A stretch of DNA of 32,237 nucleotides from a virus, in the IMG/VR virus record IMGVR_UViG_3300023116_000195, positions 1-32,237 of that record. One strand, given 5' to 3'. A model generated the notes under the pieces. It was not told where the DNA came from, made no database searches, and saw only the letters and a list, made by a program, of their open reading frames with translations. Positions 1 through 32,237 of the stretch are shown here, piece after piece. How positions within the stretch are numbered: the stretch's first letter is position 1; each line of letters starts with the position of its first letter. The position numbers and the translations under genes were made by a program.

Positions 1-704
1 ATGACCATCTGATACAGATTAGTCAGATAGATGCAACCAAAGATGTCAAACAGCAGGTCATCAGTAAGATCAAGACCGTCACGAATACATGCATTGATCT
101 TCTTGATAGCATCTGCTGCCTCAGCATCAGTCATAAACTGAACATTGTCAGTATTGATAACTGGAGCATCACCACCACCAGAAACCCAGTCAACCGTAGG
201 TTGCACAAATACAACGTCTTCGGTATCTTCAAAGATCTCCATGTCTGCCTCTTGAATGACATAGGCATCTTTCATCTCATCATCAGTTGCATACATCGTA
301 TGAGGTGCAATCACAATCTTGAGATGATTGATCACTTGGTTAAACTTGTAAGTGATCGTATTGGGGCGAAAAGTATCAGTGCCGCCAAACCCAATAAAGT
401 CACCTTGAATGATACCAGGGTGCTCAGGAAGCAAATCAAAGCAAGCATGGAGAATATCCGCAACTTTACCCTCATGATTCGCATCAATTTCTTCATGGGA
501 ATGATTGATCTTGATCCGTTTTTTGTTGAAGACCGATTTCGTACCAACGAACTTAGTGCCAGTAGCAGGATCGTTGCCCCAGACAATAGCAGGACTTCCA
601 TCAATTTTTACCGATGCAGAATTGAAGTTGTAGAGACAATCAATGGCACGAAGATCACCAGTCAGGATGGTGTCTTCGGGGTGTTGGAGGTGAGTGTTTT
701 TCAT
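1..704 (-). CDS. Conserved phage protein with KxDG nucleotidyltransferase-like motif, C-terminus cut by window edge
   Basis: An open minus-strand frame runs from the ATG at 702-704 off the left edge (234 codons visible). The N-terminus has KIDGSP at residues 33-38. Further on are a second conserved-looking block, VGTKSVFNK (about 53-61), and QGDFIGFGG (100-108). K-x-D-G-S resembles motif I of T4 RNA ligase 1-type nucleotidyltransferases, and the QGDFIGFG block could play the part of motif III. This is inference from short motifs only. I recall similar uncharacterised proteins in T4-like cyanophages. The predicted start point of the promoter at 711-739 falls almost on the ATG and there is no Shine-Dalgarno, so the message may be leaderless. 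Base composition and frame quality support this frame over the two competing ORFs in the same interval. Function not established. Confidence 0.8.
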   Translation of the reverse strand, partial: MKNTHLQHPEDTILTGDLRAIDCLYNFNSASVKIDGSPAIVWGNDPATGTKFVGTKSVFNKKRIKINHSHEEIDANHEGKVADILHACFDLLPEHPGIIQGDFIGFGGTDTFRPNTITYKFNQVINHLKIVIAPHTMYATDDEMKDAYVIQEADMEIFEDTEDVVFVQPTVDWVSGGGDAPVINTDNVQFMTDAEAADAIKKINACIRDGLDLTDDLLFDIFGCIYLTNLYQMV

Positions 705-710
705 ACTGTT

Positions 711-739
711 AGTATGGCACAAAAAAAGGGGTCTGTCAA
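711..739 (-). promoter_or_regulatory. Sigma70-type promoter embedded in a terminator hairpin
   Basis: On the minus strand there is TTGACA (734-739), a 17-nt spacer and CATACT (711-716). The -35 box is exactly the six-base loop of the terminator hairpin at 727-746. Transcription should start near 704, the first base of the downstream ATG. The same arrangement recurs at 5038, 6876 and 31639. Confidence 0.75.
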
Positions 740-746
740 GACCCCT
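720..746 (-). terminator. Rho-independent terminator
   Basis: A perfect 7-bp stem (AGGGGTC/GACCCCT, 727-733 with 740-746) closes a six-base loop. On the minus strand it is followed by seven T residues (721-727). It ends the small-gene operon whose last gene stops at 755. Confidence 0.85.
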
Positions 747-754
747 GTGACAGT

Positions 755-913
755 TCACTTACTGTCCATTTGTTTTAACTTTTGAACTAAAAGATCTGCT
801 AATGCTTCCATTCTATCTGGATGTATAGCACGAATACCAACATCATTCAAAGCAATTTGCATACTCTCTTGTTCTTGGGAAGACAGTTTCTTACCATTAG
901 TCGGAAGAGTCAT
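755..913 (-). CDS. Small hypothetical protein, 52 aa
   Basis: ATG at 911-913, TGA at 755-757; begins MTLPTNGKKLSSQEQ and ends KLKQMDSK. It is a soluble, probably helical protein of unknown function and the last gene before the terminator at 720-746. A TATAAT box lies at 935-940 without a convincing -35, so a local promoter is possible. No clear Shine-Dalgarno. An imperfect palindrome (TGTGAAA/TTTCACA, 960-974) separates it from the gene upstream. Support comes from its position inside a tightly packed same-strand gene train and from typical codon usage. I do not recognise the family. Confidence 0.6.
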   Translation of the reverse strand: MTLPTNGKKLSSQEQESMQIALNDVGIRAIHPDRMEALADLLVQKLKQMDSK

Positions 914-975
914 GAGATTTGCATTACTGATCTAATTATAACAGTGATCCCAAACAAACTGTGAAATTTTCACAT

Positions 976-1269
976 TTACTTCCGATTGTCTTCATCTGTC
1001 GTTACACCAACAGTGGTGAGTCGCATCTTTTGAATGTCTTGATACTTTAGTTCACGCACAGTTTTATTCCATGCACGTTGGAACTTCTCATCCCAAAGAT
1101 TTAGATAGTGATCGAGTTGTGTCACGCTTGCCTCCACAAGTTTACGACTGGTCTCTTCATCTTCATAATCAAGTGATGCTTGAAGTGTTGCACGAATCTG
1201 GGAAACATGAGATTGTACTTCCTCAAGATCATTCATCACTTCCCATACTTTATCATAATTGAGAGTCAT
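976..1269 (-). CDS. Hypothetical protein, 97 aa, predicted helical
   Basis: The ATG at 1267-1269 is chosen over an in-frame TTG at 1276-1278 because it overlaps the TGA of the preceding gene (ATGA), a coupling seen throughout this operon. AAAGGA lies nine bases upstream. The protein starts MTLNYDKVWEVMNDLEEVQ and is rich in Glu, Asp and Lys, with heptad-like spacing over residues 5-70, so a helical bundle or coiled coil is likely. No membrane segment or catalytic motif seen. Function unknown. Confidence 0.75.
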   Translation of the reverse strand: MTLNYDKVWEVMNDLEEVQSHVSQIRATLQASLDYEDEETSRKLVEASVTQLDHYLNLWDEKFQRAWNKTVRELKYQDIQKMRLTTVGVTTDEDNRK

Positions 1270-1454
1270 AATTTCCAATCCTTTTCTGTAGCATGTTCGA
1301 TTGCTGTAGTCAGTATAGCCTGAACTTGTTCATTTGTCAAGTCATTCAACCATGACCAACGTGGATCATTTGGATCCCAATCCAGTTCAACTTTACCATC
1401 TTCGGTGATGTTAACTTTCAAGGAATCTTTAGATGTTACTGGTCCTTCTTCCAT
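1266..1454 (-). CDS. Small hypothetical protein, 62 aa
   Basis: ATG at 1452-1454, TGA at 1266-1268, overlapping the next gene by four bases. It begins MEEGPVTSKDSLKVNI and has an acidic Trp-rich centre (LDWDPNDPRWSWLNDL, about residues 24-39). Its start lies 19 nt inside the 3' end of the gene at 1436-1612. I recall this kind of short acidic protein from T4-like cyanophage early regions but know no function. Confidence 0.7.
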   Translation of the reverse strand: MEEGPVTSKDSLKVNITEDGKVELDWDPNDPRWSWLNDLTNEQVQAILTTAIEHATEKDWKL

Positions 1455-1612
1455 TGTTTCCTCACTGCTTTTAGTTCCTTTAGTTCCATTTTGATATTTT
1501 GATATGCTACCTCAGCACTAATCTTTCGTGCCATTTCCATAGCAGTAATCATCTCAACTCTTGTGCCAAAGTGTTTCAATGCTTCTTCAAAACTATCCAA
1601 TGATTCGTACAT
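1436..1612 (-). CDS. Small basic helical protein, 58 aa
   Basis: ATG at 1610-1612, TAA at 1436-1438. It begins MYESLDSFEEALKHFG; the C-terminal half (KMELKELKAVRKQWKKDQ) is strongly charged and helical. It begins three bases after the stop of the 175-residue gene and overlaps the following gene by 19 nt, which supports translational coupling. No family recognised; the charged tail might bind nucleic acid or a partner protein, but this is a guess. Confidence 0.65.
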   Translation of the reverse strand: MYESLDSFEEALKHFGTRVEMITAMEMARKISAEVAYQNIKMELKELKAVRKQWKKDQ

Positions 1613-1615
1613 AAT

Positions 1616-2143
1616 TCACACCCAATCTGGTTTACGGTCTGGTTTTCTTAGGTAATTATCTTTTACCCATGGTTTACTAGCAACATACATTTTATATGCA
1701 GTATATGTATCTATACTGGTGTCAAATTTGTACCCATCAGGCATTGCCCGTGCAAAGTTATCTGCCATTTTATAGCATGTGATTGATCTCTTTGACTTAC
1801 GATGAAATATTTTCTTTGCTTCCCAAAGTGTATGGATACAAGAATGATGCTTCTCATATCTATACAAATACTCATGACATAAACCTAAACCATGCTGAAT
1901 TAACCAAGCAGTGTTGTGATGATTTTGTGCTGCCCAGATTGTGCATGGGTGATTACGAAAAGCACCTTTGGCAGTTGCATAATAACCACCATCTTTCTTG
2001 GGCAGTGGACCCCAATCATAATACCATTTGCTGTAGATGATAGACAGCATCTGACAGCACTCTAACGGCATCTTTACGATGTGCTTGTCTGGAAGAACTT
2101 TAGCACACACATATGGATCAGGATCTACTGCAAAGATGTTCAT
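1616..2143 (-). CDS. Conserved phage protein, MNIF family, 175 aa
   Basis: It starts MNIFAVDPDPYVCAKVL and carries DKHIVKMPLECCQMLS (about residues 19-34), then FRNHPCTIWAAQ (62-73) and HGLGLCHEYLYRY (84-96). The combination MNIF.D.dP...A..l.DKH..K...E..Qml, then NHPc..Wa, is one I know from a family common in T4-like phages and marine viruses. Its members are annotated as hypothetical. The conserved His, Lys, Glu and Cys residues suggest an enzyme, possibly a nuclease or DNA glycosylase, but nothing in the sequence proves this. The ATG overlaps the TGA of the preceding gene. Confidence 0.8.
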   Translation of the reverse strand: MNIFAVDPDPYVCAKVLPDKHIVKMPLECCQMLSIIYSKWYYDWGPLPKKDGGYYATAKGAFRNHPCTIWAAQNHHNTAWLIQHGLGLCHEYLYRYEKHHSCIHTLWEAKKIFHRKSKRSITCYKMADNFARAMPDGYKFDTSIDTYTAYKMYVASKPWVKDNYLRKPDRKPDWV

Positions 2144-2436
2144 AGTTTTCCACCGACAAATCCGTCGTTTACCACCTTAGTATAGTCGTCAAGCGTACCA
2201 TCTTGCAAGCATTGTAAATGCCATCGTGATATTCTGATGACAGACTCCTCAGTAGCACCAGTGATAAAATGAGCACCAAGGATAGGTTCTTTCAAAACAC
2301 TGGTATAAAGACCAAAGCGAGTTTTTATAACATAAAATGCATCATCGATCCATTCTACATCTTCAGGGATATTCTTCTCAATGGTGGGGTTATCACCAAG
2401 AGAATCATGAATTGTCGCTCTCTTCTTTTCTGTCAT
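2140..2436 (-). CDS. Conserved hypothetical protein, 98 aa
   Basis: The ATG at 2434-2436 (MTEKKRATIHDSLGDN) is preferred; an in-frame TTG at 2476-2478 would add 14 Lys-rich residues. The gene overlaps the 3' end of the 73-residue gene by 32 nt and its TGA overlaps the start of the 175-residue gene. Visible segments include VEWIDDAFYVIKTRFGLYTS and ATEESVIRISRWHLQCLQ. It looks like a compact alpha/beta protein. Function unknown; the orientation and coupling are those of a real operon member. Confidence 0.75.
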   Translation of the reverse strand: MTEKKRATIHDSLGDNPTIEKNIPEDVEWIDDAFYVIKTRFGLYTSVLKEPILGAHFITGATEESVIRISRWHLQCLQDGTLDDYTKVVNDGFVGGKL

Positions 2437-2626
2437 CTTTGTTAAATCCAAATGGTCCTTCTTTTTCTTGGAGTGCAAGTTTGAGTGCTACACTTCCGAC
2501 TGCTTCCATTACTTTCAGAATGTCTTCTGGTTTAGCATCGGGTCCAAGTGTGGTGGCAACATAGTTATACTTTGGCCAAAATGTTTCACCAGCTTTGATG
2601 TAATCATCAAGTGTTAGTAATTTCAT
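2405..2626 (-). CDS. Small hypothetical protein, 73 aa
   Basis: The ATG at 2624-2626 follows a good Shine-Dalgarno (GAGG, five bases upstream) and overlaps the TGA of the upstream membrane protein. It begins MKLLTLDDYIKAGETFWPKY and ends in a charged KDDRKEESDNS tail that overlaps the next gene. No known domain recognised. Confidence 0.7.
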   Translation of the reverse strand: MKLLTLDDYIKAGETFWPKYNYVATTLGPDAKPEDILKVMEAVGSVALKLALQEKEGPFGFNKDDRKEESDNS

Positions 2627-2778
2627 TTGTCCTCTTCAAGTTTGACACGATAGATTGTGCGTCTTGCAAATCTTTGATCAATTTTTAGTTTGCCAACATA
2701 CAATGCAACAATCCAAAGGGTGAATAGAAAACCATCAAACCACCCCATTGTGTTCCATGCTTCTACTGCAGCGTCCAC
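2623..2778 (-). CDS. Small single-pass membrane protein, 51 aa, GTG start
   Basis: The GTG at 2776-2778 shares its first base with the final G of the preceding gene's TAG (TAGTG), which decides the start; a GGTAGG sequence lies just upstream. Residues about 11-31 (MGWFDGFLFTLWIVALYVGK) form one hydrophobic segment, followed by a basic stretch (RFARRTIYRVK). This fits an inner-membrane protein with a positively charged cytoplasmic tail. It overlaps the next ATG by an ATGA. Function unknown. Confidence 0.65.
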   Translation of the reverse strand: MDAAVEAWNTMGWFDGFLFTLWIVALYVGKLKIDQRFARRTIYRVKLEEDK

Positions 2779-2933
2779 TATTTACCTACCCCATAATCAC
2801 CACCGTCCTCGGCGTTTTTTGCCTCCAGGTCGCGAATGGTCTGGTGCAGGCGTTCAACCGCCTTCTGTACCTCAGCGGTCTCATCCCACTCCCAAGTGTT
2901 ACCCTTGGTGTCAACAAATTGTCGCTTAGTCAT
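2778..2933 (-). CDS. Small hydrophilic protein, 51 aa
   Basis: ATG at 2931-2933 with a strong Shine-Dalgarno (AAGGAG, eight bases upstream); TAG at 2778-2780. It begins MTKRQFVDTKGNTWEWDE, continues as a charged helix (VQKAVERLHQTIRDLEAK) and ends in a Gly-rich tail. It looks like a short strand-turn-strand followed by a coiled-coil helix. No family recognised. Confidence 0.7.
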   Translation of the reverse strand: MTKRQFVDTKGNTWEWDETAEVQKAVERLHQTIRDLEAKNAEDGGDYGVGK

Positions 2934-2948
2934 AAGTTTTTCTCCTTT

Positions 2949-3197
2949 TTACAGGTCTAATAGATCATCAATGTCGATAAAGCAGACGCTATTGAACATT
3001 CCTTCAATTCCCTGCAATTTCAGTTTCGTGTGCTGGCGATGGACCTCCACCGCCTCCACGATGTAGCATTTTCCTTTGTTTAACATGTATGGATCATCAT
3101 TGGATCCCCAGTTGATCTGTTCCTTGGAACATCCCAGAAACTCAACAACGTCACCTACATGAATCTCTCCAAATTTTTGATACTCTGGAATCATCAT
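2949..3197 (-). CDS. Hypothetical protein, 82 aa, beta-rich
   Basis: The ATG at 3195-3197 overlaps the TGA of the upstream gene (AAATGATG; a second ATG follows directly). It begins MMIPEYQKFGEIHVGDVVEF and contains GKCYIVEAVEVHRQHTKLKL. The pattern of short strands around VGDVVEF and KCYIVEAV is reminiscent of small barrel (KOW/SH3-like) folds, which is inference only. Function unknown. Confidence 0.7.
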   Translation of the reverse strand: MMIPEYQKFGEIHVGDVVEFLGCSKEQINWGSNDDPYMLNKGKCYIVEAVEVHRQHTKLKLQGIEGMFNSVCFIDIDDLLDL

Positions 3198-3571
3198 TTG
3201 ATTCTGTCGTGCTCAAGTATTCTACCATACTTGAAGTGTATTCGCAATTCAGGCCAATCCTTATGGTCACCAACCCACATAGCAGGATAGACTGTGATGT
3301 ACTTGGTAATCATCTCAGCGACAACTCTACCCTTGTGACCATTAGAAACAGGACGATAAATCATCCATTTATGTTGCCTATCTTCCTCTGGAACTTCCTC
3401 AAAGTCATGTGTCCCATCATATGAAACACGAAATAACTGACCATGTGGATTTAACCAATAAAATGACATTGTACCACCAATGCCATCTTCTATGTCTTTA
3501 GTCTGACATACCGAGTTTGTGAATACTGAACCCAAATCATATGATGACTTGAAATAATCGAACATTCCCAT
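3194..3571 (-). CDS. Conserved hypothetical protein, MGMFD family, 125 aa
   Basis: ATG at 3569-3571; starts MGMFDYFKSSYDLG. The MGMFD opening is common to small proteins found in phages and bacteria that have no assigned role. Trp- and Tyr-rich segments follow (MSFYWLNPHGQLFRVSY; YPAMWVGDHKDWPELRIHF). A GGAG within the end of the upstream gene is nine bases before the ATG, fitting coupled translation. Four-base overlap with the next gene. Confidence 0.75.
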   Translation of the reverse strand: MGMFDYFKSSYDLGSVFTNSVCQTKDIEDGIGGTMSFYWLNPHGQLFRVSYDGTHDFEEVPEEDRQHKWMIYRPVSNGHKGRVVAEMITKYITVYPAMWVGDHKDWPELRIHFKYGRILEHDRIK

Positions 3572-3576
3572 TTGTT

Positions 3577-3771
3577 CTACTCCAGTTGCTCTAGGTACTC
3601 TTTTTCATTTTGGTAAGGATGCTTCTTTCCTGTCTTTAATTCCCATGCCTCTATAAGTTCTGGGATCAACCATTGATCCACTCGATAACAATACTTCCAG
3701 TTGACTGGTTGAATACAATTCATCACAACAACTTGAAAGAAGGCTACCAAGTGGATCCAAACTGTCAACAT
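3577..3771 (-). CDS. Small protein with N-terminal hydrophobic segment, 64 aa
   Basis: ATG at 3769-3771, one base after the helicase stop codon. Residues 1-19 (MLTVWIHLVAFFQVVVMNC) are hydrophobic and end at a Cys, so a membrane anchor is plausible. The rest (YRVDQWLIPELIEAWELKTGKK) is amphipathic. Coupled to the helicase gene; role unknown. A shorter form from the internal Met at residue 17 cannot be excluded. Confidence 0.65.
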   Translation of the reverse strand: MLTVWIHLVAFFQVVVMNCIQPVNWKYCYRVDQWLIPELIEAWELKTGKKHPYQNEKEYLEQLE

Positions 3772-3772
3772 A

Positions 3773-5014
3773 CTATACCAGTGCGAGGGGAGGAATACCT
3801 TTCACGAAGATAGCATCAACCACATTCTGAAGGCGTTTGATTGTAGCAGCACCGTAGTTATTGTGGACAGGGACTGAAACAAATCCACAAGACTTACGGT
3901 AGAACTGACACTGACCAGGGGTAAGTTTGCCAGAGGCAATGTCAGCAGCATCGTTGCGATCAATACGAATCACACGACCGATAGTCTGTGCCATCTCAAC
4001 AACATTCAAGTTGCGAAGAAGGATGCAGTGAGTCAACCCAGGGACGTTGATACCTTCAGACAAAATAGAATAGTGGAAGACCACAAACTTCTTAGAAGGA
4101 TCACTACCCCAAGCAGTCAGAGTGTTGAAAAACTCTTCACGGTTGACCTTACGATCATCGACATATGCACCGAACTTACTAGTAATATGTAGGACGTGAT
4201 AGTCACGATCTTTGAGTTGCTGAATCATATCAGACTGCCCCAGCATACGCCCCAGGACGCGACTGGAAGGCGCTGCAACCAGCACCTTTGCTGCCTGGTT
4301 ATCATCAAGGTTGTCAATGATGTTAGAGACGGTATCAGCGTCGATCTGAGCAGCACTGTCCTTAGTGCGGTCAGCATTGGTCTCAATGCCAACAACAACA
4401 GGAGGAATGATGCTACCGTTATTGATCAGTTCAGGTGCAGGAACGTTGCAGATAACATTACCAAACACAGTGGTGTTGTTCATCCCACGATCATGCCGAC
4501 GTGATTGACGTGGTGTAGCAGTAAAGAAGAATGAACGATCTGCAAAGTTAGAGCAAGCAGCAACAGGAACAAAGAATTGCTTAGTGCAAGCATTGTGCGC
4601 TTCGTCAAAGTAAGCCACGTCGATGTCAATACCAGCATCAACAACACGACGTAATGAATGATAGGTAGTGAAGATAATGCAGGACTCATCGGCAGTACGG
4701 GCAACATTATTAAACAGAGCAATCTTCTCGGACTTAGTGCTGCTGAAGTAGTGAGTCTCACCGCTGTGGCAGTGAGCAACGTGGACAGAGTTGCTGTCGA
4801 TCTGTTGCATAAACTCCTCGCACAGTTGATTAGCGAGAAGGATACGAGGAGCAACCACAACAATGGTTTGAGGACCGTCAGCGAGCAGACGCAGCGCGTG
4901 ACGGATCATGATCATGGTCTTGCCACCGCCTGTGGGGACAAGCACTTGACCCTTAGCAGCACTGCTCATAGAATCGAGAGCACGTTGCTGGTGGGGGCGG
5001 AGAGTGATGGTCAA
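3773..5014 (-). CDS. SF2 DNA/RNA helicase (UvsW-like or Res-type)
   Basis: A 413-residue superfamily 2 helicase. An N-terminal RPHQQ (residues 6-10) precedes Walker A VPTGGGKT (26-33), motif II DEAH (137-140), motif III TAT (165-167) and motif VI QTIGRVIR (343-350), so both RecA-like domains are present. The start is a TTG at 5012-5014: no upstream ATG is possible in frame, and the next ATG (residue 16) would delete the RPHQQ motif. T4 UvsW (about 590 aa) has the same core and drives fork regression and branch migration. This protein lacks the UvsW N-terminal domain, so the orthology is uncertain and a type III restriction-like helicase is the alternative. It is the first gene of the small-gene operon, under the promoter at 5038-5067. 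Confidence 0.88.
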   Translation of the reverse strand: MTITLRPHQQRALDSMSSAAKGQVLVPTGGGKTMIMIRHALRLLADGPQTIVVVAPRILLANQLCEEFMQQIDSNSVHVAHCHSGETHYFSSTKSEKIALFNNVARTADESCIIFTTYHSLRRVVDAGIDIDVAYFDEAHNACTKQFFVPVAACSNFADRSFFFTATPRQSRRHDRGMNNTTVFGNVICNVPAPELINNGSIIPPVVVGIETNADRTKDSAAQIDADTVSNIIDNLDDNQAAKVLVAAPSSRVLGRMLGQSDMIQQLKDRDYHVLHITSKFGAYVDDRKVNREEFFNTLTAWGSDPSKKFVVFHYSILSEGINVPGLTHCILLRNLNVVEMAQTIGRVIRIDRNDAADIASGKLTPGQCQFYRKSCGFVSVPVHNNYGAATIKRLQNVVDAIFVKGIPPLALV

Positions 5015-5037
5015 GTCGGTTTCGCTTCAATGCATAT

Positions 5038-5067
5038 AGTATAAACCCCCTGACGGCGAACCGTCAA
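5038..5067 (-). promoter_or_regulatory. Sigma70-type promoter overlapping a terminator hairpin
   Basis: TTGACG (5062-5067), an 18-nt spacer and TATACT (5038-5043) on the minus strand. The -35 lies in the first arm of the hairpin at 5046-5071. It would drive the helicase operon that runs down to 755. Confidence 0.7.
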
Positions 5068-5071
5068 GGGG
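5046..5071 (-). terminator. Hairpin terminator after the ParB-like gene
   Basis: A GC-rich stem (CCCC-TTGACGG pairing with CCGTCA-GGGG, one bulge) with a TTCG loop on the minus strand, followed by GGTTTATA. The U tract is short, so termination may be partial. It lies between the ParB-like gene (stop 5093) and the helicase. Confidence 0.65.
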
Positions 5072-5092
5072 CTGTGTCAGTTTACTGACTGT

Positions 5093-6088
5093 CTATGCGT
5101 TTTCAGGTCTCTTGAACTTCTTAGAGATCTTTATAGCGTTTGCCATAACTGCATCTCCAATCTGATTACGAGGTCCAGCATCACGATACATAGCAGATTG
5201 ACGATACTTGTCAAGAATGTTGAAGAAGATATATCGATGTGCATTAGCATCAATGAAACCCTTTGAAAGAGTTGTCTGGTTCTCTACTTGATTGAGAACA
5301 CTTGTTAGATACTTCCATAACAACTTCTCGGAACCATTCTCTAAAACATCATCCATAAAGTGTGCCATAAGACAACATGCACGGTACATAACTCCCGTCA
5401 TATATTTGTCTTTGTGGAAACCAAACATTTCCTTCCACAAAATGTATCCAGACCATAGACGTTCCATGGTATCAGGATGATCCATCTTGTAGTCTGAAGT
5501 GGCAGCAATGAGAAACTGGTTGAATGATTTCAGTTCTACTGCATCCTCTTCAGTAGATCCAAATCCATCAATATTCAAGTTAAGTTCTCTGAGAACTCTC
5601 TCTATCCAGAGTGATACTGGTTCATCAAATACTACACCCGCACGAATCTCATCAACCTTGTTGAGTTTCTTACGTTGAGTATTCAGAGCATAAAAGATCT
5701 CTGCCTCAATCTTCTCACATTCCTCTAGAGTCGCATTTTCATCATGCTCATAAACAAATGCAGGGAACTTGACACCCTCTTTACCTGCTCCTGAGAGGAA
5801 ATATAGAACTGCCTTGTGCTGCCCATCAATCAACCAGTCACCACCATTAGGTCCAAGTGACTTAGGACGACGTGCAACTACTGCAGGGACGAGAAGTTTC
5901 AGATCTAACTTCTTATACTTTTTGATAGAAAAGACGCTCAAAATACGCTGATAAAGCTTCGATACCTTCAGAAGTCCAGGATCGACATAGTATTCGATAA
6001 TCAGTTCTTTTCCAATGTATCCGTGCTCAACGGATTTTACCAACTTGGTATTAGAAGCAAGCTGGTGGATGTAATTAAAGCTATCCAT
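5093..6088 (-). CDS. ParB-like / DGQH-domain protein, 331 aa
   Basis: ATG at 6086-6088 preceded by AAGGAG. An N-terminal ParB/sulfiredoxin-like fold is suggested by strands that set a pair of Lys/Arg-rich segments before GGDWLIDGQHKAVLYF (residues 82-97). DGQH at 88-91 is the signature seen in ParB nucleotide-binding domains and in DndB/DGQHR proteins. A helical C-terminal part of about 200 residues ends in a basic KISKKFKRPENA tail. ParB-type domains bind CTP or DNA, or act as nucleases; which of these applies here cannot be read from the sequence. It is transcribed alone from a perfect-consensus promoter (6165-6193), implying strong early expression and perhaps a host-takeover role. Confidence 0.75.
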   Translation of the reverse strand: MDSFNYIHQLASNTKLVKSVEHGYIGKELIIEYYVDPGLLKVSKLYQRILSVFSIKKYKKLDLKLLVPAVVARRPKSLGPNGGDWLIDGQHKAVLYFLSGAGKEGVKFPAFVYEHDENATLEECEKIEAEIFYALNTQRKKLNKVDEIRAGVVFDEPVSLWIERVLRELNLNIDGFGSTEEDAVELKSFNQFLIAATSDYKMDHPDTMERLWSGYILWKEMFGFHKDKYMTGVMYRACCLMAHFMDDVLENGSEKLLWKYLTSVLNQVENQTTLSKGFIDANAHRYIFFNILDKYRQSAMYRDAGPRNQIGDAVMANAIKISKKFKRPENA

Positions 6089-6164
6089 AAATTTCTCCTT
6101 GTGAAATTTGTAAATGGGTGTTTGGCGTCAACAATGTGAAGTAACTTCTTGAGTTGACTTAGTA

Positions 6165-6193
6165 ATTATATAGGTTGATTAGAAATTTGTCAA
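6165..6193 (-). promoter_or_regulatory. Consensus sigma70 promoter for the ParB-like gene
   Basis: TTGACA (6188-6193), a 17-nt spacer and TATAAT (6165-6170) on the minus strand: both hexamers perfect. The -35 lies within the last codons of the SprT-like gene. A leader of about 70 nt runs to the ATG at 6088. Confidence 0.88.
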
Positions 6194-6655
6194 CCTATTG
6201 GGGAAGAATGTCACGGTTTCCCAACGCATTTCATACTCTCCCAGTAGAAAGTCTTCCATGCGATATGCTTCCAATTCGGAAGGATCGTCACAGTATTCTA
6301 AATGATCAATGGTCTCACTTTTCCAGTATTTGTGTCCATTCTTGTGCTTGAGATCACCTTTAACCATTTGAAACATGTGCCAGAGTTCATGTAAAAGAGT
6401 TGTGCGATATAGAGTATTGTCCATATAAGTCTGAAGTTCAATCAGAAAAGTTCTAGGACGTGATGGAATGTCCTCGGTAGAACAATATCCAACCACAGAT
6501 TCTCTCTTCAGACCACGATGAACAACATCAATCGTGAGTTGATAGTTTGGTAGATACTTATCTACAAACCAGGATACAACACTCTCACACTCCCGCTTTC
6601 TATAACCATACCCACTAGGGCAGAGAATACTCTTGCTGACCAATGTAGCATCCAT
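6179..6655 (-). CDS. SprT-like zinc metalloprotease, 158 aa
   Basis: HELWH at residues 89-93 is the HExxH zinc-binding and catalytic motif, with helix context TTLLHELWHMFQMVKG. A downstream Glu in DDPSELEAY (about 123-131) is a candidate third ligand. The family resemblance is to SprT-like or other minimal phage metallopeptidases; T4 has no obvious counterpart. Substrate unknown. ATG at 6653-6655 with no clear Shine-Dalgarno. It is downstream of the 50-residue gene on the same strand, with a TATAAT box at 6691-6696 between them but no good -35. Confidence 0.75.
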   Translation of the reverse strand: MDATLVSKSILCPSGYGYRKRECESVVSWFVDKYLPNYQLTIDVVHRGLKRESVVGYCSTEDIPSRPRTFLIELQTYMDNTLYRTTLLHELWHMFQMVKGDLKHKNGHKYWKSETIDHLEYCDDPSELEAYRMEDFLLGEYEMRWETVTFFPNRLTNF

Positions 6656-6698
6656 ACGAAAGATGTTAGAAAGAGGAGGCGATGAGCGTTATTATACA

Positions 6699-6851
6699 TC
6701 AGAACTTGTTTAGCATCTTAATAGTCTCAGGATCAATGTTATCCTTGATTCCTACAGACCAATAATCGTTTTCATCTTCAAACGGATCAAACTCTTCTAC
6801 TTCGGTGTACTTGTCAAACACGTCTTGTTCGTAGGCGAGATCGTCGTACAT
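6699..6851 (-). CDS. Small acidic protein, 50 aa
   Basis: The ATG at 6849-6851 has an AAAGGAG Shine-Dalgarno. An in-frame ATG at 6873-6875 abuts the -10 box of the promoter at 6876-6904 and should not be in the mRNA. The protein (MYDDLAYEQDVFDKYTEVEE, ending ETIKMLNKF) is very acidic in its first 35 residues, which is reminiscent of DNA-mimic or host-interaction proteins. That is speculation; no family recognised. Confidence 0.7.
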   Translation of the reverse strand: MYDDLAYEQDVFDKYTEVEEFDPFEDENDYWSVGIKDNIDPETIKMLNKF

Positions 6852-6875
6852 GTGCTCCTTTGGTTGAACTCTCAT

Positions 6876-6904
6876 ATAATAACCCCCCTCAACGCATCCG
6901 TCAA
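6876..6904 (-). promoter_or_regulatory. Sigma70-type promoter overlapping a terminator hairpin
   Basis: TTGACG (6899-6904), a 17-nt spacer and TATTAT (6876-6881) on the minus strand. The -35 is part of the hairpin that ends the fibre gene transcript. It drives the acidic protein and the SprT-like gene. Confidence 0.7.
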
Positions 6905-6910
6905 GGGGGG
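6883..6910 (-). terminator. Terminator after the fibre gene
   Basis: Six C:G pairs plus T:A, two mismatches and three further pairs close a four-base loop (arms 6883-6894 and 6899-6910). On the minus strand it is followed by TTATTAT. It lies 26 nt after the fibre gene stop. Confidence 0.7.
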
Positions 6911-6935
6911 TGTGCCACTTTATTGAACTGTCACA

Positions 6936-9900
6936 TCAGACCTTCATAATGAAGACTAGTGAGACCCACTCAGGTTGGTTATCCCATGTCAGTGTTGCTT
7001 GTGTGCTGTTTGAATCATAAACCTGACCAGTTGCACCGCTAGTTGATTGACCAGTACCAGAGATTTGCAGAGCATGGAAGTGATCATATGCATTATATGG
7101 TCCAAGTGAACCTCTACCCAGTGTGTTACCTGCAGATCCAGAATAAGATCTTCTAGGATCAGTTGTACCAGAAAGAGCATGATAACCGTCACCATTAGAG
7201 TCGCCACCACTACCAGGACCACTTCTTAGTGTTCTGTTACCATTAATATCGTAGAATGGTGATTGATCAACAGCAGTATATCCTTCTGTTGTACCTTCAA
7301 TTTCAATTCCACCAACTTCACCATAACCTTCACCAAACTGAACATTTTCACCCGCAGCGTTAGCAATAGCAAGCGCTCCATCTTGACTACCACTAAAATC
7401 ATGGTCGTGATTTAGAATCGTAGGTGACAGTCCGTGAGTGTGAGCAGGAATTTCTGGTCTGGTTAGTTCGTGACCACCAGAGATAAACTCTCTTGTTTGC
7501 TCATGAGCACCACCTGTTTGATTAGCACTCAGCATACCTTTGACAAACTTATCTGTCATGTTTGGTGCAACTGTTGTCGTACCAAATCTGTTGTTATATG
7601 TACCACCATCACATAGAACATATCCATTTGGAATGTTAGAGTTAGTTCCAGACCACATAATAACTGCACCAACAGGTAGTGCTTGGTTCATAATATCATC
7701 ACGAACTTCTGGTGAGAAGAGTGTACCAGCAGCCTGAGAGAAACCATTGTTTAGACTGAAGTTTCTGTAGACATTATTGGTGTTGGTTGGTTCCTTAACT
7801 CTGAAGAAATAGTTCTCATCAGTTTCACCTTGGAAAGATGCATAGCATACATGAGTATTAGGAATTGAGATGCCACTATTTGTTCCACGGAAGAACATAT
7901 CATCTTCTAGGTATAGATCAGATGACATTACAACAGTATCACCGAACGCAGAAACATATCCAGGTGCAACATCGAATGAATAAACACCACCACCAAGTTC
8001 ACTGATTCTTGCTCTTGGAGCATCTTGGAAGTATGCAACTGATGGTTGTGTCAGTGCTCCAGAAGCACCAGAACGTGACTGATCGATCCACATAACAGGA
8101 GATCCATCAGACTTATCAATACCAACCAACCAATCATTAGGACGTGTAGATCCTGCTTTGATGTAGAAGTTGGAGGTACGTGCAGAGTTTCTGTAGTAAC
8201 CATTGATACCTAGTCTACCTTCAGTTGGTGTATCTCTATCCTCAAAAGCATACAGACCACCAGTCTTTGTCATGCCTGTTTGATACCAGACACCATCAGT
8301 TTGACCAGCAGGATCAGGTAGGAAGATCCAAGATTGGTTGTTTGATGTAGCATCAGCACTCATCGCAGCAGATGCTTTGTGTGCAATATCACCAAAACTT
8401 TGACCATGAGCCCAGGTAACATCTACCAATAAACCATCAGAACTTACCATGTTCTCAACGATGTCACCAGCACCAGCAGCGTGCATCGGTGGACGTGTAG
8501 TCAAAGACCAAAGTGTGGTGTCTTTTCTTAATGCTAGATCAGTATCATAAGTTTCAAATGTGGTCTCACCACCAGATGTTTCAGTACCAACTGCTCTCAA
8601 ACTTACGTTATTTGTAGAGAACAGATCATGAACACCACGATAGTCACCAGTATTTCTTACTGAGAAACCATTACCTGCACCATAGAATGTAACCTTCTGA
8701 GTCTTAGTTCCAGCATCTTTAGGTGTGTTGAACTGAACACCACCTAAGAACTTAGTTGGACCTCTAACAGATCCCTTCTGTCTAACAGATGCATCTTGGT
8801 CAGAGTTTTCAACAGTTAGTGAACCTTTGACAACTAGATCAAATACATCATCTCCAGATGATGCACCTTCTTCATCACCAACAGGAATGTTATCCTCAGG
8901 TACAGCAGAAACCTCTAGAATTGCCTCATCAATAATCTCAATCGCACCAGTAACAGCATTAATCTTCTGGTTACCAACATATAGATCACCCTGAGAGTTC
9001 AGACCAGAATAGAATACAACACCAGCATCTTCTTTCTTAGCCTGTGATACAACAACCTCACGATCTGTCAGTTCACGTTGTTGCTTAGCAGGGAAAGCAG
9101 TTGAGTAGTTACCTGGACCATAACCAACATATTCAAATGTATGGTTACCAGATCTGACAAGTGATGGTCTGCGAAGTTCAATCTCAATACCAACATCTTC
9201 AGTTCTACTTGAAGAACCACTTCTTAGATAACCAATAGGAAGGATTCTAGACTGATCTTCTCTACCTCTTCTTGCTGAACCTTCACGCTCTACAGTGATG
9301 TTTGAAATTGCAACAGAGGCATAGTTGTTATCCGTCAGGAAGGCAACTGCTGCCTCTCTGGTGATTGAATTAGTTCTAGAGTCAGAATAAACATAACCTT
9401 GGATTCTATGATCTGCAACTGACTTAGCAACTGGTGCATTACTGACAGGATTATCAGCATCCAATGCAGGATATAGTTCAGCAGTGCTCTGACTAAACTT
9501 AAACTTCTTGAACCAGTTTTGTGAAATAGATCCACCATCACCACGAACCATTCTGTCGTGATCAACCTGAACGTCTGCAAGTAACAGTGTTAGATAGTAG
9601 ACACCATCTTGTACTCCAGGAATAAAGTCCTGAACCTCAGTGATGTCATAGATGTAATAAGATCTTTCATATTGATTATAATCTCCAGGATTACCACCAT
9701 CCCATGTCTCAGGTACATATCCATCAGGATTAGTTCTCAGTTTCAGAACATAACCAAGGAATGGTGGGCGAGCAGACTTGAACTCTTTGGGTAGAACATA
9801 TCTGAATCTGTATGTTCTGTCGTAGTTTGTTCTAACGTCTCTTTGACGATTTAGTTTTGCTGGTTGTGTTGCTTTAGGTGCTTGATCACCTTGGAAGTCT

Positions 9901-12900
9901 CCTTCACTCAAAATAGCATCAATAACCTGGTTATTTGCTGTCTTAGTAGTTACAATCCAGTTACCAGCAGTTCCTGTTGCAGTGTCTACAGGATTAGAAG
10001 CACCCAGTGGATTCAAAGGATCATATTGTAGTGGGCATCTTGTGATCCAAGGTGCAGCAGACCACTGACCAGAGTTAGCAAATACCTTTACTTTTCCTGC
10101 TGCAGAGATAGCACCTAGAGTAATCAGGTTTCTATCATTATTTGCATCATCAAATGTAGCAACAATTTTGAATCTTGATGTGCTAGTTGGATATGCATAA
10201 TAGAACTGAGTTTGAATCAGAGGACCACTCGACAGAGTTGGCATTGTGTCTGTCGCAGAAGATTTCACGAAGAAGATAGGTTGACCCTTATCAAATCCAT
10301 GAGGAATCTCTGTTGGTGATATAGCAGATGCATCATTAACAGTAATAAACTCATTAGAGTTTGTACTGGTAATGAACTCAAATGATGTAGGAGTTGGTCT
10401 CATATCTGAAGTCTTTTGAATGACTTTCAGTTCACCAGTTGCTGTAATTGCACCCTGTGCAGTAACAGTCTTAGGTGGGTTATCAGTACGAACGTCAATA
10501 GGAGTACCTGCTCTTGCTTCTTCAATAGTTTTAGCAAGTTTGAATTGACTATCTCTATTTGAAATAGTTCCAGATGGACCATTCCATCCCTGACCAGAAC
10601 TTGTCCATCTACCACCATTTTCTGAGATGATATAGTATGTGGTGTTAGGTTCAATACCATCAGGTAAGTAACCCATCTCAGACTCAATTCTGACTGGTGT
10701 ACCAGTTCTCCACTGGTGAGTTTGACCACCAGACAGAGTACAAACGTCAGTATTTGGATTGACCGTAAATACTTTCTCTTGTACGTGTTCAAATGAACCA
10801 GAACCAGTTACGTTAGTTGCTAGTTGTACATTTTTGACAACAGTAATAGCACCCAGAGTCATCTCAACATCTAGGTCTTCATCTTGCTTACCACCTAAAA
10901 CATACTTATTTTCAAACAGATAAGTTGGTGTCTTATCTGGCGTCTTAGCATTGAATAGATGCAGTTTAGTTCTTGTTGAAGAGGTATTAGATGACTGTAC
11001 CTTTTGTACGTCGAATGGATACCAGGATAGTTCATCAATGGCAGCCTCATCAATCTTCTTGGGAGGAATAATATGAGTGATCTTACCAAACTTATCTTGT
11101 GGGAAAGCCTTTTCACGGAATCCAATTGCTCTCAGAGCTGTGTTACCAAAGTTAGAGTTCGAGTTGGTAATCGAAATGTCACCACCATCTTCAATCAAGA
11201 AGTGATCACAGAATCCAACAGCGAAGACAGAAACTGCCTGAATCAAACTCTCATTTGTGATATGAACGTGGAATGTTCTCCAGTCATCACGATAAAGTGC
11301 AGATCCTTCACTGTGTAGTGTAGCAACTGTGGTTGATACTTGGTCAGATGGTAGAGTGAATCCTACCTGAGATTCTGTTAACCATGCTGGATCTTTCAGT
11401 GGGTTGCCATCAGCATCAGTTCTATTCTGGATCTGATACATGTAACGAACGAACGCTCTATCATCCTTCTGGAGAGAAACACCCGTGTACTGTGCAACAA
11501 CCATTGACTTGAATCCAGTTGCCTTGGATCCATCAGCCAACATACCACAAATACCAAAGACTGAACGAATCGAACAGTTGAAGATATATGGTGATGCAGA
11601 GTCAACAGTATCAATGTCAGCGATCAGTGTTGCTGCTGCTGTAGTATTGAAACTATAGGTCTGTGGAATTGTAGATGCAGACAGAACCTTCTCACACTGA
11701 ATTGTGTTAGCGTTGATAACACTAGTAACAAAGACAGTGCCATTAATATCACCACCAAATCCAGAACCTTGAGAAGTTTCGGTTACATCCAGGTCTTTCA
11801 GAGAGACAATCTGGTTCTTGAATAGACCATGTGATCCTCTTGTAGTAACACTAATTCTATATCTCGATCCTTGAATCAAATTGATAGCAATAGACTCAAT
11901 TCTGTTGTCTACGTTCAGAGGACCAACAATTCTGTTCTCCTGCTGCCTTGCTTCAATCTCACCTTCAGCATCAGTGATAGGATCAATAATGTCAATGTTA
12001 GAGAAACCTCTAGCAACCTTTGCATAGTACAATCCAAGATCATTCAGTTTGGTGATCTTAGTATTTGCTTCATGAAGTGCAGGTGCTGTTGTACCTAACT
12101 GGTTTCTATATACAGTGATTCTGCTCTCTTCAGGATATACTTTCTTGACTCTGACAACCTCTCTCGATGAGGCAGTAGCGTTATCAATCAGCAGGTAATC
12201 TCCCATGAAGATTCTTGCCTGCGAACCACTGTTGATCTTGTTTAGATAAATGTCAGTAGCAAGAGGATCATTAACTGCTTGAGTACAAACAATGTCAGCA
12301 ACTGACATTCCATTGGCATACTCAAAACCAGTGATCTTATGGTGCGATCCAAGACCAGTTGTACCACTAGTTGTGAGTGGTTGCTGAGTTAGATTCCACT
12401 CATAGTTTGCAGAATACTTAGAGAACTTGACTGTATCTGCAAAGTCATTAGTTGCATATCTATAGATACCACCAGTTTGAGTTGGAATAGCATCAAAGAT
12501 AGAGAACTGCCAGAAGTAACAAGCACCAGTAACTCTAAAGAACGCTGCTCTTCCTAGAGTCTGATTAAATGCTTCTTCTACATATGCTCCAGGTTGTTTA
12601 TAATCAGACGTACCATATCCTACATTATTGGAGTCAAGATACTCCGCATACATTGGATCAGGAACATAACGAGGTCTGATTCTTGTCTTACGAAGGTCAC
12701 TACCAATGATGGAAGTACCTCTAGGGATGACTACACCACCCTCAGTAGAGTTGAACTTATATAAATCGTTGGCATCATCAAAGATATTAAAGTTAGATCC
12801 ATCCGTCAGTTGAGGAACAATCGGTTGACCACTAATTGTTTGGTCAGTGTTCCAATAGTTTGCATCTTTATCCCAATCTACAAAGAATCCAGGTCTGTTG

Positions 12901-13148
12901 TCAATCCAGTGATCTCCTGGTGACAATAGAATTGAATATTGATCGTACTTATCATTTCCCTTATCTGGACCAGCAACGTATGAAAATCTTGCGACTTCAA
13001 GTAGTGCTCTCTGAATAGTTTTGAAGGGTCTTGTTGGTGAGTTACCTCTGTTAGAAATCAGGTCTGATGCGTTGAACTCACTAGGATCAACATAGAGAAA
13101 ACGACCTTCAGTAGAACTAATCAGGTTTGTTAGGCGAGTGAGTGACAT
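6936..13148 (-). CDS. Giant virion structural protein / tail fibre with C-terminal collar domain, 2070 aa
   Basis: The start is the ATG at 13146-13148 (MSLTRLTNLISSTEG). Two upstream in-frame ATGs lie in or before the late promoter at 13181-13188. Residues about 25-80 carry NRGNSPTRPFKTIQRALLEV, the typical entry into a right-handed beta-helix. A long beta-rich region of repeated short domains follows. Near residues 1815-1890 comes a phage tail-collar domain (LPVGAVIMWSGTN, then GYVLCDGG, APNMTDKFVKGM and RPEIPAHTHGL), as in T4 gp12-type short fibres. The C-terminus is Gly/Ser rich with HFHALQISG. I recall related giant proteins of T4-like cyanophages labelled VrlC-like or structural. It probably forms a baseplate-attached fibre or spike contacting the host surface. 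Late promoter upstream, terminator downstream. Confidence 0.85.
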   Translation of the reverse strand: MSLTRLTNLISSTEGRFLYVDPSEFNASDLISNRGNSPTRPFKTIQRALLEVARFSYVAGPDKGNDKYDQYSILLSPGDHWIDNRPGFFVDWDKDANYWNTDQTISGQPIVPQLTDGSNFNIFDDANDLYKFNSTEGGVVIPRGTSIIGSDLRKTRIRPRYVPDPMYAEYLDSNNVGYGTSDYKQPGAYVEEAFNQTLGRAAFFRVTGACYFWQFSIFDAIPTQTGGIYRYATNDFADTVKFSKYSANYEWNLTQQPLTTSGTTGLGSHHKITGFEYANGMSVADIVCTQAVNDPLATDIYLNKINSGSQARIFMGDYLLIDNATASSREVVRVKKVYPEESRITVYRNQLGTTAPALHEANTKITKLNDLGLYYAKVARGFSNIDIIDPITDAEGEIEARQQENRIVGPLNVDNRIESIAINLIQGSRYRISVTTRGSHGLFKNQIVSLKDLDVTETSQGSGFGGDINGTVFVTSVINANTIQCEKVLSASTIPQTYSFNTTAAATLIADIDTVDSASPYIFNCSIRSVFGICGMLADGSKATGFKSMVVAQYTGVSLQKDDRAFVRYMYQIQNRTDADGNPLKDPAWLTESQVGFTLPSDQVSTTVATLHSEGSALYRDDWRTFHVHITNESLIQAVSVFAVGFCDHFLIEDGGDISITNSNSNFGNTALRAIGFREKAFPQDKFGKITHIIPPKKIDEAAIDELSWYPFDVQKVQSSNTSSTRTKLHLFNAKTPDKTPTYLFENKYVLGGKQDEDLDVEMTLGAITVVKNVQLATNVTGSGSFEHVQEKVFTVNPNTDVCTLSGGQTHQWRTGTPVRIESEMGYLPDGIEPNTTYYIISENGGRWTSSGQGWNGPSGTISNRDSQFKLAKTIEEARAGTPIDVRTDNPPKTVTAQGAITATGELKVIQKTSDMRPTPTSFEFITSTNSNEFITVNDASAISPTEIPHGFDKGQPIFFVKSSATDTMPTLSSGPLIQTQFYYAYPTSTSRFKIVATFDDANNDRNLITLGAISAAGKVKVFANSGQWSAAPWITRCPLQYDPLNPLGASNPVDTATGTAGNWIVTTKTANNQVIDAILSEGDFQGDQAPKATQPAKLNRQRDVRTNYDRTYRFRYVLPKEFKSARPPFLGYVLKLRTNPDGYVPETWDGGNPGDYNQYERSYYIYDITEVQDFIPGVQDGVYYLTLLLADVQVDHDRMVRGDGGSISQNWFKKFKFSQSTAELYPALDADNPVSNAPVAKSVADHRIQGYVYSDSRTNSITREAAVAFLTDNNYASVAISNITVEREGSARRGREDQSRILPIGYLRSGSSSRTEDVGIEIELRRPSLVRSGNHTFEYVGYGPGNYSTAFPAKQQRELTDREVVVSQAKKEDAGVVFYSGLNSQGDLYVGNQKINAVTGAIEIIDEAILEVSAVPEDNIPVGDEEGASSGDDVFDLVVKGSLTVENSDQDASVRQKGSVRGPTKFLGGVQFNTPKDAGTKTQKVTFYGAGNGFSVRNTGDYRGVHDLFSTNNVSLRAVGTETSGGETTFETYDTDLALRKDTTLWSLTTRPPMHAAGAGDIVENMVSSDGLLVDVTWAHGQSFGDIAHKASAAMSADATSNNQSWIFLPDPAGQTDGVWYQTGMTKTGGLYAFEDRDTPTEGRLGINGYYRNSARTSNFYIKAGSTRPNDWLVGIDKSDGSPVMWIDQSRSGASGALTQPSVAYFQDAPRARISELGGGVYSFDVAPGYVSAFGDTVVMSSDLYLEDDMFFRGTNSGISIPNTHVCYASFQGETDENYFFRVKEPTNTNNVYRNFSLNNGFSQAAGTLFSPEVRDDIMNQALPVGAVIMWSGTNSNIPNGYVLCDGGTYNNRFGTTTVAPNMTDKFVKGMLSANQTGGAHEQTREFISGGHELTRPEIPAHTHGLSPTILNHDHDFSGSQDGALAIANAAGENVQFGEGYGEVGGIEIEGTTEGYTAVDQSPFYDINGNRTLRSGPGSGGDSNGDGYHALSGTTDPRRSYSGSAGNTLGRGSLGPYNAYDHFHALQISGTGQSTSGATGQVYDSNSTQATLTWDNQPEWVSLVFIMKV

Positions 13149-13180
13149 GCTCTTTATTAGACATACGGATCCTATATGCA

Positions 13181-13188
13181 TATTTATA
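13181..13188 (-). promoter_or_regulatory. T4-type late promoter for the fibre gene
   Basis: A perfect TATAAATA on the minus strand, 33 nt upstream of the fibre ATG. Transcription should begin near 13175. It rules out the in-frame ATGs at 13179-13181 and 13194-13196 as starts. Confidence 0.88.
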
Positions 13189-13194
13189 AACAAC

Positions 13195-13219
13195 AAGACC
13201 CTCCCGAAGGAGGGTCTTT
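13195..13219 (-). terminator. Strong hairpin terminator after tRNA-Thr
   Basis: A 10-bp perfect stem (AAGACCCTCC/GGAGGGTCTT) closed by C(UUCG)G on the minus strand, an extra-stable tetraloop, and followed by GTTGTTT. It ends the tRNA/HNH transcript immediately before the fibre's late promoter. The plus-strand copy ends in CTTTG and could also act weakly. Confidence 0.75.
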
Positions 13220-13259
13220 GAAGTCACACGGAAGGGATCACTGACGACAGTATCGCCAA

Positions 13260-13330
13260 AGCCCTATGACGGAATTGAACCATCCTCTGCAGTTTACAAA
13301 ACTGCTGCATCACCACAATGCTTATAGGGC
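13260..13330 (-). tRNA. tRNA-Thr (anticodon UGU)
   Basis: Cloverleaf on the minus strand. The acceptor is GCCCTAT (13324-13330) with ATAGGGC (13261-13267). The D arm is GCAT/ATGC, the anticodon stem GCAGT/ACTGC with loop TTTGTAA (UGU), the variable region AGAG, and the T arm GATGG-TTCAATT-CCGTC. The discriminator is U at 13260 and no CCA is encoded. Position 8 is A rather than the usual U, which is odd. The last codons of the HNH gene overlap its 5' end (13322-13330). It reads ACA/ACG codons. Confidence 0.85.
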
Positions 13331-13732
13331 GTGTCTGTGATAGTCTTGACGTGCTCTCTCACGTCTTTGTACTCTACCGTTACCTTTATTCTTTGCTCTG
13401 TATGTAGGAGTTTGGGAATGGCAGTTTGGGCAGATAAACCTGAGATTTTCAGGACTATCATTATAGGGGTTTCCATCAATATGGTCAACCTCTAAACTGA
13501 TTGGGTTATTGTTCCATTCAGTAATCCCACAGCACGAACATTTATAACCGTGTGTATCTGTGAGATATTCTCTCAGTGCTATTTTACCAGGCTTTTTGCC
13601 TCCAGTCAACCACTCATCAATGCGTTGTTTCTTTTGAAACTCTTGTTGACAAGTATTAGAGCAATACTTACCAGTTTTATTTGCTGGATTGTATTTAAAC
13701 TCTGTTGAGCAATGAGAGCATTTACCTAACAT
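13322..13732 (-). CDS. HNH homing endonuclease, free-standing, 136 aa
   Basis: The ATG at 13730-13732 (MLGKCSHC) is preceded by AAGG. An N-terminal zinc-finger-like pair (CSHC ... CSNTC, residues 5-28) is followed by a Lys-rich linker and a C-terminal HNH domain. This domain has CSCC, LEVDHIDGN, NLRFICPNC and HSQT, giving the H-N-H residues with two CxxC zinc knuckles. Such proteins are site-specific DNA nicking or cutting enzymes that spread their own gene. It sits between two tRNA genes, ends inside the 5' end of tRNA-Thr, and has its own late promoter in the loop of a hairpin that hides its ribosome-binding site. An upstream frame extension to 13819 runs through tRNA-Leu and is not coding. 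Confidence 0.9.
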   Translation of the reverse strand: MLGKCSHCSTEFKYNPANKTGKYCSNTCQQEFQKKQRIDEWLTGGKKPGKIALREYLTDTHGYKCSCCGITEWNNNPISLEVDHIDGNPYNDSPENLRFICPNCHSQTPTYRAKNKGNGRVQRRERARQDYHRHAL

Positions 13733-13777
13733 AGTAGACCTTTTTATTTTATTTATAAGGTCTACTAGGTTAGGCAA
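13722..13777 (-). promoter_or_regulatory. Long RNA hairpin that sequesters the HNH gene's ribosome-binding site and AUG
   Basis: Inverted repeat: arm 13757-13777 pairs with arm 13722-13742, giving 11 perfect pairs, a C-U mismatch, six more pairs, a G-U and two A-U. The loop is 14 nt and A-rich. In RNA from upstream promoters the second arm includes the AAGG Shine-Dalgarno and the AUG. RNA from the late promoter at 13750-13757 starts in the loop and lacks the first arm. The hairpin begins directly after the tRNA-Leu discriminator base. T4 genes e, soc and 49 and the endonucleases I-TevI and mobE use this arrangement. Confidence 0.85.
13750..13757 (-). promoter_or_regulatory. T4-type late promoter inside the hairpin loop
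   Basis: A perfect TATAAATA on the minus strand, predicted to start transcription near 13744, just upstream of the AAGG ribosome-binding site of the HNH gene. Confidence 0.85.
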
Positions 13778-13862
13778 TAGGAGTGGAGAGACTTGAACTC
13801 TCACGGGCACAATGCCCAACAGATTTTAAGTCTGGTGCGTCTACCGATTCCGCCACACTCCC
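13778..13862 (-). tRNA. tRNA-Leu (anticodon UAA)
   Basis: Class II tRNA of 85 nt on the minus strand. The acceptor is GGGAGTG (13856-13862) with CACTCCT. The D arm is GCG...CGC with GGTAGA, the anticodon loop CTTAAAA (UAA), the long variable arm GGGC-ATTGT-GCCC, and the T arm GAGAG-TTCAAGT-CTCTC. The discriminator is A at 13778, as leucyl-tRNA synthetase expects. Position 1:72 is a G-U pair and position 27:43 is unpaired. CCA is not encoded. It reads UUA/UUG, codons frequent in AT-rich phage genes. Confidence 0.92.
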
Positions 13863-13869
13863 AGTATAA

Positions 13870-14049
13870 TTAGAAGGTGACGTATTTTAGGGTGTTTTCA
13901 TCAAGCATCTCACGACACAGTTTGAGAACATTCATAAACTCTTCTGATGTCTCACATTCTACCACACGTTCATTACCCTCGTCAGAATAAAGGTAGAACT
14001 TGCGCTTTTCCAGATCGACAACAACCTTGTTGAGAACGTCGTTTTGCAT
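13870..14049 (-). CDS. Small hypothetical protein, 59 aa
   Basis: The ATG at 14047-14049 follows AAGGGA (seven-base spacing). TAA at 13870-13872, eight bases before tRNA-Leu. It begins MQNDVLNKVVVDLEKRKFYL and continues EGNERVVECETSEEFMNVL. Strand-turn-strand-helix is likely. First gene behind the sigma70 promoter at 14072-14101, so it is probably made early with the tRNAs. Family not recognised, though small proteins of this look are common next to cyanophage tRNA genes. Confidence 0.75.
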   Translation of the reverse strand: MQNDVLNKVVVDLEKRKFYLYSDEGNERVVECETSEEFMNVLKLCREMLDENTLKYVTF

Positions 14050-14071
14050 CGTGTCCCTTGATTACTCCGTA

Positions 14072-14101
14072 ATTATACCACGCCTTTGGGTGGCGTGTCA
14101 A
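14072..14101 (-). promoter_or_regulatory. Sigma70 promoter of the tRNA/HNH island, hairpin in the spacer
   Basis: TTGACA (14096-14101) and TATAAT (14072-14077) with an 18-nt spacer on the minus strand. The spacer holds an inverted repeat (CACGCC/GGCGTG, 14079-14084 with 14092-14097), which may also act as a weak terminator for the late tail operon that ends at 14106; no U-run follows it. Confidence 0.8.
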
Positions 14102-14105
14102 CCCC

Positions 14106-14783
14106 CTAGTTCAGGTAAATTTTGCTCGCTGTGACCTTGAAGATCTGTCCAGCACTGATGTAGTGGAATCCATTAGGAGTTTTGAAATTTGTTTCAGTTC
14201 CATTCACAGTTGTATACATACTCATTCCAACATCATTTGTCCAGAATCCAGCGTTTGTAAATTCAATTCCACCTTTTTCATTCTTTTGCTCTACAGCAAC
14301 TCCATGTTCTGCAACCATAACAAATATACCCTTTACCTCATGGTCTTGGGCATTTGTAACAGTATTTAGTGAGTTTGATTCAACATGAATAGTATTTGCT
14401 GCATCTATGGTGATAGATTCACCTTTCACTACATACTCTTTCTCTGCTTTAGTTGATACAACTTTGGCACTTTCTCTGATTGCTTTACCACCATCAAGAT
14501 CATACTGAGCACACTTAATCTTTAGGTCTTTGGAAACATCGATGTCCAAATTACCATTTACTTTGATGTGTGAACTATCACCATTTCGTGCAACAAGTTT
14601 TAGGTCTTTCTTTGCAATGATTGAAATGTTTCCATCTGCATCAAATTTTATAGAACTACCAGACTTGTGAAGAAACTCAAAAGATTCCTCTCCTGGTGTA
14701 GTGTTGAATCTTGTTAGAGATCCATCATAAAATGTTTTGCCCTGAACATATCCAGGTGCTGCTTTTGTGTCTCTAATAGTCAT
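14106..14783 (-). CDS. Beta-helical spike/needle protein (gp5 C-terminal domain-like), 225 aa
   Basis: Short alternating strands fill the protein, for example IKFDADGNISIIAKKDLKL and HIKVNGNLDIDVSKDLKIKC. They continue with ESITIDAANTIHVESNSL, a pattern typical of the triple-stranded beta-helix of T4 gp5C and VgrG needles. The start is near the gp5 stop (ATG at 14781-14783, four bases after). In T4 the needle is part of gp5; here it is a separate polypeptide. It should trimerise below the hub and pierce the outer membrane. No PAAR-like tip motif is seen in the window. Confidence 0.7.
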   Translation of the reverse strand: MTIRDTKAAPGYVQGKTFYDGSLTRFNTTPGEESFEFLHKSGSSIKFDADGNISIIAKKDLKLVARNGDSSHIKVNGNLDIDVSKDLKIKCAQYDLDGGKAIRESAKVVSTKAEKEYVVKGESITIDAANTIHVESNSLNTVTNAQDHEVKGIFVMVAEHGVAVEQKNEKGGIEFTNAGFWTNDVGMSMYTTVNGTETNFKTPNGFHYISAGQIFKVTASKIYLN

Positions 14784-14787
14784 ATCG

Positions 14788-17469
14788 TTATGGGCAATCT
14801 ACTACTTCTACTTTTTGTTGTAATGCAAGTTTTTCTTGTAGTGTTCTATTATTTTTATTTACAAATCTGATGACAGGTACAACTACAGCACCTTTTCCTC
14901 CTCTCCTGTCACCGACAACATTATCCTTGATTATGATTGATGGCGCACAATTATAATTATAACCAGAATCTACAACCTTCACGTCAGTAATTCTTCCTCC
15001 ACTATGCTCTAAGGAAACTTGTGCTCCATATCCTAAACATCCACCAGTAACCTCTGCATATGGATCAATATAACCCTCACCAACATTTCTAATTTCAACA
15101 CTTTGAAGAATACCAGTAATGTCATCAGATTCTGCAGAAATAACAATCGTAGTATTAGTTTGATTGGTTAGTGTGTTTGGATCATTAACAGCATCTCTAG
15201 CGTCTGGTTGTCTAAGTTCACCACCACACATATTGATACTTACAATAGGTCTTTCTCTGAATACATAACCATTCTCATTTGCAAAAGAAGCAGAAACTAT
15301 TTCACCATCAACATTGACAAATGCTGTTCCTTTCAAGTAATAATCATCAACTGAGAATCCTGTTTCTGGATCATACATTTGAGTGACAACGAATAAATCA
15401 GGAGCACATGCACCATTAGATCCATTTCCATACCCAGATCCACCATCAAGAACAATTCCATCATTTGCTGGATATCCATTACTGTCAATAGGAAGTTCAA
15501 TACGAGCTCCACTACCACCAATTTCACTAGACCTAGGAATATAGCGAGAAGAACCTATCTTCATGTTCTTCGTTTTATCTCTCTTGTATCTAATCCATGT
15601 ACCCTGAATCAGTGGTGCTTCAAGATTTCCAATTAGAATTTCTCTAGTGTCCTGGTTCCAAGAAATTGCAGTTCCCTCGATACCATATGTTGGACCTTCA
15701 CCCGCACTACAAGATACATAATTGTCAAGAATACCTAATTTAGACAATAATGTAGCAGCTTCATATGCTTGTTCTGGACTACCACCACCAGCAGCTAATG
15801 CTGCTTCTACACTAGTTGCACTGGCAAGAAGATCTGGAAAATCAAGTTGATTCTCTGAAAAATTCTGTTCAACAATAGCAGTAATATCTAAATTACCATT
15901 GACAACATCATCAATAACTTCTGAGCAAATAAATCCTTCAATAATTTCACCGCTATCAACAAATTGTTCTAAAGATCTACCAAACGAAGATGAGGTATAT
16001 GATGGTGTGAGAAGTTGTCTATTGTCTTCAGCATACGTACTCACATTAGGATCAGAACAACCACTTTCTGCAAGAGTATCGGCATCAATAGGATTCTCCA
16101 TAAACTGTTTTGCTGATTCAAGTGCAGCGGCAGTTTGAGTATCATTAAATGATGGGATTGCAATATCTTGTGGTCTCATGAATCCTTGCTTACTATCATA
16201 AACAAAAGATCTGCTACACTTGATCAAATCTTTATCGATACATCCAATAACACCAAGAATTGACTTTGCAAATCCAATTACAGAACTAATAATTCCGTTG
16301 ATAGTTCCAAGAAGAGATCCGACATCAGACAGAATTGCAGTCAATAGATCACCAACAATATTAAGAGCATTAGTAACAGAATCTAATGCTTTGACTAGAA
16401 TGTCACCCATCGCCTTACGGATGGCACAATTCGCCTGACGGAAAAATTCAGTGGGGGAATTTTCAATCTGATCTAAAATACCCTGTAACATAGAATTGAA
16501 CTGCGGAAACAAAGTTTCCAACAGTTGTGTCTCCATGATACATTTAATAGTATTCAATGCTTCATCAAGAGATTTCTTGATGCCCCTGATAGTCAGTGGT
16601 TTTGGATTAGCAGAAGCACCATAGATCTCAGGATATTTCTTTGCAATTTCCGTCTCTGCATATCTGATAATAGCAGAGAGTGGATTCTTCATGATGTCAG
16701 AAAGAACCGTCGAATAATCATTGACCTTTGATTGAATATCTAAAACTTCACCAGTTCTTTTATCAATCCACTTATTTCCTGCTTTAGTTGCATCTGATAG
16801 AGAATTACTAAACTCCTCAAGTTTAGCAGCCATCTGATCCATCATACCCTCAGATGAACATACTCCGTCTCCTCTATTGACTTTGTATGTTTCATCAGAC
16901 TTACGCTTCTGGTCTGCCTGACTACCTAATTCATCCTCTGAAGTACCCTTTGCTTTTGCTTTACCAAAGTCATCACCAGATTTTGCTTTTGGTTCTAAAT
17001 GTGGTTGATCATTTGTTTTATCTGCCGATGGACTGACAGGTTTCTTACCAGCATTTTCTGGATTAACATGATCAGGTTTACTCCAAATATTAGATGGAGA
17101 TAAAAAATTATCTGGATTGACTGTGGACTTTTTATCAGTGTTGATAGTTCCACCCAACAAACCCCAAATGATAGGGATTTGTTGTTCTTCTCCATCCAGA
17201 AAAAATCCCAGACACCACTGACCAGGAAGCAACATACACTTTGTTCCCTGACCACTCATCTGAGAGTTTGTAGGGGGATAAAGTATCTGTGCCCATGGTA
17301 AATCATCTGATTTGATATTGTTTCTGTCGGAATGATATCCAACAATTCTAACCTTGACTCTGTTAGAATTTTTGGCAGTATCTACAGATTTTTCGACTTG
17401 CCCAACCCACCAGTTGAACTTATCTTTACCAATAAAGTGTGGTGATATTAAACTGGTTGCTTGATCCAT
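14788..17469 (-). CDS. gp5: Baseplate hub spike protein gp5-like (OB-fold), 893 aa
   Basis: The N-terminus (about residues 12-110) is the gp5/VgrG-type OB-fold: FNWWVGQVEKSVDTAK, RVKVRIVGYHS, DLPWAQILYPP, MLLPGQWCLGFFLDGEEQQ, PIIWGLLGGT. A Lys/Asp-rich linker follows, then a long helical and partly hydrophobic middle (about 210-450). The C-terminal beta domain has repeated Gly-Tyr motifs (VGEGYIDPYAEVTGG; DSGYNYNCAPSIII). T4 gp5 is 575 aa with a lysozyme domain after the OB-fold; I see no lysozyme motif here. It sits after gp27, its expected partner, with a 70-residue gene between. Confidence 0.85.
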   Translation of the reverse strand: MDQATSLISPHFIGKDKFNWWVGQVEKSVDTAKNSNRVKVRIVGYHSDRNNIKSDDLPWAQILYPPTNSQMSGQGTKCMLLPGQWCLGFFLDGEEQQIPIIWGLLGGTINTDKKSTVNPDNFLSPSNIWSKPDHVNPENAGKKPVSPSADKTNDQPHLEPKAKSGDDFGKAKAKGTSEDELGSQADQKRKSDETYKVNRGDGVCSSEGMMDQMAAKLEEFSNSLSDATKAGNKWIDKRTGEVLDIQSKVNDYSTVLSDIMKNPLSAIIRYAETEIAKKYPEIYGASANPKPLTIRGIKKSLDEALNTIKCIMETQLLETLFPQFNSMLQGILDQIENSPTEFFRQANCAIRKAMGDILVKALDSVTNALNIVGDLLTAILSDVGSLLGTINGIISSVIGFAKSILGVIGCIDKDLIKCSRSFVYDSKQGFMRPQDIAIPSFNDTQTAAALESAKQFMENPIDADTLAESGCSDPNVSTYAEDNRQLLTPSYTSSSFGRSLEQFVDSGEIIEGFICSEVIDDVVNGNLDITAIVEQNFSENQLDFPDLLASATSVEAALAAGGGSPEQAYEAATLLSKLGILDNYVSCSAGEGPTYGIEGTAISWNQDTREILIGNLEAPLIQGTWIRYKRDKTKNMKIGSSRYIPRSSEIGGSGARIELPIDSNGYPANDGIVLDGGSGYGNGSNGACAPDLFVVTQMYDPETGFSVDDYYLKGTAFVNVDGEIVSASFANENGYVFRERPIVSINMCGGELRQPDARDAVNDPNTLTNQTNTTIVISAESDDITGILQSVEIRNVGEGYIDPYAEVTGGCLGYGAQVSLEHSGGRITDVKVVDSGYNYNCAPSIIIKDNVVGDRRGGKGAVVVPVIRFVNKNNRTLQEKLALQQKVEVVDCP

Positions 17470-17472
17470 TTA

Positions 17473-17685
17473 TCAATCTTCGTAAACTAAACACTCTGGA
17501 GCACTAGGATTTACATCACAATACATCTCAAGTGGTGTAGGATCATGATGATCTTCTGGATGATTTTCATGATATGCTTCTAAATCATGAAGTTCACCCT
17601 CAATATGCCTACGTTGTTGTGGTGAAATGGTTGGATCCTCAAGAATCTTTTTATCTTTTTCGATGTGTGACTCGATGTTTTCCAT
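17473..17685 (-). CDS. Small conserved protein between gp27 and gp5, 70 aa
   Basis: The ATG at 17683-17685 directly follows the gp27 TAA; AGGAAACC upstream is a modest ribosome-binding site. It starts MENIESHIEKDKKILEDP, is His/Glu/Asp rich (YHENHPEDHHDP) and ends with Cys-containing EMYCDVNPSAPECLVYED. I recall near-identical short ORFs at this place in other T4-like cyanophages. It might be a hub assembly factor or small virion protein; no evidence beyond position. Confidence 0.75.
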   Translation of the reverse strand: MENIESHIEKDKKILEDPTISPQQRRHIEGELHDLEAYHENHPEDHHDPTPLEMYCDVNPSAPECLVYED

Positions 17686-18993
17686 TTAGGTTTCCTCGTT
17701 GTTAGTATCTCTTACCAAGAGTAAAGATGTTCTCATTCCAGTTGATACTAGAGTATGCACTACTGTTGCGATAGTGTAGTACCCAGACTGTTTTTTATCT
17801 GTATTTTCTTTTGTTGAGGATTTACTTTTACCTTTCAATACAGATAGGTATATTTTATCCCCAGCATGTAAATTGCTGTTACCATAGATATTTATTTCTA
17901 TTTTATTAGTAACTGCTAGAGAAGATCTTACTAATTGCTGAGATAGGGACTGTCTTATTTTATCATAACTTTCAGATTGTGCTGCAGTATCTGTATTCTC
18001 ATACATTTCATTGTTATAAACCTTAGTCATAATTCTAGTTGGACTACCACCACTGGTCGGAGTTGGACCTTTTGCAAGATGAGCAAATGATGAATAAGTT
18101 TCACCCAAATCATATATGGTTTCATTATACCTTAGGGAACTTACATCAAAAAATCCAACTAAATTAACTTTTCCTCCCATGATAGAAGATCTCTCTGCAT
18201 TATCATTTGATAATGTTTTGAAACTTAGAATGTTTCTTGATTTAGTTTCTTCATCCATTCTATCATTTGACCTTGCAGCATTATAAAAGTAGGTTTCTTT
18301 CTCTTTCTCTCCTCTAAATGTGTCCCCAGAGTCTTTATCTGGTGCTGCAAATACCTCATCTATTGGTTTGAAATTGTAACCATCAGAAGTTTCCCAAAAT
18401 AGATATCCTGCAGATCCTTTACCTTCTCCCTTAGCAACATTTGTTGGAATCGATCTCTTACATACGTGCTTGATAATAAAATCAAATGGGCGATCTCTCA
18501 TGGCAGCAAGTGTCAGTGGAACAGATTTATACTTACCTGATTTCACTTTCTTATTGCTTTTCAAATGTTGAGATAATACAGTAGGAATAATTGCATCTGT
18601 TGGTTCTTTCTGTTTGAACAACTTCTCAAATCTACTTTCTAAATTTAGGTATCCTTCAGGAGAAATACATTTCAAAGTATATACCGAAGTATCACCCGAT
18701 TTAGTTCCAGAAACAATATCATATATTCTAACCGAAACTTCAATTTCCTCTCCCTCTAGCATAATTGATTTGAAAGTCAAATCTACAGTGTCACCCGTCA
18801 AAATGGGCAACTTAGTCATCAAGTTAGTATCAGAGTCTGCTGTATCAGATATCAGCAAATTAACCTCAATCGCTGGAGAGGTAATACTTTCTCTGTAAGT
18901 AACTGTTGGCACTTTCTGTGCAGAAAGAGAAGTTCCTTTGATTTTAATATTAGAGATTTCAAAATCTCCCGCACCTTTTTGATTTTTTGCCAT
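17686..18993 (-). CDS. gp27: Baseplate hub protein gp27
   Basis: 435 residues; T4 gp27 is 391. It starts MAKNQKGAGDFEISNIKIKG, with N-terminal tube-like beta domains (DTVDLTFKSIMLEGEEIEVS, then VRIYDIVSG). Next comes the segment LNLESRFEKLFKQKEPTDAI, then AAMRDRPFDFIIKHVC typical of the hub fold, and a late INIYGNSNLHAGDKIYLSV barrel strand. The ATG overlaps the tape measure TAA (TAATG) and an AGGAG lies upstream. In T4 a gp27 trimer forms the ring that joins the six-fold tail tube to the three-fold gp5 spike. Confidence 0.85.
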   Translation of the reverse strand: MAKNQKGAGDFEISNIKIKGTSLSAQKVPTVTYRESITSPAIEVNLLISDTADSDTNLMTKLPILTGDTVDLTFKSIMLEGEEIEVSVRIYDIVSGTKSGDTSVYTLKCISPEGYLNLESRFEKLFKQKEPTDAIIPTVLSQHLKSNKKVKSGKYKSVPLTLAAMRDRPFDFIIKHVCKRSIPTNVAKGEGKGSAGYLFWETSDGYNFKPIDEVFAAPDKDSGDTFRGEKEKETYFYNAARSNDRMDEETKSRNILSFKTLSNDNAERSSIMGGKVNLVGFFDVSSLRYNETIYDLGETYSSFAHLAKGPTPTSGGSPTRIMTKVYNNEMYENTDTAAQSESYDKIRQSLSQQLVRSSLAVTNKIEINIYGNSNLHAGDKIYLSVLKGKSKSSTKENTDKKQSGYYTIATVVHTLVSTGMRTSLLLVRDTNNEET

Positions 18994-21900
18994 TATCTAT
19001 TGACTCCTAACGATAGCATGTCATAAAGACTGTTTGTAATACTTGAAGCACCAGAAGAAGAAGATACGTTTGCATCAGGTGATGCTTCAGAAACTGGATT
19101 TACAATACCACCTGGCGATGATCCAGGTGAAGCCTCACCAACATTAGTGGCAAAACTCATTCCTGTGCTTGAATTTGCACCAACAGGATTTCCAAGCATA
19201 TTGTAAAGTGCATTTGTAAGACTAGGTATATCAGTAATTTGAGTGACTCCAGGTGTACCAGTCATACCAGGAGAAACACCACTAGTAATTGGTTGTGCTC
19301 CTGAAGGATCATGAGGTGTTCCAAGTAAACCAGTAAATCCACCTGCCATAAGGATATTTCTAACCTTCAATGAAAGTTGTGGTTCTTGTCCAACAGGAAC
19401 CTGTGCAGCAGGAACGTCAAATGCTAACCCACTGCCATGATAACCCCTATCTCCAGGTCTATCAGTGGATCCAATACGAATATTGTTTCTTCTCAATAAT
19501 GCCATTGCGGCATTTCTTTGAGGTTGAGTTCTAAATGCGAGGTGTTCATGGTAGTTGCTGCCACCATGGTCAGCTCTATATCCAGAGTGACTTTTATCCC
19601 CTGTCAAATATTCAATAACTTGACCACCTTGCTGGAATCCAGCAATATTTTTAAGTGAACCAAATGCTGGTTTGAATAAATTAGCAAGTGGACTACTACC
19701 TAGACCACTAAAAATAGAAGAAGATCCAGATGAAGTTCCAGATGAAGATCCAGATCCCTCCCCACTAATATATGCAGGACCACTGCTAACACCCTTTTGT
19801 TTCATCAATTCGATCAACTTCCGAGGATAGCTAGGATCTGTAGCATAACCTTCAGACTTCAGCATCGCTGCTGCTTCATTAGGACTACCAGCATTGTTGA
19901 CACCCCTATATGACTTGTAATTCTTATACCACTGAGTCACAAGGTGATCAACGGCATCTTGAGGTGTGTCAAAGTTCTTGAAGTTAGCATTGACATAAAC
20001 GCTTTTACCATTGATAACTTCTCTAGTTCTATGATTGGTTGAAGATTCGCCGCTGGTTGCTTTGATTCCGAAGAAATTATTTTTACCAGACAAAGCTGAG
20101 CCCCATCCGCTTTCGAGTGCCCACTGAGCACTAACGAGTTGAGGATACTTTGCACCCTTCTCCTTACCCCACTGAGTAAACTTATTCCATCCCTCTTGTC
20201 TTGTTACTTTTCCACCTTCTTGGAATCTAGGAAATGCACCAAAATTGATAGCGTTTAGTCTTTGTGGACCAATAGCAGATACTGCTTTTCTATTAAGGAC
20301 ATACTCACCACGCTCAAGATAAGCAGGGACACTATCTCCAGTTGGTTTACCACCAAAGATTTGACCACCTCTTGCTTTCTTGACCGCTGCTGGATCAGCT
20401 GGAGCAGATCCGTCAGTGAACAGTGGAGATCCATTCAAACCAGTATAGTTGACAACTCCTGGTGGAAGGATTCCAGCTAAAGTTCTAGCAAGAGCACGAC
20501 CAGCAACCTCTCCAAGAGCACCACCAGCAAGAGCACCAATAAACATTCCAGGAGGACCACCAGGAGTACCGATTGATGTACCAGCAGCAGCTCCAAGAAC
20601 ACCCCCAAGAGCACCTAAGATAGCATTACCTGCACTTCCACCAGTTGCAATTTCTGCAACAGCAGCAAGTGTACCAATTAGAGCATCAACTCCAGGAATT
20701 TTGAAAGGACCTAACGCTTTTCTTGCATTCTTGACTGCCGTGAGTGCTGGTTTTGCTTTGCTACCAACTGTAGAAACAAGTGATTTTATTTTTTTAGGAT
20801 CTTTGAGATTCTTAATAGTATTGATGAGAGGTTCTGCTTTCATGATCTCATCAAGCTTTGTTGAAACTCCTCCCCTGATCTGTTCAAGAGCTTGCATTGG
20901 ATTCAAGTTTTGAATCCCTTTACCTAATGATTGTAAAGATCCACTGATTCCACTAACTGCTTTGCCACCAAGACTCTTAAAACTTCCACCAACACCTTTT
21001 GCTAGGTCCATAGCATTTCCAGATAGTGTCATAGCACCTGCTAAAAGATTGCCACCAAAACTTTTAGCGCTTGACAAAACTCCTCTACCCAGATTCATAC
21101 CCATTGATCCAAGACCTCTAAGGTTTTGTAACCACCTTGGACCACCAGATGCTGCAATTTTTTGAGCAACTCCCTGGTCTAGCATACCAGATAAAACTCT
21201 TGCTCTATTTGCTTTACTTACATCTGCATTCTTCAATGCGTTCATGACTGAGGACTGTCTATTGCCCCCAAGCATTCTAGTTGCTCTGCCAGTAGATTCA
21301 TTAATAATACTACCAGGTCGTGCCAATACCTGATTTTTACCACCCTTCATCAATCGACTCAGGAAATTTCCACCACTATTGATTCCACCACCTCTAGGTG
21401 CAGAAAATCTACGTTGTGGTCTAATTCCAGGACCACCACCAAGCAGGTCATCAAGACCACCACCGCCGCCACCACCTTGGTTGACGACATAAACGTGCAT
21501 TGGGTTCCCACGGGTTCCCAAATCCCTACCCATTCTACCACCAGGTTTCATACCTAGCAGTTTTTGGGCAGCGGCTCCAGCAGGACCACCAAACATTCTA
21601 CCAAAAAATCCTAAAACGTTACCAAGATCGGTAACAACTTTTCCAGGATTTTTTAGATACCTATAAGTAACAGCAAGACCACCAACGCCAGTCAGCAGTT
21701 GAATAATTCCACCAAAGTCAAATTTAAGGTTACCGTCCTTATCAATAATTTTATCAAGTCCTTTGATTACATCGCCAAATCTATCTGAAACAAATCCTGC
21801 AACAAAGTTTGCAAATTTAGAAATCGCCTTTCCAAACTTATCAAATGTCTCTTGAGGAATTGAATCAATAAGCTTGAATGCCTTACCAATAGCACCACCA

Positions 21901-22523
21901 ATAAAATTACCAACAAAGGTAATAAATTTTCCAAGGTTCAGACCAATTTTATCGAGTGTTGATGTTGGAATTTTACCAATAGAGTCAACAATCGAAGCTA
22001 CTGCACCAACAAAAGAAGAAATAACTCTAGATACTAAATTACTATCTAATAGTTTTCTTATCGCAGATGCACCAATGACCCCTGAAGCAATGGTAAATAA
22101 ACCCCCTACGGGGCTGTTCATTAGTGCCCCAAGCAAACCCTTAGCTCCTGCAGCACCCTTGTTTAGGGCACCAGCAGTTGCCTTACCAGCTTTAGCTAAA
22201 GATTGATTGTTTCTAGCTTCAAGTTTACGCTCTCTTGCTTCTCTCAGTTGCCTCTGAGTTTTAATTTTTTCTTGTTTATCTCTGGCAATCTGAAGCTTCT
22301 TATCTTCAGCAAGAAGCTTCTTGATATCTCTTACATTAACATTCAGTTTCTTTAGACTTTGCCCAACAAGAACAACAGTCTTAGCAACATTAGCATATTC
22401 CTTCTGAGAAAAAGAAACATTCTTTTGTGTTTTGGCATTACCGCCCATCATGTTATCAAACTTGACAGCTTTGCTGGGTCTGATAACTATGGTACTTGTA
22501 GAGATATCTATGGTTTGAGCCAT
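18993..22523 (-). CDS. Tape measure protein with GH73-like glucosaminidase and M15-like peptidase domains, 1176 aa
   Basis: Residues about 70-110 are a charged coiled coil and 120-330 are Gly/Ala-rich hydrophobic helices. A long low-complexity middle ends in GGKPTGDSVPAYLERGEYVL, the proline-glycine signature common at the end of tape measure proteins. Residues about 775-908 resemble FlgJ/GH73 glucosaminidases (QWALESGWGSALSGKNNFFG, catalytic Glu near 803; then DAVDHLVTQWYKNY). Residues about 970-1060 hold YHEHLAF and GYHGSGLAFDVP, the HxxGxAxD-like pattern of M15-type or related peptidases. The tail is Ser/Gly rich. By position it replaces T4 gp29, which is much shorter and has no such domains. 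It would span the tail tube and digest the wall on injection. Confidence 0.82.
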   Translation of the reverse strand: MAQTIDISTSTIVIRPSKAVKFDNMMGGNAKTQKNVSFSQKEYANVAKTVVLVGQSLKKLNVNVRDIKKLLAEDKKLQIARDKQEKIKTQRQLREARERKLEARNNQSLAKAGKATAGALNKGAAGAKGLLGALMNSPVGGLFTIASGVIGASAIRKLLDSNLVSRVISSFVGAVASIVDSIGKIPTSTLDKIGLNLGKFITFVGNFIGGAIGKAFKLIDSIPQETFDKFGKAISKFANFVAGFVSDRFGDVIKGLDKIIDKDGNLKFDFGGIIQLLTGVGGLAVTYRYLKNPGKVVTDLGNVLGFFGRMFGGPAGAAAQKLLGMKPGGRMGRDLGTRGNPMHVYVVNQGGGGGGGLDDLLGGGPGIRPQRRFSAPRGGGINSGGNFLSRLMKGGKNQVLARPGSIINESTGRATRMLGGNRQSSVMNALKNADVSKANRARVLSGMLDQGVAQKIAASGGPRWLQNLRGLGSMGMNLGRGVLSSAKSFGGNLLAGAMTLSGNAMDLAKGVGGSFKSLGGKAVSGISGSLQSLGKGIQNLNPMQALEQIRGGVSTKLDEIMKAEPLINTIKNLKDPKKIKSLVSTVGSKAKPALTAVKNARKALGPFKIPGVDALIGTLAAVAEIATGGSAGNAILGALGGVLGAAAGTSIGTPGGPPGMFIGALAGGALGEVAGRALARTLAGILPPGVVNYTGLNGSPLFTDGSAPADPAAVKKARGGQIFGGKPTGDSVPAYLERGEYVLNRKAVSAIGPQRLNAINFGAFPRFQEGGKVTRQEGWNKFTQWGKEKGAKYPQLVSAQWALESGWGSALSGKNNFFGIKATSGESSTNHRTREVINGKSVYVNANFKNFDTPQDAVDHLVTQWYKNYKSYRGVNNAGSPNEAAAMLKSEGYATDPSYPRKLIELMKQKGVSSGPAYISGEGSGSSSGTSSGSSSIFSGLGSSPLANLFKPAFGSLKNIAGFQQGGQVIEYLTGDKSHSGYRADHGGSNYHEHLAFRTQPQRNAAMALLRRNNIRIGSTDRPGDRGYHGSGLAFDVPAAQVPVGQEPQLSLKVRNILMAGGFTGLLGTPHDPSGAQPITSGVSPGMTGTPGVTQITDIPSLTNALYNMLGNPVGANSSTGMSFATNVGEASPGSSPGGIVNPVSEASPDANVSSSSGASSITNSLYDMLSLGVNR

Positions 22524-22529
22524 TAGGTC

Positions 22530-22712
22530 TTACCTTGCGTTGTTTCTTTCTAATTGACGTTTTTGTTCTTCTTGTATATGTTCAGATAGCATAGTTACAT
22601 ATACATCTCTTTCCCAGGGTATTAACCCTTCAATCTCTGTCAATGACCATTTATGATGATGTATTAGGGAGAAATTAGTCTCGTAGTATGACTCAAGACT
22701 AATATATCCCAT
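22530..22712 (-). CDS. Small tail assembly chaperone-like ORF, 60 aa, possible -1 frameshift extension of gp26
   Basis: ATG at 22710-22712, two bases after the gp26 stop and in its -1 frame. It starts MGYISLESYYETNFSLIHHH and has LTEIEGLIPWERDVYVTMLS, a motif like the second members (GpE'-like, T4 gp51-like) of tail chaperone pairs. The C-terminus is charged (HIQEEQKRQLERNNAR). It can be read independently, although no Shine-Dalgarno is visible, or as the C-terminal part of a gp26 fusion of about 296 residues made at the slippery site 22721-22727. It lies immediately before the tape measure gene, exactly where tailed phages keep their frameshifted chaperones. Confidence 0.75.
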   Translation of the reverse strand: MGYISLESYYETNFSLIHHHKWSLTEIEGLIPWERDVYVTMLSEHIQEEQKRQLERNNAR

Positions 22713-22727
22713 GCTTATCCGAAAAAA
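22674..22727 (-). promoter_or_regulatory. Probable programmed -1 ribosomal frameshift site
   Basis: The minus strand reads T TTT TTC (22721-22727) in the gp26 frame, three codons before the stop counting the TTC codon. A -1 slip gives TTT TTT CGG ATA AGC ATG and enters the 60-residue ORF with no stop. A stem of eight perfect pairs (ATTAGTCT/AGACTAAT, 22696-22703 with 22674-22681) lies 17 nt downstream, farther than the usual 5-9 nt. P2 uses a T TTT TTG site at the equivalent place. Confidence 0.7.
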
Positions 22728-23419
22728 TCACCCAAACCTTCCAGAGTAACATCACTCACTACACCAGTATTTGGATTTGTTACGGTTACTTTGTGCGCTA
22801 ATTTAGGCATGGTTTCAAAAAACTTGTTAATTTTTTGAAACTGTTCGGAAGTCATTGAATCCAAAAATTCTAGTAATTCTTTTTTACTACAATCAGATGC
22901 TTCCCACACCTCTTCTTCATTACAAATTTTATCGATACAACTGGTTACAACATCATAAGGATCAACAGTTTCATTCTGAAAATTCTGACGCAAGAACATA
23001 TCCATCGATGGATATTTCATTTCAATAGTTAGACTATCATCAACTTCTACACTAGACGAATGACCTTCTGGAAACTGAACTTTGATGTCATCAACAAGAA
23101 CGCTTGTAGTTGTCGAAGTTACTTCATCATCTGGACAAACTAATGAAATTGTAATTTCTTCACCAACAGACTTGCCTCTGATGTTTAGAAAAAGATATTC
23201 AATATCAAAAGATGCTAGATCGTCAATTTTAATTCGACTGATGAGACAGTTTTTGATAACTGTTTTCATCGCATTTGCAATTTCTTTTGGATCCTCAGTT
23301 TCACTTGCTAGCATCAAGATCTTTTCTTCTTTGACTAGAAAAGGTCTATATTTTACTGGTTTTCCGCTAGAAGGAAGTTCAAGCTCATAGGTAGGTGCAG
23401 TAATCTTAGGTAAAGGCAT
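22715..23419 (-). CDS. gp26: Baseplate hub assembly protein gp26 / tail assembly chaperone
   Basis: 234 residues (T4 gp26 is 208). It starts MPLPKITAPTYELELPSSGK and has KYRPFLVKEEKILMLASE (about 19-36), FDIEYLFLNIRGKSVGE and the C-terminal block FFETMPKLAHKV. These are features of the T4 baseplate family that includes gp26. In T4, gp26 acts in hub assembly and is not abundant in the finished tail. Upstream are tandem late promoters (23441-23452). A two-codon ATG ATT TAA lies in the leader and there is no Shine-Dalgarno. It ends at the proposed frameshift site. Confidence 0.85.
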   Translation of the reverse strand: MPLPKITAPTYELELPSSGKPVKYRPFLVKEEKILMLASETEDPKEIANAMKTVIKNCLISRIKIDDLASFDIEYLFLNIRGKSVGEEITISLVCPDDEVTSTTTSVLVDDIKVQFPEGHSSSVEVDDSLTIEMKYPSMDMFLRQNFQNETVDPYDVVTSCIDKICNEEEVWEASDCSKKELLEFLDSMTSEQFQKINKFFETMPKLAHKVTVTNPNTGVVSDVTLEGLGDFFG

Positions 23420-23440
23420 AAAATTTAAATCATGTCAGTA

Positions 23441-23452
23441 TATTTATTTATT
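23441..23452 (-). promoter_or_regulatory. Tandem overlapping T4-type late promoters before gp26
   Basis: AATAAATA occurs twice on the minus strand (23441-23448 and 23445-23452), overlapping by four bases. Start points about 16-20 nt upstream of the gp26 ATG are expected. A TATAAT at 23450-23455 overlaps them, so a sigma70 signal cannot be excluded. Confidence 0.65.
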
Positions 23453-23463
23453 ATAGCATAATA

Positions 23464-24408
23464 TCAATCATCGCTTCCACCACCCTTACTTCCACCACTA
23501 GCAGATTTACCAGCTTTAGTTGCATTTGGATTGAGATTAGCGGCGCTTCGTTGCATTGCTTCATTCAATTCAGCACTAGGAGTAAAGAATGGACTGTCAC
23601 CTGTGGTAAACGCACCTTCAAATTTGACCCTATCGCTGATAGCAAAAATCTTATTGTCATATGGATTTGAATTAGAATATATCTTCGATATATCATCACT
23701 AAGATCTAAAGACATATCACTATTCCATTGTCCACCAACTGTTTGAGAATCAGGTACTGCTGCATCTGCTGCAGTTTGTGAATTTGATGATGCTGATTTT
23801 TCTGTAGAAAGTCCACCAGTATATGAAATCGAAGTTTCATATGCAAAATTAACAGTCAATTCTAGTAAACCATTTTGACCTCCAGAAGATAGACCAAGAT
23901 CACTAATGTTTAGTGGGAATGCATTATAAATTTCTGTAGTTAGTGAGCAACTACCATCTCTTTCAAATTTTTTCAAAATAATCTTAGGATCAACATAATT
24001 ATCATAATAATTCATTCTAATATCCCTTCTAGGCATTGCTGTTGGAGATGTTACAAGATCATCTTCTCTTGGAGAAATTTGCTCCATCCAATAGTAAAAA
24101 ATATTATATAACTCCATACCACCCTCAAGAATAAATGTCATGGCAAATTCATTGAACATTCTGGTGTGAGCATATTTTCTACTTACACCAATCGCCATAT
24201 CACCCATCATGTCACCAGTTGCATATGAAACTCCAGGCATGGACATGTTAGAGATGAAAAATTCAGAAAATTCATTCAATCTCTTTACCTGATTTGCATC
24301 AGTAGCCCACCCTTTATTGCCAGCGGTTAGACCACTAAAAATTGCTTGATATCTATTATTAGACGCTGGTCCTCGCGCTAATAGTTTTTTTATGGTTGGA
24401 TATGCCAT
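23464..24408 (-). CDS. gp54: Baseplate tail tube initiator gp54
   Basis: 314 residues (T4 gp54 is 320). It starts MAYPTIKKLLARGPASNNRY and contains EFFISNMSMPGVSYATGDMM, then YAHTRMFNEFAMTFILEGGM and GSCSLTTEIYNAFPLNISDL, the tube-protein-like fold expected of gp54/gp19 relatives. A Ser/Gly-rich tail follows. It diverges from gp4-gp48-gp53 as part of one baseplate set. In T4, gp54 sits on gp48 and starts tail tube polymerisation. A GATAAATA late promoter lies 23 nt upstream. Confidence 0.82.
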   Translation of the reverse strand: MAYPTIKKLLARGPASNNRYQAIFSGLTAGNKGWATDANQVKRLNEFSEFFISNMSMPGVSYATGDMMGDMAIGVSRKYAHTRMFNEFAMTFILEGGMELYNIFYYWMEQISPREDDLVTSPTAMPRRDIRMNYYDNYVDPKIILKKFERDGSCSLTTEIYNAFPLNISDLGLSSGGQNGLLELTVNFAYETSISYTGGLSTEKSASSNSQTAADAAVPDSQTVGGQWNSDMSLDLSDDISKIYSNSNPYDNKIFAISDRVKFEGAFTTGDSPFFTPSAELNEAMQRSAANLNPNATKAGKSASGGSKGGGSDD

Positions 24409-24413
24409 AAATA
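24406..24413 (+). promoter_or_regulatory. T4-type late promoter for gp4-gp48-gp53
   Basis: CATAAATA on the plus strand, overlapping the gp54 start codon. Transcription should begin near 24420, about 20 nt before the gp4 TTG start. Confidence 0.65.
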
Positions 24414-24430
24414 CTTTGAGAGTTTGTAAT

Positions 24431-24438
24431 TATTTATC
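24431..24438 (-). promoter_or_regulatory. T4-type late promoter for gp54
   Basis: GATAAATA on the minus strand, ending next to the gp4 start codon. It and the plus-strand promoter at 24406-24413 face each other, so their transcripts overlap by a few bases. Confidence 0.65.
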
Positions 24439-24876
24439 TTGGCATATAAGGGAAAATACCAACCCTCATATCCCCGTAAGTACAAAGGTGACCCAACGAA
24501 AATCATCTATAGATCTTTATGGGAAAGAAAGTTCATGGTATGGTGTGATAAAAATACAGGGGTATTACAATGGGGATCAGAAGAGATCATCATCCCATAT
24601 AAGTCTCCCGTAGACAATAAATGGCATAGATACTTTCCTGATTTTTATATCAAAATTAAAAACAAACAGGGAGTGATAGAAAAATACTTGATAGAAGTAA
24701 AACCTAAATACCAAGTAACTGGTCCTAAACCTGGGCAGAAAAAAACAAAAACTTATATCAATGAAGTGAAAACCTACGCAGTCAATAAAGCGAAGTGGGC
24801 AGCTGCAGAAGAGTTTTGTTTAGATAGAAGATGGAAATTCAAGATAATCACCGAAAACGAATTAGGTATTAAGTAA
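24439..24876 (+). CDS. gp4: Head completion protein gp4 (nuclease-like)
   Basis: 145 residues (T4 gp4 is 150). The start is TTG at 24439-24441: no ATG is available and the protein begins immediately after with AYKGKYQPSYPRKYKGDP, as I expect for the family. YRSLWERKFMVWCDKN, the aromatic run WHRYFPDFYI and YLIEVKPKYQV give an E...D...E-x-K arrangement like the PD-(D/E)xK/TnsA nuclease fold. In T4, gp4 acts with gp50 in head completion after packaging. It overlaps gp48 by TAATG. The weak start may limit its level relative to gp48. Confidence 0.88.
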   Translation: MAYKGKYQPSYPRKYKGDPTKIIYRSLWERKFMVWCDKNTGVLQWGSEEIIIPYKSPVDNKWHRYFPDFYIKIKNKQGVIEKYLIEVKPKYQVTGPKPGQKKTKTYINEVKTYAVNKAKWAAAEEFCLDRRWKFKIITENELGIK

Positions 24877-25982
24877 TGGCATATTCTCGTGCTGAACAGA
24901 ACGCACATAAACCTGCTCAAAAACAACCCACTGGCGAATTTTATGGTCCTGGTGGAGATCCCTCTGGTTCGGGTAAAGGACAGGCGCAACAGAAACCAAA
25001 GGAACCCGAAGCTAGAGTTAATCCTCCAGGTGGTGGAGGTGGTGGAGGTGGATCAAGTCAAACTACACCAAAACCAGCACCCAAGATCGAGAAGAATGAT
25101 CCAGGAAAAGATTTTCTAAAGAACTTGGGTAGTAGTCCTATTTTGAAATATCCAAATGATCTATTTGAGGATACAACTGATTATTTGAAAATTGAAGTAT
25201 TTGAATATGAACCTTCACTTAGTGTAAACTTTAGTGAAGGTTCACCTAAGAATAAACTAAAAACTTTTTATTCTTATATGCCTGGCAATATAAGCACGAC
25301 TTACTCTCAGAGATGGGGTGAGGCAACATTATCTCCAAATGGAAGATACCTTCTAAATGCTGCTGGCATGGCGATTAGAGGTGGAGCTGCTGCAAAAGGA
25401 TCTGTTGGTAAATATCTCCAAGGAGCTCTAAAGGGATCCGAAAGTACCTTCGCTGCTGCACAAATTGCTAAAGGTGTTAGTCAATTCGCTCCAGGCACTC
25501 AAGGTCTAGATGCACAATCTATTCTTGGATTGTCACAAGGATTAGGTATCAACAGCACCGTTGAAGTATTTTGGGGTGGACATGGTGGACATAGAACAAT
25601 GTCATACACTATCACCATGGCACCAAGAAATGAAAAAGAAACTACGGACATCAAAGATATCGTAACGATGTTCAAGGTTGGACTTCATCCAGGAAGTAAT
25701 GGTGCTAGTGCAGGTAATGGGGTCTCTAGTAGATTTGTTACCTACCCATACATGTTCAAAATTGCATACATGTCTGGGTCTAAAGAAAATGAGTTTCTAA
25801 ATAAGTTCAAAGAGTGTGTCTTAGAGAGTTTATCTGTAAACTACACTCCAAATGGAGGGTATTCAACTCTTCAAAATGGTTCTCCTGTAGCAACAGTTCT
25901 TACTCTTAATTTCAAAGAAATCAGACATATCTACAGAGAAGATGTTATCGACACAACCTCAGGCGGTGGAGCAGGATACTAA
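24876..25982 (+). CDS. gp48: Baseplate tail tube cap gp48
   Basis: 368 residues (T4 gp48 is 364). The N-terminal 70 residues are Gln/Pro/Gly-rich with eight consecutive Gly, probably disordered. The folded part starts near FLKNLGSSPILKYPNDLFED and includes YLKIEVFEYEPSL, YGRYLL-like strands and VEVFWGGHGGHRTMSYTITM. It ends with LESLSVNYTPNGGY and TLNFKEIRHIYRED, typical of the gp48/gp19 tube fold. It should close the hub and carry gp54. Start and stop both overlap neighbours as TAATG. Confidence 0.85.
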   Translation: MAYSRAEQNAHKPAQKQPTGEFYGPGGDPSGSGKGQAQQKPKEPEARVNPPGGGGGGGGSSQTTPKPAPKIEKNDPGKDFLKNLGSSPILKYPNDLFEDTTDYLKIEVFEYEPSLSVNFSEGSPKNKLKTFYSYMPGNISTTYSQRWGEATLSPNGRYLLNAAGMAIRGGAAAKGSVGKYLQGALKGSESTFAAAQIAKGVSQFAPGTQGLDAQSILGLSQGLGINSTVEVFWGGHGGHRTMSYTITMAPRNEKETTDIKDIVTMFKVGLHPGSNGASAGNGVSSRFVTYPYMFKIAYMSGSKENEFLNKFKECVLESLSVNYTPNGGYSTLQNGSPVATVLTLNFKEIRHIYREDVIDTTSGGGAGY

Positions 25983-26647
25983 TGGCATACTTCGATCAAT
26001 TACCAGATTTACTATACGCATCCAAAATCAAAAAATCAGGTTTTGGAGAGTATCAAAAAGTAAAAAACATCTTTAGGAGATATAAACTTAGAGATGATGT
26101 AAAGAGGTTAGCATTTCAATTCTACAAATATCAAATCCCTTTAGATTCTAGTCCAGAAAGAGTTGCATATGACATTTATGGTGACTCGGATTTATACTGG
26201 ATTGTTCTACTTGTAAATGACATTATAGATCCATATGAGCAATGGCCATTGGATACAGAAACTTTAGAACAATCAGTTTACAGTAAGTATCCTGATCCTG
26301 ATGGGGTGCATCATTATGAAACATATAAAAGATTTGATTCTGCTGGAAATATTGTGATGAGACAGGGTATTATTGTAACTCCTGGATGGCAGCATGAATA
26401 TTTGTATTCTGCAGAACCAACTGTAAAGAGAACTTTGACTTTTGGTAATGACGCATACTCAGTATCTAATTGGGAGTATGAAGAAAGATTGAATGATGAG
26501 AAAAGAACTATTGAACTTTTACATCCAGATTATGTTGGTGCAATTATTGCTGATTTTGAAAGAATCACAAGTTACGAATCTAATTCAGATCTAGAAGACG
26601 ACGTAACTAAGAAGACTGCAATTGACCTAGTTAGAAAGTATTATTAA
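25982..26647 (+). CDS. gp53: Baseplate wedge protein gp53
   Basis: 221 residues (T4 gp53 is 196). It starts MAYFDQLPDLLYASKIKKSG. FRRYKLRDDVKRLAFQFYKY, PERVAYDIYGDSDLYWIVLL and NDIIDPYEQWPLD are strongly gp53/LysM-like features. gp53 clamps neighbouring wedges to the hub in T4. Last gene of the plus-strand trio, followed by a hairpin whose T-run reads on the other strand. Confidence 0.9.
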   Translation: MAYFDQLPDLLYASKIKKSGFGEYQKVKNIFRRYKLRDDVKRLAFQFYKYQIPLDSSPERVAYDIYGDSDLYWIVLLVNDIIDPYEQWPLDTETLEQSVYSKYPDPDGVHHYETYKRFDSAGNIVMRQGIIVTPGWQHEYLYSAEPTVKRTLTFGNDAYSVSNWEYEERLNDEKRTIELLHPDYVGAIIADFERITSYESNSDLEDDVTKKTAIDLVRKYY

Positions 26648-26648
26648 T

Positions 26649-26674
26649 AAAAAAAGAGGGGTGGTCAACCCCTC
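26649..26674 (-). terminator. Terminator of the gp32 operon; also closes the gp53 end
   Basis: GAGGGG/CCCCTC (26656-26661 with 26669-26674), a seven-base loop, then seven T on the minus strand. On the plus strand the same hairpin follows gp53 by eight bases but without a T-run. The loop contains TTGACC, repeating the terminator-promoter design seen elsewhere. Confidence 0.75.
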
Positions 26675-26701
26675 ATCGTTAGCGATATTCCTATTCGTAG
26701 A

Positions 26702-26725
26702 GTGTCGCGCACGAAAGAGCGACAC
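26702..26725. other. Inverted repeat between gp32 and gp53 ends
   Basis: GTGTCGC/GCGACAC, seven perfect pairs with a ten-base loop, in the convergent gap. It may protect 3' ends or aid termination on either strand; no U tract follows directly. Confidence 0.55.
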
Positions 26726-26731
26726 AACTAT

Positions 26732-27664
26732 TTATGCATCAGCAAGGCGGGCGAAATAGGAGAGATCAGCATCCTCGTCGTCTTGGAAAGAAGAACTAGG
26801 AGTGATGTCAGGTGCATTGAAATCTGCACTTGCCTGAGACTCACGCTTGGAGAACTTAGGAGTGTAGGAAGGTTCTGCAGGTGCAGCATACTCTTCCTCA
26901 TCGGTCACTTCCTCATCGATCTGCTTCGAGCGACCTTGACCCAGAACCAGTTTCATACGTGCTTCCAGTTGCTCAAAAGTCTTGAACTTGTCAGGAGCAA
27001 CCAGTTCTTCCAGAGAATACTCAGTCTTCCAGAGTGCTTCCAGTTCATCATCGTCTCCACCAAGTAGAGGAGTAGGGCGAGCAAACTCGGATTTGTCGTA
27101 GTTCCAGTAACCAGCGACCTTACAGATCTTCAGTTTGAAGTCAGCACCTTCCCACATATCGAAAGGATTCACAGGGGACTCATCTTCAAACTGAGGTTCC
27201 ATTGCTTCAGTGATCTTATCAAAGATCTTCTTACCATAACGGAACAGGAAGACTTTACCTTCGTTTGCAGGATTGGCAGGATCCTTAACAACATAAATGT
27301 TGCTGTAGTAGGAGAGTTTACGCTTCTGCTTACGAGCGATCTCCTTGTTTGCATCAGAACCACTGTTCCACAGTTCGCTGTTATACTGCGACAGAGGATC
27401 TTGCTGACCAAGAGTGGTCAGAGAGTTTTCAATGTACCAACCACCAGGACCTTGGAAGGAGTGGGAGTACAGTTTTGCCCAAGGGAGAGATTCACCATCA
27501 GGGGCGGGGAGGAAACGAATTACAGCGTAACCGTTACCAGACTTGTCCAGTTGCGGTTTCCAGAGACGGTCATCACCGTTGCTGGAACCAGAGGTTTTCT
27601 CCAGTTCGTTGGAGAGTTTCTGGAAGATGGACTTGTTGTTTTTCTTGAGATCAGCGAATGACAT
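26732..27664 (-). CDS. gp32: Single-stranded DNA-binding protein gp32
   Basis: 310 residues from the ATG at 27662-27664 (MSFADLKKNNKSIFQKL); T4 gp32 is 301. An N-terminal basic segment (cooperativity domain) precedes the OB-fold core (DRLWKPQLDKSGNGYAVIRF; HSFQGPGGWYIENSLTTLGQ; YSNIYVVKDPANPANEGKVF; ADFKLKICKVAGYWNYDKSE). The tail is acidic (EEVTDEEEYAAP; DDEDADLSYFARLADA) as in T4, where it contacts gp59, polymerase and other partners. Only one Cys is present, so the T4 zinc site (one His, three Cys) is missing. The ATG has no Shine-Dalgarno and is preceded by a G-poor repeat. It has its own promoter at 27709-27737. Confidence 0.95.
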   Translation of the reverse strand: MSFADLKKNNKSIFQKLSNELEKTSGSSNGDDRLWKPQLDKSGNGYAVIRFLPAPDGESLPWAKLYSHSFQGPGGWYIENSLTTLGQQDPLSQYNSELWNSGSDANKEIARKQKRKLSYYSNIYVVKDPANPANEGKVFLFRYGKKIFDKITEAMEPQFEDESPVNPFDMWEGADFKLKICKVAGYWNYDKSEFARPTPLLGGDDDELEALWKTEYSLEELVAPDKFKTFEQLEARMKLVLGQGRSKQIDEEVTDEEEYAAPAEPSYTPKFSKRESQASADFNAPDITPSSSFQDDEDADLSYFARLADA

Positions 27665-27693
27665 TGGATGTTTTGGATGTAGTGGATGTTTTG
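27665..27693 (-). promoter_or_regulatory. G-free repeat leader of gp32, candidate autogenous operator
   Basis: The mRNA before the ATG is a run of A and C with few U and no G: three ACATCC units, two of them as AAAACATCC. It should be unstructured. T4 gp32 represses its own translation by coating an unstructured leader; this region is placed correctly to do the same. Base-specific details differ from T4. Confidence 0.45.
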
Positions 27694-27708
27694 GTTTGCT
27701 ACTGGATG

Positions 27709-27737
27709 ATCGTAGCATAGTATTTAGGTGATGTCAA
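27709..27737 (-). promoter_or_regulatory. Sigma70-type promoter of gp32
   Basis: TTGACA (27732-27737), a 17-nt spacer and TACGAT (27709-27714) on the minus strand. The -35 includes the TGA stop of the DUF1825 gene. The start point near 27702 gives a leader of about 38 nt. Confidence 0.65.
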
Positions 27738-28069
27738 GCAGCGCGTTGTAGGTTGCTTTTCATCTGACTGAGGATGCCTTCCATTTGGACGAACAAATCA
27801 TCAATCGTGGTGTCTTTTGGGATTCCCAAGGCATAAGCGGTCTGTCTCATCTTACTGAGCATCTCCTTTGCCTCTGAGTCTTCAGACAGTTTGATTCTAG
27901 CATGGAGTACCCTCTGCTTGTCAAGTAGTTCCTCCATCTTTGCAATTAATTCAAGTTTCTGGTCCGAGGTCATCAGTTGATAACGCATCGAACAAGACAT
28001 AATTTCTTCTTGTATTTGTTGAATTTGTGCTGTTTCAGCACGTACTATTTCTGAGTCAAAAAAACTCAT
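27734..28069 (-). CDS. DUF1825 family protein, 111 aa
   Basis: It starts MSFFDSEIVRAETAQIQQIQ. The helical middle (QKLELIAKMEELLDKQRVLH, ARIKLSEDSEAKEML) and end (TIDDLFVQMEGILSQMK) match my recollection of DUF1825, a small all-helical family found in nearly all cyanobacteria and in cyanophages, function unknown. The match in order and length is good (opening FFDSEIV, the E-x-x-x-D-x-x-R helix, closing MF.QM). Its ATG overlaps the gp59 stop, so it is cotranslated with replication genes. Probably acquired from a host; it may interact with gp32 or gp59. Confidence 0.8.
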   Translation of the reverse strand: MSFFDSEIVRAETAQIQQIQEEIMSCSMRYQLMTSDQKLELIAKMEELLDKQRVLHARIKLSEDSEAKEMLSKMRQTAYALGIPKDTTIDDLFVQMEGILSQMKSNLQRAA

Positions 28070-28659
28070 GCTACTTTTCTCCTGACTATGTTTACGTATT
28101 TTGAAACATCAACAGAGACAAATGGTTCATACTTTGACATTTTCTTAGAAACTGTCATCCATATCGGGTCAACCAAAACCTTATCATAATCTTTTTTGAA
28201 ATTCAGAATTTTATCCAGAATAATCAGCGTCTCTAATGATACTTTGCCTGCCAGATGCTTTCTAAGCAGTGGTGAATGTTGTGATCCTGTAGATTTTATC
28301 GCCTTATCCAGATCATCTTCTAAAATAAGATCTAGGTCATTTGTAAATGAATAGGTCATACTCTCCCTTCTCTTTTTCCAAGAAAGAAAGTTTCCCTCTC
28401 CGTTACGGATAATTTCTCTAATCCACAGTTTTTTTGGATCTGTGCTATAAACGAAATTTGAAAGAAAATATTCTATGATTTCTTGATCTGTCCTCTTTCT
28501 AGACATAGATTCAAAGAAATACCTATCACGTCTGGTTTTGAATGTATCTTCTTTTGCAGATGTCTTCCCTTGATACTTAAAATAGTCATATGATTCACTA
28601 GTAAAGTGATTTTTCAATGCCAAATAAGTCTTGTAACATTCAAAACCAGTCATTTTCAT
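28066..28659 (-). CDS. gp59: Helicase loader gp59
   Basis: 197 residues (T4 gp59 is 217), mostly helical and basic. It starts MKMTGFECYKTYLALKNHFT, then DYFKYQGKTSAKEDTFKTRR, DRYFFESMSRKRT and YFLSNFVYSTDPKKLWI. The GYECYKxYLALKxHF-type opening and the FFExxxRK segment are gp59 hallmarks. In T4 it loads gp41 helicase onto gp32-coated forks and recombination intermediates. It overlaps both neighbours by ATGA and lies two genes before gp32, its direct partner. Confidence 0.92.
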   Translation of the reverse strand: MKMTGFECYKTYLALKNHFTSESYDYFKYQGKTSAKEDTFKTRRDRYFFESMSRKRTDQEIIEYFLSNFVYSTDPKKLWIREIIRNGEGNFLSWKKRRESMTYSFTNDLDLILEDDLDKAIKSTGSQHSPLLRKHLAGKVSLETLIILDKILNFKKDYDKVLVDPIWMTVSKKMSKYEPFVSVDVSKYVNIVRRKVA

Positions 28660-28919
28660 AATGGAAGTTTAGCCTTAGTAGTTCGCTTCAAAAAGTTTAG
28701 TTGGATTGCCTCATATTTGAGTTTCTCTTTCAGAGGCTTTGAAATAAGTTTAGATACTTTCTCAATATCAATCTCATTCTCTTCACAATAATGCACTACT
28801 GCATCAATATAATTAAGATCTGGTTCTTCTAATACCAGTTCTTCAATGTCTTTACTAAATTTCGCTTGGGTCATAAATTTTTCTTCAAATAATTCGTTTA
28901 TGTCTTTGTCATTTGCCAT
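28656..28919 (-). CDS. gp33: Late transcription coactivator gp33
   Basis: 87 residues (T4 gp33 is 112). It starts MANDKDINELFEEKFMTQAK, followed by FSKDIEELVLEEPDLNYIDA, VVHYCEENEIDIEKV and a basic C-terminus (FLKRTTKAKLPL). T4 gp33 binds the polymerase beta flap and, with gp55 and the gp45 clamp, activates TATAAATA promoters. This agrees with the late promoters in the window; gp55 and gp45 are not here. Overlaps the nuclease gene by 11 nt and gp59 by four. Confidence 0.88.
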   Translation of the reverse strand: MANDKDINELFEEKFMTQAKFSKDIEELVLEEPDLNYIDAVVHYCEENEIDIEKVSKLISKPLKEKLKYEAIQLNFLKRTTKAKLPL

Positions 28920-29571
28920 TATGGAAGTCTAGGTAGTCGGTAATATACTCTTTCAGTAATTTCATGTAATCAAGTTTGTTTCTCTTCTCATAGACCACGA
29001 CATCACCATTTTCGCAGGTCATGAGAATAACAATTTTCTTGATGGCATGACCAGTACGTTCAAAGTACATCATACCATATGCCATACATTGCACAAAATA
29101 GTGCTCAATCCAGTTCTCAGGTTTTTCTTTTTCTGCAGTCTTGAAGTCAATGACTGCTAGTTCTCCATCAAATTCTGCAATACAGTCAACCTGTCCTGCC
29201 AGACATAGATGGTCACTATAAAGAGTACCTTCAAGAACGTGGATATTATTTATACGATTTAGAGTAGGAATCGCTTGCTTGAATAGATACGTGGGAAGAG
29301 GGTCTGCTTTCGGGATTGGCATATTTTTTAGATGATGCTCAATCAGTAAGTGTGTGGCAGTCCCTCTTTTAGTAGATCTATTTGTTTTTCTATTAGCAGC
29401 CTCTTCGCCCACTCGTTTACGCCAGTCAACAAAGATCTGGCGATTTTTGTGGGAGGTTACTGTGGTGATTGACGGATATCTATTACCTTCTGGAGTTACA
29501 TAAAAACGTAATTGACCATCCTGAATTCTATTTAGTTCTTGAAGGTCAACATCAATATGGGTGAAAGTCAT
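28909..29571 (-). CDS. PD-(D/E)xK exonuclease, RecB/MGME1-like
   Basis: 220 residues. RGTATH (69-74), GQVDC with D129 and AVIDFKTA (D142, K144) form the metal-binding D...DxK core, with a later VQCMAYGMMY helix carrying the Q motif. The arrangement resembles RecB-family nucleases and MGME1, which degrade single-stranded ends. Tightly coupled to phoH and gp33, so likely used in replication, recombination or host DNA breakdown. No helicase domain. Confidence 0.87.
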   Translation of the reverse strand: MTFTHIDVDLQELNRIQDGQLRFYVTPEGNRYPSITTVTSHKNRQIFVDWRKRVGEEAANRKTNRSTKRGTATHLLIEHHLKNMPIPKADPLPTYLFKQAIPTLNRINNIHVLEGTLYSDHLCLAGQVDCIAEFDGELAVIDFKTAEKEKPENWIEHYFVQCMAYGMMYFERTGHAIKKIVILMTCENGDVVVYEKRNKLDYMKLLKEYITDYLDFHNGK

Positions 29572-30320
29572 AAACCAAGTTGGATTTTATTAGCAATGTA
29601 ACTTTTAACAAGTCCAGAACGTACAATGTCCTGAATACCAAATTCAATAGAAGTAAACTCTTCCATTACCTCTAAGATCTTCATGAAATCTAAAATACCA
29701 TTTCTTTCATGAGTTTTGATGAGATCAGTCTGAACTGCATCACCACAGAACATGATCTTAGAATTTTCACCAACACGGGTGATGATAGAATCTAGTTCAT
29801 GGAAATTTAGGTTTTGGCATTCATCAACGAGTAGAATAGCGTTGTCAAATGTAGTACCACGAATGAATGAGGTGCTCCAGAAACTAATAGTTTCTTGAGT
29901 TTTGAGATTACCATAAAGCATCTCAAAAGTTGCATCATCAGGCATTTCAAACATGTATTTTACCATATTCTTGTATGGAATCTGGTAAAGAGAAGATTTA
30001 TCTTCATGGTCTCCAGGAAGAAATCCAATTTCTCTAGTGGGAACTAAAGAACGAATAATGTAAATCTTTTCATATGGTGTAGTTTCATCTAAAACGTCAT
30101 ACAAGCAATTGTATAACGTAATGAAAGTTTTACCTGTTCCAGCAGCGCCATATGCAAATAAGTTTTGACCTTTTTTATAGGAGTCAAACAAAACTTCTTG
30201 ATTCTCTGTGAGAGGTTTAATATCGACAAGCATGTCGAGATTAATTGGTTTTTTACGTCTCATCTGCTTAGAAGTCATAGCATTGATGTCAGGCGTATCT
30301 TTCTTCCTTGAACGTGGCAT
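29568..30320 (-). CDS. phoH: PhoH-like P-loop ATPase
   Basis: 250 residues. Walker A GAAGTGKT (58-65) and Walker B ILLVDECQNLN (162-172) are followed by FCGDAVQTDL, the sensor-like block of PhoH proteins; PTREIGFLPGD (94-104) is another family signature. Short N-terminal basic region, no KH or PIN domain. PhoH is a common marine phage marker. Its name reflects E. coli phosphate starvation control, but its role in phage is unproven; RNA or nucleotide metabolism is likely. No Pho box seen upstream. Confidence 0.95.
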   Translation of the reverse strand: MPRSRKKDTPDINAMTSKQMRRKKPINLDMLVDIKPLTENQEVLFDSYKKGQNLFAYGAAGTGKTFITLYNCLYDVLDETTPYEKIYIIRSLVPTREIGFLPGDHEDKSSLYQIPYKNMVKYMFEMPDDATFEMLYGNLKTQETISFWSTSFIRGTTFDNAILLVDECQNLNFHELDSIITRVGENSKIMFCGDAVQTDLIKTHERNGILDFMKILEVMEEFTSIEFGIQDIVRSGLVKSYIANKIQLGL

Positions 30321-30334
30321 AAAAACAAGTTTTA

Positions 30335-30583
30335 CTAAAGGGTTTTGACTTTGGAACCAGGCGCACCTTGCGCTTTACGGAGAACATCGTTCCATCCTGG
30401 AGCTTTTTTGCGAAGAGAGTCTTGCCAATCCCCGACTTCACCTGAACCTGGACAGGTGGATGGATCAGACCAATCTCGATCCCAATCTGGGTTGTCTAGT
30501 TTCCATTGATCCCACTCATGAACAGAAAGTTTTACTTCTTTTTGTTCCCCCGTCAGTTTATTAATAACAGGATAGGTTGCCAT
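30335..30583 (-). CDS. Small conserved cyanophage protein, FmdB-like but without Cys pair, 82 aa
   Basis: ATG at 30581-30583 with a GAGGAG Shine-Dalgarno. It starts MATYPVINKLTGEQKEVKLS, then HEWDQWKLDNPDWDRDW, SDPSTCPGSGEVGDWQ, KAPGWNDVLRKAQG. The layout (MxTYxxxNK.TGE...S..E....L..NP) resembles FmdB-type small regulatory proteins found beside phoH in marine phages, but the zinc-binding Cys pairs are absent. Function unknown. Confidence 0.75.
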   Translation of the reverse strand: MATYPVINKLTGEQKEVKLSVHEWDQWKLDNPDWDRDWSDPSTCPGSGEVGDWQDSLRKKAPGWNDVLRKAQGAPGSKVKTL

Positions 30584-30602
30584 AAATTCTCCTCACCAAT
30601 AA

Positions 30603-31259
30603 TTATTTAGATTCGATCCATTCAAGTGCTTCTGCCACAATCGGAAACTGTTCACAGAATACTTCCCTACAAGCCTCTGCAATGTCCATATGCTCCTTCT
30701 GAGTACCATTTGCAGACCTCAGATTAATATAATGAATCCATGATCTGCATGAACCTGTCATGTAGATTCTGGTTGGTGTACAGAGAGGAAGCACCATGCG
30801 AGCACACTCTTTTGCCACACCACGTCCCAACATTTGTTGGTATAGTGCCAGAGAAGAATCAAACAAAGTTTGCATCTGAAGTTCCATATTCTGAACATCA
30901 AATGGATCTAGGTCATCGATTGAGTTCTGACGATTCTTTGTATCTTGACGACGTAGTTCTGGGAGAGGAATCTTATCGAAACCGAGCAGAGATGAATCAG
31001 CGTACCGTTGTGAAAATTCTTGATATGTGAAAGAACGGTGACGTAAAATTTGAGCCGCGATAGCACGGGTAGTCTCAATTTCCAGAGTCATAAAACTCTG
31101 TTCAAAAACTGACCAGTGATTATGTTTGATGCAATACTTCAGTAGACCCGCTACATTCGGATTCGCCTGATTGTTCGGGTTGCTCACTCTCGCTACATAC
31201 CCCATCGTCTGCTCCGCTTCGGGAGTCACTGACACTAGTTTGACTGAGTTTGTTTTCAT
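30603..31259 (-). CDS. thyX: Flavin-dependent thymidylate synthase ThyX
   Basis: 218 residues. The ThyX motif RHRSFTYQEFSQRY lies at 73-86. Earlier are MGYVARVSNPNNQ (19-31) and HWSVFEQSFMTLEIE (48-62); later come CARMVLPLCTPTRIYMTGS and a SWIHYINLR segment with the substrate-binding Arg. The enzyme makes dTMP from dUMP using methylene-tetrahydrofolate, FAD and NADPH, supplying replication. The start overlaps the upstream ORF by 140 nt; no Shine-Dalgarno. The N-terminal residues through RVSNP are family-typical, so the ATG at 31257-31259 is right. Confidence 0.97.
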   Translation of the reverse strand: MKTNSVKLVSVTPEAEQTMGYVARVSNPNNQANPNVAGLLKYCIKHNHWSVFEQSFMTLEIETTRAIAAQILRHRSFTYQEFSQRYADSSLLGFDKIPLPELRRQDTKNRQNSIDDLDPFDVQNMELQMQTLFDSSLALYQQMLGRGVAKECARMVLPLCTPTRIYMTGSCRSWIHYINLRSANGTQKEHMDIAEACREVFCEQFPIVAEALEWIESK

Positions 31260-31449
31260 ATTGTTGTGAAAGTTTTTCTAGTTCGTTTCCAAATCCTCTC
31301 GATTGTGAGAGAACATTAATGCGATGCAGATTTTCATACTGCCTCAGTTGTTTTTTCATATAAACAACCTCTTCGTTTGTATAAAGAAGAGGTGAATCAT
31401 ATGCCTTTTTGATTGTTTTTTTGAGATCCTTGATTATTGGTTTTAGCAT
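31120..31449 (-). CDS. Small hypothetical protein, 109 aa, C-terminus overlaps thyX
   Basis: ATG at 31447-31449. The first 65 residues look like a genuine basic helical protein (MLKPIIKDLKKTIKKAYDSP, then EEVVYMKKQLRQYE). The last 46 are Ser/Glu/Gly-rich low complexity lying entirely over the thyX start in another frame. Either the long tail is a real overprinted extension, or an ancestral stop near 31260 has been lost. No family recognised. Upstream gene spacing is five bases. Confidence 0.6.
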   Translation of the reverse strand: MLKPIIKDLKKTIKKAYDSPLLYTNEEVVYMKKQLRQYENLHRINVLSQSRGFGNELEKLSQQYENKLSQTSVSDSRSGADDGVCSESEQPEQSGESECSGSTEVLHQT

Positions 31450-31454
31450 AAAAA

Positions 31455-31616
31455 TTAGTCGCAGTATCCATCATCATCGTCATCACACCACTCAGGAAAA
31501 TTAGATTTTTCTTGTTCGTAAATATATGCTGAAGGATCTGACATAACTTCGCATTCCAGTTCTTCAACTAGATCTTTCAATCTTACTATGATTCCTTGAA
31601 GTTCTTTCTTGTCCAT
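31455..31616 (-). CDS. Small acidic protein, 53 aa
   Basis: The ATG at 31614-31616 (MDKKELQGIIVRLKDLVEEL) is chosen because the in-frame ATG at 31665-31667 lies inside the promoter at 31639-31667. Helical N-terminal half, acidic end (PEWCDDDDDGYCD). First gene of the thyX-gp32 gene run. The predicted start point near 31632 leaves a leader of only about 16 nt without a Shine-Dalgarno. Function unknown. Confidence 0.7.
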   Translation of the reverse strand: MDKKELQGIIVRLKDLVEELECEVMSDPSAYIYEQEKSNFPEWCDDDDDGYCD

Positions 31617-31638
31617 GGGGATGACGTAGACGTGTTTT

Positions 31639-31667
31639 ATTATATACAAAAAAAGAAGGGGTGTCAA
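31639..31667 (-). promoter_or_regulatory. Perfect consensus sigma70 promoter, -35 box in terminator loop
   Basis: TTGACA (31662-31667), a 17-nt spacer and TATAAT (31639-31644) on the minus strand. The six -35 bases are exactly the loop of the terminator hairpin at 31654-31675. It reads into the thyX-phoH-gp33-gp59 gene run. Confidence 0.9.
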
Positions 31668-31675
31668 CCCCTTCT
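31647..31675 (-). terminator. Rho-independent terminator after the DUF4278-like gene
   Basis: A perfect eight-pair stem (AGAAGGGG/CCCCTTCT; 31668-31675 with 31654-31661) with a six-base loop. It is followed on the minus strand by seven T (31647-31653). Confidence 0.9.
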
Positions 31676-31681
31676 ATCCGT

Positions 31682-31849
31682 TCATTTGTTGTAAGTGTGT
31701 CCACGATAGCAGAAGGTGCCGTGAGTCTCAGACTCTTCACCATGCTTGCACTCATACTGAACACCACGATAGGATGTCATATGAATTTGTGCGTCGTGAA
31801 GTGCAGATGCTTTTTCAATCTGCTTCTTGATCATGTTAAGTGTGTTCAT
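31682..31849 (-). CDS. DUF4278-like small protein, 55 aa
   Basis: The ATG at 31847-31849 follows AGGAG (about eight-base spacing). It starts MNTLNMIKKQIEKASALHDA. The C-terminal MTSYRGVQYECKHG and FCYRGHTYNK repeat the YRG-x-x-Y element typical of DUF4278, a small family of cyanobacteria and their phages with no known function. TGA at 31682-31684, just before the terminator. Confidence 0.75.
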   Translation of the reverse strand: MNTLNMIKKQIEKASALHDAQIHMTSYRGVQYECKHGEESETHGTFCYRGHTYNK

Positions 31850-31893
31850 GGGATTACTCCTAAAGAAATGGGTGAATTTAATCTCCCGTTCCT

Positions 31894-32088
31894 TCAGTCG
31901 TTTGCGTCCTCGTTATCAAAGCACGATGGTTCAGTATGCTCAATCCACTTAGTGATAATAGCAAACTTTTCTGCAGGTGTAAAAAGAGTTGTCTCTTCAA
32001 TTCCCTGCTTCAACCAGTGATAGTCTTCGCACTTAAGATACATGTCCGCAGGGACATGCATAAAAAGTACTGCTAAAGTTGATAACAT
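31894..32088 (-). CDS. Small hypothetical protein, 64 aa
   Basis: ATG at 32086-32088; GGAG lies ten bases upstream. It starts MLSTLAVLFMHVPADMYLKC and continues EDYHWLKQGIEETTLFTPAE. The first 12 residues are hydrophobic but too short for a clear membrane segment. I recall similar ORFs in cyanophage early regions; function unknown. Expressed from the promoter at 32168-32196 through a structured leader. Confidence 0.7.
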   Translation of the reverse strand: MLSTLAVLFMHVPADMYLKCEDYHWLKQGIEETTLFTPAEKFAIITKWIEHTEPSCFDNEDAND

Positions 32089-32089
32089 A

Positions 32090-32159
32090 GGATGAACGCT
32101 CCGTTCCGCGACTTACTTGCGTCCTATTCGCTATTCGCAAACAGCGAATGGGATGAACG
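32090..32159 (-). repeat. Structured leader with direct and inverted repeats
   Basis: GGATGAACG occurs directly repeated at 32090-32098 and 32151-32159. Between them is an inverted repeat (ATTCGCT 32126-32132, AGCGAAT 32143-32149) with an extra ATTCGC copy at 32133-32138 that could pair alternatively. The segment belongs to the 5' leader of the 64-residue gene, so alternative hairpins may control it. Confidence 0.55.
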
Positions 32160-32167
32160 ATGGTATT

Positions 32168-32196
32168 ATTATACCATACTATTTATGAGATGACAA
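32168..32196 (-). promoter_or_regulatory. Sigma70 promoter with palindrome over the -10 box
   Basis: TTGTCA (32191-32196), a 17-nt spacer and TATAAT (32168-32173) on the minus strand. An 18-bp palindrome (ATGGTAT-TATT-ATACCAT, 32160-32177) covers the -10 box and could bind a dimeric regulator. CATAAATA in the spacer also resembles a late promoter core. Confidence 0.75.
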
Positions 32197-32237
32197 CTGT
32201 ATAATTTGATACAAAACCCTACAAACAAAAAAATGGC

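Follow-up and report, generated by a model that had tools for sequence, protein, structure and literature searches.

Are gp26 and gp51 of a T4-like marine cyanophage two separate proteins, or are they one gene that is read in two lengths? The question arises on the minus strand of the 32,237-nucleotide stretch of viral DNA analyzed here (the window), where an ATG at 22712 could start gp51 alone and where a slippery heptamer, T TTT TTC, lies at the 3′ end of gp26. We consider it highly probable (about 0.93) that the two constitute a single tail assembly chaperone gene whose two products would arise by −1 slippage on this heptamer. As proposed, most ribosomes would stop at the end of gp26 and produce a 234-residue short form (TAC-N). 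A minority would shift by −1 at the heptamer, where both Phe tRNAs would pair anew with TTT TTT, and would go on in the gp51 frame to produce a long form of 296 residues (TAC-NC). Sequence comparison makes this one-base slip very probable in the window's virus; that a minority of ribosomes would take it is a prediction. The interpretation of the products as a TAC-N/TAC-NC pair is well supported.

The short form, a putative tail assembly chaperone of 234 amino acids, is encoded at positions 22715..23419 (minus strand, as for all genes of this locus). In a Pfam scan it matched PF12322 (E 6e-71; 239 bits, against a cut-off of 24.5), which places it in the T4 gp26/gp51 family, and among the PHROG profiles it matched phrog_150 (E 7e-77). 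The −1 frame extension (22530..22721; 63 codons plus stop), the putative C-terminal domain of the long form, matched phrog_634 (E 5e-27) and corresponds to the domain that other records name gp51. A 60-codon gp51 ORF (22530-22712) is also listed separately within it; the position of its ATG (22710..22712) is not conserved. Upstream of gp26 is the gene for the tail tube protein (23464..24408; phrog_45, E 7e-28; PF23849, E 7e-12), and directly downstream of gp51 is a putative tape measure gene of 1176 amino acids (18993..22523), so that gp26 and gp51 occupy the position of a TAC pair and the predicted location directly before the tape measure gene holds. We assign the tape measure gene from its position and from its matches to PHROG tape measure families, which are weak and partial (best, 4e-7). 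Residues 792-909 of the same putative protein (18993-22523) carry a glucosaminidase domain (PF01832, E 1e-21), which suggests a cell-wall-cutting tape measure.

At its 3′ end, gp26 reads (minus strand) GGT TTG GGT GAT TTT TTC GGA TAA GC ATG GGA. The heptamer (22721..22727) lies in the gp26 frame, and its TTC is the second-to-last sense codon (TTC, GGA, stop). The original prediction had put it three codons before the stop; an in-frame site at the end of the gene was correctly seen, and the count holds provided that either the TTT codon or the stop is included. As that prediction also had it, a −1 slip here leads without a stop into gp51 (R-I-S-M-G-Y-I-S-L-E-S-Y-Y...) for 63 codons, giving a fusion of 296 residues; the C-terminal domain thus lies in the −1 frame 3′ of the heptamer, and the join is open. 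The listed genes of the window comprise 8,532 codons, in which canonical X XXY YYZ heptamers occur in frame 23 times. Just two of the 23 are within 10 codons of a gene end, and T TTT TTC is the only one with a long −1 extension. A second candidate frameshift, at AAATTTC near the end of the ORF at 6179-6655, was rejected, as its −1 frame reaches a stop within about 9 codons.

Is the heptamer simply how two phenylalanines happen to be spelled? The F-F pair is nearly invariant, many of the genomes are A+T-rich, and TTT TTC could be the usual spelling of a pair conserved as protein. We read the locus in 80 IMG/VR relatives, in named phages and in further contigs; 115 of the loci are from single-copy phages, and, since many relatives are close to one another, these were reduced to 44 lineages of <75% identity. 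All 115 loci have T TTT TT[C/T/G] at the slip point, and in all 115 the −1 frame into gp51 is open, for 52 to 67 codons in every locus of sufficient length. The phages with this arrangement include pelagiphage Mosig, Methylophilales phage Melnitz-2, Sinorhizobium phages phiM12 and phiM9, Acidovorax phage ACP17, Stenotrophomonas phage Mendera, and the Straboviridae phages phiAS5, LPCS28, and XZ1. Conservation of the heptamer, on which the original prediction was staked, therefore reaches far beyond the cyanophages, from pelagiphages to T4-like phages of Vibrio, Aeromonas, and Cronobacter. A T precedes TTT in 44/44 lineages (0.59 expected from each gene's codon usage), whether the preceding codon encodes D, N, S, T, or G, and the first Phe codon of the pair is TTT in 44/44 (0.63 expected from codon usage); the joint naive probability of these two biases, with shared ancestry ignored, is ~10^-23. 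Elsewhere in these genes, F-F pairs are slippery in only 3 of 45 cases, the heptamer is kept in the G+C-rich phages Mendera and ACP17, and T4 gp26, which has no downstream domain, has TTC TTT instead. By these sequence comparisons the slip site is far beyond chance, with its conservation deciding the matter, and we give the spelling explanation almost no credence.

Weighing on the other side, three distant relatives, D528, Cygsa01, and phiA8-29, lack the heptamer; they were left out of the 115. In Aeromonas phage phiA8-29 (Ackermannviridae; L163, 3721-3960), the gp51-like −1 frame continues with no ATG near its start, and the site reads AGA CTT TTC ACT; this is not a canonical heptamer, and a noncanonical slip is possible. 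Also outside the 115 counted loci is a Stenotrophomonas phage contig (L124, IMGVR_UViG_2974778117), which at about 4748-4754 has five T residues where the near-identical L123 has six. A five-T run would break both products, and it is probably a homopolymer sequencing error.

The remaining doubt concerns the start of gp51. It could be a protein in its own right: ribosomes that have terminated on gp26 might reinitiate at the ATG at 22712, or its translation might be coupled to that of gp26. This ATG follows the stop at a distance of 2 nucleotides in the window, the two genes are annotated as separate in S-PM2 and P-SSM2, an ATG lies within 8 residues of the start of the extension in 12/44 lineages, and in D528 and Cygsa01 the gp26 stop overlaps a start as TAATG. 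Yet 31 of the 44 lineages have no ATG, GTG, or TTG in the first 8 residues of the extension, and the same residues are conserved there all the same. The next start codon in those lineages usually falls within the conserved domain, at residue 18 or 19, which leaves frameshifting as the one evident means of making the domain in full. Moreover, the codon choice of the heptamer is fixed even in the lineages that have the ATG, and the T4 group has long forms in which the two parts are fused in frame. Strong hairpins in the window, P-SSM2, and S-PM2 cover the ATG or directly follow it, which also speaks against initiation there. Two wholly separate proteins are, in our judgment, very improbable.

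A combination of both routes, in which lineages such as the window's would make the frameshifted long form plus a little free gp51 domain from the ATG, is easier to accommodate but still unlikely. Heptamer and ATG do occur together, in the window clade, P-SSM2, S-PM2, XZ1, Mendera, and phiM9. Inspection revealed no clear ribosome binding site 5′ of the window's ATG, however, and the hairpins of three of these phages lie over or right after the start codon. Lambda, moreover, has no known free C-domain. A further and improbable elaboration is that a single RNA structure controls how much short form, long form, and free gp51 domain are made relative to one another in P-SSM2, S-PM2, and the window clade; the downstream hairpin would promote the −1 slip and at the same time mask the ATG. 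Were such a three-product switch real, these lineages could be halfway between frameshifting and separate genes. We retain a single gene with two product lengths as the preferred reading.

The hairpin 3′ of the heptamer (22667..22710, minus strand; supported by folding z-scores) is a possible stimulator of slippage in the window. Its 8-pair stem, ATTAGTCT/AGACTAAT at 22703-22674, starts 17 nucleotides after the heptamer, as had been noted from the window alone. The distance is less unusual than was then thought: the full fold comprises 13 pairs in the 22674-22703 arm and an outer 4-pair stem (22710-22707 with 22670-22667), and this outer stem starts 10 nucleotides after the heptamer. The folding z is −2.6 for 51 nucleotides and −4.2 for 55 nucleotides. 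The nearest relatives (L003 and L004) lack the hairpin, and we regard it from these comparisons as a real but local accessory and not as a conserved signal. Across lineages, the mean z at the junction was −1.06, versus −0.42 in control windows (p 0.01), a difference driven by a subset, S-PM2 (−7.3), the window (−4.2), P-SSM2 (−3.6), and ACP17 (−3.5); an earlier rank test for downstream structure had given no clear signal. A conserved downstream RNA structure was rejected, given that the strong stems are confined to this subset and are unrelated to one another, those of S-PM2 and P-SSM2 differing from the window's. The perfect 14-pair hairpin of S-PM2 (L083, 3221-3255; z about −7), which starts 9 nucleotides after the slippery heptamer, is the strongest of all lineages examined. 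Upstream of the site, Shine-Dalgarno-like complementarity is mildly enriched (−6.1 versus −4.8 kcal/mol expected); as a stimulator it was set aside as weak (mean p 0.36; window p 0.11).

How, then, does the T4 arrangement relate to this one? A published listing (PMC3004832) places T4 gp26 and gp51 among the hub assembly chaperones and gives gp51 as essential, with no assigned function; gp51 is needed for assembly but absent from the particle. The original prediction took them for separate genes. Two genes they are, divergent and with no frameshift, in which they differ from the window; merely separate they are not. Both are full-length matches to PF12322, the family of the window's gp26, and gp51 alone continues into phrog_634, with the same C-terminal domain as the long form. 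By sequence they are paralogues: T4 gp26 corresponds to the short form, and T4 gp51 is that protein extended, in frame and from exactly the slip point, by the gp51 domain. When only the −1 extensions of frameshift phages were used to build a profile, it matched the C terminus of 7/7 T4-group long forms (E 2.5e-3 to 6e-13) and of 0/7 T4-group short forms. No gap interrupts the alignment at the slip point (...DFF|RISM... versus ...DVF|KLLV...). T4 gp26 ends in ...EFFELL, and its E-F-F codons (GAG TTC TTT GAG) are not slippery.

There is one PF12322 gene copy in each frameshift or single-form genome tested and there are two in each T4-group genome, one of the copies in one genome (G004) being split by a frame change. 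In an unrooted tree (44 sequences), a branch with 98/97 support has every one of the 14 T4-group copies on the same side, as expected for one duplication in the group, which is the simplest reading of the sequences; some branches are long, and the direction comes from inference and is not given by rooting. Long and short forms are divergent in T4 and tandem in RB43, where they lie on one strand (L157, 3001-3744 and 3737-4294); the tandem order may reflect the original duplication. In one contig (L104, IMGVR_UViG_2974754850), a frame change at about position 5360 splits the long-form gp51 into two ORFs, which could be either an artifact or a real second recoding site.

The predicted fold of gp26 agrees with a role as a tail chaperone. 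In the AlphaFold2 model (pLDDT 89), residues 1-95 aligned by VIA-align 2 with 3FGX (Rbstp2171; Z 8.1), 2OB9 (HK97 gp13; Z 7.8), and 3KLU (YqbN; Z 7.5) over 84-85 residues at 8-11% identity, so that the N-terminal domain resembles the fold of these three proteins. They were the top three of the 999 PDB chains aligned to the model; the next, 5IR0, a protein of a phage-inducible island (PICI) element, had a Z of 5.1, and all others were at 2.5 or less. All three are named as tail assembly chaperones in an independent paper (PMC9603447). A Z near 8 in a predicted model is weak by itself, and the weight comes from the agreement of the three chaperones. The C-terminal half of gp26 (about residues 96-234) extends beyond these matches. 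Foldseek alone gave nothing significant with the gp26 model (E 1.6), PDB sequence searches with gp26 and gp51 gave nothing convincing, and VIA-align found no chaperone among the re-ranked Foldseek hits for a T4-type long form (L101 model). The predicted link to tail chaperones is thus borne out by gene position, by the short/long architecture, and by the predicted fold. The division of labor between the two forms we infer by analogy with lambda gpG/gpGT: coating of the tape measure protein would fall to the short form, and recruitment of tail tube subunits to the C-terminal domain of the long form.

Lambda gpG/gpGT resembles the pair proposed for the window in that short and long forms come from a −1 slip immediately upstream of the tape measure gene, and differs from it in sequence family and in slippery sequence, which in lambda is G GGA AAG. 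The E/E′ pair of P2, a phage with a contractile tail, shares a poly-T slippery site (T TTT TTG), and gpE is much shorter than gp26. A Pfam scan of gp26 at E 0.1 returned only PF12322 and no P2-type or other tail chaperone family. By analogy, then, gp26 would work like lambda gpG/gpGT or P2 gpE/E′ without being a sequence member of either.

The concept of a frameshifted chaperone in T4-like phages was already published in 2022, and the window is a further case. The abstract of that study, by Vladimirov, reportedly describes frameshifting as conserved in several T4-like groups and the T4 group as using separate genes. As cited in later papers (PMC10885494, PMC12846349), the study (Vladimirov, Gautam and Davidson, Virology 2022;566:9-15) deals with TAC-N and TAC-NC of T4-like phages; these accounts of it mention poly-T slippery signals in TAC-N genes (PMC12846349) and, in some T4-like phages, a short gene together with a longer fusion gene (PMC10885494). 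The connection between the T4 hub assembly proteins and classical chaperones holds, but according to these citing papers it had been made by 2022. Our results agree with the 2022 account as there described and were reached independently; to it they add the 44 lineages, the codon statistics, the tree, and the counts of start codons.

Slippage would also explain some puzzling annotations. Sullivan et al. (2010) found that cyanophage and marine vibriophage gp51 lacks the first ~200 residues of T4 gp51 and that gp51 is seemingly missing in Aeh1 (PMC3037559). The missing ~200-residue part is probably supplied by gp26 via the slip, in which case the separate gp26 and gp51 entries describe a single gene that has two products, and they ought to be re-annotated as such. 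The same slip could account for the apparent absence of gp51 that the paper noted in Aeh1. The absence of start codons near the beginning of gp51 likewise results in truncated gp51 annotations in Mosig, Melnitz-2, and phiAS5, where the annotated start lies inside the domain, and in no gp51 annotation in ACP17 and LPCS28. Finally, downstream of the tail genes of the window, genes for tRNA-Thr (tgt) and tRNA-Leu (taa) flank an ORF whose product has Cys/His motifs like those of HNH endonucleases, the cluster occupying 13260-13330, 13322-13819, and 13777-13863 on the minus strand.
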